This document shows positions 1 through 64,000 of a stretch of 64,000 nt of DNA, piece after piece. Source of the stretch: Cellulomonas wangsupingiae (GTDB lineage Bacteria; Actinomycetota; Actinomycetes; Actinomycetales; Cellulomonadaceae); contig NZ_CP101989.1 of assembly GCF_024508275.1 (NCBI RefSeq), positions 682,001 through 746,000 of the forward strand, written 5' to 3'. The position numbers were made by a program, and so were the translations under genes. The notes beneath the pieces are model-generated. The model made no database searches, was not told the origin of the DNA, and saw nothing but the letters and a program-made list of their open reading frames with translations. Position 1 is the stretch's first letter; each line of letters starts with the position of its first letter.

Positions 1-570
1 GGCACGGGGGCGCGGGTGCTCGACACCCGCAAGACGACGCCCGGACTGCGCGCGCTCGAGAAGTACGCCGTGCGGTGCGGCGGCGGGACCAACAAGCGCA
101 TGGGTCTGTTCGACGTCGCCATGGTGAAGGACAACCACGTGGTCGCCGCCGGTTCGGTGGCCGCCGCCGTGCGCGCGGTGCGCGAGCGGTTCGCCGACGT
201 CGCGATCCAGGTGGAGGTCGACCGGCCCGAGCAGGCCGACGAGGCGCTCGACGCCGGGGCCGACTTCCTGCTGCTCGACAACATGGACACCGGCACGCTG
301 GCCGCGACGGTCGCGCGGGTGCGGGCGCGCGAGGGCGCGACGGGGCACGTCGACCTCGAGGCCACCGGCAACCTGGCGCTCGACCGGGCGCGCGAGGTCG
401 CACTCACCGGGGTCGACTACCTGTCGGTGGGCGCGCTGACGCACTCGTCGCCGATCCTCGACGTCGCGCTGGACCTCGACCCGCGGTCCGTGGCGGCGCC
501 GTCCGGCGCCCGGTCCGAGGAGCCCACCGTCACGTCCGTGACCGCCGAGGAGCAGGTGCCGCGCCCGTAG
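1..570 (+). CDS. nadC: Nicotinate-nucleotide pyrophosphorylase (carboxylating), 3' part
   Basis: Quinolinate phosphoribosyltransferase of de novo NAD synthesis: it converts quinolinate and PRPP to nicotinate mononucleotide, CO2 and PPi in the cytoplasm. The reading frame is open from base 1, so only the C-terminal 189 residues are present. The family block RVLDTRKTTPG, the basic CGGGTNKRMGLFD segment and the KDNH motif are visible, followed by VEVD and LLDNM barrel strands and the LEATGN loop that binds phosphate. An in-frame ATG later in the frame is not used, because the conserved residues precede it. The stop codon TAG doubles as the first bases of the lysS -10 hexamer. A poorly conserved tail of about 30 residues follows the catalytic barrel. 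Family identity is secure; the true start lies outside the window. Confidence 0.95.
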   Translation, partial: GTGARVLDTRKTTPGLRALEKYAVRCGGGTNKRMGLFDVAMVKDNHVVAAGSVAAAVRAVRERFADVAIQVEVDRPEQADEALDAGADFLLLDNMDTGTLAATVARVRAREGATGHVDLEATGNLALDRAREVALTGVDYLSVGALTHSSPILDVALDLDPRSVAAPSGARSEEPTVTSVTAEEQVPRP

Positions 571-580
571 AATCGTCCGG
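568..580 (+). promoter_or_regulatory. -10 element of a leaderless lysS transcript
   Basis: TAGAAT (568-573) lies 12 nt upstream of the lysS GTG, so the predicted transcription start coincides with the start codon. There is no Shine-Dalgarno sequence. The hexamer begins at the nadC stop codon, so lysS can be transcribed independently of nadC. Confidence 0.6.
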
Positions 581-2127
581 TGACCGCACCCACCGAGCCT
601 GCCGCCCCGACGCCGGACGCCGACACCACGACACCCGCCGTGGACGACGTCCCCGAGCAGATGCGGGTCCGCAAGGCCAAGCGCGAGCGGCTGCTCGAGG
701 CGGGCGTCGAGGCGTACCCGGTGTCGGTGCCGCGCACCCACACGATCGCGCAGGTGCGCGAGGCGTACCCCGAGCTCGAGCCGGGCACGGAGACGGACGA
801 CGTCGTGGGCGTCGCGGGGCGTGTGGTGTTCCTCCGCAACACCGGCAGGCTCGCGTTCGCGACGCTGCAGGACGGTGCCGGGACCCGCCTGCAGGCGATG
901 CTCAGCGAGAAGGAGGTCGGCGCCGACGCGCTGGCCGCGTTCAAGGCCGACGTCGACCTCGGTGACCACGTCTTCGTCCACGGGCGGGTCATCGCCTCGC
1001 GCCGCGGTGAGCTGAGCGTCATGGCGGACGAGTGGCGCATGGCGGCCAAGGCCATCCGCCCGCTGCCGAACCTGTACGAGGGCACCGAGATGTCCGAGGA
1101 GGCGCGGGTCCGGCAGCGCTACGTCGACCTGATCGTGCGCCCGGGCGCACGCGAGATGGTGCGGCTGCGCGCCGCCGTCGTGCGCTCGCTGCGCGAGAAC
1201 TTCTACCGGCGCGGGTTCCTGGAGCTCGAGACCCCGATGCTGCAGGTCCGTCCCGAAGGTGCCGCCGCGCGGCAGTTCGAGACGCACATGAATGCTTTCG
1301 ACATGGACCTCTACCTGCGGATCGCACCCGAGCTGTTCCTCAAGCGGGCGGCGGTCGGCGGCGTCGAGAAGGTCTTCGAGATCAACCGGAACTTCCGCAA
1401 CGAGGGCGTGGACTCCACGCATTCCCCGGAGTTCGCGATGCTCGAGGCGTACGAGGCCTACGGCGACTACGACACCATGGCGGCCCTCACGCAGGACCTC
1501 GTGCAGACCGCGGCCGTGGACGCGCTCGGCACGACGGTCGTGACGCTCGCGGACGGCACCGAGTACGACCTGGGCGGGCAGTGGACGTCCCTGACGATGT
1601 ACGGGTCGCTGTCCGAGGCGTTGGGCGAGCAGATCACCCACGACACGTCGGACGAGAAGCTGCTGTCGCTGCTGGCGGACGCCGAGATCGAGCTCGCCCC
1701 CGCGCAGCGCAACCACGGCAAGATGGTCGAGGAGCTGTGGGAGCACCACGTCGGCTCGACGCTGTGGGCGCCGACGTTCGTGCGCGACTTCCCGGTCGAG
1801 ACGTCGCCCCTGACGCGCGACCACCGCACCGAGCGCGGCCTGGTGGAGAAGTGGGACCTGTACGTGCGCGGCATGGAGCTGGCCACCGCGTACTCCGAGC
1901 TCGTCGACCCCGTCGTGCAGCGCGAGCGGTTCGAGGCGCAGGCCCTGCTCGCCGCGCGGGGCGACGACGAGGCCATGCGGATCGACGAGGACTTCCTCGC
2001 CGCGATGGAGCACGCGATGCCCCCGTCGGGGGGCATGGGGATGGGTGTCGACCGGCTGCTCATCGCGATGACGGGTCATGGCATCCGTGACACGATTCCC
2101 TTTCCGCTCGTGAAGCCGCAGGTCTGA
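580..2127 (+). CDS. lysS: Lysine--tRNA ligase, class II
   Basis: Charges tRNA-Lys with lysine in the cytoplasm. At 515 aa it has the usual length. An N-terminal OB-fold (about residues 60-170) precedes the class II core. Motif 2 is seen as [14 protein letters not shown], and motif 3 as GMGMGVDRL near the C terminus, with the PEGAAARQF motif between. The first about 25 residues are low-complexity Ala/Pro/Thr. The GTG at 580 was chosen because it sits at the predicted transcription start behind TAGAAT. The short membrane-protein gene at 2150 and lsr2 follow on the same strand. Identity is clear from the synthetase motifs. Confidence 0.97.
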
Positions 2128-2149
2128 CGATGTCAAAGGTGGAGGGCTC

Positions 2150-2314
2150 ATGAACGGGTGGGGCGCAGTTCTCGCGGCCTTGCTGCCGTCGGTCGGCGTC
2201 GGGCTGATCTTCTGGTTCGCGATGCGCGCGATCATCAACGCCGACCGGTCGGAGCGTCAGGCGCTCGCGCGCATGGACGGGGATAACGATCGACCTGGTC
2301 CCACCGAACCCTGA
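2150..2314 (+). CDS. Small single-pass membrane protein of unknown function
   Basis: A 54-residue ORF in the lysS-lsr2 gap. It starts with ATG at 2150 behind the purine-rich GGTGGAGGG and ends with TGA at 2314. Residues about 5-25 form one hydrophobic helix (LAALLPSVGVGLIFWFAM), followed by a charged cytoplasmic tail with ADRSERQALARMD. Small proteins of this shape are commonly annotated between lysS and lsr2 in actinobacteria, which supports it as real. No function can be inferred. The ribosome-binding site, codon use with G/C third positions and the fit between neighbours are the evidence. Confidence 0.75.
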   Translation: MNGWGAVLAALLPSVGVGLIFWFAMRAIINADRSERQALARMDGDNDRPGPTEP

Positions 2315-2397
2315 GAATGTCGGTACCCGTTTGACGGGTACAAACTCGGGTGGGACAGTGTGCGAGTCAGCAATTTCCCCATGCCCGGGAGCATTCC

Positions 2398-2745
2398 ATG
2401 GCACAGAAGGTGCAGGTCCTGCTCGTCGACGACGTCGACGGTGGGACGGCGGACGAGACCGTGACGTTCGGTCTCGACGGCGTGACGTACGAGATCGACC
2501 TCACGTCCGAGAACGCCGCCAAGCTGCGTGACGCGTTCGCCCAGTGGGTCGCGAACGCCCGCAAGGTCAGTGGCCGCTCGGCCGCTCGCTCCTCCGCTCG
2601 CTCCTCGTCCTCGTCGTCGACGCGCACCGCGCGCTCGAACGAGGCGCAGGAGATCCGCGAGTGGGCGAAGGCCAACGGGTACCAGGTCTCCGAGCGGGGT
2701 CGCATCTCCGCGGAGGTCAAGAAGGCGTACGACGACGCTCACTGA
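2398..2745 (+). CDS. lsr2: Lsr2 family nucleoid-associated protein
   Basis: H-NS-like DNA bridging protein that binds AT-rich or horizontally acquired DNA and silences it. The 115-residue product starts MAQKVQVLLVDD, the classic Lsr2 dimerization domain (residues 1-60), then has a Ser/Arg-rich linker, and ends in the DNA-binding domain with EIREWAKANGYQVSERGRI. The RGR hook that inserts into the AT minor groove is present. The ATG at 2398 was chosen over an upstream in-frame ATG (2350) because the protein family begins exactly here. A strong hairpin terminator follows 44 nt after the stop. In an organism with so much GC, Lsr2 is a good candidate to silence AT-richer islands such as the ORF at 46211. 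Confidence 0.96.
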   Translation: MAQKVQVLLVDDVDGGTADETVTFGLDGVTYEIDLTSENAAKLRDAFAQWVANARKVSGRSAARSSARSSSSSSTRTARSNEAQEIREWAKANGYQVSERGRISAEVKKAYDDAH

Positions 2746-2788
2746 GCGTCGATGCCGCGTCGCGTTCGGGGGGACGTGACGCACCGGA

Positions 2789-2816
2789 GGGGCCGGCACC
2801 GCAAGGTGCCGGCCCC
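2789..2816 (+). terminator. Intrinsic terminator of lsr2
   Basis: A perfect 12-bp stem GGGGCCGGCACC with a GCAA tetraloop, followed by TTCG rather than a T run, as usual in high-GC actinobacteria. It lies 44 nt past the lsr2 stop. Confidence 0.75.
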
Positions 2817-2842
2817 TTCGCCGTCCCCGGGACGCCGTCCCG

Positions 2843-2952
2843 ACTGGATCGCACTCTCGCCTCCTGTCCCGAACTGGATGGCACTCTCACCCCTGGAGAG
2901 GGGAACCCACCCCACCCCGAAGACCCCCCCGGGCGTGAGAGAGCAATCCAGT
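2843..2952. repeat. Intergenic repeat cluster A (three copies of an 18-bp element)
   Basis: Three copies of ACTGGATNGNNCTCTCNC: 2843-2860 and 2873-2890 in plus orientation, 2935-2952 in minus orientation. They sit between the lsr2 terminator and the convergent xylB gene. The same element recurs at 11518-11601 and 30467-30723. No ORF or known mobile-element feature accompanies it. Confidence 0.8.
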
Positions 2953-2979
2953 CACCCCCCGCCCTCCGGGACGTGACGA

Positions 2980-3010
2980 AAGGGGCCGCACCCACCGGGT
3001 GCGGCCCCTT
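2980..3010 (-). terminator. Terminator of the xylAB side (may act in both directions)
   Basis: A perfect 14-bp stem AAGGGGCCGCACCC around a 3-nt ACC loop. It ends 10 bases short of the xylB stop codon and reads as a terminator on either strand, because the AA/TT ends are symmetric. Confidence 0.75.
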
Positions 3011-3020
3011 CGTCAGCGTG

Positions 3021-4460
3021 TCAGGCGGGGCGGTCGACCGTGAGGTCGCGGGCGGCGGCGTACTGCTCGCGCACGACGGGCGTCGGCTCGCCCGTCATGA
3101 CCTCGGCGTCGGAGGACGCCGACCACGACGGCGGCGCGTCCTGGCCGGAGAGGACCCACGCGGCCTGCCGCGCGGCACCGTCGGCGACGTACTCGCCGGG
3201 AGTCGGCACCTGCACGTCCACGCCCATGATCGACGGGATGATCCGGCGCACGGCCTCGGACTGCGCGCCGCCACCGATGAGGAACACGCGCTCGACGGGC
3301 ACGCCCACGGCGCGCATCGCGTCGATGCCGTCTGCGAGCGAGCAGAGCATGCCCTCGACCGCGGCGCGCGCGACGTGCGCGGGCGTCGTGTTGGCCAGGC
3401 GCATGCCGTGCAGGGCGCCGGTGGACATCGGCTTGTTCGGCGTGCGCTCGCCCTCGAGGTAGGGGACGTGCACGAGGCCGTCGGCGCCCGCCGGGGCGGA
3501 CAGCGCGAGCTCCGAGAGTCCCGGGTGGTCGACGCCGAGCATCCGGCACGCCGCGTCGAGCACGCGCGAGGCGTTGAGCGTGACCGCGAGCGGCAGGTAC
3601 GAGCCGGTCGCGTCGGCGAACCCGGTGACCAGCCCGGTGCCGTCCGCGATGGGCGCGGCCGAGATCGCCGACACCACGCCCGACGTGCCGAGCGACACCG
3701 CGACGTCACCCGGCAGCAGGCCGAGCGCGAGCGCGGCGGCGGCGTTGTCACCGGCGCCCGGGCCCAGCACCGGCTTCTTCGCGAACGCAGGCGCGACGGG
3801 GCCCGCCTCGTTGGCGGCGAGCACGCGCGGCAGGCGCGGCACGCTGCCGAGCGCCATCTCGAGCAGGTCCGTGCGGTAGTCCTCGGTGAACGGCGACCAG
3901 TAGCCCGTGCCCGACGCGTCGGACCGGTCGGTGATGAGCCCGTCGAACCCGACCTCGGCCATGCCGCCGGCGAGCTTCCACGTCAGCCAGTCGTGGGGGA
4001 GCGCCACGGCGGCGACGCGCGCGGCGTTCTCCGGCTCCGCGTCGCGCAGCCAGCGCAGCTTGGTGATCGTCAGCGACGCGACGGGCACCGAGCCGATCGC
4101 GTCGGCCCAGGCCTGCGCGCCGACCGTGACGTCGCCGTCGCCGAGCTCGGAGATCAGGTCACGCGCCGCCTGCGCGGAGCGCGTGTCGTTCCACAGCAGC
4201 GCCTCGCGGACGACCTCGCCGTCGGCGTCGAGCACGACCATGCCGTGCTGCTGCCCGCCGACGGAGATCGCCTCGACGTCGTCGAGGCCGCCGGCGTCCG
4301 CGATGGCCGCCTGCAGCGCGTCCCACCAGTGGTGCGGATGCACCTCGGTGCCCTCCGGGTGCCTGGCCCGGCCCTGCCGGACCAGCTCACCGGTCTGCGC
4401 GTCGCGCACGACCACCTTGCACGACTGCGTGGACGAGTCCACACCTGCCACGAGCGTCAT
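3021..4460 (-). CDS. xylB: Xylulokinase
   Basis: FGGY-family kinase that phosphorylates D-xylulose to xylulose 5-phosphate for entry into the pentose phosphate pathway. It is 479 aa, normal for the family. The N-terminal ATP/sugar fold begins [13 protein letters not shown], the QQHGMVVLD segment follows near residue 70, and the C-terminal FGGY half carries [10 protein letters not shown] and [13 protein letters not shown]. It starts with ATG at 4460, downstream of xylA on the same strand, but a hairpin lies in the 143-nt gap. Xylulokinase expression may therefore depend on readthrough or its own promoter. Together with xylA and the divergent ROK regulator it forms a standard xylose locus. Confidence 0.96.
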
Positions 4461-4558
4461 CGCGTGTGCTCCCTTGCCGAGGTGCCCGGACTGCCGGGCG
4501 TGGGGTGTCCGAGAGGGGATCGCGCCGGGCCGCTCGGACGTCGGGTGCCGGGACGGGC

Positions 4559-4591
4559 GACGCCCGGGGAGCGCGAGGCTCCCCGGGCGTC
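4559..4591 (-). terminator. Hairpin between xylA and xylB
   Basis: A perfect 14-bp stem GACGCCCGGGGAGC with a 5-nt loop lies 12 nt after the xylA stop. It could reduce xylB transcription relative to xylA or stabilise the xylA 3' end. Confidence 0.65.
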
Positions 4592-4603
4592 AGGTGCTGC
4601 TGG

Positions 4604-5794
4604 TCAGCCGCGCGCGCCCATGGCGTGCTCGACCGCGAGCTGGTTGAGGCGCACGAAGCCGTAGCCGTGCTTGGCCACGCCCTCGACGTCGAAGTCCTCG
4701 AACGCGGAACGGTCCGCGAGGAAGTCGGCGAGCGACTCGCCCTCGTTCAGCGTGGGCTTCGCGAGCTCGAAGACACCGGCGGCCTCCATGGCCTCCTGGA
4801 CCTCGGGGTCGGCGCGGAACGCCTGCGCCCGCTCCTTGAGCAGGATGTACGTCGACATGTTGGCGGCGGCCGAGGCCCACACGCCGTCGAAGTCCTCGGT
4901 GCGCGAGGGCTTGTAGTCGAAGTGGATCGGGCCGTCGTACTTGGGGCCGCCGCTGGGGAAGCCGTTCTCGACGAGGTCGACCGTCGCGAACGCGGAGAAC
5001 AGGTCGCCGTGGCCGAAGACCAGGTCCTGGTCGTACTTGATGCCACGCTGGCCGTTGAGGTCGATGTGGAAGAGCTTGTCCGCCCACAGCGCCTGCGCGA
5101 GGCCCGTCGTGTAGTTCAGGCCGGCCATCTGCTCGTGGCCCGTCTCCGGGTTGAGGCCGACGATGTCGCCGTGCTCGAGCTTGGCGATGAGGCCGAGCGC
5201 GTGCCCGATCGTCGGGAGCAGGATGTCGCCGCGGGGCTCGTTGGGCTTCGGCTCGATCGCGATGCGCAGGCCGTAGCCCTTCTCCTTGATGTACGCGGCG
5301 ACGGTGTCGATGCCGTCCGCGTACGCCTGGTGCGCGGCGTACAGGTCCTTGGCGGAGTCGTACTCGGCGCCCTCGCGGCCGCCCCACATGACGAACGTGT
5401 CGGCGTCCAGCGACGCGGCCAGGTCGACGTTGCGCAGGATCTTGCGCAGCGCGTAGCGGCGCACGCGGCGGTCGTTCGAGGTGAACGCGCCGTCCTTGAA
5501 GATCGGGTGCGTGAACGTGTTGGTCGTCACCATCTCGACCGTGATGCCGGTCTCGGCCAGCGCGCCGCGGAAGCGGTCGAGGATCTTCTCGCGCTCGGCG
5601 TCCGAGGAGCCGAAGGGCACCACGTCGTCGTCGTGGAAGGTCACGTGCGCGGCGCCGAGCTCGGCGAGCTTGTGCACGGACTCGACCGGGTCGAGCCACG
5701 GGCGGGTGGCGGCGCCGAACGGGTCCTGGGCGTTCCATCCGACGGTCCAGAGACCGAAGGAGAACTTGTCGTCAGGGGTGGGCTTGCGAACCAT
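4604..5794 (-). CDS. xylA: Xylose isomerase
   Basis: Interconverts D-xylose and D-xylulose with two divalent metals. The 396-aa length fits the class I (short, actinobacterial) group that includes commercial glucose isomerases. Visible signatures are the catalytic His region [11 protein letters not shown] (near residue 55), [15 protein letters not shown], the metal-binding [11 protein letters not shown], and the second metal site [15 protein letters not shown] near residue 245. The ATG at 5794 is preceded by GGAGGCC. It is the first gene of the xylAB unit and is controlled from the intergenic operator shared with xylR. Confidence 0.97.
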
Positions 5795-5856
5795 GGAGGC
5801 CTCCGCGTCGAGGGGGGACCGGGCGCACGGCTGTCGAGCGACCGGATTTTGTTCTC

Positions 5857-5891
5857 GGGATGAATTTATCCCGCGGAGTCGCTAGGGTCAA
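5857..5891 (-). promoter_or_regulatory. xylA promoter overlapped by a palindromic operator
   Basis: On the minus strand TTGACC (complement of 5886-5891) and TAAATT (complement of 5863-5868) are separated by exactly 17 bp, a near-consensus housekeeping promoter for xylA. The -10 is embedded in the 16-bp palindrome GGGATGAATTTATCCC (5857-5872). This is the obvious operator for the adjacent ROK regulator: binding would occlude the xylA -10. The AT-rich core stands out sharply from the surrounding GC-rich DNA. Confidence 0.75.
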
Positions 5892-5894
5892 GCC

Positions 5895-7241
5895 ATGCCG
5901 AGGCAGGACGACGCGCCGGACGACGCCCTGCGCGACGTCGCACCGCAGGGCTTCGCGACCCCTCGCCCCGCCGCCCTGACGCGTCTGCCCGACGCCCTGG
6001 CAGGCGCCCCCCGGACGCGTGAGGGACGTGCCGCCGAACGCGTGCCCGACCCCTCACGGGCCGCTCGGCAGGCGCAGATGCGCAGGCACAACCTCTCGGT
6101 GGCGCTCGCCCAGGTCGTCGACGCGAGGACCCCTCCCTCCCGCGCGCAGATCGCCGCCGCCACCGGCCTGGCTCGTGGCACCGTCACCGGGCTGGTCGAC
6201 GTGCTCATCGAGGCCGGACTGGTGCGTGAGCTCGACCCGGTCGTCGTGGCGCGTGCCGGACGGCCCGCGGTGCCGCTGGCCCCGACGCCGGGCCGCGTGG
6301 CCGGCGTCGGTATGGAGGTCAATGTCGACTACCTGGGCCTGCGGGCCGTCGACCTCGCGGGCGGCGTGCTGGTCGAGGCGGTCGAGCACGTGGACCTGCG
6401 GGGCAGCGACCCCGACGCGGTCCTCGACCGGCTCGCGATGCTCGCCGCGCCGGTGCTCGCCGCGCTCGCTGCCGACGGCGTCCGCGTCGCGGGCACCGCG
6501 CTCGCCCTGCCCGGCCTCGTCGACCGGATCACCGGCCCGCTGCGGTACGCGCCGAACCTCGGCTGGCGCGACGTCGACGTCGTCGCCCGCCTGGCCGCGC
6601 ACCCCGTCCTCGCGGACCTGCCGCCGCGCGTCGCCAACGAGGCGAACCTCGCCGCCCGTGCCGAGGCGCACGCGCGCCGCGCCGCCGTCGCGCCGTCGTT
6701 CCTGTACGTGTCGGGCGAGGTCGGTGTCGGTGGCGCGCTCGTCCTCGACGGCGAGATCTTCCTCGGCCGGCACGGCTGGAGCGGGGAGATCGGCCACGTC
6801 GTCGTCGACGGGGGAGCGGGCGGGACGCGGCCCGTGTCCCTGGAGCAGCACGCCGGTCAGGACGCGATCGCCCGGGCCGCGGGCCTGCCGGCCGGGGCGC
6901 CGTTCGCGGACGTCGTCGCCGCGCTGGACGCCGGGGACGCGCGCGCCCGCGACGCCGTCCGGGGCGCCGCGCGGTGGCTCGGGCTCGCGGTGGCGACCGT
7001 GGCCAACGTCGTCGACGTCAGCCAGGTCGTCCTGGGCGGCACGTTCGGCCTGGTCTTCGAGGACGTCCAGGACGTCGTCCGCGACGCGCTGGCCGACCGC
7101 GTGATCTTCGCGGACTGGTCGTCGCCGTCGGTGACGCGCGCCGCGGCGGGCGACTACCCGGCGATGACGGGCGGGGCGCTGGCGGTGCTGCGCACGGTGG
7201 TGGCGGACCCGACCCCGTGGTTCGCCACCACGACGGCCTGA
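5895..7241 (+). CDS. xylR: ROK-family transcriptional regulator of xylose genes (XylR type)
   Basis: Likely xylose-responsive repressor. After about 65 residues of low-complexity N terminus comes a winged HTH (SRAQIAAATGLARGTVTGLVDVLIEAGLV). This is followed by the ROK sugar-kinase-like fold with GVGMEVNVDYLGL, a VGVGGALVLDGEIF block and HGWSGEIGHVVVD. The kinase fold lacks a cysteine-rich CGCxGC zinc motif: the corresponding stretch is DGGAGGTRPVSLEQ, so zinc binding appears lost. The ATG at 5895 sits 12 nt after TAGGGT (5883-5888), suggesting a leaderless message whose -10 lies close to the xylA -35. The divergent arrangement with xylA and the shared operator support the role. It is 448 aa; the true N terminus could be shorter. 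Confidence 0.9.
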   Translation: MPRQDDAPDDALRDVAPQGFATPRPAALTRLPDALAGAPRTREGRAAERVPDPSRAARQAQMRRHNLSVALAQVVDARTPPSRAQIAAATGLARGTVTGLVDVLIEAGLVRELDPVVVARAGRPAVPLAPTPGRVAGVGMEVNVDYLGLRAVDLAGGVLVEAVEHVDLRGSDPDAVLDRLAMLAAPVLAALAADGVRVAGTALALPGLVDRITGPLRYAPNLGWRDVDVVARLAAHPVLADLPPRVANEANLAARAEAHARRAAVAPSFLYVSGEVGVGGALVLDGEIFLGRHGWSGEIGHVVVDGGAGGTRPVSLEQHAGQDAIARAAGLPAGAPFADVVAALDAGDARARDAVRGAARWLGLAVATVANVVDVSQVVLGGTFGLVFEDVQDVVRDALADRVIFADWSSPSVTRAAAGDYPAMTGGALAVLRTVVADPTPWFATTTA

Positions 7242-7312
7242 CCCCGACCGTCGCGACGGGTGGACCGCGGCGCGTCCGGGGCGGCGACCACGCGGGGGCG
7301 TCGACGGCTGCG

Positions 7313-7325
7313 TAGGGTCGGCCCG
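7313..7325 (+). promoter_or_regulatory. -10 element of a leaderless transcript (lactonase gene)
   Basis: TAGGGT at 7313-7318 lies 12 nt before the GTG start at 7325, the same spacing as at xylR and lysS. No Shine-Dalgarno is present. Confidence 0.55.
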
Positions 7326-8407
7326 TGAGCGCGACGACACCCCTGTGGATCGGCACCTTCCCGCGCGCCGGCATCGGCACGCAGGCCGGGCTCGGCGAGG
7401 GCGTGTGGCGCGTCGACCTCGACGAGACGACCGGTGCGCTGGGGGCGCCGCGGTTCGTCGTCGAGACCCCCGCGCCGACGTTCGTCGCGACGCACCCGTC
7501 GGGGCGCTGGCTGTACGCGGCGGGCGAGAGCGAGCCCGGGACGCTCACCGCGTTCGAGGTCGACGACGACGGCGGGCTGACCGCGCGCGCCGTCGTCGCG
7601 TCGGGCGGGTCCGGGCCGTGCCACCTGCTGGTGGTCGACGACGCGCTGTACGTCGCCAACTACGTCGACGGCGTGCTCGGCGTCGTGCCGCTGACGCCCG
7701 ACGGCGCGTTCGCCCCCGACGTCGTCGCGTCCGGGCGGCCCGCGCAGGCGTTCGGCCACACCGGCGCCGGCCCGGACGTCGACCGGCAGGAAGGCCCGCA
7801 CGCGCACTTCGTCGCCCTCACGCCGGACGGCCGTCACGTCGTCGTCGCCGATCTCGGCACCGACGAGCTGCGCCGCTACGCGCGCGGCGAGGACGGCCTG
7901 CTCACGCCGGACGGCCTCGCCGCGACGCTGGGCCCCGGGACGGGGCCGCGGCACGTCGTGTTCGCGTCCGACGGCTCGCGCCTGTACGTCGCCGGTGAGC
8001 TCGACGCGAGCGTCCACGTGCTGCTGTGGGACGCCGCCACCGCCACGGGCACCGCGGTGCAGCGGGTGCCGGCCGTCCCCGGGGAGGCGTCCGGCGACGG
8101 CGTGCGCCGCTCGCCGTCGCACGTCCTGCTCGACGGCGACCGGCTGGTCCTGGGCGTGCGCGCGCTGGGCCTGCGGGGTCCGGACGTCCTCAGCGTCTTC
8201 GACGTGCACGCCGACGGCTCGCTCGGCGACCCGCGCACGCAGCCGCTCGGCGGCCCGACGCCCCGGCACCTCGAGGTCGTCCACGGCTGGACGGTCGTCG
8301 CCCTGCAGGACGCGCACGCGGTCGTCGTGCACGACCCCCACGGTGCGCAGGTGTCGCGCGTCGAGGTGCGCTCGCCCGCGTGCGTCGTGCCGGTCGCGCC
8401 GCGCTGA
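7325..8407 (+). CDS. Lactonase-family seven-bladed beta-propeller protein
   Basis: 360 aa, related to the Pgl (YbhE-type) 6-phosphogluconolactonase / cycloisomerase family. It opens with the family's typical WIGTFPRAGIGTQAGLGEG, continues with repeating propeller blades (THPSGRWLYAAGE, VDDALYVANYVDG, LTPDGRHVVVADLGTDEL), and has the GPHAHFVALTPDG stretch that forms the active-site face. The family hydrolyses sugar lactones or similar esters; the exact substrate cannot be read from sequence. It follows xylR by 83 nt on the same strand and could act on aldonolactones arising from sugar oxidation, but that link is only positional. It converges with the TetR gene, with 7 nt between stops. Confidence 0.85.
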   Translation: MSATTPLWIGTFPRAGIGTQAGLGEGVWRVDLDETTGALGAPRFVVETPAPTFVATHPSGRWLYAAGESEPGTLTAFEVDDDGGLTARAVVASGGSGPCHLLVVDDALYVANYVDGVLGVVPLTPDGAFAPDVVASGRPAQAFGHTGAGPDVDRQEGPHAHFVALTPDGRHVVVADLGTDELRRYARGEDGLLTPDGLAATLGPGTGPRHVVFASDGSRLYVAGELDASVHVLLWDAATATGTAVQRVPAVPGEASGDGVRRSPSHVLLDGDRLVLGVRALGLRGPDVLSVFDVHADGSLGDPRTQPLGGPTPRHLEVVHGWTVVALQDAHAVVVHDPHGAQVSRVEVRSPACVVPVAPR

Positions 8408-8414
8408 CCGGTGC

Positions 8415-8975
8415 TCAGGCCGGGCTGAGCGCCATCTCGAGGGCCGTCGCGACGAGCGCGTGCCGATCGTCACCGGCCGGCAGGGTGTCCGCGAGCTGGT
8501 CGGCGCCGACGGCCGCGGCGAGGGAGATCACCGCGCGGCGGTGGGCGACGTCGGCCGGGATGCCGAGCTCGGTGAGCAGGCCGGTGACGTGCTCGACGCG
8601 GCGTGCGGTCACCCGGCGGACCGCGTCCTGGACGCCTTCGGCGGCGGCCTCCAGGTAGAGGCGCCGTTCCCCGCCGCGTCGGGGCCCGCGTGCGGCGACC
8701 TCGGCGAAGAGGGCGTGGAGCCGTGCGTGCGCGTCGCCGTCGTCGGCGGTGCGGGCGATGACCTCCTCGGTCTGCTCGGCCTCCCACCGCTCGACCACGG
8801 CGTCGACGAGCGCGCGGCGGTCGTCGAAGTGCCAGTAGAAGGAGCCCTTGGTGACGCCGAGCGTGCGGGCGAGCGCCTCGACGCGTACGCCGGCCAGTCC
8901 GTCGCTGCGGAACGCGGTGGTGGCGGCGTCGACCCACTGGTCGCGCGTGACGCGGGGGCGGGGTGACGGCGGCAC
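8415..8975 (-). CDS. TetR-family transcriptional regulator
   Basis: 186 aa. The N-terminal HTH runs from WVDAATTAFRSDGLAG to TLGVTKGSFYWHFDDRRALVDAVVERW, a textbook TetR domain. The C-terminal helical ligand domain has no recognisable relatives by eye. The GTG at 8975 was chosen because TAGCGT on the minus strand (8988-8983) precedes it by 13 nt, as at other leaderless genes here. It is divergent from the DUF2867 gene across a region dense in CCGTACGG palindromes, which also occur upstream of the flavin-binding protein at 9595. This regulator most likely represses itself and both neighbours. Confidence 0.92.
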   Translation of the reverse strand: MPPSPRPRVTRDQWVDAATTAFRSDGLAGVRVEALARTLGVTKGSFYWHFDDRRALVDAVVERWEAEQTEEVIARTADDGDAHARLHALFAEVAARGPRRGGERRLYLEAAAEGVQDAVRRVTARRVEHVTGLLTELGIPADVAHRRAVISLAAAVGADQLADTLPAGDDRHALVATALEMALSPA

Positions 8976-8978
8976 CGA

Positions 8979-9018
8979 CCGTACGCTACCGTACGGTTGA
9001 CCATACGCCACCGTACGG
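8979..9018. promoter_or_regulatory. TetR operator array (CCGTACGG palindromes)
   Basis: CCGTACGG occurs at 8989-8996 and 9011-9018, with a variant CCGTACGC at 8979-8986 and a further CATACG half-match between. Start-to-start distances are 10 and 22 bp, about one and two helical turns. The sites cover both -10 elements: TAGCGT for tetR on the minus strand and TACGGA (9014-9019) for the DUF2867 gene. Confidence 0.75.
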
Positions 9019-9026
9019 AGTCGCCC

Positions 9027-9530
9027 GTGACCGATCCGCCGCCCGTCACCGCGTCCGCCACGACGAGCGCCGACGCCGCTCCCACCTTCGTCTCGCTCGC
9101 GCTGCGCGACCTGCCGCGACCCGACTACTGCGACGTCCTCGTCACGCCCCTGCCTCCCGGCGCCGCCACCGCCCCCGCGGTGTGGGCCCGAGCCGTGTTC
9201 GACGTGCGCCACGGCCCGCGCTGGGTGCTCGCCCTGCTCCTCCTGCGTCAGGTCGCGGTGCGCCTCCTGGGGCTGGCACCCGCCCCTCGTGACACGTTCG
9301 CCGTGCGGGAGGTGCAGGGTGAGGAGGCCCTGCTCGCCTTCGACGACCGTCACCTGGACTTCCGCGTCGGCGTGGGCGTGGACGCCGACCGTGGCCTGCT
9401 GCGCGTCGTCACCGCGGTCCGGCTGCACGGCGTGCGCGGCCGCGTGTACTTCGGCCCCGTCCGACTCGCGCACCCGGTGGTGACGCGCGCGATGGTGCGC
9501 TCGGCCCTGCGGCGGTCGGCGGCCCCGTGA
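9027..9530 (+). CDS. DUF2867 domain protein
   Basis: 167 aa of unknown function. The body matches the DUF2867 pattern: an N-terminal segment with RPDYCDVLVTPLP, a WVLALLLLRQ helix, FAVREVQGEEALLAFDDRHLDFRV, and a C-terminal VYFGPVRLAHPVVTRAMVRSALRR. The conserved D-HLDFRV element is intact. The start GTG at 9027 lies 13 nt after TACGGA, inside the TetR operator array, so expression should be repressed by the divergent regulator. The family often sits near TetR regulators and small oxidoreductases, consistent with the next gene. No reaction can be assigned. Confidence 0.8.
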   Translation: MTDPPPVTASATTSADAAPTFVSLALRDLPRPDYCDVLVTPLPPGAATAPAVWARAVFDVRHGPRWVLALLLLRQVAVRLLGLAPAPRDTFAVREVQGEEALLAFDDRHLDFRVGVGVDADRGLLRVVTAVRLHGVRGRVYFGPVRLAHPVVTRAMVRSALRRSAAP

Positions 9531-9556
9531 CGCCGGGGTAGCGTCGCGCCCGGCAG

Positions 9557-9564
9557 CCGTACGG
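9557..9564 (+). promoter_or_regulatory. Additional CCGTACGG operator site
   Basis: A perfect CCGTACGG followed 5 bp later by a second CGTACG (9570-9575) lies 31 nt before the start of the flavin-binding protein gene. The motif equals the sites at the divergent tetR promoter, implying co-regulation. Confidence 0.6.
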
Positions 9565-9594
9565 CCGTCGTACGCCGCACCGTCGAGGAGGCCC

Positions 9595-10101
9595 ATGTCC
9601 CGCCCGCACGACGCCCCGACGCCCGTGACGTCCGAGCAGGTGTGGCGGACGCTCGCCCGCCAGCCGTTCCTCGTCGTCGCCATGGTCAACCGGCGCGGCG
9701 AGGGACGCAGCGTCGGCGTCAGCCCGGCCGTCGACGGCGACGACGTCTGGTTCGCCGCGACCGCGACCGACTGGAAGGTCGACCACCTGCGCCACCAGCC
9801 CGAGGTGTCGCTCACGGTGCCGGTGCGACGCGGCGGCGTGCTGGCGCTCGTCGCGCCGATCCCGCCCGCGACGATCACCTGCCGCGCCACCGCCCAGGTG
9901 CTGACCGTCGACGAGGCCCCGGACAAGGTGCGCCGCCGCCTCCTGCTCGGCCAGGACGTGGGGAAGGCGGCCGAGGCCGGGACCGTGATGGTCCGGCTGA
10001 CGCCCCACGGTGACTTCGTGACGTACGGCGTCGGGGTGTCCCTGAAGGCGATGATGGACACGCAGCGCGCCCGCGGGCGCGTCCCGGTCGCGCGCGGCTG
10101 A
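9595..10101 (+). CDS. Pyridoxamine 5'-phosphate oxidase-like (split-barrel flavin-binding) protein
   Basis: 168 aa with the split beta-barrel signature of the PPOX/FMN-binding family: VWRTLARQPFLVVAMVNRRGEGRSVGVSPAVDGDDVWFAA, then DWKVDHLRHQPEVSLTV, which covers the flavin or F420 contact strands. Family members bind FMN, F420 or heme and reduce small molecules; the cofactor here is not decidable by eye. The ATG at 9595 follows the ribosome-binding site GAGGAGGCCC. A CCGTACGG site upstream places it under the same TetR regulator as the DUF2867 gene. It may be a detoxifying reductase, but that is inference. Confidence 0.8.
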   Translation: MSRPHDAPTPVTSEQVWRTLARQPFLVVAMVNRRGEGRSVGVSPAVDGDDVWFAATATDWKVDHLRHQPEVSLTVPVRRGGVLALVAPIPPATITCRATAQVLTVDEAPDKVRRRLLLGQDVGKAAEAGTVMVRLTPHGDFVTYGVGVSLKAMMDTQRARGRVPVARG

Positions 10102-10177
10102 GGCGGCCCGCCCGCACCCGTCGAACCTCGTCGCCTTCCGGTGGCGGCGGGCCCGGGCAACCAGGCGACAATAGGGC

Positions 10178-11518
10178 GTGACCACCGACCGAGCGCCGCG
10201 CGTCGCCATGCTCTCGGTGCACACCTCCCCGCTCGACCAGCCGGGCACGGGCGACGCCGGCGGCATGAACGTGTACGTCCTGGAGCTCGCGCACGCGCTG
10301 GCGGCCCGTGGTGCGCGCGTCGAGGTCTTCACGCGCGCGACGCGCTCCGACCTGCCGGAGACCGTGGTGCTCGACGGGACCGACGCGTCCGGGCGCCCGC
10401 TGTCCGCCGCCGCGTCCCGCGACGTGCTGCTGGCGGACGACGTGCCCCCGGGCGTGACCCCGCCGGTGCTCGTCCACCACATCCCCGCCGGACCGTTCGA
10501 GGCGCTCGACAAGAACGACCTGCCGGGCGTGCTGTGCGGCATGGCGGCGGGCGTCCTGCGGTCCGAGGCCGCACGCCGCCCCGGCTGGTACGACGTCGTC
10601 CACTCGCACTACTGGCTGTCGGGCCAGGTCGGTGCGATCGCCGCGCAGCGGTGGGAGGTGCCGCTCGTGCACACGGCCCACACGCTCGCGAAGGTCAAGA
10701 ACACGAACCTCGGCCCGGGCGACGCCGCCGAGCCGAGCGTGCGCATCGTGGGGGAGGAGCAGGTCGTCGCCGACGCCGACGCGCTCGTCGCCTCCACACC
10801 CGTCGAGGCGGCCGAGCTGGTCGACCTGTACGGCGCCGACCCCGCCCGCGTGCACGTCGTGGAGCCCGGCGTCGACCTCGAGCGTTTCCGCCCCGGCGGT
10901 CCCGGCGCGCAGGAGGACGCGCGCCGCCGCCTCGGCCTGCCCGTGGACCGGCCCGTCGTGCTGTTCGCGGGCCGCGTGCAGCCGCTCAAGGCGCCGGACG
11001 TGCTGGTGCGGGCGCTGGGTGAGCTGCGCGCGAGCGGGCGTCCCGTGCCGCTGCTCGCGGTGCTCGGCGGTCCGTCGGGGCGTCCGACGGCGGTGCGTGA
11101 GCTGCGCGCGCTGGCCGTGACGCTCGGCGTCGACGACGACGTCCTGGTGCGGCCACCGGCACCGCGCGACGAGCTCGCCCGGTGGTACCGCGCCGCGGAC
11201 CTCGTCGCGATGCCCTCGCGGTCGGAGTCGTTCGGCCTGGTCGCCGTCGAGGCGCAGGCCAGCGGCACCCCGGTGCTCGCGGCGGCCGTCGGCGGGCTGC
11301 GCACGGTCGTCGACGACGGGGTCTCGGGGCGGCTCGTGCAGGGCCACGACCCGCACGTGTGGGCCGACGCGATCGCCGACGCGCTCGCGGACGACGCCCG
11401 TCGCGCCCGGTGGGCCGTCGGCGCGCGGCAGGTGGCCGAGCGCTACGCCTGGTCCACCGCGGCGGACCAGGTGCTCAAGGTGTACGCGATCGCGGCCGAG
11501 CCGCGGCACGGTGCGTGA
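10178..11518 (+). CDS. mshA: D-inositol-3-phosphate glycosyltransferase (mycothiol step 1)
   Basis: GT4 retaining glycosyltransferase that joins UDP-GlcNAc to 1L-myo-inositol 1-phosphate, the first committed step of mycothiol synthesis. It is 446 aa. The N-terminal Rossmann domain carries the MshA signature [15 protein letters not shown]; the C-terminal domain contains the donor-site [17 protein letters not shown] and the RSESFGLV glutamate region. The GTG at 10178 follows GACAAT by a few bases, suggesting a leaderless or near-leaderless start. Mycothiol is the major thiol of Actinobacteria, so the gene supports the taxonomic call. A cluster of 18-bp intergenic repeats begins at its stop codon. 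Confidence 0.95.
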
Positions 11519-11601
11519 CCGGATCGCTCTCTCACCCCCGAGGTCGGGCGTGACTGGATCGCTCTCTCACGACTGGGGGCAGGGCTGGATCGCTCTCTCA
11601 C
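11518..11601. repeat. Intergenic repeat cluster B (three copies of the 18-bp element)
   Basis: Three copies in the same orientation: ACCGGATCGCTCTCTCAC (11518-11535, overlapping the last base of the mshA stop codon), ACTGGATCGCTCTCTCAC (11553-11570) and GCTGGATCGCTCTCTCAC (11584-11601). The spacing is irregular (35 and 31 bp). The cluster fills most of the mshA-gpmA gap. Confidence 0.8.
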
Positions 11602-11668
11602 CACCGGGGGTGGGGACCGGGGGACGGACGTCCCTGCGGGTACCCGGGGGCTGCGGCAGGATGGAGGC

Positions 11669-12409
11669 ATGACCTACACCCTCGTGCTGCTCCGCCACGG
11701 CGAGAGCGAGTGGAACGCCAAGAACCTGTTCACCGGCTGGGTGGACGTCCCGCTGTCCGAGAAGGGGATCGAGGAGGCGAAGCGCGGAGGCCGTCTGATG
11801 ACGGACGCCGGCGTGCTCCCGGACGTCGTGCACACCTCGCTGCTGCGCCGCGCGATCACGACCGCGAACCTCGCGCTCGACGCCGCGGACCGCCACTGGA
11901 TCCCCGTGAAGCGGTCGTGGCGCCTCAACGAGCGCCACTACGGCGCGCTGCAGGGCAAGAACAAGAAGGAGACGCTCGAGCAGTACGGCGAGGAGCAGTT
12001 CATGCTCTGGCGCCGCTCGTACGACGTCCCGCCGCCCGAGATCGAGCTGGGCTCCGAGTACTCGCAGGACGCGGACCCGCGCTACGCGGGCGAGCCGATC
12101 CCGCGCACGGAGGCCCTCGCGCAGGTCCTCGACCGCGCGCTGCCGTACTGGGACGCGGAGATCGTGCCCGACCTGAAGGCCGGCAAGACGGTGCTCGTCG
12201 CCGCGCACGGCAACTCGATCCGCTCGATCGTCAAGTACCTCGACGACATCGACGAGCAGACCATCGCCGGCATCAACATCCCCACCGGCATCCCGCTGCT
12301 CTACGAGCTGGACGAGGAGACGCTGAAGCCGGTCACGGCCGGTGGCACGTACCTCGACCCCGAGGCCGCCAAGGCCGCGATCGCGGCGGTCGCGAACCAG
12401 GGTCGCTGA
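11669..12409 (+). CDS. gpmA: 2,3-bisphosphoglycerate-dependent phosphoglycerate mutase
   Basis: Glycolytic enzyme that interconverts 3- and 2-phosphoglycerate through a phosphohistidine. The 246-aa length fits the dPGM family. The N terminus [12 protein letters not shown] holds the phosphorylated His (residue 10), followed by [31 protein letters not shown] and the second catalytic His in [18 protein letters not shown]. The ATG at 11669 is preceded by AGGATGGAGG. mshA lies upstream on the same strand and a bidirectional terminator downstream. Confidence 0.97.
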
Positions 12410-12426
12410 CCCGACCCGCAGCACGA

Positions 12427-12463
12427 CGAGAGGCGCCCTCCCCCCCGGGACGGGCGCCTCTCG
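12427..12463. terminator. Bidirectional terminator between gpmA and phoU
   Basis: A perfect 12-bp stem CGAGAGGCGCCC with a 13-nt C/G-rich loop lies between the convergent gpmA and phoU genes. Confidence 0.7.
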
Positions 12464-12499
12464 CGTGGCGGGGCCGGAAGCCCCAGCCCTCCTCGGGCG

Positions 12500-13174
12500 T
12501 CAGGCCCCGCGCACCGCGGCGGGGTCCAGGGCGTCGGCCACGTCACCCGTCACGAGGTACACCATGCGGCGCGCGACGGAGACGCCGTGGTCGCCGAACC
12601 GCTCGTAGTAGCGGCCGAGCAGGGTGACGTCGACGGTCTCCTGCGCGGACCGGTCCCACGGCCCGGAGAGCATCGACGTGAACGTGCTCGCGTGCAGCTC
12701 GTCGAGCAGGTCGTCGTCCTGCTGGATGGACTCGGCGAGCGCCATGTCCCGCGTGCCGAGCAGCGTGGTCACGCGGCGCGCGACCCGCACGGCGGCGTCC
12801 TGCATCTGCGTGAACGTCTCCTCCAGGCCCGCCGGCACGGCCACGACCGGGTAGCGGGCACGCGCCACCTGCGCGACGTGCCGGGCGAGGTCGCCCATAC
12901 GCTCGAGCGACGCGCTCATCCGCAGCGCCGAGACCACGATGCGCAGGTCGGTGGCGACGGGCTGCTGCTGGGCCAGCAGCCGCACGCACCGCTCGTCCAG
13001 GTCCTGCTCCAGCGCGTCGATGGCGAGGTCGTCGGCGATCACGGACTCGGCGAGCCGGATGTCCGCGGTGAGCAGCGCGACGCCGGCGTTGCTGATGGCC
13101 TGCTCGACCCGTCCGCTCATGGCGACGAGGTCCTGGCCGAGCTGGGTGAGCTCGGCCTCGAAGATGTCCCGCAT
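12500..13174 (-). CDS. phoU: Phosphate transport/signalling regulator PhoU
   Basis: Cytoplasmic three-helix-bundle protein that links the Pst transporter to the SenX3-RegX3 sensor and keeps the Pho regulon off when phosphate is abundant. It is 224 aa with two PhoU repeats: each has the metal-binding E/D cluster, seen as ALRMSASLERMGDLARHVAQVA in the first and GRYYERFGDHGVSVARRMVYL in the second. The ATG at 13174 opens with MRDIFEAELTQLG, the usual family start. It is transcribed away from senX3, and two PHO-box repeats lie between them, so it is probably itself in the Pho regulon. Confidence 0.95.
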   Translation of the reverse strand: MRDIFEAELTQLGQDLVAMSGRVEQAISNAGVALLTADIRLAESVIADDLAIDALEQDLDERCVRLLAQQQPVATDLRIVVSALRMSASLERMGDLARHVAQVARARYPVVAVPAGLEETFTQMQDAAVRVARRVTTLLGTRDMALAESIQQDDDLLDELHASTFTSMLSGPWDRSAQETVDVTLLGRYYERFGDHGVSVARRMVYLVTGDVADALDPAAVRGA

Positions 13175-13220
13175 GTGCTCCCTCTTCTCGGGCGGTGGCG
13201 GGCTCACGGTCGCACGCGTC

Positions 13221-13249
13221 GGTGAACGACCGGCCCCCGGCAGGTGAAC
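13221..13249 (-). promoter_or_regulatory. PHO box (RegX3 site) in the phoU-senX3 divergent region
   Basis: GGTGAAC at 13221-13227 and 13243-13249 (GTTCACC on the minus strand), spaced 22 bp, i.e. two 11-bp PHO-box periods. The same GTTCACC unit is repeated at 11 bp before pstS. Confidence 0.65.
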
Positions 13250-13309
13250 ACGCGGCGGCGGTTCGACGTCCGCGGCCGTGGACGGCCCGGCCCTCGCCGC
13301 GGACCCGCC

Positions 13310-13323
13310 TAGGGTGGAATCCG
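13310..13323 (+). promoter_or_regulatory. -10 element of a leaderless senX3 transcript
   Basis: TAGGGT (13310-13315) is 13 nt before the GTG at 13323. This fixes the senX3 start, which is downstream of an in-frame ATG at 13278 that would place the promoter inside the coding region. Confidence 0.6.
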
Positions 13324-14504
13324 TGGACTGGATGCTGGACGTCGTGCCCCTCGTCGCCGGCGTCGTCGGCGTGCTCGTCGGCGCCGTCGCCGTCGCCGCG
13401 TTCCGGTGGAGCGAGCGGGACCAGCGCACGGTGCCGCCGCAGCCGGAACCCGAGCTCGACGACGGCCTGGTGCGCACGCTCGCCGTGCTGCGCTCGGCGG
13501 CCGTGGTGCTCGACGCGCAGGACCGGGTCGTGCGCGCGAGCCCGCCGGCGCACGCGCTCGGGCTCGTGCGCGACGGCCGCCTCGTGCACGCCTCGATGCG
13601 CGAACTGGTCGCGTCGGTGCGCCGCGACGGCGTGATCCGCGACGAGGAGCTGGAGGTCCCGCGAGGGCCCGTCGGCCCGTCGCGGCTGCTGCTGCAGGTG
13701 CGCGTCGCGCAGGTCACGCCCGACCACCTCCTGCTGCTCGCGGAGGACCTCACGCAGGCGCGGCGCCTCGAGGCGATCCGCCGCGACTTCGTCGTCAACG
13801 TGTCGCACGAGCTCAAGACGCCCGTGGGGGCGCTGTCGCTGCTGGCCGAGACGGTGCAGGACGCGGCCGACGACCCCGAGGCGGTGCGCCGGTTCAGCGG
13901 CCGGATGCGCGCGGAGGCCGGGCGCCTGTCGGCGCTGGTGCACGAGATCATCGAGCTGTCCCGCCTGCAGGTCGCCGGGGCGCTCGAGGACGTCGAGACG
14001 GTCGAGGTCGACGACGTGGTGGCCGAGGCGGTCGACCGGGCGCGCACCGCGGCGGACGCCAAGTCGATCCGGGTGGCCGTCGCGGGAGACCGCGGGATCA
14101 CCGTGTTCGGCGACCACAACCTGCTCGTCACGGCCGTGCGCAACCTGCTGGACAACGCGGTCGCCTACTCGCCCGAGGGCACGCGCGTCGGCGTGGGCGT
14201 GCAGGCCCGCGGCGACCTCGTGGAGATCGCGGTGGTCGACGAGGGCGTCGGGATCGCGGCGGCGGACCAGGACCGCGTGTTCGAGCGCTTCTACCGGGTG
14301 GACCCCGCGCGCTCGCGGGACACCGGCGGCACCGGCCTGGGCCTGTCGATCGTCAAGCACGTCGCGGCCGACCACGGTGGCGACGTGTCCGTGTGGTCGC
14401 AGCCCGGCCGCGGCTCCACGTTCACCCTGCGGCTGCCCGTCGCCGCACCCGCGCCCGGCACGCAGCCGAGCGCACCACCGACCCCGTCGAGGAGCACCCC
14501 GTGA
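13323..14504 (+). CDS. senX3: Phosphate-responsive sensor histidine kinase
   Basis: Membrane histidine kinase of the Pho two-component system. From the GTG at 13323 the product is 393 aa. One N-terminal membrane helix (about residues 5-26) is followed by a PAS-like sensor region (residues 50-140), the HisKA box VVNVSHELKTP with the phospho-accepting His162, and an HATPase domain with LLDNAVAY, DEGVGI and TGGTGLGLSIVKH. The single TM with an intracellular PAS is the SenX3 layout. It overlaps regX3 by the GTGA quadruplet, so translation is coupled. phoU lies divergently and pstSCAB follows. Confidence 0.94.
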   Translation: MDWMLDVVPLVAGVVGVLVGAVAVAAFRWSERDQRTVPPQPEPELDDGLVRTLAVLRSAAVVLDAQDRVVRASPPAHALGLVRDGRLVHASMRELVASVRRDGVIRDEELEVPRGPVGPSRLLLQVRVAQVTPDHLLLLAEDLTQARRLEAIRRDFVVNVSHELKTPVGALSLLAETVQDAADDPEAVRRFSGRMRAEAGRLSALVHEIIELSRLQVAGALEDVETVEVDDVVAEAVDRARTAADAKSIRVAVAGDRGITVFGDHNLLVTAVRNLLDNAVAYSPEGTRVGVGVQARGDLVEIAVVDEGVGIAAADQDRVFERFYRVDPARSRDTGGTGLGLSIVKHVAADHGGDVSVWSQPGRGSTFTLRLPVAAPAPGTQPSAPPTPSRSTP

Positions 14505-15211
14505 CCCGCATCCTGCTCGTCGAGGACGAGGAGTCGTACCGCGACCCCCTGTCCTACCAGCTCGGCCGGGAGGGCTACGACGTCGTCACGGCCGCGACGG
14601 GCCCCGAGGCGCTCGACCGGTTCGCGGAGCACGGGGCCGACCTCGTCCTCCTCGACCTGATGCTGCCCGGCCTGCCCGGCACCGAGGTGTGCCGCCGGCT
14701 GCGCCTGGAGTCCGACGTGCCGGTCATCATGCTGACGGCCAAGGACGACGAGATCGACAAGGTCGTCGGCCTGGAGCTCGGTGCCGACGACTACGTCACC
14801 AAGCCGTACTCGTCGCGCGAGCTGCTGGCGCGCATCCGCGCGGTCCTGCGGCGCCGCGAGGCCGCGGTGCGGCCGGCCGACGCCGCCGCCGCGGATGACG
14901 CGGTCCTCGAGGTCGACGGCGTCCGCATGGACGTGGACCGGCACACGGTCCACGTGCACGGTGAGCTGGTCGCGTTCCCGCTCAAGGAGTTCGAGCTGCT
15001 GGAGATGCTGCTGCGCAACCCGGGACGCGTCCTGACGCGCGGACAGCTCATCGACCGCGTGTGGGGCTCCGACTACGTCGGGGACACCAAGACCCTCGAC
15101 GTCCACGTCAAGCGCATCCGCGCCAAGATCGAGGCCGACCCGTCCGCCCCGACCCTGCTGACCACCGTGCGGGGCCTGGGCTACAAGCTGTCCGACGGCA
15201 CGGGGGAGTAG
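14501..15211 (+). CDS. regX3: Pho-regulon response regulator (OmpR family)
   Basis: DNA-binding response regulator that should bind the GTTCACC direct repeats seen upstream of pstS and phoU. It is 236 aa. The receiver domain has the acidic pair in LLVEDEE, phospho-acceptor Asp52 in LLDLMLPG, Thr in MLTAKDD and Lys in YVTKPYSSREL. The C-terminal winged helix contains LKEFELLEMLLRNPGRVLTR and DVHVKRIRAKIE. Its start GTG overlaps the senX3 stop. Identity as RegX3 rests on family features plus location between senX3 and pstS. Confidence 0.95.
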   Translation: MTRILLVEDEESYRDPLSYQLGREGYDVVTAATGPEALDRFAEHGADLVLLDLMLPGLPGTEVCRRLRLESDVPVIMLTAKDDEIDKVVGLELGADDYVTKPYSSRELLARIRAVLRRREAAVRPADAAAADDAVLEVDGVRMDVDRHTVHVHGELVAFPLKEFELLEMLLRNPGRVLTRGQLIDRVWGSDYVGDTKTLDVHVKRIRAKIEADPSAPTLLTTVRGLGYKLSDGTGE

Positions 15212-15231
15212 CGCGCGTCTGGTCGACGAGC

Positions 15232-15286
15232 GTTCACCCGGGGTTCACCCGGTGCCGCCGGTGCGGTCACCTGGCCCGCCTAGCGT
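15232..15286 (+). promoter_or_regulatory. pstS promoter with PHO box
   Basis: GTTCACCCGGG (15232-15242) is immediately followed by GTTCACCCGGT (15243-15253): two perfect 11-bp direct-repeat units of the actinobacterial PHO box. The -10 candidate TAGCGT is at 15281-15286. That puts the box at the -35 region, as expected for RegX3/PhoP activation. The pstS leader is then about 50 nt. Confidence 0.85.
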
Positions 15287-15340
15287 CGGCGTCGGCCGCG
15301 CACCGACCGGTGCGCGCTCGAGGCGACAGGACGGGACACC

Positions 15341-16441
15341 GTGAAGCTCACCCCCCACCGCCGGTCCGGCGCGTTCGCCCTCGTCGGCGCGCTCGCGCTG
15401 ACGCTCACCGCGTGCGGCTCCGGCTCGACGGCCGAGTCGGACGGCACCGCGCTGAGCGGGTCGCTCGCCGCCGCCGGCGCGTCCTCCCAGGAGAAGGCCG
15501 TCGCCGGCTGGATCGCCGGCTTCAACGACAGCCACCCGGACGTGGCCGTCAGCTACGACGCCGTCGGCTCGGGCGGCGGGCGCGAGCAGTTCCTCGCCGG
15601 CGCCGTGCAGCTGGCCGGCTCCGACGCGGCCCTCACGCAGGACGAGCTGGCCGCCGCGAGCGAGCGCTGCGAAGGTGGCGAGGCCGTCGAGCTGCCGCTG
15701 TACATCAGCCCCATCGCGGTCGTGTACAACCTGCCCGACCTCGACGCCGAGCACCTGCAGCTGTCGGCCGCGACGCTCGCGAAGATCTTCGACCGCGAGA
15801 TCACGACCTGGGACGACCCCGCGATCGCCGCCGAGAACCCCGGCGTCACGCTCCCGTCGACCGGCATCATCCCGGTGAACCGCTCCGACGAGTCGGGCAC
15901 CACGGAGAACTTCACCGAGTACCTCGAGGCCGCGTCCGGTGGCGCCTGGCCGCACGAGGCGTCGGGCGACTGGCCGCTGTCCGGCGGGCAGTCCGGGCAG
16001 GGCACGCAGGGCGTCATCGACACCGTCTCCGGCGCCGTGGGCGCAATCGGCTACGCCGACGCGTCGCGTGCCGGCGACCTCGGCACGGTGGCCCTGAAGG
16101 TCGGCGAGGAGTACGTGCCGTTCTCGGCGGAGGCGGCCGCGAAGGTCGTCGACGCCTCCCCGCGCGCCGAGGACGCCACGGACAAGCGCCTCGTCGTCGA
16201 GCTCGACCGCACCACGACCGAGGCGGGCGCCTACCCGCTGGTCCTCATCTCCTACTCGATCGCCTGCTCGACGTACGCCGACGCCTCCGACGCCGAGAAC
16301 GTCAAGGCGTACCTGTCCTACGTCGCGAGCCCCGAGGGTCAGGAGCGTGCCGCCGACCCGTCGGTCGCCGGCGCCGCCCCGATCTCGGACGCGCTGCGCA
16401 CCGAGGTGCAGGCCGCGATCGACTCGATCAGCGCCGGCTGA
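15341..16441 (+). CDS. pstS: Phosphate ABC transporter substrate-binding lipoprotein
   Basis: Extracellular, lipid-anchored phosphate-binding protein. It is 366 aa. The signal peptide ends in the lipobox LTAC (Cys24), then the periplasmic-binding fold has the phosphate contacts AAGASSQ, SYDAVGSGGGREQF and GSDAALT, and RSDESGTTENFTEYL in the second lobe. Start GTG 15341. It is the first gene of pstSCAB and is driven by the PHO box. High identity to the family is evident throughout. Confidence 0.96.
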   Translation: MKLTPHRRSGAFALVGALALTLTACGSGSTAESDGTALSGSLAAAGASSQEKAVAGWIAGFNDSHPDVAVSYDAVGSGGGREQFLAGAVQLAGSDAALTQDELAAASERCEGGEAVELPLYISPIAVVYNLPDLDAEHLQLSAATLAKIFDREITTWDDPAIAAENPGVTLPSTGIIPVNRSDESGTTENFTEYLEAASGGAWPHEASGDWPLSGGQSGQGTQGVIDTVSGAVGAIGYADASRAGDLGTVALKVGEEYVPFSAEAAAKVVDASPRAEDATDKRLVVELDRTTTEAGAYPLVLISYSIACSTYADASDAENVKAYLSYVASPEGQERAADPSVAGAAPISDALRTEVQAAIDSISAG

Positions 16442-16485
16442 CCGACGCACGCGCGCCCCACCCCTCCTCGACCGACGGAGCAGCC

Positions 16486-17490
16486 GTGGCTGTCACGACC
16501 ACCACCCCACCGACCCCCGCGGGCACCGGCCCGCGGGGCGACGAGGCGGCCGCCGCCGTGCGTGCCGCGCCCACCGGCCGCCTCGCGGGCCGCGTCTTCG
16601 CGGGCCTGTCGACCGGTGCGGGCGTCCTCATCCTCGTCACGCTCGCGGCCGTCACGGTCTTCCTGGTCGCACGGGCGTGGCCGGCGCTCACGGCGTCGAG
16701 CGAGGAGCTCGAGGCGATCTCCTGGTTCGAGGGCGGGTCGGTCGCGCAGTACGTGGGGCCGCTCATCTTCGGCACCCTGCTCGCCTCCGTGCTCGCGCTG
16801 GCGATGGCCGTTCCGGTGTCCATCGGCATCGCGCTGTTCATCTCGCACTACGCCCCGCGGCGCCTCGCGCAGGGCCTGGGCTACCTCGTCGACCTGCTCG
16901 CGGCGATCCCGTCGGTCGTGTACGGCCTGTGGGGCGCGCTGTGGCTGATCGGCCGGCTGGACCCGCTGTTCGCGTGGCTGTCGTCGACCCTCGGGTTCAT
17001 CCCGCTGTTCGCCGACTACCAGGCGCCGGCGAAGAACATCCTGTCGGCGTCCGTGGTGCTGGCGGTCATGATCCTGCCGATCATCACCGCCGTGTCGCGC
17101 GAGGTCTTCCTGCAGACCCCGCGGCTGCACGAGGAGGCGTCCCTGGCGCTGGGCGCGACCCGGTGGGAGATGGTGCGCCAGGCCGTCCTGCCGTTCGGGC
17201 GGTCGGGCGTCATCAGCGCGTCGATGCTCGGCCTGGGCCGCGCGCTGGGCGAGACGATGGCCGTGCTCATGGTCATCTCGCCCGGGTTCCTCTACTCCTT
17301 CCACCTGCTGCAGCCGGGGCAGAACCAGACCATCGCGGCCAACATCGCCTCGAAGTTCCCCGAGGCCAGCGGGCTGAGCGTCAGCGTCCTCATCGCGACG
17401 GGCCTCGCGCTGTTCGTCATCACGTTCGCCGTCAACTTCGCCGCGCGCTGGATCATCGCGCGGCGCGCCGAGTTCTCGGGAGCCAACTGA
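16486..17490 (+). CDS. pstC: Phosphate ABC transporter permease PstC
   Basis: Integral membrane subunit of the high-affinity phosphate importer. It is 334 aa with a Thr/Pro/Ala-rich N-terminal tail of about 35 residues and then about six membrane helices. The binding-protein-dependent permease signature (EAA loop) is seen as EASLALGATRWEMVRQAVLPFGRSGVISA in two consecutive segments. The conserved IPSVVYGLWGALW stretch is typical of PstC. It starts with GTG at 16486 and its stop overlaps the pstA ATG. Confidence 0.95.
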   Translation: MAVTTTTPPTPAGTGPRGDEAAAAVRAAPTGRLAGRVFAGLSTGAGVLILVTLAAVTVFLVARAWPALTASSEELEAISWFEGGSVAQYVGPLIFGTLLASVLALAMAVPVSIGIALFISHYAPRRLAQGLGYLVDLLAAIPSVVYGLWGALWLIGRLDPLFAWLSSTLGFIPLFADYQAPAKNILSASVVLAVMILPIITAVSREVFLQTPRLHEEASLALGATRWEMVRQAVLPFGRSGVISASMLGLGRALGETMAVLMVISPGFLYSFHLLQPGQNQTIAANIASKFPEASGLSVSVLIATGLALFVITFAVNFAARWIIARRAEFSGAN

Positions 17491-18560
17491 TGACCACCGC
17501 GACCCCTGAGACCACCACGCACTCCGGGCTCCTGACGGGCGACGCCTACGGCCGCCTGCCGTCGTGGAGCACGTGGGCGTTCGCCGGCGGGGCGCTCGGC
17601 GTCGCCCTGCTCGTGCTGCTCGCCGCCGGCGCGGCGTCCCCGACCGGGGTCGTCGTCCTGGGTGCCGTGCTGTTCGTGCTCGCGTCGAGCATCACCTCGC
17701 GGGTCGTCGAGGGCCCGCGGCGGGCGGCCGACCGCCTCGCGACGACGCTCGTCACGGGCGCGTTCCTGCTCGCGCTGGTGCCGCTGTTCTCGCTCGTGCT
17801 GCTCGTCGTCACCCGCGGGTCGGCGGCGTTCGGCTGGGAGTTCCTGACGACCGACATGGTCGGGATCTTCGGCGACATGACGCAGGGCGGGATCTGGCAC
17901 GCGGTCGTCGGGACGCTGCTCGTCACGCTGGCGGCCGCCGTCATCTCGGTGCCGATCGGCCTGCTCACCGCCATCTACCTCGTGGAGTACGGGCGCGGGC
18001 CCCTGGCGCGGGGCATCACGTTCCTCGTCGACGTCATGACCGGCATCCCGTCGATCGTCGCCGGGCTCTTCGCGTTCGCGCTGTTCACGCTGGTCATGGG
18101 ACCGGCGTACCGCGCGGGCATCATGGGCGCCGTCGCGCTGTCCCTGCTCATGACGCCCGTGGTCATCCGCTCGGTCGAGGAGATGCTGCGGCTCGTGCCC
18201 AACGAGCTGCGGGAGGCGGCGTACGCGCTGGGCGTCCCCAAGTGGCTGACGATCCTCAAGGTCGTGCTGCGGACGGCCGCCGCCGGCATCGTCACCGGCG
18301 TCATGCTCGCGGTCGCCCGCGTCATCGGCGAGACCGCGCCCCTGCTGCTCACGGTCGGCCTGATCACCCAGGTCAACACGGACCTCTTCGAGGGCCGCAT
18401 GGCCACCCTGCCCGTGTTCGCCTACCGCCAGTACGAGCAGGGCGGCACCGGCATCGACCGGGCGTGGGCCGCCGCGCTCACCCTCATCCTGCTCGTCATG
18501 CTCCTCAACCTCGTGGCCCGGCTCGTCAGCCGCTGGTTCGCCCCGAGGGGCGCCCGCTGA
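17490..18560 (+). CDS. pstA: Phosphate ABC transporter permease PstA
   Basis: Second membrane subunit of the Pst importer. It is 356 aa. The N terminus has two helices not essential to the core, followed by the permease domain with [20 protein letters not shown] and the EAA loop in [20 protein letters not shown]. It starts with the ATG at 17490, which overlaps the pstC stop (TGATG), so translation is coupled. The [14 protein letters not shown] segment is diagnostic of PstA. Confidence 0.95.
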
Positions 18561-18595
18561 CCGCGGGGCCGTACCGAACCCCCAGGAAGGACCTC

Positions 18596-19375
18596 ATGTC
18601 CAAGCGGATCGACGTCAAGGACCTCGACGTGCTCTACGGCGACTTCCTCGCCGTGCAGGGCGTCACGATGACCATCGAGGCGCGTCAGGCCACGGCGCTC
18701 ATCGGCCCGTCGGGCTGCGGCAAGTCGACGTTCCTGCGCACCCTCAACCGCATGCACGAGGTCATCCCCGGAGCCCGCGTCGAGGGCAAGGCGCTCATGG
18801 ACGGCCAGGACCTGTACGGCCCGGACGTGGACCCGGTGACGGTGCGCCGGCAGATCGGCATGGTGTTCCAGCGCCCCAACCCGTTCCCGACCATGTCCAT
18901 CGCGGACAACGTGCTCGCGGGCGTGCGGCTGAACAACCGCCGCATGTCGAAGGGCGACCAGCAGGACCTCGTGGAGAGCTCGCTGCGCGGGGCGAACCTC
19001 TGGAACGAGGTCAAGGACCGGCTCGCGCGCCCGGGGTCCAGCCTGTCCGGCGGGCAGCAGCAGCGCCTGTGCATCGCGCGCGCCATCGCGGTGCGCCCGC
19101 AGGTGCTGCTCATGGACGAGCCGTGCTCGGCGCTCGACCCGATCTCGACCCTCGCCATCGAGGACCTCATCGCGGAGCTGAAGTCCGACTACACGATCGT
19201 CATCGTCACGCACAACATGCAGCAGGCCGCGCGCGTGTCCGACCGGACGGCGTTCTTCAACATCGCCGGCACCGGCAAGCCCGGCCGGCTGATCGAGATG
19301 GACGACACCGCGACCATGTTCTCGTCACCGCGTGAGCAGGCCACCGAGGACTACATCTCGGGGCGCTTCGGCTGA
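18596..19375 (+). CDS. pstB: Phosphate ABC transporter ATP-binding protein
   Basis: ATPase that powers PstCA. It is 259 aa, family length. Walker A is GPSGCGKST, the Q-loop is [15 protein letters not shown] (the PstB-specific form), the signature is [16 protein letters not shown], Walker B is [12 protein letters not shown] and the switch His is in [13 protein letters not shown]. The ATG at 18596 follows GGAAGGACCTC. It is the last gene of the pst operon; phoU is not downstream as in enterobacteria but divergent at 13174. Confidence 0.97.
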
Positions 19376-19426
19376 GCGGTGCGCGGGCGCAGCGGCCGCC
19401 GTGCCGGCGACGGCCGCCCGGCCGGG

Positions 19427-19981
19427 TCAGTCCTCGATGGGCCCGATCTCCTCGGGCTGCGGCTCGGACGCGTCCTGCGTGCTCTCCGGCGTCGGCGTGG
19501 CGCCGGGCAGCAGGGCCGCGTACTCGGGGAGCGTGCCGTCGAGTACCGGGATCTGCAGGTCGACGGTCCCGTTGGCGCCGGTCGCGATCGTCAGCGTCGT
19601 CATGCCGCCGGGGCGCGCCGCGACCGCGGCGATCGGCACGTCCGTGGTCGTGTACCCGGCCGGGGCGCTGTCCGCGCCGATCAGGACGCTGCCCAGGGCG
19701 GGGACGTCCACCGTCACCGGCTCGGAGTCGCCGACGGTGAGGGTGACCTCCTCGTCCTGCTTCGAGCGGTTGGACAGGGCACCGGTCAGCACGCCGGGGG
19801 CGTCGAGCGACTCGGTGACGACGAGCATGTTGAGGACGCGCACGTCGCCCAGGGTCGTGCCGGCACCGTCCGAGGCCTCGTACTCGCCCATCGTCGTGAT
19901 CGGGTTGGTGGCCGAGCAGCCGGTCAGCGCGAGGGCTGCGGCGACGGCGAGGCCGGCGGTGCGGGGGCGGAGGCGGGTCAC
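19427..19981 (-). CDS. Secreted lipoprotein of unknown function
   Basis: 184 aa. It begins with a twin-basic n-region and hydrophobic helix ending at the lipobox LTGC (Cys22), so it should be lipid-anchored on the outer face of the membrane. The mature part is rich in Thr/Val/Gly with short beta-strand-like segments ([54 protein letters not shown]) and an acidic Pro/Glu C-terminal tail. It resembles the DUF461/CopC-like copper-chaperone lipoproteins in layout, but no Met/His copper cluster is visible, so no function is assigned. Start GTG 19981. It converges on pstB and is divergent from carD. Confidence 0.82.
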
Positions 19982-20147
19982 GAGGGCTCCTGCTCGGGTC
20001 TCGCGTGCGGAGGCGACGCGGGCGGGTGGGCGCGGCTCCTGCCTGCACGCGCGGGCGACGCCGTCGGTGGACGGCACGGCGTTGCAGGGGAGCCTGCAGG
20101 TCAGCCTACCGTCGGGCCGCGCCGACCGGCGAGGAGGTGCGGTCCAC

Positions 20148-20175
20148 GCGCTGGTCACCGGCCGCTGACCAGCGC
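20148..20175. other. Inverted repeat upstream of carD
   Basis: A perfect 10-bp inverted repeat GCGCTGGTCA / TGACCAGCGC with an 8-nt spacer in the 270-bp gap between the lipoprotein gene and carD. It lies about 45 bp upstream of the carD -10, so it may be an operator; a terminator role is less likely because no gene ends nearby. The rest of the gap shows no ORF. Confidence 0.45.
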
Positions 20176-20217
20176 GGACGCGGGCGCGGGGGCGGAATCT
20201 ACAGGAAGCGGGCGTGA

Positions 20218-20223
20218 TACCAT
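20218..20223 (+). promoter_or_regulatory. -10 element of carD
   Basis: TACCAT at 20218-20223. A start site about 7 nt downstream gives a leader of about 22 nt that contains the ribosome-binding site AAAGGGGA. This gene therefore does not follow the leaderless pattern. Confidence 0.5.
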
Positions 20224-20251
20224 ACACGTCTGCGAAAGGGGACACCGACAG

Positions 20252-20734
20252 ATGACTTTCACTGTTGGGGAGACCGTCGTCTACCCGCACCACGGTGCAG
20301 CCAAGATCGAAGAGATCAAGAGCCGGACCATCCGTGGCGAGGAGAAGATCTACCTCAAGCTCAAGGTCGCTCACGGCGACCTGACCATCGAGGTTCCGGC
20401 GGAGAACGTCGATCTCGTGGGTGTCCGCGACGTCGTCGGTCAGGAAGGGCTCGACCGCGTGTTCGAGGTGCTGCGCGCCCCGTACACCGAGGAGCCCACG
20501 AACTGGTCGCGGCGCTACAAGGCCAACCTCGAGAAGCTCCAGTCCGGCGACGTCATCAAGGTGGCGGAGGTCGTGCGTGACCTGTCGCGCCGCGACGCCG
20601 ACCGTGGGCTGTCCGCCGGCGAGAAGCGGATGCTCGCCAAGGCCCGTCAGATCCTCGTCTCGGAGCTCGCGCTCGCCGAGAAGACCGAGGAGGACAAGGC
20701 CGAGGCCATCCTCGACGAGGTCCTCGCCTCCTGA
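20252..20734 (+). CDS. carD: CarD-family RNA polymerase-binding transcription factor
   Basis: Essential actinobacterial factor that binds the RNAP beta subunit and the upstream edge of the bubble, stabilising open complexes and so tuning rRNA and housekeeping transcription. It is 160 aa. The N-terminal Tudor-like RNAP-interaction domain begins [20 protein letters not shown]. The C-terminal helical domain includes the [17 protein letters not shown] block with the Trp that wedges into DNA, and [23 protein letters not shown]. The usual carD-ispD-ispF order of Actinobacteria is kept, separated here by a terminator. Confidence 0.96.
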
Positions 20735-20745
20735 TCCGCGTGCAC

Positions 20746-20776
20746 GACGGCCCGGACGCACGTCGTCCGGGCCGTC
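20746..20776 (+). terminator. Terminator after carD
   Basis: A perfect 13-bp stem GACGGCCCGGACG with a 5-nt loop, followed by TGCTGT. It separates carD from ispD. Confidence 0.7.
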
Positions 20777-20825
20777 TGCTGTGTCGGCGTTCGGCCCGTG
20801 CCCGCGGACGGGGCACGATGCACCC

Positions 20826-21569
20826 ATGACGATCGCCGCCGTCCTGACCGCCGCCGGCAGCGGCTCCCGCCTGGGGCACGCGCTGCCGAAGGCCGTCGTG
20901 CCCGTGGCCGGGGAGCCCCTGGTCGTGCACGCGGCCCGTGCCCTGCTCGCCGCGCACGCCGCCGACGGCTCGCGCGTGACCCAGCTCGTCGTCACCGCCC
21001 CCGAGGCGATGCTCGACGAGGTCGCGGCACTCCTGGGCCCCGTCGTCGACGACGCACCGGAGGACGTCCGGCTCGACGTCGTCGGGGGCGGCCGCACCCG
21101 CCAGGAGTCCGTGGCCGCCGGGCTCTCCGAGCTCGAGGACGGCGTCGACGTCGTCCTCGTCCACGACGCGGCCCGCCCCTTCGCGCCGCCGGCCCTCGTG
21201 GCCCGGGTCGTCGACGCCGTGCACGCCGGCCACCCCGCGGTGGTGCCGGGTCTGCCCGTGGTCGACACGGTGAAGCGGGTCGGGCACGGCGACGCGGCGG
21301 GGCGCCCGGTGGTCGAGACCGTGCCCCGGGCGGACCTCGTGGCCGTGCAGACGCCGCAGGGCTTCGACCGTGACGTCCTGGAGCGGGCGCACGCCGTCGG
21401 CTGGGGCCGGGCGGCCCACGAGGCGACGGCGGCGTCCGACGACGCCGGGCTCGTCGAGGCGACCGGCGTCGCGGTGTGGGTGGTGCCCGGCGACGAGCGG
21501 GCGGCGAAGGTGACCACGGCCCGCGACCTCCTCGTCGCGCAGGCCCTGACGACGGGAGACCGCGCGTGA
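20826..21569 (+). CDS. ispD: 2-C-methyl-D-erythritol 4-phosphate cytidylyltransferase
   Basis: MEP-pathway enzyme that transfers CMP from CTP to MEP. It is 247 aa. The N-terminal nucleotide loop is [11 protein letters not shown] with K in [24 protein letters not shown] and [10 protein letters not shown] are the family's CTP/Mg segments; QTPQGF and TDD-like [10 protein letters not shown] lie in the C-terminal part. It overlaps ispF by 4 nt (GTGA). Isoprenoid precursors feed menaquinone and carotenoid synthesis in this group. Confidence 0.96.
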
Positions 21570-22054
21570 ACCTGCGTACCGGCATCGGCATCGACGTGCA
21601 CGCCTACGACCCCGACCCGGCGCCGGACGCCGTGCTGCACCTCGGCGGGCTGGAGTGGCCCGGGGAGCGTCCGCTGGCCGGTCACTCCGACGCGGACGTC
21701 GCCGCCCACGCCGCGGCGGACGCGCTGCTGTCCGCGGCGGGACTGGGCGACCTCGGGCTGCAGTTCGGCACGGACGACCCGCGCTGGGCGGGCGCGTCGG
21801 GAGCGGCCCTGCTGGCCGAGGCGGCGCGGCGCGTGCGGGCCGCCGGGTTCACGATCGGCAACGTCGCCGTCCAGGTGGTCGGCAACCGGCCCAAGCTCGG
21901 GCCGCGGCGCATCGAGGCCCAGGCGGTGCTGTCGATGGCGTGCGGCGCGTCGGTCATGGTCTCCGCGACGACGACCGACGGCCTGGGCCTGACGGGCCGC
22001 GGCGAGGGGGTCGCGGCGATCGCGACGGCCCTCATCTCCCTCGACGCCGACTGA
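21566..22054 (+). CDS. ispF: 2-C-methyl-D-erythritol 2,4-cyclodiphosphate synthase
   Basis: Next-but-one MEP-pathway step after ispD, forming the cyclic diphosphate with release of CMP. It is 162 aa. The zinc ligands are in [10 protein letters not shown] (Asp and His) and [13 protein letters not shown]; the CMP site [17 protein letters not shown] is at the C terminus. The start GTG overlaps the ispD stop. The insertion [12 protein letters not shown] in the N-terminal loop is slightly longer than in enterobacterial IspF. Confidence 0.96.
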
Positions 22055-22063
22055 CCTGCCCCG

Positions 22064-22999
22064 TCACCCCGTCACGGCTGACGGCTCGTCGCCGCGCGTC
22101 GGCTCGCGGTCCACGCGGCCCGGCTCCCGGGGCCGCGTGCTGCCCAGCAGCACCCCGGCGACCACGAGGGCGCCCAGCGCCAGCTCGGCCGGGCGCGTCG
22201 GCTCGTCGAGGAGCAGCCAGGACGCGGCGATGCCGACGACGGGCACGAGCATCGAGAACGGCGCGACCACGCTCGACGGGTGCCGGGCCATGAGCCACGT
22301 CCACACGCCCGTGCCGACCACCGTGGCGATGAGCACCGTGAAGGCCAGCCCGCCGAGAGCGGCCAGCCCCGTCGGCGTGGTCAGCCCGCGGAAGGACGAC
22401 GCGATCGCGTCCGGGCCCTCGACGGCCAGCGAGAGCGCCAGCAGCGGCAGGGGCGGGACGACCGACATCCACAGCATGAGCCGGAACGCCGAGTCCGCCT
22501 GCGCCTGCCGGTTGCACAGGTTGCCGAACGCCCAGCCCAGCCCGCCGCACAGCGTCAGGACGACGGGCAGCAGGGCCGCACCCCCGTCGAGGCCGGCGCG
22601 GTACGCCGCGATCCCACCGAGGCCCACGACGGCGATCGCGACACCGGCGCCCTGACGCGCGGTCAGGCGCTCGTGCAGCAGCAGGCCGGCGAGCACCACC
22701 GTGAACGGCGCCGAGGACTGCAGGACCAGCGACGCGAGCCCCGTCGGCATGCCGGTGTCCATCGCCAGGTACAGGAACACGAACTGCAGGACGCCGAACC
22801 CGGCGCCGTACCCCAGCAGCCACCGCCAGGCGACGCGCGGGCGCGGCACCAGCAGCACCGTGGGGACCGCGATGACGGCGAAGCGCAGCGCCACCAGGAG
22901 GAACGGGGGGAACTGCTGCAGCGACAGGTGGATCGCGGGGAAGTTCAGGCCCCAGGTCAGGGCGACCAGCAGCGCGAGCAGGCGGTGGCGGGGCGGCAC
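22064..22999 (-). CDS. EamA/DMT-family membrane transporter
   Basis: 311 aa with about ten hydrophobic helices in two homologous EamA halves, starting LLALLVALTWGLNFPAIHLSL and repeating with LGWAFGNLCNRQAQ and VWTWLMARHPSSVVAPFSMLVPVVG. Such proteins export amino acids or other metabolites (RhtA/YddG-like); substrate unknown. The GTG at 22999 was chosen because CAGACT on the minus strand (23011-23006) precedes it by 12 nt. An ATG 42 nt further upstream would lie beyond that promoter. It converges with ispF. Confidence 0.88.
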   Translation of the reverse strand: MPPRHRLLALLVALTWGLNFPAIHLSLQQFPPFLLVALRFAVIAVPTVLLVPRPRVAWRWLLGYGAGFGVLQFVFLYLAMDTGMPTGLASLVLQSSAPFTVVLAGLLLHERLTARQGAGVAIAVVGLGGIAAYRAGLDGGAALLPVVLTLCGGLGWAFGNLCNRQAQADSAFRLMLWMSVVPPLPLLALSLAVEGPDAIASSFRGLTTPTGLAALGGLAFTVLIATVVGTGVWTWLMARHPSSVVAPFSMLVPVVGIAASWLLLDEPTRPAELALGALVVAGVLLGSTRPREPGRVDREPTRGDEPSAVTG

Positions 23000-23182
23000 G
23001 CGCCGAGTCTGGCTCGTCGCCGGCCGTCCCGGCCAGGGCATACCGGCCGTCGGCCGCACGTGTCACGATGTGGGCACCGCGCCACCCGGGCGGGTGAACC
23101 TCGCGAGGGCGTCCCGGGCGTCGCGCGGGTTCGGGACCTCCGGCGTCGTGAACCGGACGAATCGCCGGTAACGTCCCTCCGC

Positions 23183-23440
23183 GTGACCTCGACGGACAGT
23201 GAGCGCGCTCCCGCGCCCGCCACCGACGCCCCGCCGCGGGCCGCCGGCCCGCGCGGCCTGCCGCAGCGCGCGGCCACCCAGCCCGTCCGCCAGCGCAACC
23301 GGGTGTCCCTCGAGGTGCTCGCCGCGACGTTCGCCGGCCTGCAGCAGATCGACGAGACGACGCGGCCCGCCGCGCCGCTCGCACCGCCGCCGGAGCTGTG
23401 GCCGCCGGTCACCGGCAGCCACCCGCACGTCACCGGGTGA
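23183..23440 (+). CDS. Small hypothetical protein
   Basis: A possible 85-residue protein from the GTG at 23183, 14 nt after TAACGT (23169-23174). The N-terminal half is disordered Ala/Pro/Arg; the part QRNRVSLEVLAATFAGLQQIDETT looks like one amphipathic helix. It overlaps the convergent oxidoreductase stop by 11 nt. Codon third positions are GC-rich as in real genes, but no family is recognised. If it is not real, the 430-bp gap between 23000 and 23429 holds nothing else that can be identified. Confidence 0.4.
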   Translation: MTSTDSERAPAPATDAPPRAAGPRGLPQRAATQPVRQRNRVSLEVLAATFAGLQQIDETTRPAAPLAPPPELWPPVTGSHPHVTG

Positions 23441-24374
23441 CGAGCACCAGCTTGCCGCCCGCGTGACCCTCGCGGCTGCGCCGGTGGGCCGCGGCCGCCT
23501 CCTCGAGCGGGTACGTCGCCGTGACGTGCACGTCCAGCGACCCGTCGGCCGCGAGGGCGGTCAGCTGGCTGCGTGCCGCCTCCCGCACCGCGCGGCCCGG
23601 GTCGGCCCCCGGCCCGTGCCCCAGCGCCAGGACGCCCAGCCCGGCGGCGCGGTCGAGCGCCACGAGCGTCGCGACCCGCGTCCGGTCCGCGACCAGCGCG
23701 ACCGACGTGTCCAGCGCCTCGGGGGACCCGGCGGCGTCGATGGCGACGGTCACGCGGCCCAGCCGGGCCTCGAGGTGCCGCAGGCGGTCCAGCAGGCCCG
23801 GGCCGTAGGTCACCGGCTCCGCACCCATGCTGCGCAGGCAGTCGTGCGACGCCGACGACGCCGTCGCGAGGACCCGCGCCCCGCGCAGCACCGCGAGCTG
23901 GACGGCGACGCGCCCGACCCCGCCGGACGCGCCGTGCACGAGCACGACGTCGTCGCTGCCCACGTCCGTCGCGTCCACGGCGTGCACCGCGGCGACGCCC
24001 GCCGCGAGGAGGCCCGCGGCCTGGGCCACGTCGAGCCGGTCGGGCCGCCGGACCAGCACACCCTGCGGCACGGTCACCACGTCGGCGTACGCGCCGGCGA
24101 CCGGCCAGGCGACCACGGCGTCACCGACCGAGTACCACCGCACGCCCGGGCCCACGGCCCGCACGACGCCGGCGACCTCCTGCCCCAGCCGCACGGGCGG
24201 GCGCGCCCCGCTGCCGGGCGCGTACGACTTCCAGTCCCACGGGTTCACGCCCGCGGCGTGCACCCGCACCTGCACCTCGCCGGGGCCGGGGTCCGGCGCC
24301 GCGACCTCCACCACCCGCAGCACCTCCGGCCCGCCCAGCCCGCCGGCCACGACCGCCCGTCCGGAGTCCGCCAT
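23430..24374 (-). CDS. Zinc-independent MDR-family (quinone) oxidoreductase
   Basis: 314 aa of the medium-chain dehydrogenase/reductase superfamily, closest in layout to NADPH:quinone oxidoreductases. The GroES-like N-terminal domain has VRVHAAGVNPWDWKSY and LGQEVAGVVRAVG; the Rossmann domain has VLVHGASGGVGRVAVQLA. The catalytic zinc cysteine and the structural zinc Cys cluster of alcohol dehydrogenases are absent. The segment EEAAAAHRRSREGHAGGKLVLV at the C terminus is typical. The ATG at 24374 gives the family-like start ADSGRAVVAGGLGGPEVL. Its neighbour upstream on the same strand is the sugar-lactone oxidase, 73 nt away. Confidence 0.88.
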   Translation of the reverse strand: MADSGRAVVAGGLGGPEVLRVVEVAAPDPGPGEVQVRVHAAGVNPWDWKSYAPGSGARPPVRLGQEVAGVVRAVGPGVRWYSVGDAVVAWPVAGAYADVVTVPQGVLVRRPDRLDVAQAAGLLAAGVAAVHAVDATDVGSDDVVLVHGASGGVGRVAVQLAVLRGARVLATASSASHDCLRSMGAEPVTYGPGLLDRLRHLEARLGRVTVAIDAAGSPEALDTSVALVADRTRVATLVALDRAAGLGVLALGHGPGADPGRAVREAARSQLTALAADGSLDVHVTATYPLEEAAAAHRRSREGHAGGKLVLVTR

Positions 24375-24447
24375 GCGGCCAGCGTGACCGGCACGCCTGT
24401 GACTGGCCATCACGACCGGGTCCCTCGTTCGCCTGAACCGGCGCGCG

Positions 24448-25794
24448 TCAGGGCAGCGGGCCCAGGACCTGGTCGACGTAGTCGTTGCGGAACGTCCCGG
24501 TGGGGTCGGCCCGTGCCCGGACCCGGTTCGCGTCGGCGAGACGCGGGTACAGGGCGGCCAGCCGCGTGTGGTCCAGGCCGTGCAGCTTGCCCCAGTGCGG
24601 GCGTCCGTCGACCTGGGCGACGATGCGCTCGACGGCGTCGAAGTACCGTCGGTGGGGCATGCGGTGGTACTGGTGGACGGCGACGTAGCCGGTCGCCCGG
24701 CCGTGGGCCGTGGACAGCCAGACGTCGTCGGCGGCGGCGAACCGGACCTCGAGGGGGAACGGCACGGGCTCGCGCGTGCCGCGCAGCCAGGTGCCCACCT
24801 CCCGCAGGACGTCGGGCACCCGCTCGCGCGGGACGGCGTACTCCATCTCCCGGAAGCGCACGCGCCGCGAGGCGACGAACACGTCGGACGACGCGCCCGT
24901 GTAGGTGCGGGCCGACAGCACGCGCGAGGCCACCGCGTTCAGGCGCGGGACGACGGCCGGCCGCGCGGCGGCGAGCCGGCAGGTCAGCTCGAAGAGGCCG
25001 TTGGACAGCAGCTCGTCGTCCACCAGGCCTCGCAGTGCGGGCAGCGGCTGGTCGTCGTCGTCGTCGTCGACCCGGTTGTTGCGCTTGGTCAGCACGTTTC
25101 CGGTGTGCGGGAACCAGAAGAACTCGAAGTGCTCGTTGTCGTCCACGAGGGCGTCGAGCCCGTCGAGCAGCGCGGGCAGCGGCATCGGCGCCTCGTGCGC
25201 CCGCAGCCGGAACGCGGGCACGACCTCGAGCGTCACGGCCGCGAGGACCCCGGCGGTGCCCAGGCCGAGCCGCGCGAGCTCGAACAGCCCCGGGTCGTGC
25301 GCGCGCGACGTCTCGACGACGTCACCGGCGGCGGTGACGACGCGGCAGCCGACGACCTGGGTCGCGAGCCCGCCGAGCCGCGCGCCGGTGCCGTGCGTGC
25401 CGGTGCTGATGGCCCCGGCGACCGTCTGCCGGTCGATGTCACCCAGGTTGCGCATGGCCAGACCCCGCGCGGCGAGCCCGGCGTTGAGCGCCGTGAGGCG
25501 CATGCCGGCACCCACCGTGACGTGCGCGGTGCCGTCCGGACGGGGGACGACACGCTCGAACGACGCGAGGTGGTCCAGGTGGATCTGCACACCGTCGGTC
25601 ACGGCGGCGCCGGTGAAGGAGTGCCCGGCGCCGACCGCGCGCAGGCGGCGACCGGTGGCGGACGCCGAGGCCACCTCCTGGACGAGCTCGCCCAGGTCAC
25701 GGGGTTGTGCCACCCTCTGCGGGGCAGCGTGCTGGGTGCGCGCCCAGTTGCGCCACACGCGCGGCGTCGTGGGGCCGTCACCGAGCCCTGCCAT
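24448..25794 (-). CDS. FAD-linked sugar-1,4-lactone oxidase (D-arabinono/L-gulonolactone oxidase family)
   Basis: 448 aa. The N-terminal PCMH-type FAD domain contains RAVGAGHSFTG with His58 in the GxGHS motif, which carries the covalent flavin in this family. The C-terminal ALO domain shows the diagnostic HWGK sequence near residue 385, followed by LYPRL and DPTGTFRNDY. Family members oxidise aldonolactones or alditols with O2. In Actinobacteria several are of unknown physiological role. ATG 25794 is preceded by GGGAGG. It is divergent from a TetR regulator and the PLP enzyme operon, an arrangement seen repeatedly in this phylum as far as remembered, hinting at a common pathway. Confidence 0.9.
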   Translation of the reverse strand: MAGLGDGPTTPRVWRNWARTQHAAPQRVAQPRDLGELVQEVASASATGRRLRAVGAGHSFTGAAVTDGVQIHLDHLASFERVVPRPDGTAHVTVGAGMRLTALNAGLAARGLAMRNLGDIDRQTVAGAISTGTHGTGARLGGLATQVVGCRVVTAAGDVVETSRAHDPGLFELARLGLGTAGVLAAVTLEVVPAFRLRAHEAPMPLPALLDGLDALVDDNEHFEFFWFPHTGNVLTKRNNRVDDDDDDQPLPALRGLVDDELLSNGLFELTCRLAAARPAVVPRLNAVASRVLSARTYTGASSDVFVASRRVRFREMEYAVPRERVPDVLREVGTWLRGTREPVPFPLEVRFAAADDVWLSTAHGRATGYVAVHQYHRMPHRRYFDAVERIVAQVDGRPHWGKLHGLDHTRLAALYPRLADANRVRARADPTGTFRNDYVDQVLGPLP

Positions 25795-25800
25795 CCTCCC

Positions 25801-25871
25801 AGCATCGGCTGGTCGAACGTCCAGGTCAAGTGCGCAAAATCCTTGACTATCGTCATGACAACCGATGAGAT
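25801..25871. promoter_or_regulatory. Divergent promoters of the lactone oxidase and TetR operons
   Basis: Plus strand: TTGACT (25843-25848), 17 bp, TGAGAT (25866-25871) drives the TetR gene. Minus strand: TTGACC (complement of 25824-25829), 17 bp, GATGCT (complement of 25801-25806) drives the oxidase. The stretch between and around them, with TCATGA and repeated GATGA/ATCGTCAT sequences, is AT-richer than its surroundings and probably holds the TetR operator. Confidence 0.6.
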
Positions 25872-25939
25872 GATGATCGGGGAGAGACGTCGACCGCAGC
25901 CGGGGGGGTGTGCGGTACCGGCGTCCGCGAGGAGGAGTC

Positions 25940-26659
25940 ATGAACCGTCTGCCGGTCGCCGAACGTCGTGAGCAGCTGATCGAGGCAGCACTGAACGTCG
26001 CGAGCAGGGAAGGGATCGACGGCGCCACCGTGCGCGCGGTCGCAGCCGAGGCCGGCGTCTCGCTGGGCGTCGTCCACTACTGCTTCCGCGACAAGGACGA
26101 GCTCCTGCGCTCGATGGCCCACACCATCACCGAGCGCAACCTCGCGCGCGGCATGGCCGAGATGCCGGAGTCCGCCCCGGCGCGCGACCTGATCCTGGGC
26201 GTGCTCGAAGGGCTGTGGGCCAACATCCGCGCCACCCGGGGCCCGCAGCTGCTCACCTACGAGCTGACGACCACGTCGCTGCGCCATCCCGAGCTGCGGC
26301 AGGTCGGTGTCGACCAGTACGTCGTCAGCTGGGCCGCGGCCGAGCGGTTCCTCGAGGAGGTCGAGCGTGCGGGCGGCGTGACGTGGCGCGTGCCGCGGCA
26401 CCTCGTGGCCCGCTCGATCATCGCGGCCGTCGACGGGTTCTCGCTCGCGTGGCTCGTGGACGGCGACGAGGACGCGGGCTACCAAGGGCTGCGGCTGTTC
26501 GCCGAGCACCTCGCCGGGCTGGCCGTCCCGCTCGACGAGGAGGCCCTGCTGGCGGCCACGGCACACGACCCGCACGAGCCGCGGTCCGACGCCCGGGACG
26601 CGCAGGTGCACAGCCTCGTGCCGCCCGTCGCGCCGGCCGGGGTGACCGCCCTGGCATGA
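25940..26659 (+). CDS. TetR-family transcriptional regulator
   Basis: 239 aa. The HTH covers LIEAALNVASREGIDGATVRAVAAEAGVSLGVVHYCFRDKDELL, read here in two parts: helix 1 near residues 14-27, recognition helix near residues 40-50. A TetR_C_6/BetI-like ligand domain follows (RNLARGMAEM to FAEHLAGLAVPLDEEALLAA). The ATG at 25940 has the ribosome-binding site GGAGGAG. Its stop overlaps the ATG of the next gene (ATGA), so regulator and enzyme are translated together. It is divergent from the lactone oxidase, which it likely controls. Confidence 0.93.
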   Translation: MNRLPVAERREQLIEAALNVASREGIDGATVRAVAAEAGVSLGVVHYCFRDKDELLRSMAHTITERNLARGMAEMPESAPARDLILGVLEGLWANIRATRGPQLLTYELTTTSLRHPELRQVGVDQYVVSWAAAERFLEEVERAGGVTWRVPRHLVARSIIAAVDGFSLAWLVDGDEDAGYQGLRLFAEHLAGLAVPLDEEALLAATAHDPHEPRSDARDAQVHSLVPPVAPAGVTALA

Positions 26660-27909
26660 CGGCCGCGACGACGTCGCCCCGCGCGGGGGCCCGGACGGCC
26701 GTGACGCCGGGGCCCGCCGGGGACGTCGCCGCACGCACGCTCGGGCAGCGTCTCGACGCCGCGACCGCCGGCCTGCCGGCGCCGCTCGTCGTCGTCGACC
26801 TCGACGCGCTGGACGCCAACGCGACCGACGTCGTCCGGCGCGCCGGAGGCACCCCGGTGCGCGTCGCGAGCAAGTCCGTCCGGGTCCGCCACGTGCTCGA
26901 GCGGGTCCTGGCGCAGCCCGGATTCGCGGGGGTCATGGCCTACGCCGCCGCCGAGGCGCTGTGGCTCGCACGCCACGGCGTGCACGACGTGCTGCTCGGT
27001 TACCCGACGGTCGATACGGCGGCGCTCGACGCGATCGCCGCCGACCCCGCGGCGGCGGCCGCCGTGACGTTCATGGTGGACGACGCCGCCCAGGCGGACC
27101 TGCTCGCGGCCGCCGGCCGGCGGCACGGTCGCCGCCTGCGCGTGTGCCTCGACGTCGACGCCTCGCTGCGGGTGGGACGCGGACCGTTCACGGTCCACCT
27201 CGGCGTGCGGCGCTCACCGGTCCGGTCGCCCGACGCCGTCGCGGCCCTCGCGGCGGTCGTCGAGCGGCGAGGGCTCGAGGTGCGCGGCGTCATGTTCTAC
27301 GAGGCGCAGGTGGCCGGCCTGCCGGACACGTCGCCGGCGGTGCGGCTCGTCAAGGCGGCGTCGGTGCGGGAGCTCGCGCGCCGCCGCGTCGACGTCGTCG
27401 ACGCCGTGACCGCCGTGCTGGGACGCCGCCCGGAGCTGGTGAACTCCGGCGGCACGGGCTCGCTCGAGGTCAGCGCCGCCGCGTCGGGGGTCACCGAGGT
27501 GACGGCCGGCTCGGGCCTGTTCGCCCCGACCCTGTTCGACGGGTACCGCGCGTTCGACGCGCGCCCGGCCGCGTACTTCGGTCTCGACGTGGTGCGCGTG
27601 CCCGGCGCCGGGTGGGCGACGGTCTTCGGGGGTGGGTACGTGGCCTCGGGCCCGGCGGCCGCGACGCGGCTGCCGCGACCCGTCTGGCCCGCCGGCCTGC
27701 GGCTGGACCCGCGCGAGGGAGCGGGGGAGGTCCAGACGCCGCTGCGCGTCCCGACCCGCGCCGACCTGCGCATCGGGGACCGCGTGTGGTTCCGGCACGC
27801 CAAGGCAGGTGAGGTGATGGAGCGGTTCTCCGACGTCCACCTCGTGCGCGGGTCCCGCATCGAGGCGACCGTCCCCACGTACCGTGGTGAGGGTCTGTGC
27901 GCCGGCTGA
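26656..27909 (+). CDS. Alanine-racemase-fold PLP enzyme (D-threonine aldolase/amino-acid deaminase-like)
   Basis: 417 aa. The N-terminal Ala-racemase barrel shows the PLP lysine in RVASKSVRVRHV (Lys73); LGYPTVD, LDVDASLRVGRG, VMFYEAQVAG and VNSGGTGSLE are barrel strands binding the cofactor. A C-terminal D-serine-dehydratase-like domain ends in RIGDRVWFRHAKAGEVMERFSDVHLV, including the His region that binds a metal in D-threonine aldolases. NCBI-style names for this group are 'amino acid deaminase/aldolase', but the substrate is not established here. Coupled to the upstream TetR by a 4-nt overlap. Co-localisation with a sugar-lactone oxidase suggests an uncharacterised two-enzyme pathway. Confidence 0.82.
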   Translation: MTAATTSPRAGARTAVTPGPAGDVAARTLGQRLDAATAGLPAPLVVVDLDALDANATDVVRRAGGTPVRVASKSVRVRHVLERVLAQPGFAGVMAYAAAEALWLARHGVHDVLLGYPTVDTAALDAIAADPAAAAAVTFMVDDAAQADLLAAAGRRHGRRLRVCLDVDASLRVGRGPFTVHLGVRRSPVRSPDAVAALAAVVERRGLEVRGVMFYEAQVAGLPDTSPAVRLVKAASVRELARRRVDVVDAVTAVLGRRPELVNSGGTGSLEVSAAASGVTEVTAGSGLFAPTLFDGYRAFDARPAAYFGLDVVRVPGAGWATVFGGGYVASGPAAATRLPRPVWPAGLRLDPREGAGEVQTPLRVPTRADLRIGDRVWFRHAKAGEVMERFSDVHLVRGSRIEATVPTYRGEGLCAG

Positions 27910-27965
27910 CGACGGCCGACGCCCACCGCGCACCCCGCGCGTCGGGCGCGACGTCCGCGCGCCGG

Positions 27966-27978
27966 TAACCTGGGTCGG
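27966..27978 (+). promoter_or_regulatory. -10 element of a leaderless cysS transcript
   Basis: TAACCT (27966-27971) precedes the cysS GTG (27978) by 12 nt, with no Shine-Dalgarno. Confidence 0.55.
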
Positions 27979-29417
27979 TGACCCTCCGGCTGTACGACAG
28001 CGCCACCCAGTCGGTGCGCGACTTCGTCCCCCTCGTCGAGGGCGAGGTCGGCATCTACCTGTGCGGTGCCACGGTGCAGGCGCCCCCGCACGTCGGGCAC
28101 GTGCGCTCCGCCGTCGCGTTCGACGTGCTGGTCCGCTGGCTGCGCCGCAAGGGCGTGCGCGTCACGATGGTCCGCAACGTCACCGACATCGACGACAAGA
28201 TCCTCGCCAAGGCCGCCGCCGCCGGGCGCGAGTGGTGGGCGTGGGCGCTGCTCAACGAGCGTGCGTTCACGTCCGCCTACGACGCGCTGGGCGTCCTGCC
28301 GCCCGACTACGAGCCGCGCGCGACGGGCCACGTCCCCGCGATGCTCGGGCTCCTCGACCGGCTGGTCGAGCGCGGCCACGCGTACGCCGCCGGCCCGGGG
28401 GACGTGTACTTCGACGTCCGCTCCTGGGCGGACTACGGCTCCCTGACCAACCAGCGCGTCGACGACATGACCGACGTCCCGGAGGACGCCGGCTCCGGCA
28501 AGCGCGACCCCCACGACTTCGCGCTCTGGAAGGCGCCCAAGCCCGGGGAGCCCGCCACGGCGTCCTGGGACACGCCCTACGGCCGCGGGCGCCCCGGCTG
28601 GCACCTCGAGTGCTCCGCGATGGCCCACCGGTACCTCGGAGAGGCGTTCGACATCCACGGCGGCGGGCTCGACCTGCGCTTCCCGCACCACGAGAACGAG
28701 CAGGCGCAGTCGCGCGCCGCGGGCTACCCGTTCGCCCGGTACTGGCTGCACAACGGCTGGGTGACGCAGGGCGGCGCCAAGATGAGCAAGTCGCTCGGCA
28801 ACGGGCTGCTCGTCACCACGGTGCTCGAGAAGGCGCCCGCCGCCGTCGTCCGCTACGCGCTGACCGCCGTGCAGTACCGCTCGATGCTGGAGTGGACGGA
28901 CGACACGCTCGCCGAGGCCGAGGCCACGTGGGAGCGCCTCGCGGGCTTCGTGCAGCGCGCCGCCGAGCGCGTCGGCGTCGCGTCGGCCGACGAGGTCGCG
29001 CACGTCGCGCTGCCCCCGGCGTTCGCCGCGGCGCTCGACGACGACCTCAACGTGCCGGCCGCGCTCGCGGTCGTCCACGAGACGCTGCGCGCCGGCAACA
29101 GCGCGCTCGCCGCCGGCGACGACGTGACCGCGCGGATGGCGGTGGTCGCGCTGCGTGGCATGCTCGACGTGCTGGGTCTCGACCCCGGCTCGCCGCAGTG
29201 GGGCACCGCCGCGGGCGACGGCCGCACCGCGCACGCCCTCGACGCCCTCGTGCGAGCCGAGCTCGACGCACGCGCCGCCGCACGTACCGCCCGTGACTGG
29301 GCGACCGCCGACGCCATCCGCGACCGCCTCACGGCCGCAGGCGTCGTCGTCGAAGACTCCCCGACGGGTGCGCGCTGGACCCTCGCCGCGCCCGCGACCG
29401 ACAACCCGGAGGACTGA
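27978..29417 (+). CDS. cysS: Cysteine--tRNA ligase
   Basis: Class I synthetase charging tRNA-Cys. It is 479 aa. The zinc-binding Cys in [18 protein letters not shown] (with a HIGH-equivalent HVGH), the GWHLECSAM zinc site, [17 protein letters not shown] and the KMSKSLGN (KMSKS) motif are all intact. Zinc site and catalytic motifs distinguish it from the related MshC ligase. The stop overlaps the rlmB start. The start is set by the -10 at 27966 and by the N-terminal family sequence [10 protein letters not shown]. Confidence 0.97.
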
Positions 29418-30415
29418 TGGCCGGCAACTCCCAGCGCCGAGGCGCTACCCGCAAGCCCGGATCGAAGAAGGGCGCCCGCGTCGGCACGGGTGGTCACAGC
29501 CGCCGCGCGCTCGAGGGCAAGGGACCGACGCCGAAGGCCGAGGACCGCCCGTACCACGTGGCCCACAAGCGCAAGGTCGCCGCGGAGAAGGCGGAGGAGC
29601 GTCCCGGCACGTCGGGGCGTCCCTCGGCGCGCGCCGCGCGCGGCGCGTCCGGCTCCCGCGGGGGGCGGACCAGCTCGACCCACGAGATCGTCGGCGGCCG
29701 CAACTCCGTCGTCGAGGCGATGCGCGCCGGCATCCCCGTGTCGACCGTGTACCTCGCGTCGCGGCTCGAGGCGGACGACCGGACCCGCGAGATCGTCTCC
29801 ACGGCCGCGGACGCGGGCTACCCGCTGCTCGAGGTGGGCCGCGCCGAGCTCGACCGGCTCACCGACGGCGGCGTGCACCAGGGCGTCGCCATCCAGGTGC
29901 CGCCGTACCAGTACCTCGAGCCGGACGACCTGCTCGACACCGCGGAGGCGTCGGGGACGGCGCCGCTGATCGTCGCGCTCGACGGGATCACCGACCCGCG
30001 CAACCTCGGTGCCGTGCTGCGCTCGGCCGGGGCGTTCGGCGCGCACGGCGTGCTCGTCCCCGAGCGCCGAGCGGCCGGGGTCACGGCGTCGGCGTGGAAG
30101 GTGTCGGCCGGTGCCGCCGCCCGGGTGCCCGTCGCGCGGGCCACGAACCTGACGCGCGCCCTGCAGGAGTACCGCCGGGCCGGCGTGTTCGTCGTCGGGC
30201 TCGACGCGGGCGGCGACGTGCCGCTCGGGGAGCTGCCGTTCGCGGCGGACCCGCTGGTCCTGGTCGTCGGGTCGGAGGGCAAGGGCCTGTCGCGGCTGGT
30301 CCGTGAGCAGTGCGACGCGATCGTGTCGATCCCGATCGCGTCCGCGGTCGAGTCCCTCAACGCCGGTGTCGCCGCCGGGATCGCGCTGTACGAGGTCGCG
30401 CGCCAGCGCGCGTGA
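29417..30415 (+). CDS. rlmB: 23S rRNA (guanosine-2'-O)-methyltransferase RlmB family
   Basis: SPOUT-class rRNA methyltransferase, 332 aa. A basic, disordered N-terminal extension of about 85 residues ([15 protein letters not shown]) is usual for the actinobacterial form. Next comes the substrate-binding domain ([19 protein letters not shown]) and the SpoU catalytic domain. Motif 1 is [19 protein letters not shown], motif 2 [13 protein letters not shown], motif 3 [22 protein letters not shown]. Its ATG overlaps the cysS stop (TGATG). cysS-rlmB is a common actinobacterial pair. Confidence 0.95.
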
Positions 30416-30424
30416 GACGACGAC

Positions 30425-30449
30425 GGCCGGGACCTGACAGGTCCCGGCC
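30425..30449 (+). terminator. Terminator after rlmB
   Basis: A perfect 11-bp stem GGCCGGGACCT with a GAC loop starting 10 nt after the rlmB stop. Confidence 0.7.
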
Positions 30450-30466
30450 ACGCCCCACCCCTTCCC

Positions 30467-30723
30467 GCGAGAGGTCAATCCAGCCACCCTGCCCGCGCGG
30501 GACTGGACCATCCTTCGGCGTGAGAGGGCGAACCAGCCTGTGCCGGCGCGAGACTGGATTGACCTCTCACCGCGAGAGGGTGATCCAGTCTTTGCCTGGG
30601 CGAGACTGGATTGACCTCTCACCGCGAGAGGGTGATCCAGTCTTTGCGTGGGCGAGACTGGATTGACCTCTCACCGCGAGAGGGGGAGCCGGCGCGCCCG
30701 GGGTGACTGGATCGTGCTCTCGC
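30467..30723. repeat. Intergenic repeat cluster C with a 52-bp tandem array
   Basis: About ten copies or remnants of the 18-bp element fill the 317-bp gap between rlmB and the convergent DUF4032 gene. Plus-oriented copies at 30553, 30605 and 30657 are exactly 52 bp apart; each of the first two is followed 1 nt later by an inverted copy GCGAGAGGGTGATCCAGT (30572-30589, 30624-30641), making a 37-nt hairpin. Degenerate copies lie at 30467-30484, about 30492, 30520-30537 and 30706-30723. No gene lies in this gap. Confidence 0.85.
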
Positions 30724-30732
30724 GGGTGAGGG

Positions 30733-32037
30733 TCAGCCGATCATCTGGTCCGGGTCGTAGTCGTCCTCGGACGGGGACGGGCCGCCGCCGTCACCGTCGC
30801 GCAGGTCCTCGGCGCGGGTGCCGAGGACGGCCTGCTCGTCGGGCCGCGTCGGCAGGATCGTCGCGACGTAGCTCGTCGCGACCTCGGGCATCGGGACGTC
30901 GCGGTGCTGCTGCTGCGAGAGGTACCAGCGGTGGTCGAGCAGCTCGTGGTAGATCTGCGCGGGCTCGAGCTTGCCGCGCAGCTCGCGCGGGACGCTGCGC
31001 ACCGCGGGCTCGAAGACGTCGGTGAGCCAGTCGTGCGCGACGAACGCCTCGTCGTCGGCCTGCCGGTCGGTGGCGGCACGGAACTCGTCGAGGTCGTTGA
31101 GCAGCCGACGCGCCTGGTTCTCCTGCACGTCGAGCCCGGTCAGGCGCATGAGCCGGCGCGAGTGGTGGCCCGCGTCGACGACCTTCGGCTGGATGCGGAC
31201 AGAGGTGCCGTCGAGGTCCGTGGTGATGTCGAGCTCGCCGACGTCGAACCCCAGGTCGTTGAGGCGGTCGATGCGCGCCTGGACGCGCCAGCGCTCGCCG
31301 AAGCCGAACGACTCGGTCTCCGTCAACGCGCGCCACAGCTCCTGGTAGCGCACGACGAGCGCCTCACCGATCGCCACGGCGTCCTCGGCCTCGTCGAGGA
31401 ACTCCCCGGCCTGCAGGTCCATGAGCTCGCCGATGATGTTGACGCGCGCGACCTCGAGGTCGTAGCCGCGCTGACCGGGGGTGAGGCGGTCGTGCAGGTC
31501 GCCGGTCTCGGCGTCGACGAGGTACGCGGCGAAGGTCTCCGCGTCGCGGCGGAACAGCGTGTTGGACAGCGACACGTCACCCCAGTAGAAGCCCGCCAGG
31601 TGCAGGCGGACGAGCAGCACGGCCAGGGCGTCGATGAGGCGGGTCGCGGTGTCGGGACGCAGCGACTGGCTGAACAGCGCGCGGTACGGCAGCGAGAACT
31701 GCAGGTGCTGCGTGATGAGCACGGCCTCGAGCGGCTCGCCCTCGGGGGAGCGGCGACCGGTGATGACACCGACCGGCTCGACGCCCGGCACGTCGAGCTT
31801 GCGCAGCTGGCGCAGCAGCTCGTACTCGCGGTACGCGACGGTCTCGCCGATCTCCTTGATCGCGATGACGCGCCCGGACAGGCGCGCGAAGCGCACGACG
31901 TGCCGGCTGATGCCGCGCGGCAGGGCCGCCAGCGTCTCGGTGGGCCACTCCTCGAGCGGGACGTGCCACGGCAGGTCCAGGAGAGCGGGGTCCGGGTTGG
32001 CCGCCGTGATCTGCAGGCGCTGTGCCGTGCCGTTCAT
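30733..32037 (-). CDS. DUF4032 protein with kinase-like fold
   Basis: 434 aa, an actinobacterial family of unknown function. The N-terminal half looks like a lipopolysaccharide-kinase/Rio-type protein kinase: VIAIKEIGETVAYREYELLRQL gives the beta3 Lys and helix C Glu, LHLAGFYWGDVSLSNTLF the catalytic-loop equivalent (Asp but no HRD), and AYLVDAETG the metal-binding Asp-Ala instead of DFG. The C-terminal DUF4032 region has IQPKVVDAGHHSRRLMRLTGLDVQENQARRLLNDL. The acidic tail DDYDPDQM ends the protein. ATG 32037. Its neighbour upstream on the same strand is an MsmK-type ATPase, separated by a strong terminator. Confidence 0.85.
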   Translation of the reverse strand: MNGTAQRLQITAANPDPALLDLPWHVPLEEWPTETLAALPRGISRHVVRFARLSGRVIAIKEIGETVAYREYELLRQLRKLDVPGVEPVGVITGRRSPEGEPLEAVLITQHLQFSLPYRALFSQSLRPDTATRLIDALAVLLVRLHLAGFYWGDVSLSNTLFRRDAETFAAYLVDAETGDLHDRLTPGQRGYDLEVARVNIIGELMDLQAGEFLDEAEDAVAIGEALVVRYQELWRALTETESFGFGERWRVQARIDRLNDLGFDVGELDITTDLDGTSVRIQPKVVDAGHHSRRLMRLTGLDVQENQARRLLNDLDEFRAATDRQADDEAFVAHDWLTDVFEPAVRSVPRELRGKLEPAQIYHELLDHRWYLSQQQHRDVPMPEVATSYVATILPTRPDEQAVLGTRAEDLRDGDGGGPSPSEDDYDPDQMIG

Positions 32038-32085
32038 GGCTCGATCCTCTCAGGTGTCACGGGGTGGCCACGTCCCCGGACGCGC

Positions 32086-32119
32086 CGAGGCGGGCCCGGC
32101 ACCGGCCGGGCCCGCCTCG
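32086..32119 (-). terminator. Terminator after the MsmK/UgpC-type ATPase gene
   Basis: A perfect 15-bp stem CGAGGCGGGCCCGGC with an ACCG loop, 19 nt after the ATPase stop codon on the minus strand. Confidence 0.8.
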
Positions 32120-32138
32120 ACGTGCAGGGGTGCTGGGG

Positions 32139-33263
<1,125 letters not shown>

Positions 33264-33282
33264 GGCTGTGTCATTCCCTTCA

Positions 33283-33403
33283 CCGGCAGGTACGTGCCGG
33301 ACGATCCGTCGTGAAGAGTGTCAACGCAGGCCCGCGGGAGCGGATCTGCTGAGCCCTGTGTCTCCGCTGACACGGAACGAGGGGGGTCCGTCGGACCTCC
33401 CCC
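33283..33403 (-). promoter_or_regulatory. Intergenic region upstream of the MsiK-like gene: inverted repeats and candidate terminator
   Basis: In the 218-bp otsB-ATPase gap: CCGGCAGGTACGTGCCGG (33283-33300, 6-bp arms), TTGACA on the minus strand (complement of 33319-33324) without a good -10, GTGTC/GACAC (33357-33372), and GGGGGGTCC-GTC-GGACCTCCCC (33381-33402), which could terminate otsBA transcription. The individual roles are inferred. Confidence 0.4.
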
Positions 33404-33481
33404 GGTCGCGGCTCAGTATGTCACACGGGCTGCGGCGGGATTCCGGGACGCAGGTCGCAGGTGCGGCCCCGCGCGTGTGCC

Positions 33482-34273
33482 TCAGCCGAGCGCGTCGAGC
33501 AGGTGCGCGAGCGCCGCGACGGCCGCGGCGGGGTCCGCGACGCGGTACCGCGCGACGGTGTCGCCGGGGCCGACCTTGAGCGTCAGGTCGTCGGGGTCGA
33601 GGGCCGCGAACGCGTGCTCGTCCGTGACGTCGTCGCCGGCGTACAGCACGACGGGCGCGCCCAGCTCGCGGCGCAGCGCCTGCAGCGCCGTGCCCTTGTC
33701 GGCCGGCAGCACGGTCAGCTCCACGACGTCCTTGCCGTGCAGGGTCCCGACACCCAGCTCGGTGCCCAGCGCGAGCGCCTCCGCCTCCGCCGGGACCGCG
33801 TCCTTCGGCTCCGCGAGGCGCGTGTGCACGACGACGGCCGTCGGCTTCGACTCGACCCACACGCCGTCGCGCCCGCGCGCGACGGCCGCGGCCCGCGCCC
33901 CGAGCGCCGCGAGGCGGTCGGCCTGCTCGTGGGTCAGCTCCACGACGTCGCGGTCGAGCCCGAACTGCGTGACCCGGGCCCGCTCGGCGCCGTGGCTGCC
34001 GACGAGGTACGTCCCGGCCGGCACCTCGGCGAGCGCGTGCAGGTCGGCCATGGCGCGTCCCGAGACGAGGGCGAGCGCGACACCGTCGCGCCCGGCGAGG
34101 TCGGCCAGCACGCCGACGCCCGCGGGCAGGATGCGCGACGCCGCCGGGTCGTCCTGCAGCGGTGCGAGCGTGCCGTCGAAGTCGAGCGCCACGAGCAGCG
34201 GACGCGCGGCGGTGTCGCCCGCCACGGCCGTCAGCCGGTCGCGCAGGTCCGCGGGGACGGGGCCGTCAGCCAC
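33482..34273 (-). CDS. otsB: Trehalose-phosphatase
   Basis: HAD-superfamily phosphatase converting trehalose 6-phosphate to trehalose. It is 263 aa. HAD motif I is [14 protein letters not shown] (nucleophile and acid Asp), motif II VSGRAM, and motif IV in [15 protein letters not shown]. The cap region [12 protein letters not shown] is characteristic. Its start overlaps the otsA stop by 8 nt, so the two are translationally coupled. Trehalose acts as osmolyte and reserve in Actinobacteria. Confidence 0.95.
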
Positions 34274-35705
34274 GGCCGTCCCTCACGGGCACCGCCGTCA
34301 GCGTGGCGAGGAACTCCTGCGACCACGCGGCGACGTCGTGACCGAGGACCCGTCGGCGCAGCCGGCGCATGCGCTTGCGGGCCTCCCGGGGCTCCATGTG
34401 CACGGCGTACGTGATGGCGTCCTTCATGCCGTCGATGTCGTGCGGGTTGACGAGCACCGCGCCCACGAGCTCGTCGGCCGCGCCCGTGAACTCGCTGAGC
34501 ACCAGCGCCCCGCGCTCGTCGGAGCGTGCCGCGACGTACTCCTTGGCGACCAGGTTCATGCCGTCGCGCAGCGCGGTGACGAGCATGACGTCGGCGGCGA
34601 GATACAGCGCCGCCATCTCCTCCATCGGGAACGACTGGTGCAGGTACTGCACCGGTGCGTGCCCCACCTGCCCGTGGTCCCCGTTGATGCGGCCGACGAG
34701 CAGCTCGACGTCGTCGCGCAGCTGCTGGTAGGCGCCGACGTTCTCGCGGCTCGGGCTGGCGACCTGTACCAGCGTCGTCTCCGTGGCGGACAGGCGCCCG
34801 TCCTCGAGCAGCTCGCCGTACGCCTTGATCCGGTGGCGGATGCCCTTGGTGTAGTCGAGGCGGTCCACGCCCAGCAGCAGGTGCTCGGGGTCGCCGAGCT
34901 CGTGGCGGATCTGCGCGGCGCGCGCCTGCACCTCGGGCGTGCGGGCCAGCTGGTCGAACGCGTGCGAGTCGATCGAGATGGGGAAGGCCGCGGCGCGCAC
35001 GTGGCGCTGCGCGGGCGTGCCCTCGTCGACCGTGATCATCTGCCCGCGCGTCGTCAGGTCCGTCAGGCGCCGCACGACGCGCACGAAGTTCGCCGCGTCC
35101 CCGCCGCGCTGGAAGCCGATGACGTCCGCCCCGAGCAGCCCTTCGACGACCTGCTTGCGCCACGGCAGCTGCGCGAAGATCTCCAGCGGGGGGAACGGGA
35201 TGTGGTGGAAGTACCCGATGCGCAGGTCGGGCCGCAGCTCGCGCAGGTACGCCGGCACCAGCTGCAGCTGGTAGTCGTGCACCCAGACCGTCCCGCCGTG
35301 CGCCGTCTTCGCGGCCGCCGCCTGCGCGAACCGCTCGTTGACGCGCCGGTACGCGTCCCACCACTGCCGGTGGAACTGCGGGGGCGCGATGACGTCGTGG
35401 TACAGCGGCCACAGGGTGTCGTTCGAGAAGCCCTCGTAGTACCGCTCCACGTCGGACTCGGTGAGCATGACGGGCACGAGCTCCGTGCCGTCGACGTCGA
35501 ACGGCTCGAGCTCCAGACCGGGGGACCCGCCCCAGCCGACCCAGGCCCCCTCGGCCTTGGACATCACCGGCGCGAGCGCGGTGACGAGGCCGCCGGGCGA
35601 GCGTGTCCAGCTCGGCTCGCCCGCCTCGTCCAGGGTCACGTCGACAGGAAGGCGGTTCGCGACGACGACCAGGTCGTGGCCGTCGTGCGGTGCGTCGATG
35701 GGCAC
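34266..35705 (-). CDS. otsA: Trehalose-6-phosphate synthase (GT20)
   Basis: Makes trehalose 6-phosphate from UDP/GDP-glucose and glucose 6-phosphate. It is 479 aa. N-terminal loop VVVANRLPV, then [51 protein letters not shown] and [13 protein letters not shown] are all intact GT20 signatures. GTG start at 35705. It precedes otsB in one operon and is divergent from the Ser/Thr kinase gene, with 112 bp between. Confidence 0.96.
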
Positions 35706-35804
35706 CAGTTCTCAACTCCTCGCAGGTTTCGCCCTTCGACCCTAGTCGTCCCACGGGTGACACGCTCGGGCAACGAGGGACCGCGTCGCGGGCACCGGAC
35801 CGGC

Positions 35805-35818
35805 TAGGTTGCCGGACA
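35805..35818 (+). promoter_or_regulatory. -10 element of the kinase gene (leaderless)
   Basis: TAGGTT (35805-35810) lies 13 nt before ATG 35818. The upstream TTG at 35809 falls inside this hexamer and is rejected as a start. Confidence 0.55.
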
Positions 35819-37941
35819 TGGAGCGGATCGGTCTGACGCCGGGGTCGGAGATCGGGGGGTACACCGTCGTCGCGCCGCTGGGCTCCGGGGGCATGGGGAC
35901 CGTGTACCGGGCGGTCGACGGCGGCGGGGACGCCGTGGCGCTCAAGCTGCTGCACCCGCACGTCGGGTCCGACGCGGTCGTGCGCACCCGGCTCATGCGC
36001 GAGGTCGCCGCGCTGCAGCGCCTGCGGCACCCCGCGGTCGCGGCGGTGCTGGACGCGGAGGCCGACTCGACGGAGGCCTTCCTCGTCACCGAGCTCGTCG
36101 CCGGGGACACGCTGACCGAGCACGTGCGCGAGCGCGGCACGCTCGACGCGGCCGACCTGCTGACCCTCGCCGAAGGCCTGCGCTCCGCGCTCGCGGCCGT
36201 CCACGCGGCAGGCGTCGTGCACCGGGACCTCAAGCCGTCCAACGTGCTGGTCACCGACGACGGCCCCGTGCTGATCGACTTCGGCCTCGCGCAGGGCGTC
36301 GACGACGACGCCGACCTGACGTCCGCCGGCTTCGTCCTGGGCACCCCGGGCTACCTCGCGCCCGAGCTGCTCGACGGGTGCGAGCCCAGCCCCGCCACCG
36401 ACCTGTGGGGCTGGGCGGCGCTGCTCGCCTTCGCCGCGACGGGCCGCGACCCCTTCGGCTCCCGCCCGCTCGAGGCGGTGCTCGCCCGGGCGCGGTCCGG
36501 CGAGGTGGACCTCGAGGGCGTCGGGCCGCTGACCGCCGCTGCCATCGCCGGCGCGCTGCGCCCCGACCCGACCGAGCGGACGGATCCCGAGGACGTCGTC
36601 GCGGCGCTGCGGACCGTCGCGGCGGAGGGCGACCTGCCGGTGGGCGCGGCGGCGACGCTCGTGCTCGAGGGCGGGGGAGCGTTCGGTGCGGCCGCAGCCG
36701 CCGCGGGGGTCGCAGGTGCCGCGGCGGGTGCCGGGCCCGCCGGCGGCACGGACGAGGACGACGCCGACGGTGAGGACCCGGACGGCGAGGACGTGGACGG
36801 CGAGGACGACGTCGACCTCGACGGCGAGGACGTGGACGACGAGGCGCTCGACGAGGACGTGGACGACGACGCCCTCGACGACGAGGACGTGGACGACGAC
36901 GCCCTCGACGACGAGGACGACGAGGCGCTCGACGACGACGGGGCGGGTGCGGACGAGGAGGACCTCGACGACGACGCCCTCGACGACGACGCCCTCGACG
37001 ACGGGTGGGAGGAGGACGAGCTCGCCACCGAGGCGGTCGCGCGCCCGCTCTCGCCGCAGGACTCGCTGCGGACGGTCGCCGTGGGCACGTCCGCGGCGGC
37101 CGCCGCCGTCGCCCCGCCGCCCGTCGTCGCACCGGCGGAGGCCCCGGTGCGGGACGGGCACACCGTCGCCGTCCCGGTGCGCCGCGCGACCCCGCCCGTC
37201 CCGCCGCCGCCTCCCGCGGACCTCGACGAGGAGGAGGGCGACCTCGACGACCCGGACGGCGTCGACTGGCTCGAGGACGACCTCGAGCGCTCCGAGGTCC
37301 CCGACGACGAGGGCTCGGGGTACGTCCGTCCCCCCGCACGCCGCCGCTGGGGGTCGATGCTCGCGATCGGTCTCGTGGTCGCGCTCGCGGGCATGCTCCA
37401 CCCCGCCCTCACCCTGGCCGTCGTGCTCGTGCTCGTCGTCGTCGTGCGGACCGTCGGGGCCACGGTCGAGGCGATGCACACCCGCCGCGAGCGCCGTGGT
37501 GTGCGCCGGTCGGACGTGCTGGTGGCGTGGACGTCGACCCCCTGGTACCTGCTCCGCTCGGTGCTCGCCGTGCTGCCGGCCCTCCTCGTGGGCGGTGCCG
37601 TGGCCCTCATCGCCGGCGGCCTGGGCTGGTGGGCGATGGGGTCGGGGCGCTGGGAGATCGACGGGTCCCCGCCCGGCAGCGAGCCGCGCGGGGTCCCGGC
37701 CGTGTTCGTCGTCGGTGCGCTCGTGCTCGTCGTGGTCGTGTTCCTCTGGTGGGGTCCGCTGTCGCGGATGACGCGCACCGGTGCACGCCGCACGCTCGCC
37801 GCGGTGGCGCCGGGCCCCGTCGGTGCGCTCGTGGTCGTGGTGCTCGCGCTGGTCGGTGCCGTTCTGCTGGCCAACGCCCTGCTCGGGGGGGCGCCGATCA
37901 CGTGGTGGCCGCTGCCCACGCCGACGCTCCCCGTGCCCTGA
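35818..37941 (+). CDS. Serine/threonine protein kinase with acidic linker and C-terminal membrane domain
   Basis: 707 aa. The Hanks-type kinase (residues 10-270) is complete: glycine loop [10 protein letters not shown], Lys43, catalytic HRDLKPSN (135-142), DFG (154-156), GTPGYLAPE (175-183). Residues 311-400 are an extreme Asp/Glu tract with repeated [11 protein letters not shown] units, then a Pro/Val-rich linker, a second acidic stretch (468-500), and about four to five membrane helices (515-540, 580-605, 627-645, 669-692) at the C terminus. Unlike PknB there is no PASTA sensor domain. The kinase should be cytoplasmic and membrane-tethered. Substrates are unknown. Divergent from otsA; leaderless start. 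Confidence 0.92.
36748..37017 (+). repeat. Coding tandem repeat: acidic tract of the Ser/Thr kinase
   Basis: About 270 bp of GACGAC/GAGGAC-type codons encode residues 311-400. The unit GACGACGCCCTCGACGACG recurs around 36862, 36895 and 36970. Slippage within this minisatellite would change tract length in multiples of three. Confidence 0.75.
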
Positions 37942-38003
37942 CCCTCGCGGTCACCCGCGCGTGCCCTGTCCCGGCCGAGCGTGACCCCGTGCGCGGGTGC
38001 CCC

Positions 38004-38016
38004 TACCCTTGTCGCG
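38004..38016 (+). promoter_or_regulatory. -10 element of a leaderless transcript (small membrane protein)
   Basis: TACCCT (38004-38009) lies 12 nt before the GTG at 38016. Confidence 0.5.
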
Positions 38017-38522
38017 TGCGTGCGACATGGACGGAGCGGGCCACGGGCCCCGTCGGCCGGCGCGCCCACCTCCTGGGCGCGCTCGGTGCGCTGCTCGCGC
38101 TCGCGTCCGTGGTGATCGGCGTGCAGGGTCGTGTCCTGCTGCACCAGTGCGTGGTGGCCGAGGGCCCGCTCGCCGCGCTCGGGCTGCGGATGGCCGTGCT
38201 GCGGTCGGCGTCCGAGTGCCCGGACGGGACGCTCGGGCTGGGTGCGGCCTCGCACGGCGCGGTCCTGCTGCTGAGCGTCGCGGTCCCCGTCGTCGCCACC
38301 CACGTGCTGCTCGCGGCCTGCGGGCTCGGCCTGGGTGTCGCGGCGCGCAGGGCCGCGGGCGTCGTCCGTGAGCTGCTCGCCTCGCGCCTCGTGCCCGCGG
38401 TGGCCGTGCCGGTGCCGGTGCTGACGGCCCGGCCGGCCGCGCCGACGTCGCTGGTGGCCGTGCTCGTGCGGCACGACCGCGGCCACGACCCGGCACGGCC
38501 GCGCCGGGGTCCGCCGCGCTGA
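38016..38522 (+). CDS. Small membrane protein of unknown function
   Basis: 168 aa from the GTG at 38016. It has two clear hydrophobic helices: LLGALGALLALASVVIGVQG (near residues 18-37) and AVLLLSVAVPVVATHVLLAACGLG (near residues 85-110), with a short extracytoplasmic loop containing two cysteines (HQCVV and SECPDG) that could form a disulfide. The C terminus is basic and disordered. It precedes the DsbA-like protein gene by 68 nt, so a redox partner relationship is conceivable but only positional. No family recognised. The leaderless start and good third-position GC support it. Confidence 0.75.
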   Translation: MRATWTERATGPVGRRAHLLGALGALLALASVVIGVQGRVLLHQCVVAEGPLAALGLRMAVLRSASECPDGTLGLGAASHGAVLLLSVAVPVVATHVLLAACGLGLGVAARRAAGVVRELLASRLVPAVAVPVPVLTARPAAPTSLVAVLVRHDRGHDPARPRRGPPR

Positions 38523-38590
38523 CGCGCGTCCCCGCGCAGCCGCCCGCATCCCCCGCCGGTCCCGGACCGGCCCTCGACCCAGGAGCACCC

Positions 38591-39511
38591 ATGCCCACGA
38601 ACGACCCCCGACCCACCAAGACCCAGCGGCGCGAGGACGCGCGCGCCAAGGCGCTCGCGATGCGCCAGGAGCAGGAGCGCAAGGCCAAGCGGACCCGGAT
38701 GCTCGCGATCGGCGGGCTGCTCGCCGCCGTCCTGGTGCTCGCCGGCGTCATCTTCGCGATCGTCCGGCAGGGCCAGGCCAACGCCGAGGCGTACGGCGAC
38801 GTCGTCTACGCCGGCGGAGCCCAGGAGGCCGTCGCGCCGTCCTTGGAGGACGTGGAGGCGCCGGCCGCGGCCGACGCCACCGGCGGCATCCCGATCAGTG
38901 CCGCGGGCGTCGGCGAGGCCGGCGGCGAGGACGACGTCGTCGTCGAGGTCTACTTCGACTTCATGTGCCCGTGGTGCGGCAAGTTCGACGCCGCCAACGC
39001 CGGTGAGCTCGAGGCCCTCGCGGCCGACGAGGGCGTGACGGTCGTCTACAAGAACATCGCGTTCCTCGACGGCAACTCGCAGGGCACGTTCTACTCGACG
39101 CGCGCCGCCAACGCGGCCGCCACGGTGGCCGCCGAGGCGCCCGAGCTCTACACCGACTTCGTCACCGCCCTGTACGCGAACCAGCCCGCCGAGGGCACCG
39201 AAGGGCTGAAGGACGCGAAGATCGCCGAGATCGCCACCGAGGTCGGCGTGCCGCAGGACGTCGTCGACACGTTCACCGAGACGGTCGACGGGACGTTCGA
39301 GGTCGGGTCCGGTGACGCGACCGAGTCGCGTGACGGCACGTGGCGTCGCTACGCGCCGTTCGTCGCGGCGACCACGCAGCAGGCGGGCGAGGACCTCGGT
39401 GGTCTGAGCACCCCGACCGTCCTCATCGACGGCGAGAAGTGGGAGGGCGACCTGTACACCCCCGGCCCGCTCACGCAGGCGGTCCTGGGGGCTGTCGCCG
39501 CCAAGGGCTGA
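38591..39511 (+). CDS. Membrane-anchored DsbA-family thiol-disulfide oxidoreductase
   Basis: 306 aa. A charged N-terminal tail (KTQRREDARAKALAMRQEQERKAKR) precedes one membrane helix (residues 38-58), putting the thioredoxin-like domain outside the cell. The active site is YFDFMCPWCGKFD with Cys126 and Cys129. The DsbA helical insertion follows, and the cis-Pro loop is seen in LSTPTVLIDGEKWEG. The layout matches actinobacterial thioredoxin_4/DsbA proteins that oxidise exported proteins. ATG 38591 with AGGAG upstream. A terminator and tRNA-Thr follow. Confidence 0.93.
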   Translation: MPTNDPRPTKTQRREDARAKALAMRQEQERKAKRTRMLAIGGLLAAVLVLAGVIFAIVRQGQANAEAYGDVVYAGGAQEAVAPSLEDVEAPAAADATGGIPISAAGVGEAGGEDDVVVEVYFDFMCPWCGKFDAANAGELEALAADEGVTVVYKNIAFLDGNSQGTFYSTRAANAAATVAAEAPELYTDFVTALYANQPAEGTEGLKDAKIAEIATEVGVPQDVVDTFTETVDGTFEVGSGDATESRDGTWRRYAPFVAATTQQAGEDLGGLSTPTVLIDGEKWEGDLYTPGPLTQAVLGAVAAKG

Positions 39512-39524
39512 CCCGACGCGCCCC

Positions 39525-39555
39525 GGGCGCCCGTCCCCGAGCGGGACGGGCGCCC
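39525..39555 (+). terminator. Terminator after the DsbA-like gene
   Basis: A perfect 13-bp stem GGGCGCCCGTCCC with the loop CGAGC, 13 nt after the stop codon and 32 nt before tRNA-Thr. Confidence 0.75.
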
Positions 39556-39587
39556 GCGGGCCGCACGGCCGGTAACCTGGCCGCCTC

Positions 39588-39664
39588 GCCTCCTTAGCTC
39601 AGCTGGCCAGAGCAGCTGTCTTGTAAACAGCAGGTCGTCGGTTCGAATCCGACAGGGGGCTCCA
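39588..39664 (+). tRNA. tRNA-Thr(TGT)
   Basis: A 7-bp acceptor stem GCCTCCT/AGGGGGC, D arm with TTAGCTCAGCTGGCCAGAGC, anticodon stem GCTGT/ACAGC with the 7-nt loop CTTGTAA (anticodon TGT at 39622-39624), and the T-arm motif GGTTCGAATCC. Discriminator T and genome-encoded CCA (39662-39664) are present. It reads ACA/ACG/ACU Thr codons. No neighbouring tRNA or att-like duplication of the 3' end was seen in the window. Confidence 0.95.
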
Positions 39665-39716
39665 CCTGCAGCGCCGGCCCGCAGGCCGCGCCCGCTCCTG
39701 ATCGGACATTCAGGTG

Positions 39717-39746
39717 TTGACGGGCGGAACGGCAGTTCCCTAGCAT
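39717..39746 (+). promoter_or_regulatory. Promoter of the surface esterase operon
   Basis: TTGACG (39717-39722), an 18-bp spacer and TAGCAT (39741-39746). The leader would be about 130 nt and contains AT-rich CCGGTTTTATCGATAC. The rest of the gap (39665-39880) holds no ORF. Confidence 0.5.
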
Positions 39747-39880
39747 TCCCTCACCACCCGGTTTTATCGATACAGCCAACGGCGGCTGTCGGGGCGCGGA
39801 CCGGCTCGCGAGGCCGCAGGCGCGGCGGGCGGCGGTGCGCCGGCGACCATCGCCGGCGCGTTCTGGGGGAAGAGGAATCG

Positions 39881-42580
39881 ATGGCGATGACTCAAGCAGG
39901 CTCAGGAGGTCCGGCCGCGCGCTGGACCGCGATCGTCGCGGCGGCGGCGGCCACAGGGGCGGGGGTCCTGGCCGTGGTGCCTGGCGCCGCTGCCGACCCG
40001 GGCGACGCGCCCGCGCCGGACCCGTGGGTGTCCGTGGCCGACGGCTACCACCGGGTCACGGTGCCGCAGGCCGCGGCTCACGAGATCATCGGCGGGACGC
40101 CCGCGCGGCTCGAGCTCGAGGGGAACATCGGACCGAACGGGACCTGGGCGCGTCTTGCGATGGACCCGAGCGGCGACACGTACCCAGGTGGCTTCGGCCC
40201 GCTCGCGCCCGGGCTCTACGTGTACGAGTACACGGCGACCATGCCGGACCTGTCCCAGGTCAGGTTCAAGGAGCCGAGCAGCCCGGTGGCGGTGACGTCG
40301 CACCCCACGTGGAACACGATCTTCGTCCCCGGCGAGTCCGTGCAGTGGATGAGCGACCTGCCCGCCGGCGGCGCCGTCGCGCCCATGACGTACGACAGCG
40401 ACGTCACCGGCGGCGAGCGGTCCGCACTGGTGTGGACGCCGCCGGGCTACGACGCCGACCGCGCCGAGGCGTACCCCGTCCTGTACCTGCTCGCCGACGA
40501 GGCGCAGACCGCGCAGGAGTGGGCCGAGCTCGGCCGCGCCCCGCAGATCCTCGACAACCTCGCCGCCGAGGGCGCGCTCGAGCCGATGGTCGTCGTCATG
40601 GCCGACGTCGACGTCGACGACCCGGTCTCCGAGCTCGTCGACAACCTGGTCGTCGCCAGCCGCGAGCGGCTCAACGTGACGGACCGGCCCGCGCACCAGG
40701 CGGTCGCGGGCATCGGCACCGGTGCCACGACCGCGCTGCAGGCGCTCGTGGCCGGGCCGGGGGAGTTCGCGGCCGTCGGCTCGTTCTCGGGTGCGCTCGA
40801 CACCCCGATCGACGCGGCCACCGCCCAGGAGATCGACGAGGGCACGGATCTGCTGCGGCTCTACGTCGGCAACGAGCTCGACCCCGCCCACAACGACACG
40901 TACGACCTGGTGCAGCGGTTCGCCGCGGCCGGTGTCGACGTCGAGGTCGACGGCGTCAACCCCGAGTCGGGCGGCACGTGGGACTCGTGGCGCGAGAACC
41001 TGCGGGACTTCGCGTCCCGCGCGTTCCGCGGGTCGGACGGCGCGCCGTCGCCCGGGCACCGCCCGCTCGACGGCCGCTACACCCCGCCCGCGGTGGGCTC
41101 GGTGGACCGGCCGCACGTCGACGAGAACGGCATCGTCACCTTCGAGACGGGGACCCAGTGGGCCGACGCCCGCGAGGTCACCGTCTGGGCGAACTGGGCG
41201 CCGAACGGCGCCTGGTTCCGGGTCCCGATGACCAAGGTCGGCGACCGGTGGCGGGTCACCGTCGGGCCGCTGGACGGCTACTACTACTACCGGTACGTCG
41301 TCGACGGGGTGGACCACAAGGACCCCGCCGACACCGAGACGACGCTCACCGGCGTGACGCCGCTGTTCGTCCCCGGGGAGACGGACCACATGTACGCCGA
41401 CGCGCCCGTCGGTGAGCGTGGACGCGTCTCGACGCTCGCGTACGACAGCGCCGTCGCCGGTGAGGAGCGCAAGGCGCTGGTGTGGACGCCGCCCGGCTAC
41501 GACGCCGACCGCGCCGAGCCGTACCCGGTGCTCTACCTCAACCACGGCGGCGGACAGAGCTACGGCGACTGGATCGAGACCGGTCGGGCCGCCCAGATCC
41601 TCGACAACCACTACCGCCAGGGCGCGATCGTCCCCATGGTGGTCGTCATGGGCAACGGCAACGTGCCCGACTTCCAGGCCGAGCTCTTCGACAACCTCAT
41701 GCCGGCCGTCGACGGGGCGTACCACGTGTCGTCCGAGCCCTCGCGAAGGGCCATGGCCGGCTTGTCCATGGGCGCCATGAACACGCTGTCGACGTGGTTC
41801 GCGCGGCCCGGGGAGTTCGCGTACGTCGGGGCGTTCAGCGGGTTCCTCTTCAGCTACCCGCCGACGGACGTCGCCGCGATGAACGCCGGGACGAAGCTGG
41901 CGCGCATCTACACCGGTGACACCACCGACTTCACGTACAGCTTCACGATGGGGCTCGTCGACGTGCTGAAGGAGCGCGGCATCGAGCACGAGTTCGCCGG
42001 GGTGACCGTCGGCCCGCACGGGTTCGACACCTGGATGCAGAACCTCGTCGACTTCCTGCCGCGCATCTTCCGGCCGGAGACGTCGGCGGGCATCCCCATC
42101 GAGGCGACCGTCGCGGAGGCGGAGAACGGCGTGCTCGCGCTGACGGTGGCCGACCACGGGCCGGCCGTCGTGCTCTCGCGGGCGACGAACGTCGGCGACC
42201 GGCTGCGCTCGGCCGGTGAGCTGCCGACCGTCACGGTCACCGACTCGCGGTCGGTGTCCCAGGCGGGCGCCTCCGGGTGGGCGGTCACGGGCCAGGGCTA
42301 CCGGTTCACCTCCGGCGTCGGCTCCTTCGGGGCCGACCGCCTCGGCTGGACGCCGCGCCTCGGCACCCAGCGCGAAGGGCTGGCGGCGGGCGGCCCGGTG
42401 TCGACGTCGATGAGCGCAGGGACAGGGCTCGCGGTCCCGGCCACGCTCGCCTCGGCGAACGCGCGGGGGCGCTTCGGGTCGGCCCCGGTGGGGGCGGACC
42501 TCGTCCTCGACGTGCCCGTCGACACCGCGCCCGGCACGTACACCGGGACGCTCACGCTGTCCCTGTTCCCGGTCGACTGA
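39881..42580 (+). CDS. Secreted tandem esterase (esterase-D/feruloyl-esterase fold) with WxL-like C-terminal domain
   Basis: 899 aa. Signal peptide (residues 1-38), then an Ig-like E-set domain (48-155) and a first alpha/beta-hydrolase module (165-385). Another E-set (411-505) and a second hydrolase module (515-732) follow. The second keeps the nucleophile GLSMG (Ser629) and the His in GPHGFDTW (His713); the first has GIGTG (Ser replaced by Gly279) and lacks the His, so it is a pseudo-enzyme. The modules share long near-identical stretches such as LVWTPPGYDADRAE. The C-terminal 150 residues end in APGTYTGTLTLSL, with SGWAVTGQGYRF earlier, resembling a WxL cell-wall domain. The adjacent DUF916 gene supports that. 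Likely substrate is an ester-linked plant or cell-wall polysaccharide (inferred). Confidence 0.85.
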   Translation: MAMTQAGSGGPAARWTAIVAAAAATGAGVLAVVPGAAADPGDAPAPDPWVSVADGYHRVTVPQAAAHEIIGGTPARLELEGNIGPNGTWARLAMDPSGDTYPGGFGPLAPGLYVYEYTATMPDLSQVRFKEPSSPVAVTSHPTWNTIFVPGESVQWMSDLPAGGAVAPMTYDSDVTGGERSALVWTPPGYDADRAEAYPVLYLLADEAQTAQEWAELGRAPQILDNLAAEGALEPMVVVMADVDVDDPVSELVDNLVVASRERLNVTDRPAHQAVAGIGTGATTALQALVAGPGEFAAVGSFSGALDTPIDAATAQEIDEGTDLLRLYVGNELDPAHNDTYDLVQRFAAAGVDVEVDGVNPESGGTWDSWRENLRDFASRAFRGSDGAPSPGHRPLDGRYTPPAVGSVDRPHVDENGIVTFETGTQWADAREVTVWANWAPNGAWFRVPMTKVGDRWRVTVGPLDGYYYYRYVVDGVDHKDPADTETTLTGVTPLFVPGETDHMYADAPVGERGRVSTLAYDSAVAGEERKALVWTPPGYDADRAEPYPVLYLNHGGGQSYGDWIETGRAAQILDNHYRQGAIVPMVVVMGNGNVPDFQAELFDNLMPAVDGAYHVSSEPSRRAMAGLSMGAMNTLSTWFARPGEFAYVGAFSGFLFSYPPTDVAAMNAGTKLARIYTGDTTDFTYSFTMGLVDVLKERGIEHEFAGVTVGPHGFDTWMQNLVDFLPRIFRPETSAGIPIEATVAEAENGVLALTVADHGPAVVLSRATNVGDRLRSAGELPTVTVTDSRSVSQAGASGWAVTGQGYRFTSGVGSFGADRLGWTPRLGTQREGLAAGGPVSTSMSAGTGLAVPATLASANARGRFGSAPVGADLVLDVPVDTAPGTYTGTLTLSLFPVD

Positions 42581-42594
42581 CCGGACCGGAGCGA

Positions 42595-42633
42595 CCGCGT
42601 CGTGGCCGACCGGACCGGCCGGCCACGACGCGG
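42595..42633 (+). terminator. Hairpin between the esterase and DUF916 genes
   Basis: A perfect 13-bp stem CCGCGTCGTGGCC with a 13-nt loop. It ends 9 nt before the DUF916 ATG and directly abuts the GGGGGGA ribosome-binding site, so it may both attenuate transcription and restrict translation of the second gene. Confidence 0.55.
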
Positions 42634-42642
42634 GGGGACGAC

Positions 42643-43875
42643 ATGACGACGACGAGACGCGCGCGCGTGGCCGCGGCCGCGGTGACGGCCGCCGCCGTGC
42701 TCGGTGCCGCGGTGACGTGGACGGCGCCCGCCCACGCCGGTCCGCCGCTCGCCCTGGCGACCGACCCGGCGGCGGCCGACCCGGCGGCGGCCGACCCGGC
42801 GGCGGCCCCGGCCGGCACGCCGGGAGGGGTCACCTGGTCGGTCGAGCCGGCCGACGCGGCCGGCCCCGACGGCCGGGTGTCCCTGCGGCACGTCGTGGAC
42901 CCCGGCGGGGCGGTGTCCGACCACGTGACGGTCCGCAACTTCAGCGACCGGGCGGCGAGCTTCACGCTCTACCCGCACGACGGGGTCGTCAACGAGGAGG
43001 GGGCGTTCGACGTGCTGCCGGGCGACGAGCCCGTCACCCGCGCGGGCGCCTGGATCACGCTGGGGACGGTCGCCGGCGCGCAGGTCGTCGGCGACGGGCG
43101 GCTCCTGCTCGAGGTCCCGGCCGCGTCGGCCGTGGTCGTGCCCCTCGAGGTCGCCGTGCCCGACGACGCGACGCCCGGCGACCACGCCGCGGGCGTCGTG
43201 GCCGAGCTGGCACCGGCCGACGGCCAGGCCGTGCGGGTGGCCTCCCGTGTCGGCGTCCGCCTCCACCTGCGGGTGTCCGGTGACGTCGTCGCGTCCCTCG
43301 TGCCGCGCGACGTGCGGGCGACCTGGCGGCCCTCGTGGAACCCGTTCGCCCGTGGCACCGTACGGGTCACCTACGTCGTCGGGAACGCGGGCAACGTCCG
43401 CCTCGGCGCGGGCACCCGCACGACGCTCGGCGGGCCGTTCGGCGTGGGCGGGTCCGCCGCCGCGACGGAGGACGTGCGCGAGATCCTGCCCGGCGGGTCG
43501 ACGACCGTGACCGCGGACCTCGCGGCGTGGCCGCTGGTCCGCTCGGCGGGTCGCGTCGAGGTCGTCCCCGCGACGGTCGGCCAGGACCGGGTCGACGTCC
43601 CGCTGCCGGTCGCGCGGGCGTCGTACGCGGCGTGGACGCTGCCCTGGGCACAGCTCGCCCTGGTGCTCCTCGTGGGCGGCGGTGCGGTGCTCGTGCGCTG
43701 GTGGCGGCGGCGCGCGGCCGCGGGGGTGCAGGCGCGGATCGACGCCGCCGTGGCCCGGGCGCTCGTGGACGGTCGGGGCGGGGTCGACGCGGTCGACGCG
43801 GCCGACGGGCTCCCCGTGGGCGGCGCCGGCGGTGCGGCCACCGCGACACGCCCGCCGGATCGCCCGACGATCTGA
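42643..43875 (+). CDS. DUF916 (WxL-partner) cell-surface protein
   Basis: 410 aa. Signal peptide (1-32), a threefold DPAAA repeat (GACCCGGCGGCGGCC x3 at about 42765-42810), the DUF916 beta-sandwich with VEPADAAGPDGR, SDHVTVRNFSDRAASFTLYPHDGVV and ATPGDHAAGVVAEL, and a second Ig-like domain with VTYVVGNAGNVRLG. A C-terminal membrane helix (LPWAQLALVLLVGGGAVLVRWW) with an Arg-rich stop and a disordered cytoplasmic tail follows. DUF916/DUF3324 proteins anchor and scaffold WxL-domain proteins on Gram-positive walls. It follows the WxL-like esterase by 62 nt, so the two probably form a surface complex. Confidence 0.88.
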   Translation: MTTTRRARVAAAAVTAAAVLGAAVTWTAPAHAGPPLALATDPAAADPAAADPAAAPAGTPGGVTWSVEPADAAGPDGRVSLRHVVDPGGAVSDHVTVRNFSDRAASFTLYPHDGVVNEEGAFDVLPGDEPVTRAGAWITLGTVAGAQVVGDGRLLLEVPAASAVVVPLEVAVPDDATPGDHAAGVVAELAPADGQAVRVASRVGVRLHLRVSGDVVASLVPRDVRATWRPSWNPFARGTVRVTYVVGNAGNVRLGAGTRTTLGGPFGVGGSAAATEDVREILPGGSTTVTADLAAWPLVRSAGRVEVVPATVGQDRVDVPLPVARASYAAWTLPWAQLALVLLVGGGAVLVRWWRRRAAAGVQARIDAAVARALVDGRGGVDAVDAADGLPVGGAGGAATATRPPDRPTI

Positions 43876-43937
43876 GGGACTGCCGCCGCTCGTGGGGCGG
43901 GGTCGTCCGTCTGGTCGGGACCATGGTCCTCCGTACC

Positions 43938-43981
43938 CCACATCTGGTGGTCGATGCTCCTGCGTGCACCACATGTTGTGG
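43938..43981 (+). promoter_or_regulatory. Two NrdR boxes upstream of nrdD
   Basis: CCACATCTGGTGG (43938-43950) and CCACATGTTGTGG (43969-43981) are imperfect palindromes whose starts are exactly 31 bp (three helical turns) apart, the geometry known for NrdR sites. They match the actinobacterial NrdR core CNACATCTNGTG closely. The second box ends 22 nt before the nrdD ATG. Confidence 0.8.
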
Positions 43982-44003
43982 ATGCGACGGGAGGAGCAGT
44001 CAG

Positions 44004-46214
44004 ATGGCAGTCGAGGCGGCCGCAGCAGCCGGCACACCCCAGGACCACGTGGGCCTGCTCGTCCGCAAGCGCGACGGCCGCACGCTGTCGTTCGACGCCG
44101 GGCGCATCCGGGCCGCGCTCGCCAAGGGGTTCGTCGAGGTCCACGGCGACCTCGACCCGCTGGCCGAGCTGACCATCGCCGACCTCGTGGAGCGCGCCGT
44201 CACCGAGCTGGAGCAGCGCTTCACGGGCGAGGTGCGGATCTACGAGATCCAGAACGTCGTCGAGCACACCCTGCTCGAGTCCGGCCAGTACGACGTGGCC
44301 CAGGCGTACATCGACTACCGGGTGCAGCGCGACCTCGCGCGCAGCAAGGCCCAGGACATCAACCACTCCATCGGCCAGCTCATCGGCAAGGACCGGTCGG
44401 TCGTCCACGAGAACGCCAACAAGGACAGCGACGTCTTCAACACCCAGCGCGACCTGACGGCGGGCGCGGTCAGCAAGGCGATCGGCCTGCGGATGCTCCC
44501 GCCGCACGTCGCGAACGCGCACACCAAGGGCGACATCCACTACCACGACCTCGACTACAGCCCCTACGCGCCGATGACGAACTGCTGCCTCATCGACTTC
44601 GCGACGATGCTCGGCCAGGGGTTCTGCATCGGCAACGCCGAGGTCGAGCCGCCCCGCTCGATCCAGACGGCCACGGCACAGATCACGCAGATCATCGCGA
44701 ACGTGTCCTCGAGCCAGTACGGCGGCTGCTCGGTGAACAGGATCGACGAGCTGCTCGCGCCCTACGCACGGCTGAACCACGAGAAGCACCTGGCCGACGC
44801 GCAGCGCTGGCTCGTCGACCCCGCGCTGCGCGAGGACTACGCGCGGGAGAAGACCTGCAAGGACATCCACGACGCCATGCAGAGCCTCGAGTACGAGATC
44901 AACACGCTGTTCACGTCCAACGGGCAGACGCCGTTCACGTCCGTGGGCTTCGGCCTGGGGACCGGGTGGCTGGAGCGGGAGATCCAGCGGGCGATCCTGC
45001 GCATCCGCATCGAGGGGCTGGGCAGCCAGAAGCGCACGGCGATCTTCCCCAAGCTCATCTTCACGCTGCGGCGGGGGGTGAACCTCGAGGCGCAGGACCC
45101 GAACTACGACATCAAGCAGCTCGCCGTGGCGTGCGCGACGAGGCGCATGTACCCCGACGTGCTCAGCTACGACAAGATCGTGGAGATCACGGGCAGCTTC
45201 AAGCTGCCCATGGGCTGCCGCTCGTTCCTGCCCGCCTGGACCGACGAGGACGGGCGGGACGTCGTCGACGGGCGCATGAACCTCGGTGTCGTCACGCTCA
45301 ACGTGCCGCGTGTCGCACTCGAGGCGAACGGTGACCAGGAGGTGTTCTGGCGGCTGCTGGAGGAGCGTCTGGAGACCGTGCACGACGCGCTGGTGTACCG
45401 CGTCGAGCGGTGCAAGCAGGCGGTGCCGGCCAACGCGCCGATCCTCTACGTGCACGGGGCGTTCGGGCGTCGGCTGCGGCTCGACGAGCCGGTCGACGCA
45501 CTGTTCCGCGACGGGCGGGCGACGGTCTCGCTGGGGTACATCGGCCTGTACGAGGCGGCGGCCGCGTTCTTCGGCGGCGCGTGGGAGTCGAACCCCGAGG
45601 CCAAGGAGTTCACCCTGCGCGTGCTGCGGACCCTGGCGGACCACGCCCAGGCCTGGACCGCGGAGCACGGCTACCGGTTCTCCGTCTACTCGACGCCCAG
45701 CGAGAGCCTGACCGACCGGTTCTGCCGCCTCGACACGCGCAAGTTCGGCGTCGTGCCCGACATCACCGACAAGGACTACTACACCAACAGCTTCCACTAC
45801 GACGTGCGCAAGAGCCCCACGCCGTTCGAGAAGCTCGACTTCGAGAAGGACTACGCCCCGCTGACGTCGGGCGGGTTCATCCACTACTGCGAGTACCCCG
45901 TGCTGCAGCAGAACCCCAAGGCGCTCGAGGCCGTGTGGGACTACGCCTACGACCGGGTGGGCTACCTGGGCACCAACACGCCCATCGACCACTGCCTGGC
46001 GTGCGACTTCCGCGGGGACTTCGACCCGACCGAGAACGGGTTCTCCTGCCCGCGGTGCGGCAACACGGACCCGGCGACGTGCGACGTCGTCAAGCGCACG
46101 TGCGGGTACCTGGGCAATCCCATGGTCCGTCAGTGGGTCCACGGCCGCTCAGAAGAACTCAAGAGCCGCGTCAAGCACATGGCGTCGTCGGATCCGGATA
46201 CAATTGTTCAGTGA
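44004..46214 (+). CDS. nrdD: Anaerobic (class III) ribonucleoside-triphosphate reductase
   Basis: Glycyl-radical enzyme that reduces NTPs to dNTPs without oxygen; 736 aa. The N-terminal ATP-cone begins LLVRKRDGRTLSFDAGRI, the catalytic barrel contains YSPYAPMTNCCLIDF, and the C terminus carries a zinc ribbon (CLACDF and CPRCGN) and the radical site RTCGYLGNP with Gly701. The ATG at 44004 follows GAGGAG. The last about nine residues (SSDPDTIVQ) extend past the usual RVKHM end. The stop overlaps the start of the zinc-ribbon ORF by 4 nt. NrdR boxes upstream suggest control by dATP/ATP levels. Confidence 0.97.
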   Translation: MAVEAAAAAGTPQDHVGLLVRKRDGRTLSFDAGRIRAALAKGFVEVHGDLDPLAELTIADLVERAVTELEQRFTGEVRIYEIQNVVEHTLLESGQYDVAQAYIDYRVQRDLARSKAQDINHSIGQLIGKDRSVVHENANKDSDVFNTQRDLTAGAVSKAIGLRMLPPHVANAHTKGDIHYHDLDYSPYAPMTNCCLIDFATMLGQGFCIGNAEVEPPRSIQTATAQITQIIANVSSSQYGGCSVNRIDELLAPYARLNHEKHLADAQRWLVDPALREDYAREKTCKDIHDAMQSLEYEINTLFTSNGQTPFTSVGFGLGTGWLEREIQRAILRIRIEGLGSQKRTAIFPKLIFTLRRGVNLEAQDPNYDIKQLAVACATRRMYPDVLSYDKIVEITGSFKLPMGCRSFLPAWTDEDGRDVVDGRMNLGVVTLNVPRVALEANGDQEVFWRLLEERLETVHDALVYRVERCKQAVPANAPILYVHGAFGRRLRLDEPVDALFRDGRATVSLGYIGLYEAAAAFFGGAWESNPEAKEFTLRVLRTLADHAQAWTAEHGYRFSVYSTPSESLTDRFCRLDTRKFGVVPDITDKDYYTNSFHYDVRKSPTPFEKLDFEKDYAPLTSGGFIHYCEYPVLQQNPKALEAVWDYAYDRVGYLGTNTPIDHCLACDFRGDFDPTENGFSCPRCGNTDPATCDVVKRTCGYLGNPMVRQWVHGRSEELKSRVKHMASSDPDTIVQ
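46199..46204 (+). promoter_or_regulatory. -10-like hexamer before the zinc-ribbon ORF
   Basis: TACAAT (46199-46204), a near-perfect -10, lies at the end of nrdD and 12 nt before the GTG at 46211. It fits the leaderless spacing seen elsewhere and could drive the inserted ORF separately. Confidence 0.45.
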
Positions 46215-47001
46215 AATCGCCTGTCGCGGGCGGACGGCCCCGGGAATGTGTTCGGTGTGGTTCATCATTCGCGCCTCGGTCGCTGACGGCGACAACGTGC
46301 TCCCCTGCCTGCAGAACGGCTCGACAGCGGGAGGCGACGCAGCGGTGGCGGGGCCGGCAGCCGCCGAGCCCTCCTGGTCGCCGAACCTGCGTCGCGTGCT
46401 CGGCGCCGTTCGAGTCGGTGCGGTTCCGGGCGTACTGCTCGTCAGGCTGCAGGGCGGCGGGCAGGTCTGCTTCCCGGGTCAGGGAGGCAGAGAAGTCCAT
46501 GGTCCTGCGCGACAGGCGTGCGGTCGTCCGCGATTGCGACGGCTGCGGCATGAGCTTCGGTGTGCCGAGTGCGCAGCAGGCACTGCGAGTGAGGTTCTGC
46601 GGCGCGAGCTGCCGCGTGGCCGCAAAGAATGCAAGACGGCGCGCAGTGGAGCGCTACGTGACCTGCGACATGTGTGGGGCGCGCCTCGCAGCCAGAGGGC
46701 GACAGCGGAGATGTGCGGCGCATGCCGTTCCCTGCAGTTTTTGCGATTCTCCGGTGCAGGTGTCGAGCAAGAAGGAAGTTGGGTCACGGCGTTCCGGGGT
46801 GAAGACGTACTGCACGAGAAGAAGCGCCTGCTCGCCATGCACCAGCTCGGGGTGCGCGTCGTCGACATCTGGCAGGACGACATCGAGTCCGGGGCATACC
46901 GCGGCATCGTCGACCGCGAGGTCGAGGCAGCGATGAGGGCCGAGAAGGTGCTGCCGTCGGCGCCTCACGTGGCGGTGCCGGAAGAACGAGGTGACCGCTG
47001 A
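46211..47001 (+). pseudogene. Multi-zinc-ribbon ORF broken by a -1 frameshift, between nrdD and nrdG
   Basis: From the GTG at 46211 the frame encodes five zinc-ribbon-like modules: C13xxC16/C30xxxC34, C60xxC63/C76xxxC80, C109xxC112/C130xxxC134, C152xxC155/C168, C175xxC178/C201. After Cys201 (46811-46813) it runs into low-complexity Ser/Thr and stops at 46936, while the -1 frame continues as HEKKRLLAMHQLGVRVVD, IWQDDIESGAYRG, and IVDREVEAAMRAEK to a stop at 46999-47001 that overlaps the nrdG ATG. Loss of one C (TGCCAC to TGCAC) at about 46813 would explain it. Base composition and codon use are AT-richer than in nrdD and nrdG. The shape recalls phage or homing-type endonucleases, but no catalytic motif is certain. 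Confidence 0.7.
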
Positions 47002-47609
47002 TGGTGTACCGGACCCCGCGTCCCGGGCAGTGGCGGGCGCAGGACCTCAGCCACGACCGCGTCGCGGACTACAAGCCGTTCGTCATGGTCGACGGCGAGG
47101 GCGTGCGCTGCGCGCTGTACGTCAGCGGGTGCACCTTCGCCTGCGACGGCTGCTTCAACCGGGCGGCGTGGAGCTTCCGGTACGGGCGCCCGTACGACGA
47201 CGCGCTCGAGGAGCGGATCCTCGCGGACCTGCACCACGAGGCCGTCCAAGGGCTGTCCCTGCTCGGCGGCGAGCCGTTCCTCAACACCGGGGTGTGCCTG
47301 CGCGTCGTGCGCCGCCTGCGCGCCGAGCTCGGCCGGACCAAGGACGTGTGGTGCTGGACGGGGTACACCTTCGAGCAGCTGCTCGCCGAGGTCGACGCCG
47401 GCCAGCACGACAAGGCGGCGCTGCTCGCCGAGGTCGACGTGCTGGTCGACGGCCCGTTCGACGCGGGCCGCAAGGACCTGACCCTGGCGTTCCGGGGGAG
47501 CGCCAACCAGCGCGTCCTGGACGCGCGCCGGTCGCTCGCGCAGCGCCGGGCCGTGCCGTGGGCAGGGGCGGAGGCGCCCGGCGCGACCGACCTGCTCGCC
47601 ACCGCCTGA
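47001..47609 (+). CDS. nrdG: Anaerobic ribonucleotide reductase activating enzyme (radical SAM)
   Basis: Installs the glycyl radical on NrdD using a [4Fe-4S] cluster and S-adenosylmethionine. It is 202 aa. The cluster motif CTFACDGC gives Cys44, Cys48 and Cys51 (CxxxCxxC); GEGVRCALYVSGC precedes it and LSLLGGEPFL is the SAM-binding GGE motif. The ATG at 47001 overlaps the stop of the zinc-ribbon ORF, so it may once have been translationally coupled to an intact upstream gene. It ends 7 nt before the convergent nfo stop. Confidence 0.96.
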   Translation: MVYRTPRPGQWRAQDLSHDRVADYKPFVMVDGEGVRCALYVSGCTFACDGCFNRAAWSFRYGRPYDDALEERILADLHHEAVQGLSLLGGEPFLNTGVCLRVVRRLRAELGRTKDVWCWTGYTFEQLLAEVDAGQHDKAALLAEVDVLVDGPFDAGRKDLTLAFRGSANQRVLDARRSLAQRRAVPWAGAEAPGATDLLATA

Positions 47610-47616
47610 CGGACGG

Positions 47617-48378
47617 TCAGGCGCCGAGCGCCTCGCGCAGGAAGGCGATGTCGTCGGCCTGCGTCTGCGAGGGCGTCTCGACGACGACGTCGCAGCCGGC
47701 CTCGCGCACGACGTGCGCGATCAGCTCGGGCGGGATGGTGCCGTCCGCGAAGCCCGCGTGCCGGTCGCGGCTCGACCCCTGGGGGTCGCGCGACGAGTTG
47801 GCGTGCACGAGGTCGATGCGGCCCGTGATCGCGGTGAGGCGCTCGACGATCGTCTCGAGGTCCTCGCCCGCGGCCCACGCGTGGCACGTGTCGAGGCACA
47901 CGCCGACGTCGTAGCCGCCGATCGCGTCCCACAGCATCGCCCAGCGGTCGAGCGTCCGGGCGCACGCGTTCTCGCCGCCCGCGGTGTTCTCGACGAGGAC
48001 GCGCACGGGGAACGTGGCGCGCTCGAACGTCTTGCGCCAGTTGTCGACGCCGACCGCCACGTCGTCGCCGTCGCCCACGTGCCCGCCGTGGACCACCAGG
48101 CCGCGCACGCCCAGGTCGGCCGCGGCCGCCGTGTGCTGGGCGATCATGTTGCGGCTGGGGATGCGGATCCGGTTGTTGGTGGAGGCGACGTTCACCAGGT
48201 ACGGCGCGTGGGCGTACAGCCCGAGCCCTGAGCCGGCGAGCGCGTCGGCGTCCGGCCGTCGCACGGGCTTCTTCCACCCCTGCGGGTCGGCCAGGAACAG
48301 CTGCACGGCCTGCGCGCCGACGCGCGCCGCCTCGGTCAGCGGCTCGTCGCCGCGCACGTGCGCACCGATCAGCACCAC
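47617..48378 (-). CDS. nfo: Deoxyribonuclease IV (endonuclease IV, AP endonuclease)
   Basis: Zinc-dependent AP endonuclease of base-excision repair. It is 253 aa, in the AP2Ec TIM-barrel family. Metal-site segments are LVVHGGHVG (His), VLVENTAGG (Glu), GVCLDTCHAWAAG (Asp and His), DLVHANSS and DRHAGFADGTI (Asp and His). The ATG at 48378 opens with VLIGAHVRGDEPL, the usual family start. It lies in a DNA-repair-rich stretch with ung 3.2 kb away but is not in an operon with it. Confidence 0.93.
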   Translation of the reverse strand: MVLIGAHVRGDEPLTEAARVGAQAVQLFLADPQGWKKPVRRPDADALAGSGLGLYAHAPYLVNVASTNNRIRIPSRNMIAQHTAAAADLGVRGLVVHGGHVGDGDDVAVGVDNWRKTFERATFPVRVLVENTAGGENACARTLDRWAMLWDAIGGYDVGVCLDTCHAWAAGEDLETIVERLTAITGRIDLVHANSSRDPQGSSRDRHAGFADGTIPPELIAHVVREAGCDVVVETPSQTQADDIAFLREALGA

Positions 48379-48403
48379 AGGTCCTCCTTCGTCCGGGGCG
48401 GGC

Positions 48404-49075
48404 TCACAGCGCCGGGCCGGTCTCCTCGAGCAGCCGCAGCGCGGCGCTCACCCGGGGGTTGCGGGCCGGGTCCGTGTCGATGCCGAGCGCCGCGTACACC
48501 GCGTACACGTGGTTCTGCACCGACTTCTCGGTGATCGAGAGCCGTTCACCGATGCCGACGTTCGACAGGCCCTGCGCCAGCAGGCGCAGCACCTCGTACT
48601 GCCGCCGCGTCAGCCGGGCCACGGTCGACCCCGCGCGGGGTGCGACCCGCTCCAGCAGCGCGGGGTCCAGCACGGTCTCGCCCACCGCGGCCGCGCGCAC
48701 CGCGTGCAGCAGCGCGCTCTCGCTCGTCGTGCTGGTCTTGGACAGGTAGCACCAGCCGTGCGCGACGTCCCGCGGCAGGTCCAGCAGCAGGTCCATCGCG
48801 TCGTGCCCGGACAGCAGCAGGATGCCGAGGTCGGGCTGCCTGCGGCGCAGGACCACGCCCAGGGCGATGCCGTTGCCGTCGGGCAGGTCGATGTCGAGCA
48901 CGACGACGTCGACGAGGCCGGGGGTCAGGACGCGGCGGGCCTCCGACACCGTGTCGAGGGACGCCACCACCTCGATCCCCTCCGTGGCCCGGAACACACG
49001 CTCGAGCATGGAGCGGAACAGCGGCTGGTCCTCCACGAGGGCGACGCGCAGTGGGCGGGACGGCGTGGGAAACAT
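48404..49075 (-). CDS. LuxR/NarL-family response regulator
   Basis: 223 aa. Receiver domain with EDQPLF, phospho-acceptor Asp61 in VVLDIDLPDG and Lys in CYLSKTS; C-terminal HTH_LuxR with LTRRQYEVLRLLAQGLSNVGIGERLSITEKSVQNHV, shown here as the recognition region. The ATG at 49075 is near TACTGG (minus strand), so a nearly leaderless start is likely. It is divergent from the sensor kinase at 49162, which is its obvious partner. Targets unknown. Confidence 0.92.
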   Translation of the reverse strand: MFPTPSRPLRVALVEDQPLFRSMLERVFRATEGIEVVASLDTVSEARRVLTPGLVDVVVLDIDLPDGNGIALGVVLRRRQPDLGILLLSGHDAMDLLLDLPRDVAHGWCYLSKTSTTSESALLHAVRAAAVGETVLDPALLERVAPRAGSTVARLTRRQYEVLRLLAQGLSNVGIGERLSITEKSVQNHVYAVYAALGIDTDPARNPRVSAALRLLEETGPAL

Positions 49076-49161
49076 CCTGACCAGTATGGTCGCGCCAGGC
49101 GGAGGCCGCCCGGCGAAGCGTGCGGGCATCCTCCGGGGGTGGGGCGGACGAGAGGCGTGGC

Positions 49162-50349
49162 GTGGTCAGAGGTCGGGAGGTCCGGCGCGCGCCCGCGCCG
49201 TCGGACGACGTCGAGGCGGACCGGGGTGCGCTGCTGCGCGGGACCGCGATCATCTCCGTCGGCTACGCGGTCGGTGCGTCGCTGCAGAGCGCGTGGATCT
49301 ACTCGGCGCTCGTCCCCGGCTGGGCGGACGTCGACCTGTGGCGCCGGCTCGCGGCGAACGGCCTCGCCGTCGCCGGTCTGCTCGTCGCGCTGAGCCTGCT
49401 GCGGGTGCACCGGACGCCGGGTGCGGCCGCGGTGACGGCGCGGGTGCTCACGGCCGCCGTGGTCATGAGCCTCCTGCGGGTCGGCGTCCAGGTGGCCCTG
49501 GGCGTCCACCCGGCGGACGACCGGCTCGCGCTGACGACCGAGGCCGTGACGGGTGCGCTCGTCGGCGTCATCGCGTCCGCCGTGGGCGTGGGCGCCATGG
49601 TCTCGCGCCGGCGGATGCGTCGGGCCGCGCGCGCGGCGGAGCGCGAGGCCGTCAGTGTGGAGCTCGCGCTCGAGGCGCTGCAGGACGAGGAGATCCGGGT
49701 GCGGCGGCAGGTGGCCGAAGGGCTGCACGGCACGGTGCAGCAGCGGCTGCTGCTCATCGACGCCCGGCTGGCGACGGCCCATGAGCGGGCGTCGCAGGCG
49801 CTGCCGGACGTGGCCGAGGACATCGCGTGGGCGCGCGCCGAGCTCGCGGCGTCGCGCGAGCGCGACGTCCGCCAGCTCAGTCGCCTGCTGTACCCCGAAC
49901 GCCTCGAGCTGGGGCTGGTGCCCGCCGTGCGGGCCCTGCTCGGCCGGTTGCCGGCCACCATCGCCACCCGGCTGCAGGTGGGCGACGAGCTGCGGGAGCT
50001 GGACGACCCGGCGGGGGAGGGCCTGACCACCGCGGAGCGCCTGCTCGCCGCCCGGGTGGTCGAGGAGGCGATCACGAACGCGCTGAAGAACGGGCCGCCG
50101 TCGCTCGTGCAGGTGGCGCTGCACGTCGAGGACGACGTGCTGACCGTGCGGGTCACGAACGACGGCCGCCGCTTCGAGCCCGCGGGACCGCGGGACCCGG
50201 AGTCCGGCACGTCGCGGCTCGACCAGCGCCTGCGGCTGGCGCACGGGTCCCTGAGGGTCCTGCCGCGTGAGCCCTCGGGTGCCGTCGTGGAGGCGACGCT
50301 GCCGCTGGGGAAGCTGCAGGCCGACGTGGTCACGCCGCGCGCGGGCTGA
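49162..50349 (+). CDS. Sensor histidine kinase (HisKA_3-like)
   Basis: About 395 aa. Four membrane helices (TAIISVGYAVGASLQSAW, LAVAGLLVALSLL, VLTAAVVMSLLRVGVQVAL, ALVGVIASAVGVGAMV) are followed by a dimerisation helix with VAEGLHGTVQQRLLLIDARL. The phosphorylated His lies in LHGTVQQ, where LHD is more usual. The ATPase domain has VVEEAITNALKNGPP (N box) and VTNDGRRFEP (G1-like), but no clear GGxG G2 box. It is divergent from the LuxR-type regulator, and together they form an orphan-function two-component system. The start GTG is uncertain (49120-49162 possible). Confidence 0.85.
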   Translation: MVRGREVRRAPAPSDDVEADRGALLRGTAIISVGYAVGASLQSAWIYSALVPGWADVDLWRRLAANGLAVAGLLVALSLLRVHRTPGAAAVTARVLTAAVVMSLLRVGVQVALGVHPADDRLALTTEAVTGALVGVIASAVGVGAMVSRRRMRRAARAAEREAVSVELALEALQDEEIRVRRQVAEGLHGTVQQRLLLIDARLATAHERASQALPDVAEDIAWARAELAASRERDVRQLSRLLYPERLELGLVPAVRALLGRLPATIATRLQVGDELRELDDPAGEGLTTAERLLAARVVEEAITNALKNGPPSLVQVALHVEDDVLTVRVTNDGRRFEPAGPRDPESGTSRLDQRLRLAHGSLRVLPREPSGAVVEATLPLGKLQADVVTPRAG

Positions 50350-50745
50350 GCCCGCCCGGGGCGCCGGAGCCCGGCGTCGTCGCCGCGCGCGCGCCGTCCT
50401 GCGCGCACCCCGCGCTGTCGTGACGAACACCACAGCCCGGGCGCCAGGGCGAATCGCCACGAAGCGCCCGTGCAGGGCGCCGATCCCGCGGGCGACACAG
50501 GGCCGGTTGATATCGTGAGTGCACGAACTGAACACCCGTCCAGGTACGGGTCCCACCACCGGGCACCTGAGCGTCGCCCCGCCGGGCGACCGGCCCGACT
50601 CCTGCCTGGGCGCGACCGGCTCACCGACCGTGCAGCTCACCTGGCGGTCCTGAGCCGCCACAGACGCCGGTGGCGCCGCGTGCGTCCCCCCCGCGGCGCC
50701 ACCGGCCAGCACGTGACGACGCGTGCGTGCACCGCGGACCGGGCC
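50350..50745. other. 396-bp gene-free convergent gap with hairpins
   Basis: No convincing ORF lies between the convergent sensor kinase and SGNH genes. It holds hairpins ACCCGT/ACGGGT (about 50544-50561), GTCGCCC/GGGCGAC (about 50573-50590) and a perfect 10-bp stem TGGCGCCGCG (50671-50680) with the C-rich loop TGCGTCCCCCC and its partner at 50692-50701. A GATAT promoter-like sequence near 50511 precedes them. It could be a terminator region or a small structured RNA; the sequence alone does not decide. Confidence 0.35.
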
Positions 50746-51588
50746 TCACTCCACGGGGGCGAGGGCGGGCCGCTTCGGGACCCGCACGTCCCCCGACGAG
50801 CGCCGACGCAGCCGGCGGGTCGCCCACGGGTAGGCGTGCTCGCGCAGCCACCGCGCGTCGGCACGTGCCTGCACCAGCCGCGGGACGGGGGGCAGCGGGG
50901 CCAGCGGGTCGTCCCAGTCCGCGCGGTCCGGGGTGAGGCCGAGAGCGACCAGCGCGCCCTGGGCCACGCGCGTGTGCCCGTCGGTGGTCATGTGGATGCG
51001 GTCGTCCGCCCACATGCGCCCGTCCAGCAGGCTGCGCATGCCCCACGGGTCCAGCACGTACGCGCCCTGGCGCCGCGCGATCGACCACACGTGCGCGCTG
51101 AACACGCCGGCCCGGGAGCGCGTCGAGCGCACCAGCGGGCTCTCGCGTGCGTCGAACCCGGTGCTGAGCAGGACGTCCACCCCCCGGGCGCGCACGTGGG
51201 CGACCGTGCGCTCGAGGTCGGCGGCGACCCGGTCGACGTCGACGGCCGGCCGCAGGATGTCGTTGCCGCCGCCGACGATGCTCATCAGGTCCGGCTCGTA
51301 CGCCAGGGCGGCAGGCACCTGCTCCGTGAGGATCGGGCGCAGCAGCCGGCCGCGGACCGCGAGGTTGGCGTACTCCAGCGCCGGCAGCCCTGCGGCGGTG
51401 CGCCGGCGCGACAGGTGGGACGCGAGCTGGTCCGCCCACCCGCGCAGCGGCCCGTCCGGGCCGTCGGGCGCGTCCCACAGCCCTTCGGTGAAGGAGTCCC
51501 CGCAGGCGACGTACCGCGACCAGCGCGGCGGATCGCCCGCCGTCGGTCGCGTGGCCGTCGGGCGGTCCTCGTCGAGGGCGGGCGTCAT
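50746..51588 (-). CDS. SGNH/GDSL-family hydrolase
   Basis: 280 aa, intracellular by the absence of a signal peptide. Block I is YVACGDSFTEGL (catalytic Ser in GDSF), block II glycine in LAVRGRLL, block III Asn in VGGGNDILRP and block V RIHMTTDGH with the catalytic Asp/His pair. It belongs to the actinobacterial SGNH lipases/esterases often called GDSL-like lipase/acylhydrolase. Substrate unknown. A C-terminal 60-residue extension includes RLVQARADARWLREHAYPW, frequent in this subgroup. Its ATG lies 24 nt past the ung stop, so the two are probably co-transcribed. Confidence 0.92.
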   Translation of the reverse strand: MTPALDEDRPTATRPTAGDPPRWSRYVACGDSFTEGLWDAPDGPDGPLRGWADQLASHLSRRRTAAGLPALEYANLAVRGRLLRPILTEQVPAALAYEPDLMSIVGGGNDILRPAVDVDRVAADLERTVAHVRARGVDVLLSTGFDARESPLVRSTRSRAGVFSAHVWSIARRQGAYVLDPWGMRSLLDGRMWADDRIHMTTDGHTRVAQGALVALGLTPDRADWDDPLAPLPPVPRLVQARADARWLREHAYPWATRRLRRRSSGDVRVPKRPALAPVE

Positions 51589-51612
51589 CCCCCCATCATG
51601 CGCCGGATCGCC

Positions 51613-52287
51613 TCACGGCAGGGTCCAGTCCACAGGATCTGCACCCTGCTCCCGCAGCAGGGCGTCGACGCAGGAGAACGGCCGGGAGCCGAAGAACCCG
51701 CGGTGGGCCGACAGGGGGCTGGGATGCGGCCCGGCGACGACCGGCACGTCACCCAGCGCCGGACGCAGCGACTGCGCGTCGCGGCCCCACAGGACGGCGA
51801 CGAGCGGCCCGCCCCGCTCCACCAGCGCCGCGATCGCGCGGTCGGTGACCTGCTCCCAGCCCTTGCCCCGGTGCGACGCCGGTGCGCCCGGGCGCACCGT
51901 GAGCACGCGGTTGAGCAGCATGACGCCCTGGTCGGCCCACGGCGTGAGGTCCCCGGACGTGGGGCGCGGCACGCCGAGGTCGTCGACGAGCTCGCGGAAG
52001 ATGTTGTCGAGCGACCGCGGCACCGGGTGCACGTCGCGCTGGACCGAGAACGACAGCCCCATGGCGTGCCCGGGCGTGGGGTAGGGGTCCTGCCCCACGA
52101 CGAGGACCCGCACGTCCGCCAGGGGGCGGTGGAACGCCCGCAGGATCGCGCCGGACGCGGGCAGGTACTCCCGCCCGGCAGCCACCTCCTGCCGGAGGAA
52201 CTGCCCGGCGGCGTCCAGTGCGTCCTGCGCGGGGGCCAGGGCCCGGGCCCAGTCCAGGGCGACGAGCTCCTCGAGGGGTCGGTCCAC
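51613..52287 (-). CDS. ung: Uracil-DNA glycosylase (family 1)
   Basis: Removes uracil from DNA in base-excision repair. It is 224 aa from the GTG at 52287, matching family length. Catalytic water-activating motif [18 protein letters not shown] (Asp), the Leu-loop [18 protein letters not shown] with the catalytic His, and LLNRVLTVR are all present. The GTG was chosen because TACCGT on the minus strand (52300-52295) precedes it by 13 nt. Upstream in-frame ATGs would lie before the promoter. It heads a likely operon with the SGNH hydrolase. Confidence 0.95.
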
Positions 52288-52421
52288 GTCGCGGACGGTA
52301 CCCGCGCCCGGCGGCGTCGGGACACCCGTCCACGTCGCCCGCGCGCGCGAATGACACCCGTGTGGTTCGCCCCGTACGATGCCCACGGAGCACCCGGGAC
52401 GACGCGCGACGAGGAGGAGCC

Positions 52422-52733
52422 ATGGACGGCACGGCCACGCACGCGGTCGCCGACGACCTGCGCGACGACGAGCGCGGTGCCGACGGGCTCAGCGCCCGTG
52501 ACCGGCAGGTCCTGGAGTTCGAGCGGCAGTGGTGGAAGTACGCGGGCGCCAAGGAGCAGGCGGTGCGTGAGCTGTTCGACATGTCGGCCACGCGGTACTA
52601 CCAGCTGCTGAACGCCCTCATCGACGACCCCGCGGCCCTGGCCCACGACCCGATGCTCGTCAAGCGGCTGCGCCGCATGCGCTCGTCGCGGCAGCGCGCC
52701 CGCACGGCGCGCCGCCTGGGCGCCGAGGCCTGA
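52422..52733 (+). CDS. DUF3263 small DNA-binding-like protein
   Basis: 103 aa. The core [46 protein letters not shown] reads as a helix-turn-helix resembling sigma region 4; it is the DUF3263 family found across Actinobacteria. The basic C terminus ([18 protein letters not shown]) could bind nucleic acid. ATG 52422 follows GAGGAGGAG. It is divergent from ung and followed by the LytR_C gene, a conserved actinobacterial neighbour order. Function is unknown; a transcription regulator is likely. Confidence 0.85.
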
Positions 52734-52823
52734 GCCGCCCCGCCGTGCGCGTCGCGCCCCCTCTCACCGAGGCCCGCCACCCGTCCGGGGGTGCGGCGGA
52801 CCGGGCCCGCCGCCACGAGCCGC

Positions 52824-52837
52824 TAGCCTTGCGGCCG
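52824..52837 (+). promoter_or_regulatory. -10 element of the LytR_C gene (leaderless)
   Basis: TAGCCT (52824-52829) lies 13 nt before the GTG at 52837. Confidence 0.5.
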
Positions 52838-53445
52838 TGAGCAAGGCGGACTACCCCTACCCCGAGGACGAGTTCGACGCGATCTCGCCCGACGCGCCCA
52901 CCGGCGTCCACCGCGCGCCCCGGTCGGCGTGGAGCCGGTGGTGGCCGTTCGTGGTCGTGCTGGTGGTCGTCCCCGCGCTGGCCTACGGCGTGGTGACGTA
53001 CCTGTCGCGCACCGGGGACCTGCCGCTGGCCGGGGGGTCGCCGCAGGGCCAGGAGGAGCCGGCGGGTACCGGCGAGGACGCCGCCGAGGACCCGGGTGAC
53101 ACCGAGCCCGCGCCCGACGCGGAGGAGCCGCCGGTGGTCGAGACCACGCCCGCGCAGGTGCCGCCCGACCTCACGGTCCCCGTGTCGGTGCTCAACGGCG
53201 CGGGCATCGGCGGGCTCGCCCGGACGACGGCCGCCGAGCTGACCGCCGCCGGGTTCACGGACGTCTCGCCCGACGACGCGACGGGCACCCTGCCCGCGCA
53301 GTCGACCATCTACATCACGTCGGAGGACCTGCGGACGACCGCGGACCTCGTCGCGACGACGCTGGGCGTGCCGACGATCGAGGTCGCACCGGACCGGGCG
53401 GGCGACGGCGTCAGCGTCGTCCTCGTCACCGATCCCGACGCCTGA
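52837..53445 (+). CDS. LytR C-terminal (LytR_C) domain membrane protein
   Basis: 202 aa. Cytoplasmic N terminus with acidic residues (YPEDEFD), one membrane helix (WPFVVVLVVVPALAYGVVTYL, near residues 33-53), an acidic Pro/Glu linker and an extracytoplasmic LytR_C domain (VSVLNGAGIGGLARTTAAELTAAGFTDV). This domain is found in the LCP wall-teichoic-acid ligases and as stand-alone proteins such as VirR of mycobacteria, which affects envelope integrity. Here it is a stand-alone protein without the LCP catalytic domain. It follows DUF3263 and precedes cspA. Confidence 0.88.
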   Translation: MSKADYPYPEDEFDAISPDAPTGVHRAPRSAWSRWWPFVVVLVVVPALAYGVVTYLSRTGDLPLAGGSPQGQEEPAGTGEDAAEDPGDTEPAPDAEEPPVVETTPAQVPPDLTVPVSVLNGAGIGGLARTTAAELTAAGFTDVSPDDATGTLPAQSTIYITSEDLRTTADLVATTLGVPTIEVAPDRAGDGVSVVLVTDPDA

Positions 53446-53569
53446 GAGGCCCGGGGCTCGTCCCCGCAGAGCGCGCAGACCCTGGTCGGGGTGTGGCGTG
53501 CGCCACTAGGCTCCACGCACCGGGGCGACGGCGGAGCGACCCGGCCACCAGGACGTCGAGGAGCACGGC

Positions 53570-53773
53570 ATGGCCCAGGGCACGGTCAAGTGGTTCAACG
53601 CGGAGAAGGGGTTCGGGTTCATCACCCCGGAGGGGGGTGGGCCGGACCTGTTCGTGCACTTCAGCGCCATCCAGACGGAGGGCTACCGCACCCTCGAGGA
53701 GGGGCAGTCCGTCGACTTCGAGGTCGGCCAGGGCACCAAGGGGCCGCAGGCCGAGCAGGTCCGGCCCGTCTGA
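53570..53773 (+). CDS. Cold-shock protein (CspA family)
   Basis: 67-aa single OB-fold RNA chaperone. RNP1 (KGFGFIT) and RNP2 (LFVHFSAI) are intact, and the start [14 protein letters not shown] is canonical. The ATG at 53570 has GGAGCACGGC upstream. The TAGGCT at about 53507 gives a leader of about 55 nt, as often in csp mRNAs. It converges with the GH15-like gene. It binds single-stranded RNA and helps translation or anti-termination at low temperature. Confidence 0.95.
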
Positions 53774-53864
53774 CCCGGCACCGGGGCGGCCGCGTGCCGC
53801 CCGAGGTCGGCACGGTCGCCGCGAGCGTCCGTGCCGGCCGTGCCCGGGGCGGGGCGGTCGCGCG

Positions 53865-55331
53865 TCAGGCCGTCGCGCGCCGGGCGTCGAGCGCGTCGAT
53901 CGCGAGCAGCACGCACGCCGCGCTCCAGCCCAGCGGGGCGACCGCCGCGGGCGCGCCGTCCGCGAGCAGCTTCTCCGGGATCGCGCCGGACGGGGTCCGG
54001 TGCGCGTCGACGACGTCGAGCCACCGGGCCGCGGCGGCGACGTCCCCCTGCTCGGCGGCGACCCACGCGTAGAGGGTGGTCTGCGGCGTCCACGAGACCC
54101 CGTCGCGCCGCCAGCCGGCGCCGGGTGCCAGGCCGGCCGCGGGGCGCAGCATCGACGGCACGGAGGCCCGCCACGCCGCGGCGCCGTCGACGGGGGCCTG
54201 CCCCCAGAACGGCGCCAGCACGAACGCGCTGGCGGCGTCCGGGAGCGCACGCGTGGTGTAGCGGCCGTAGCCCGTCGGGGCGAACGCGTCGACGACGGCC
54301 TGCCGCGCGGCCGCGGCGCCTGCCGCAGCGGCGGCCGCGGGTGCCGGGCGCCCCGCGGCGGCGAGCACGACGGCGGCCTGCTCGAGCCCGGCCACGAGCG
54401 GCGCCGCCGTCCCCAGGGTCACGTCGCTCTCCGCGACCTCCCAGTAGTCGGGCGACGCGGGCGGCAGCCCTCCGGCGACGAGCTGCAGCGCGTGCCCGGC
54501 CGACCTCTCGACGAGCGGTGCGAGCCGCCGGGCGACCTCCGGCCGCCGTGCGTCGTCCACCTCGGCCAGGACCAGGCCCGCCGACCACATCGCCCAGCCC
54601 GTGCCGTCGGTCTGCACGCCACGGCCGTCCGGCGGGCCCGACCCGTCCGGGAGGTAGCGCGCCTCGAACGACCCGTCCGGCGCCTGCACGCGCTCGAGGA
54701 AGTCCAGCACGTCGAGCGCGTCGTCGACGTGGCCCGTGCGCGCCAGCGCGACGGCGACGAACGAGGAGTCGCGCGGCCACACGTAGCGCCAGCTCTCGGA
54801 CCAGCCGGCGACGACGACGCCGTCGGCGACGGTCAGGGAGTGCAGGTCCAGCAGCGCGGCGCGGGCCAGCTCCTCGTGCGGGCCGCCCTGACCGGGCACG
54901 TCGCCCGCGGCGAGCCAGGAGAGCTGCTCGTCGGCGGCGTGGGCCGCCGCCGCGGGGCCGAGGGGGGTGGTCGTCGTGGGGGTCGAGCCGAGCGCGGCGG
55001 CCAGGACGGCCGCCGCCGGGTCCGGCACGCGCGTGCCGGGCAGGTAGACCGCCACGGCGTCGGCGGGGACCTCGCCCCGGGCCCCGTCGGGGAGCACCGA
55101 GACGGCCTGCTGGTACAGCGGGATCTGGGCGTGCTGGACACCGCCCGGGGCGCCGAGACCGGTCCCCACGCCGGCGACGGCCCCGGACCCGGCGCCCGCC
55201 GCGGCCGGCGCGTCGGCCGCACGGCCCTCGGACGCGCTCGTCCCCGTCGTCGCCAGCAGGAGCGCGGCCAGCACGAGGGCCGCGCGGGCGTGGGAGCGCC
55301 GGGCGCGGCTCACGACGACGGCGTCGGGCAC
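53865..55331 (-). CDS. Secreted glycoside-hydrolase family 15-like (alpha/alpha-barrel) protein
   Basis: 488 aa. The signal peptide (residues 8-35) is followed by an alpha/alpha-barrel typical of glucoamylase-like proteins: VVAGWSESWRYVWPRDSSFVAVALARTG, QAPDGSFEARYLPDG, TDGTGWAMWSAGL and VSWTPQTTLYAW. The general acid/base Glu of GH15 is not evident, so activity is uncertain. The Ala-rich composition suggests a secreted protein in this GC-rich genome. GTG 55331 was chosen because TAAGGT on the minus strand (55344-55339) precedes it by 13 nt. An earlier in-frame GTG at 55340 overlaps the -10. Confidence 0.8.
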   Translation of the reverse strand: MPDAVVVSRARRSHARAALVLAALLLATTGTSASEGRAADAPAAAGAGSGAVAGVGTGLGAPGGVQHAQIPLYQQAVSVLPDGARGEVPADAVAVYLPGTRVPDPAAAVLAAALGSTPTTTTPLGPAAAAHAADEQLSWLAAGDVPGQGGPHEELARAALLDLHSLTVADGVVVAGWSESWRYVWPRDSSFVAVALARTGHVDDALDVLDFLERVQAPDGSFEARYLPDGSGPPDGRGVQTDGTGWAMWSAGLVLAEVDDARRPEVARRLAPLVERSAGHALQLVAGGLPPASPDYWEVAESDVTLGTAAPLVAGLEQAAVVLAAAGRPAPAAAAAAGAAAARQAVVDAFAPTGYGRYTTRALPDAASAFVLAPFWGQAPVDGAAAWRASVPSMLRPAAGLAPGAGWRRDGVSWTPQTTLYAWVAAEQGDVAAAARWLDVVDAHRTPSGAIPEKLLADGAPAAVAPLGWSAACVLLAIDALDARRATA

Positions 55332-55383
55332 ACGCCGCACCTTAGGGCCTTCGCGCAGGGCGTAGGGCGCCAGTGCGACGCTG

Positions 55384-55445
55384 CTTGCACTCGAAGGGGT
55401 CGAGTGCTAACCATTGACTTAGCACTCTCCGGTGGAGAGTGACAG
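55384..55445 (+). promoter_or_regulatory. groEL promoter region with two CIRCE operators
   Basis: CIRCE 1: CTTGCACTC-N9-GAGTGCTAA (55384-55410), two mismatches in the left arm. CIRCE 2: TTAGCACTC-N9-GAGTGACAG (55419-55445), a perfect left arm and five of nine bases matching in the right arm. Between and within them TTGACT (55414-55419) is the likely -35. HrcA bound here would repress groEL until heat shock. CIRCE 2 covers the presumed -10, the usual arrangement in Actinobacteria. Confidence 0.85.
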
Positions 55446-55489
55446 AATCATCCGGTCGTCAGGTGAGGGTCGTCGCGCGCGGGACGTGA

Positions 55490-57187
<1,698 letters not shown>

Positions 57188-57212
57188 CGCAGCTGAGCAC
57201 CACCTGAACGGT

Positions 57213-57252
57213 CCGACGGCCGGTCACCCCGCAGGGGGTGGCCGGCCGTCGG
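57213..57252 (+). terminator. Hairpin terminator after groEL (copy 1 of an identical 40-nt pair)
   Basis: A 40-nt nearly perfect palindrome starting CCGACGGCCGG, 25 nt past the groEL stop, with one T-G wobble in an 18-bp stem. The same 40 nt occur at 57837-57876. Confidence 0.8.
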
Positions 57253-57344
57253 CGTCCCCACCTGCGACGAAACGCTTCGCGCGGTGCGTCGCGGCGGTCG
57301 GCCGCACTAGCGTCCCGGACGACGACGACGTCGAGGAGGACGGG

Positions 57345-57794
57345 ATGCTCGCACCCCACCGACGCAGGGCAGCGCGCACGACGGCCGGGGCCGCCGCGCT
57401 GGGGATCACCGCGGTGCTGGCCGCCGGGGCGCCCGCGGCAGGCGGGACCGGCCCCGAGCCGCCGCCCCCGGCGGAGCCGGCGCAGGTGCTGCAGTGGCCT
57501 GTCGAGCTGAAGGGCACGTGGAGCTCGCCGACGTGGGCCCAGGCCGCGGGGCGCACCACGGTGGTCGTCGAGCTCGACTGCGGCAACCCCGTCGGCGCCC
57601 GGCCGCCGCAGTACTACGTCCAGCTCATGCCGCACGACCGCATGGTGCCCATGGTGATGCCGCAGCCCGTGCCGTGCGGTGTCCCGCACGCGCTCACCGG
57701 CGACCAGCTCGCCGGCACGTACCACGTCTTCCTCGCCAAGGCGTCGGGGGACGGTGCGGTGCTGCGCGGCAAGGTCGAGGTCGCGACGCCGTGA
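57345..57794 (+). CDS. Small secreted protein of unknown function
   Basis: 149 aa. A twin-Arg-rich n-region (APHRRRAARTTAGAAALG) and hydrophobic helix ending in APAAGG form a signal peptide, possibly Tat-like. The mature protein is Pro-rich at first, then a compact beta-strand region with two cysteines (ELDCGN and VPCGVP) and MPHDRMVPMVMPQPV, a Met/His-rich stretch that could bind copper, by analogy only. It lies between groEL and a membrane-protein gene, bounded by two identical hairpins. ATG 57345 follows GAGGAGGACGGG. Confidence 0.75.
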   Translation: MLAPHRRRAARTTAGAAALGITAVLAAGAPAAGGTGPEPPPPAEPAQVLQWPVELKGTWSSPTWAQAAGRTTVVVELDCGNPVGARPPQYYVQLMPHDRMVPMVMPQPVPCGVPHALTGDQLAGTYHVFLAKASGDGAVLRGKVEVATP

Positions 57795-57836
57795 CGCAGG
57801 CGGCGGCGGACCCGAGCCGCTGAGCACCCGGACGCA

Positions 57837-57876
57837 CCGACGGCCGGTCACCCCGCAGGGGGTGGCCGGCCGTCGG
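57837..57876. terminator. Hairpin terminator (copy 2 of the 40-nt pair)
   Basis: Identical over 40 nt to 57213-57252. It lies 43 nt past the small secreted-protein gene and 16 nt before the convergent membrane-protein stop, so it can terminate from both sides. Confidence 0.8.
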
Positions 57877-57891
57877 TCCGTCGTGCGTCTC

Positions 57892-58452
57892 TCAGCGCGG
57901 CGCGGTCGAGCCGGGCGCCTGCCAGGGGTCGGAGCCACCGGAGGCCGGCGGGGCCGGCGGGGGGAGGGTCGGCGTCCCGTGGTCGGCCGGGGCCGCGTAC
58001 GGGTCGCTCTGGCCGTACCCGGCAGGCTGGCCGTAGGCGTCGGCCTGGCCGTAGGCCGCGGGCTGCGCGTACGGGGCGGGCTGGCCGTAGCCGGTGGGCT
58101 GGCCGTAGCCCGCGGGCTGGCCGTAGCCCGACGGGTACCCGCCGTACGGGTGCGGGTCGATCCCCGCCGCCGTCAGGCGTGCCTCCGCCTCGCGCAGCCG
58201 GCGCTCGATCGGCCACTCCATGAAGACGAACATGATCATGAAGACGATGTTGGCCAGCGGCACCAGCACGAGCAGGCCGTGCCACAGCGTCCAGCCCGCC
58301 TTCTTGGCGATGCGCATGTACATGTAGATGCCGAACGCCGCGATCGCCAGGTAGAAGATCACGACGACGATGCCGGCGACGATCGCGCCCGCCTCGGCGG
58401 AGGAGTCGGAGGTCGTGGAGAACGTCGAGAGCGGGTACGTGCTGGTCAGCAT
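57892..58452 (-). CDS. DUF5684-like membrane protein with Gly-Tyr-Gln-Pro repeats
   Basis: 186 aa. Two membrane helices ([20 protein letters not shown], then [19 protein letters not shown], in the 20-60 region) surround [11 protein letters not shown], a DUF5684/DUF805-type signature. The C-terminal half is low-complexity with about eight GYGQPA-type repeats, Pro/Ala/Gly-rich, like the tails that tether proteins near the wall. ATG 58452 follows GAGGACC. Function unknown. It converges on the small secreted-protein gene. Confidence 0.8.
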
Positions 58453-58532
58453 GAGGTCCTCGTTCGCAGTGTCGGGGCGCGCGCAGGCTACCGGGTGGCA
58501 CGGCCCTCCCGGGCCACGTGCCGCCGGGAGCG

Positions 58533-59741
58533 CTACGCGGCCGCGGTGAGCCGGCTCGCCAGGGACAGCGCGCGCGGCACGGCGTCCAGGTACTCCCGGC
58601 CGACCTCGTACGGGTCCAGCCCGGTGGCGGCGACGGCGTCGGTGTCGCTCGCCTCCTGCGCGACCACGGCGGCCAGCACCGGGCCGTACGGGCCGGTGCC
58701 GTGCTCAAGCGCGTCCGCCACGGCCGTGGAGACGCCCGTGCGGGACACGACGCGCGACGCGTCGACCTGCAGGTGCGCGGCTGCCGCGGAGAGCAGGCCC
58801 ACGGTGTACCCCGTGTCGTCCCCCGACAGCGCCGCGCACGTGTGCGCCCGGGTGAGCAGGAACCACAGGCTCTCCAGCGACGTCGGCGTCGCGCCGACCA
58901 GCGACGCCGTGGCGATGGCACCGAGCTGCCGCGGCCCCACGAGCATGACGGCCTGCTGCACCGAGTCGATCTTGTGCCGGACGCCCGCGGCCGAGGAGTT
59001 GACCAGGTGCAGCACGCGCATCGTCAGCTCGGCGTCGCTCGCGACGGTCCGGGTGTACTCCTTCGGGTCCGGGTCCCGCCCGGCGAGCTGGCGCAGCAGC
59101 TCGAAGCACTGGACCTCGCCCGCGCCGAGCGGCCGCTGCGCGTCGGTCTGCTGACGTGGCAGTACCAGCGGGCCCTGCAGCAGCTCGGCACCGGCCTCCA
59201 GGGCGGCACCGACGCGCTCGCGCGACGTCGCCTGCTCGGCGAGCACGATGGTCCCCGCGCCCGCGGCGCGCCGCACGAGGTCGTCGAGCTGCGCGGCGGG
59301 CAGGCGTGCGTCGATCTTGACCATCTGCGCGTACGGCAGCAGCGCGTCCTGGGCCGGGTCGCCCACGTAGTCGCCGAGCGCGACGCGCACGTCGGACTCC
59401 GCCAGGGCGGTGAGCCGGCCGGTGGCGCCGGGCGCGTACTGGTGGGCGGCGGGCACCTCGAGGACGAGCCCGTGGGGTGCGTCGAGCTCGGGCTCGGTGG
59501 ACGTGAGCATCTGGTGGGTGGCGCGCACGATCAGCGGCCGGCTCCCCGCGACCCGGGACAGGTCGACCGTGCGGTACACGGCGTCGACGACGTGCTCGAC
59601 CAGCTCCTCGGCCACGGGCTGTCCGCCCTCGCCGGGGACGACGCCGCGCACGGCATAGGCGAACACGCTGCGGTCGGGGTGCACGACGGGCTGGCGGTGG
59701 ATCGTCGCACCGTGACGCGTGCTCGGTGCCAGGCTGCTCAC
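58533..59741 (-). CDS. EAL-HDOD protein (signalling regulator of the flagellar cluster)
   Basis: 402 aa. The N-terminal EAL-like domain (residues 10-200) is degenerate: the EAL motif is replaced by AYAVRG, although LAEQ and QGPLVLP positions are still recognisable. The C-terminal HDOD (residues 205-390) has [51 protein letters not shown]. Such YuwB/CdgJ-type proteins usually act by protein contact, not c-di-GMP hydrolysis. GTG 59741. It lies 83 nt downstream of fliW on the same strand and may tune motility. Confidence 0.85.
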
Positions 59742-59824
59742 GGGGTTCCTCCAGGGTGTGACGGTGGTACGGGGTGACCCGGTCCTCGTCGCACCGCGGG
59801 GTGCGAGCGCCGGGTCGCGGGGCC

Positions 59825-60268
59825 TCAGCCCAGCGGTGCCCGCAGCGGGTGCTCGTCGTCGAGGACGACCTGGGCGAGCCGGCCGGTGGCAGGGTCCACG
59901 ACGATCGGTGCCAGCAGGTTGGCGGTCGGCGCCGTGCGGTCGTCGTCCGCGGGGTGCACGACGACCAGGAGCGTCGTGGCGGCGTCGGGCGCCGCGCCGA
60001 GCACGTCGAGGGCGTCGGACGGCAGCGCCGGGGCGTAGTCGGGGAAGAACGTGCGCGGCTCGACGACGAACAGCCGGACCGGGCGTCCGCCCGCCGGTGC
60101 GGAGCGCAGCGCGAACAGCACGCCGGTGTCGTCCAGCGGCTGCAGCTCGAACTCGTCGTGGCCCGGCAGGCCCGGCAGCTCGGCTGCCGCGCGCAGCACG
60201 GCGGGCACCTGCCGCGGACCGGCGGGCGTGGTGACGGTCACGGCTACCGCGGGAACGGCGGCGCTCAT
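59825..60268 (-). CDS. fliW: Flagellar assembly factor FliW
   Basis: 147 aa, a flagellin- and CsrA-binding protein in the FliW family. Visible are the family segments ELPGLPGHDEFELQPLD, LFALRSAP, LFVVEPRTFFPDY and VVVHPADD with TANLLAPIVVDPATG. In Gram-positives FliW senses flagellin and frees or binds CsrA to set flagellin translation. It overlaps flgL by 4 nt. No csrA is visible next to it in the window; in many Actinobacteria csrA directly follows fliW, but here the next gene is the EAL-HDOD. Confidence 0.9.
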   Translation of the reverse strand: MSAAVPAVAVTVTTPAGPRQVPAVLRAAAELPGLPGHDEFELQPLDDTGVLFALRSAPAGGRPVRLFVVEPRTFFPDYAPALPSDALDVLGAAPDAATTLLVVVHPADDDRTAPTANLLAPIVVDPATGRLAQVVLDDEHPLRAPLG

Positions 60269-61164
60269 CGCAGGAAGTCCAGGAGCGACGGCTGCAGCAC
60301 CTTGGCGGCTGCCCCCAGGGCTCCCCGGTAGGCGACCTCCTGGGACTGCACCTGCAGGATGATCTCGGCGAGGTCGACGTCCTCCATGCCGGAGACGTGC
60401 TGCGTGAGGGTGACGGACCGGTCGGCCAGCACGTCCTGCGCGGCGAGCACCTGGGAGTGCCGGGCGCCGACGGACGCCACCTGCTCGAGCGCCGCGGACA
60501 TGCGGCCGTCGATCGCGTCGATGTCCGCCGACATGTCGGTGCTGCCCGAGCGGATCGACGCGGCGAGCGCGTCGAGGACCGCGAACGCGGACCCGGCGCC
60601 CACCCCGAAGACGGCACTGCCGTCGGCGTCGACGCGCACCTTGCTCTCCGCGCCGACCTGGCGCGTCACCGGGGTGCCGGTGCCGTGCCACGTGTACGTG
60701 GGGGGTGTGGTCGTCGAGTCGGCCGTGAACGCGTCTCCGGCGCTCGTGCCGGCGAAGACGTGGCGGCCCGAGTAGGTGGTGTTGGCCTGCTGCAGCAGCT
60801 CGTCGCGGCGGGCCTCGACCTCGGCGGCGAGCGCCTCGCGGGCGTCGGGGCTCAGCGCGCCGCTGCCGGCCCGCACCGCGAGGTCGCGCGCGCTGCGCAG
60901 GCCTGCGAGGACGCCGCCCATGGCGCCGTCCACGGTCGCGAGCCACGCGTCGCCGTCCTCGGCGTTGCGCAGGTACTGGGTGTTCGCCCGCTGGTCCGCA
61001 CGCAGGCGCAGCAGGTCGTGCGCGCCGGCAGGGTCGTCCGACGGCTTGGAGATGCGCTTGCCGCTGGACATCTGCTCCTGCAGCCGCGCTGCGGCCGCGA
61101 GGTTGGCCTGGAGGTTCGCCAGCGTCGAGCGCTGGACCGTGGTGTGGGTGACCCGGGAGACCAT
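60265..61164 (-). CDS. flgL: Flagellar hook-filament junction protein FlgL
   Basis: Hook-associated protein 3, exported by the flagellar type III system. It is 299 aa. The flagellin-like N-terminal D0/D1 region (NLQANLAAAARLQEQMSSGKRISKPSDDPAGAHDLL) and C-terminal helix (DLAEIILQVQSQEVAYRGALGAAAKV) are present. The ATG at 61164 was chosen; a GTG at 61173 overlapping the flgK stop (GTGA) is an alternative. It overlaps fliW by 4 nt. Confidence 0.94.
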   Translation of the reverse strand: MVSRVTHTTVQRSTLANLQANLAAAARLQEQMSSGKRISKPSDDPAGAHDLLRLRADQRANTQYLRNAEDGDAWLATVDGAMGGVLAGLRSARDLAVRAGSGALSPDAREALAAEVEARRDELLQQANTTYSGRHVFAGTSAGDAFTADSTTTPPTYTWHGTGTPVTRQVGAESKVRVDADGSAVFGVGAGSAFAVLDALAASIRSGSTDMSADIDAIDGRMSAALEQVASVGARHSQVLAAQDVLADRSVTLTQHVSGMEDVDLAEIILQVQSQEVAYRGALGAAAKVLQPSLLDFLR

Positions 61165-61169
61165 CGCCG

Positions 61170-62588
61170 TCACCGCCCCACGACGCCGGTGCGGTTGATG
61201 AGGGTGTCGAGCATCTCGTCGATCGCGGTGAGCACCCGTGCCGCTCCTTCGTACGCGCGCTGGTAGGCGAGCATGTTGACGGTCTCCTCGTCGATGTCGA
61301 CGGACGCGTTGGCGAGCTGCTGGTCCTGGGTGGCGGTGAGCATCGTCCCGGCCACCTTGCTGCGGGACGCCGCGCTCGCCGTCTGCACGCCGAGGTCGGT
61401 GACGACCGCGCGCCAGCGGGCGTCGGGGCCCTCGGCCGCCGTCCCGAGCGCGGCGAGCTGCGCCGCGACCGAGCCGTCGTACTCGCCCTGACCGGGCGCG
61501 CCGGCGGCGACCTGGTCGGCGCCGGTCAGCGCGACCGTGAGGCCGAGCGCGGCCGGCTGGCCGGCGGTGAACGTGAAGAACGCGCCTCCCGGGTCCCCGG
61601 TCGGGGTGACCCCGGTCGCGTGGACGTCGTTGACCTGCGCGGCGAGCTCGGTCGCGATCTCGTCGTACCGGGCGGCGGCGCCCGTCAGCAGGCCGCCGTC
61701 GCCGGCGGGTGCGAGGACGGACAGCAGCCCGGCGACGCGTCCGCCGTCGATGCCCGCCGGACGGTCGGGCAGCCGCGCCCAGACCACGCCGACCGCCTCG
61801 CCGGCGGTCGCCTGCGCGAACGACGTGGCGCCGGACACCGCGAGCTCGCTGGCGTCGTCGCCGGTGACGAGCGAGCTGCCGCCCACCAGCACGTCGACCT
61901 GGCCGTCCTGACGGACGCGGGCCGTGGCGCCGACGAGCGACGACAGCTCGGTGACGAGCAGGTCGCGCTGGTCGGCCAGCTCGTGGGCCACGCCGCCGGA
62001 GTTCTCGATCGCGAGGATCTTCTCGTTGAGGTCGGCGACCGACGCGGCCGCGGTGTTGACGCGGTCGACGAGGGCGACGGTGGTGGTGCGGGCCTGCTGC
62101 CACTGGGTGCGCGCGTCGGCGTACAGGGTGTGCAGCCCGGTGGCCACCGCGTTGCTGCGCTCGAGCAGCACGGCCCGCGCGGCCTCGCGGTCCGAGCCGT
62201 TGGCGACGTCCGCCCAGCCCGCCCACACGTCCGACAGCAGACCGGACAGGCCGGTCGCCGCCGGCTCGCCCAGGCTCCTCTCGAGCGTGGAGTGCGCCTC
62301 GGCGCGGGCGGCGAGGAACGCGGCGTTGCCGCTCGCGGCGCGGACCTTGGCGTCGAGGAAGACGTCGCCGAGCCGCGCGACGCCCGCGCTGCGGGTGCCC
62401 TGGCCGACGCCGTCGGAGGTCGCGAACATCGACGGGACGCTCTGTGCGGGCACGGACGTCAGCGAGATGCGCTGGCGGGTGTAGCCGACGGTGTTGGCGT
62501 TGGCGATGTTCTGGGCGGAGACGTCGAGGGCCTGGCGCTGGGCGATGAGGGAGCTCAGCGCGGTCCCGACTCCGGAGAAGGTGCTCAC
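61170..62588 (-). CDS. flgK: Flagellar hook-associated protein FlgK
   Basis: Hook-associated protein 1, 472 aa. The N-terminal rod/hook motif ALDVSAQNIANANTVGYTR and C-terminal VNMLAYQRAYEGAARVLTAIDEML form the coiled-coil D0 domain. The middle part carries the variable D2 region. GTG 62588. It is the second gene of the flgN-flgK-flgL-fliW run, separated from flgN by 7 nt. Confidence 0.95.
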   Translation of the reverse strand: MSTFSGVGTALSSLIAQRQALDVSAQNIANANTVGYTRQRISLTSVPAQSVPSMFATSDGVGQGTRSAGVARLGDVFLDAKVRAASGNAAFLAARAEAHSTLERSLGEPAATGLSGLLSDVWAGWADVANGSDREAARAVLLERSNAVATGLHTLYADARTQWQQARTTTVALVDRVNTAAASVADLNEKILAIENSGGVAHELADQRDLLVTELSSLVGATARVRQDGQVDVLVGGSSLVTGDDASELAVSGATSFAQATAGEAVGVVWARLPDRPAGIDGGRVAGLLSVLAPAGDGGLLTGAAARYDEIATELAAQVNDVHATGVTPTGDPGGAFFTFTAGQPAALGLTVALTGADQVAAGAPGQGEYDGSVAAQLAALGTAAEGPDARWRAVVTDLGVQTASAASRSKVAGTMLTATQDQQLANASVDIDEETVNMLAYQRAYEGAARVLTAIDEMLDTLINRTGVVGR

Positions 62589-62595
62589 GGTTCTC

Positions 62596-63093
62596 CTAGA
62601 TCGACCGGTCGACGAGGTGGGCGTGGGTGTCGGGCGCGCTCGTGCGCTGCCCGTGACCGTCGTACGTCTGCACGGTCTCGTGCAGCGACAGCAGGGTCTC
62701 CTGCGCGGCGCGGTGCGAGACGGCGAGCAGCTCGCGGTTGCCGTCGGCGAGCGCCGAGATCTCCGCGGTGAGGGAGGCGAACGCGTCGCGGTGGGCCCGT
62801 AGCAGGTCGTCCCACGGGGCGGGGGCGTGCGCGGCGAGCTCGGCGAGGCCGGCGCCCGGCTGCACCCCGAGGGTGCGCGCGACCTCGTCGGCCTCGACGG
62901 CGCGGCCGAGCTCGGCGCCGCGGATCTCGTCGAGGACGGCCTCGACCTCGCGCGTCGCGTGGCCGAGCCACCGCGTGCGGCCCGAGCCGAGGACGAGCTG
63001 CTCCTCCTCCAGCTTGAACAGCAGCAGCTCGAGGAGGTGGCGCTCGCGCCACAGGACGTCCGACAGCTGCTCGAGGGCGAGCCTGGGGTCCAC
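62596..63093 (-). CDS. flgN: Flagellar export chaperone FlgN
   Basis: 165 aa, all-helical. Coiled-coil N-terminal region with LSDVLWRERHLLELLLFKLEEEQLVL, and REVEAVLDEIRGAELGRAVEADEVA as the second helix. FlgN binds FlgK and FlgL and escorts them to the export gate. It is the first gene of the run and lies 55 nt downstream of a sigma28-like promoter. GTG 63093. Confidence 0.9.
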   Translation of the reverse strand: MDPRLALEQLSDVLWRERHLLELLLFKLEEEQLVLGSGRTRWLGHATREVEAVLDEIRGAELGRAVEADEVARTLGVQPGAGLAELAAHAPAPWDDLLRAHRDAFASLTAEISALADGNRELLAVSHRAAQETLLSLHETVQTYDGHGQRTSAPDTHAHLVDRSI

Positions 63094-63147
63094 CGGTCGG
63101 TCACCTCCGTCATGGCCGGTGCGGGTGCACCGGCGTCGTCGACCTGC

Positions 63148-63174
63148 CTATCGGCCACCTCGGCACGGTCCTGA
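63148..63174 (-). promoter_or_regulatory. Sigma28 (FliA)-like promoter of flgN-flgK-flgL-fliW
   Basis: Minus strand: TCAGGACC (complement of 63167-63174), 11 bp, GCCGATAG (complement of 63148-63155). The -10 matches seven of eight bases of the sigma28 GCCGATAA and the spacer is exactly 11. The -35 is only a partial match to TAAAGTTT. The flgN start is about 55 nt downstream. The sigma factor itself is encoded just across the gap. Confidence 0.6.
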
Positions 63175-63317
63175 CCGATTCACGCACGTCCGTGTGCGGC
63201 GATCGGAGAGGAGGCGGTGTGATGTGCGTCGCTGCCCGGGGTGAGGAGCGGGTGAAGTCCGCGGTCGGAAGCGGGCGGGTTCGCACACTTTCGTTCGTAC
63301 CCTTCCGGGCGTACCGG

Positions 63318-63360
63318 AGCGCAAGCGCTTCCCGCCCGCTGACCTGGACGTTCGTCCAGG
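63318..63360. promoter_or_regulatory. Palindromes in the flgN-fliA gap
   Basis: AGCGCAAGCGCT (63318-63329) and CCTGGACGTTCGTCCAGG (63343-63360, 8-bp arms) are perfect inverted repeats lying 43-85 bp before the sigma-factor start, in the 309-bp divergent region. Candidate operator sites; no regulator can be named. Confidence 0.45.
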
Positions 63361-63402
63361 CTCAATCCCGTGGCGGCGGGAGCCGAGAACCTACTGGTGA
63401 GT

Positions 63403-64000
63403 GTGAAATCCGACGTCACCGAGCTCGTGGTCGAGCACCTGCCGCTCGTGGGCTACAACGTGTCCGAGCTGCTGCACCGCGTGCCGCCCAGCGTGAGCCG
63501 CGACGAGCTCGCGTCCGCCGGGGCGCTGGCCCTGGTGCTGGCCGCGCGGGCGTACGACCCGTCGACCAACGTGCCGTTCGCGCGCTACGCGTCGCTGCGG
63601 ATCAAGGGCGCGCTGCTCGACGAGCTGCGCTCGATGGACTGGGCGACCCGCGGCACCCGCCGGCGCGGCCGCGAGCTCGACGCCGCCACCGAGCGCCTGC
63701 GCACCGAGCTGGGACGTACCCCCACGCGCAGCGAGCTCGCCCAGACGCTCGGCGTCACGGTCAGCGCCGTCGACGCCACGCGCGCCGACGCCGAGCGCCG
63801 CGTCATGTCCCTCGACGTCCCCGGCGTCGACGCCGCCGACGGCGTGCGCGACGAGGCCCGCACGCCCGAGGAGCACGTGCTGGCCGCCGAGCGGACGCAC
63901 TGGCTGCACGCCGCCGTGCAGGAGCTGCCCGAGCGCCTGCAGGGCGTCATCGCGGGCCTCTACCTCGAGGACCGCTCGATCGCCGACCTCGCGACCGAGC
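63403..64000 (+). CDS. fliA: Flagellar sigma-28 factor (FliA/WhiG family), 5' part
   Basis: The open frame runs off the window end; 199 residues are visible. The N terminus is family-like (KSDVTELVVEHLPLVGYNVSELLHRVPPSV), region 2 has YDPSTNVPFARYASLRIKGALLDELRSMDW, which in part recognises the -10. Region 3 (ERLRTELGRTPTRSELAQTLGV) and the beginning of region 4 (LQGVIAGLYLEDRSIADLATE) are visible. It is WhiG/FliA rather than SigB. GTG 63403 was chosen; GTG 63397 is also possible. Divergent from flgN, it likely transcribes that operon. Confidence 0.93.
   Translation, partial: MKSDVTELVVEHLPLVGYNVSELLHRVPPSVSRDELASAGALALVLAARAYDPSTNVPFARYASLRIKGALLDELRSMDWATRGTRRRGRELDAATERLRTELGRTPTRSELAQTLGVTVSAVDATRADAERRVMSLDVPGVDAADGVRDEARTPEEHVLAAERTHWLHAAVQELPERLQGVIAGLYLEDRSIADLATE

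What the first reader, a model, noticed from the sequence alone, without database searches (positions are those of the whole stretch)
46211..47001. Frameshifted multi-zinc-ribbon gene wedged between nrdD and nrdG
Between nrdD and nrdG lies a 791-bp interval whose first frame encodes five Cys-pair zinc-ribbon modules (CxxC/CxxxC). Its -1 frame continues from about 46813 as HEKKRLLAMHQLGVRVVD to a stop that overlaps the nrdG ATG. Both ends use tight overlaps (GTGA with the nrdD stop, TGATG with nrdG), so the element was translationally fitted into the operon. 791 mod 3 = 2 agrees with a single lost base. It is AT-richer than its neighbours and carries its own TACAAT -10-like hexamer. Free-standing endonucleases near RNR genes are known in phages (T4 mobE between nrdA and nrdB), so a decayed homing-type nuclease is one reading. 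A class III RNR accessory protein is another.
Basis: partly seen in the sequence, partly recalled or inferred. Interest (0 to 1): 0.78.

Follow-up and report, generated by a model that had tools for sequence, protein, structure and literature searches.

The report
Decayed homing-nuclease-like insert between nrdD and nrdG
A broken, zinc-finger-rich gene that looks like the remains of a selfish DNA-cutting gene sits between the two genes for oxygen-free DNA-precursor synthesis, and the end of the first of those genes looks as if it had been replaced with foreign sequence.

Summary
Between nrdD (stop 46212-46214) and nrdG (ATG 47001) lies an extra, frame-broken ORF. It is an insertion: in 66 of 72 other nrdD-nrdG loci read from the same family the genes touch, and the ORF is in 1 of 81 genomes of the genus, its own. 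There third-position GC falls from 698/716 to 22/32 codons, and a tail nearly invariant in 21 genus relatives is different. A piece of frame B weakly matches the end of the core of Hef-like/EDxHD homing endonucleases (E 6e-4 to 0.04 by profile). An open Hef-like endonuclease with DUF4379 zinc fingers lies between nrdD and nrdG in one genome of a sister genus, another just after nrdG in a second. Best reading: remnant of a free-standing homing endonuclease that entered with conversion of the nrdD 3' end and then decayed. T4 mobC at nrdG/nrdD is the known parallel; new member of a known kind. No direct relative was found, and a sequencing error at the frame break is not excluded.

The parts
44004..46214 (+). 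nrdD, anaerobic ribonucleoside-triphosphate reductase (ATP cone, NRDD, glycyl radical domain); start at ATG 44004 is inferred
   Evidence: Pfam PF13597 E 3e-185, PF01228, PF03477; NCBIfam TIGR02487 and NF006732
46092..46121 (+). last conserved nrdD block KRTCGYLGNP with the glycyl-radical motif (motif name recalled); the native/foreign junction lies in its last codons
   Evidence: this ten-codon block is 100% identical to 21 relatives; the three blocks after it are 50, 62 and 17% identical
46116..46214 (+). changed 3' end of nrdD, foreign codon composition
   Evidence: GC3 22 of 32 codons against 698 of 716 upstream, Fisher P 3.6e-8; at most 12 of 20 residues identical to any of 75 aligned tails (75 of 94 loci tried; 19 lacked the anchor and were dropped)
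46211..46936 (+). frame A of the insert: GTG overlapping the nrdD stop; three complete and two partial Cys units up to about 46813; stop at 46936
   Evidence: phrog_1271 (HNH endonuclease) E 2.5e-10 over zinc-knuckle residues 9-91 only
46735..47001 (+). piece of frame B that resembles the end of the Hef-like/EDxHD nuclease core; its left edge is my choice; TGA 46999-47001 overlaps nrdG ATG
   Evidence: profile A2 18.3 bits, E 6e-4, best of 5657 sequences; A1 12.6 bits, E 0.034; 98-sequence profile 13.1 bits, E 0.044
47001..47609 (+). nrdG, NrdD-activating radical SAM protein
   Evidence: TIGR02491 E 8.7e-49; Pfam PF13353

Best explanation
The interval is the remnant of a free-standing (intronless) homing endonuclease gene, probably of the Hef-like/EDxHD kind, with an N-terminal array of zinc fingers. 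It entered the nrdD-nrdG junction by break repair, which also converted the last ~32 codons of nrdD, from just after the glycyl-radical motif, to a diverged donor tail. It sits between the genes with stop/start overlaps (GTGA, TGATG) and has decayed: the frame is broken and the first half of the nuclease core is not recognisable. Shown: insertion relative to family loci, composition break inside nrdD, changed tail, zinc-knuckle units, frame difference, and open Hef-like endonucleases in nrdDG of a sister genus. Inferred: nuclease ancestry of this ORF, entry by homing, co-conversion as the cause of the changed tail, loss of activity, and translational coupling (read from the overlaps only).
For: Empty site: in 21 of 21 genus loci and 45 of 51 further family loci nrdD and nrdG touch. 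Frame A found in 1 of 81 genus genomes, its own. GC3 break and tail change right after GYLGNP. Three zinc units, reached by 1 of 20000 shuffles; phrog_1271 E 2.5e-10. The frame B piece ranks first against 656 window segments and 5000-10000 shuffles with three core profiles. G215 (L112) has an open Hef-like endonuclease of at least 670 aa between nrdD and nrdG, with five DUF4379 stretches, phrog_559 E 1e-65, phrog_3339 'homing endonuclease' E 5e-55, ending ATGA in the nrdG frame; G211 (L111) has another just after nrdG. In T4, free-standing mobC lies at nrdG/nrdD, lacks its own promoter and overlaps the upstream ORF; co-conversion of flanks is documented for other free-standing T4 homing genes (PMC2988022, passages; mobC activity is listed there as not determined).
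Against: No sequence relative of the ORF: none in three protein searches (where only the 7995 best-sharing candidates were scored, 23 candidates), none confirmed in IMG/VR, none in phages (DNA 85) except two hits at E 3 and E 10. The nuclease match is short and weak: in the 98-sequence test one shuffle reaches 9.9 bits and the untrimmed open segment holding frame B only 9.3, below that shuffle; the invariant Asp and His of the core are not seen. The predicted structure of frame B alone is all helix, without the strand expected. The zinc fingers differ from the DUF4379 type of the sister genus. phrog_1271 rings in 11 of 14 control genomes, and its own-genome search listed another place, not this ORF. 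Composition in 46215-46394 favours frame B over A. No donor of the nrdD tail was found. Diverged tails also occur among the relatives compared: the 5th percentile of pairwise identities is 8 of 20.
Confidence: 0.64

Rival explanations
1. The gene is intact in the organism and the frame break is a sequencing or assembly error; it would then be a whole gene, probably of the same ancestry.
For: One genome only; the ambiguous stretch has a short homopolymer in GC-rich DNA; composition alternates between frames in 46695-46814.
Against: The first half of the core is not recognisable in either frame, and few residues separate the last full Cys unit from the core end (inference).
Confidence: 0.15
2. 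A zinc-finger protein, such as a class III RNR accessory or regulator, recruited into the operon; frame A is the product and frame B is accidental.
For: Zinc units are clear and the nuclease match is weak.
Against: Absent from 66 of 72 family loci whose genes touch; no relative found; frame B fits coding composition far better than A in 46815-46934.
Confidence: 0.1
3. Two separate overlapping genes, one in each frame.
For: Both frames are open over most of the interval.
Against: I see no convincing start for a separate frame B gene; long open frames are common in 74% GC DNA; one switch fits composition better than either frame alone.
Confidence: 0.04
4. The changed nrdD tail is an independent older recombination or fast divergence, not part of the entry of the insert.
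For: No donor for tail or insert; they differ in GC (56.5% for 46130-46214 and 68.6%).
Against: The two changes adjoin; the insert is in this genome alone among 81 of the genus and none of 75 aligned tails comes closer than 12 of 20 residues.
Confidence: 0.25

Closest known systems
Hef-like / EDxHD (Vsr-fold) free-standing homing endonucleases (phrog_3339, phrog_559; L112 in G215, L084 in LR756500)
   Same: zinc fingers ahead of a nuclease core; frame B weakly resembles the end of the core; same operon in a sister genus; overlap with nrdG
   Different: window ORF is frame-broken, lacks a recognisable first half of the core, and ends about 25 residues after it (of 118 member ORFs, even among the 20 with the shortest ends 14 continue 100-168 residues); zinc units are C2C-C3C, not DUF4379; no direct relative
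T4 mobC (HNH)
   Same: free-standing gene at nrdG/nrdD, overlaps the upstream ORF, no promoter of its own (PMC2988022, passages)
   Different: phage, HNH family; activity listed as not determined and target as unknown there; no sequence relation shown here
T4 mobE
   Same: free-standing homing gene in a ribonucleotide reductase operon, stop/start overlap
   Different: class I nrdA/nrdB, HNH family
T4 I-TevII in the nrdD intron
   Same: targets nrdD
   Different: intron-encoded GIY-YIG; no Rfam family matched here

Membership tests
Free-standing homing endonuclease gene | Optional insertion: present in one genome, empty junction in relatives | tested here: met
   66 of 72 other family nrdDG loci abut; frame A in 1 of 81 genus genomes
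Free-standing homing endonuclease gene | Recognisable nuclease catalytic motif | tested here: not met
   only the end of a core is matched, weakly (E 6e-4 to 0.044); invariant Asp and His not seen
Free-standing homing endonuclease gene | Flanking co-conversion | tested here: inconclusive
   nrdD tail changed up to the insert, but no donor known
Free-standing homing endonuclease gene | Site-specific cleavage of the empty allele | not testable with these tools
   needs protein; gene is broken
Hef-like / EDxHD family | Full core with its conserved acidic and His residues | tested here: not met
Hef-like / EDxHD family | Zinc-finger or DUF7487 N-terminal region | tested here: inconclusive
   zinc units present but not DUF4379 or DUF7487
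Group I intron with homing gene | Intron RNA around the gene | tested here: not met
   no Rfam match at E up to 1 in 45900-47200
HNH endonuclease (phrog_1271) | HNH motif | tested here: not met
   match confined to zinc knuckles, residues 9-91; no Pfam HNH family

The most novel reading that the evidence does not exclude
A mobile endonuclease of a so far unseen architecture (an array of C2C-C3C treble clefs joined to an EDxHD-like core) targets the DNA that encodes the glycyl-radical loop of NrdD and brings its own replacement 3' end of nrdD. One event thus restores the host enzyme, destroys the cleavage site and couples the element to nrdG.
Probability: 0.25. Interest if true: 0.6.

Novelty: new member of a known kind. 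Interest (0 to 1): 0.38.

Why it matters
The homing genes in ribonucleotide reductase operons that I met in print are from phages (PMC2988022, PMC10448857, PMC3653736, passages). Here the class III operon of a bacterial family shows an insert at the junction that T4 mobC occupies, a changed NrdD C-terminus right behind the glycyl-radical motif, and open Hef-like endonucleases in the same operon of a sister genus. That gives a natural set of empty, occupied and decayed alleles in which homing and co-conversion on bacterial chromosomes could be tested.

Tried and rejected
Close relatives of the ORF: none in the 5.8-billion protein set, none confirmed in IMG/VR, none in phages but two hits at E 3 and E 10, and in plasmids only a 32-base match. 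A motif scan for G..RV.DIW.D in IMG/VR gave two unrelated loci. Structure of frame B alone: all-helix model, mean pLDDT 72.9 with the other four models at 42.7-51.2, and no PDB match at E 10; this is against the expected strand-helix end of a Vsr fold, but single-sequence models are poor, so I give it little weight. Donor of the nrdD tail: pattern P..RQWVHGR gave 0 viral contigs (30, with a longer form of the pattern) and 27 genome contigs, none with a NrdD match; 26 of 396 phylum genomes, own included, matched the tail query, 19 loci besides the own one were fetched, and the 10 tails I read were of an ordinary type (26, 36); 1 of 394 class genomes, its own, at E 1e-6 (101); the nearest phage tail shares 12 of 20 residues, as do many relatives. 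Introns: no Rfam match. Order-level search with the core profile: 13 of 347 genomes, by eye mostly DUF559-like proteins (my label) and one zinc-finger member. The 19 phylum loci gave no tblastn match to frames A or B.

Literature: I saw search listings and passages of PMC2988022, PMC10448857 and PMC3653736; no paper whole. Sandegren 2005 on SegH and Hef is not held; what I say of it is from passages and the reference list of PMC2988022. 'homing endonuclease' + 'nrdG' + 'actinobacteria' gave 0 papers; 'Cellulomonas' + 'nrdD' gave 1, on bifidobacterial reductases by its title. I know of no report of this case within those searches.

Full report
What is there. nrdD (44004-46214, start inferred) and nrdG (47001-47609) are ordinary class III ribonucleotide reductase genes. 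Between them, frame A runs from GTG 46211, which overlaps the nrdD stop, to 46936. It holds three complete C-x2-C...C-x3-C units (1 of 20000 shuffles reaches three) and two partial ones. Frame B is open to TGA 46999-47001, which overlaps the nrdG ATG. Frame A has a PHROG match to the zinc-knuckle part of an HNH endonuclease family at E 2.5e-10; that profile rings in 11 of 14 control genomes, and its own-genome search listed another place instead of this ORF, so it speaks for zinc knuckles, not for a nuclease.

It is an insertion. A search with frame A gave 1 of 81 genomes of the genus, its own, and 2 of 221 of the family, the second a weak match across two stops at E 4.6e-4. nrdG occurs in 72 of 220 family genomes at E 1e-30, own included. 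I read the junction in 72 other nrdDG loci. In 21 of 21 loci of the genus the genes touch: -4 to +8 in the 16 where the script found a start, overlapping stop and start visible in the printed sequence of the other five. In 45 of 51 further loci they touch as well, at -14 to +7 extrapolated. The six exceptions are L112 (Hef-like endonuclease between the genes), L111 (94 nt; an endonuclease follows nrdG), L128 (a second nrdDG copy of one genome with a radical-SAM-like gene, by eye), and L173-L175 (114-141 nt extrapolated, not examined further).

The foreign stretch begins inside nrdD. The ten-codon block KRTCGYLGNP is 100% identical to the 21 genus relatives and the blocks before it are 65-100%; the next three are 50, 62 and 17%, and nucleotide identity goes from 0.86 to 0.52, 0.63 and 0.26. 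Third-position GC is 698 of 716 codons before 46113, counting some codons ahead of the start, and 22 of 32 from 46116 (Fisher P 3.6e-8). The residues after GYLGNP are QQRPMVHGRHVEISSRVKH or nearly so in the 21 genus loci, but MVRQWVHGRSEELKSRVKHM here. Of 94 loci tried, 75 had the anchor; none shares more than 12 of these 20 residues with the window (median 11). Among the relatives the pairwise median is 17 and the 5th percentile 8, so diverged tails do exist among them. Among the 22 genus loci compared, only the window's has such a tail behind a body close to the genus. The tail keeps VHGR, RVKH and other common residues, so it may still work. nrdG has native composition almost from its first codons. 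The foreign block thus runs from about 46115 to about 47000.

Nuclease ancestry. A chance-level phage hit of frame B (E 10) led to L084, a phage protein with DUF7487 and a Vsr-like core. Profiles of that core were scored against a trimmed piece of frame B, 656 open segments of the window, and shuffles. A1 (18 sequences): 12.2-12.6 bits, E 0.034-0.045; a shorter 62-residue piece scored 10.2 bits, E 0.19. A2 (8 sequences, three from the bacterial family): 18.3 bits, E 6e-4, best of 5000 shuffles 7.8. A 98-sequence profile: 13.1 bits, E 0.044, best of 10000 shuffles 9.9, with the untrimmed open segment at 9.3. The trimmed piece ranked first each time, but the trimming is mine, the tests share sequences, and I had noticed the resemblance beforehand: suggestive, not proof. 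Only the end of the core is matched; the invariant Asp and His are not seen. The model of frame B alone is all helix and gives no help.

Sister genomes. A1 hit 2 of 220 family genomes, both of one genus. In G215 the endonuclease lies between nrdD and nrdG and ends in ATGA in the nrdG frame; in G211 it follows nrdG and seems short at its N-terminus. The G215 protein has five DUF4379 stretches and matches phrog_559 and phrog_3339 'homing endonuclease'. Of the 12 phage relatives listed (of 455 records), 10 are annotated homing endonuclease, one of these as Hef-like, and 2 as hypothetical protein. G211 has a third copy on another contig, beside an ORF that looks intein-like to me.

Mechanism. The simplest account is homing into the nrdD-nrdG junction with conversion of the flanking nrdD end, then decay. 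For T4 a review lists free-standing homing genes at nrdG/nrdD (mobC, activity not determined) and nrdA/nrdB (mobE), both without promoters of their own and overlapping upstream ORFs, and describes co-conversion of flanks (PMC2988022, passages). No promoter-like or terminator-like site was found here. Whether the break is biological cannot be decided from one genome. Composition allows a switch between 46669 and 46779, while the Cys pattern suits frame A up to about 46813; and in 46215-46394 composition favours frame B, although the Cys units there are in frame A.

Verdict. A real feature, probably a decayed homing endonuclease remnant with a changed nrdD end: a new member of a known kind, moderately interesting, with membership in a named nuclease family not established.

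Noticed in passing
L112 (G215:C10:7500-15500, minus strand), about 2645-4654: Open Hef-like endonuclease with five DUF4379 stretches between nrdD and nrdG, its stop overlapping an in-frame ATG of nrdG (ATGA).
   Followed up: partly
L111 (G211:C8:57000-65000, minus strand): Related endonuclease directly after nrdG, apparently short at its N-terminus; it may be a decaying copy.
   Followed up: partly
L113 (G211:C40:1-9000): A further Hef-like copy next to an ORF that looks intein-like (my reading of the translation).
   Followed up: no
L128 (G022:C1:3620847-3626116): Second nrdDG copy in one genome of the genus with a radical-SAM-like gene of about 1 kb between nrdD and nrdG (by eye).
   Followed up: partly
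L037 (G297:C9): About 800-nt nrdD-nrdG gap holding what looks like a toxin-antitoxin pair (from translation only).
   Followed up: no
window 46988-47003: nrdG has a ribosome-binding-like GAGGTGA (46988-46994) inside the end of the insert, so its translation may be less dependent on nrdD than in relatives.
   Followed up: no
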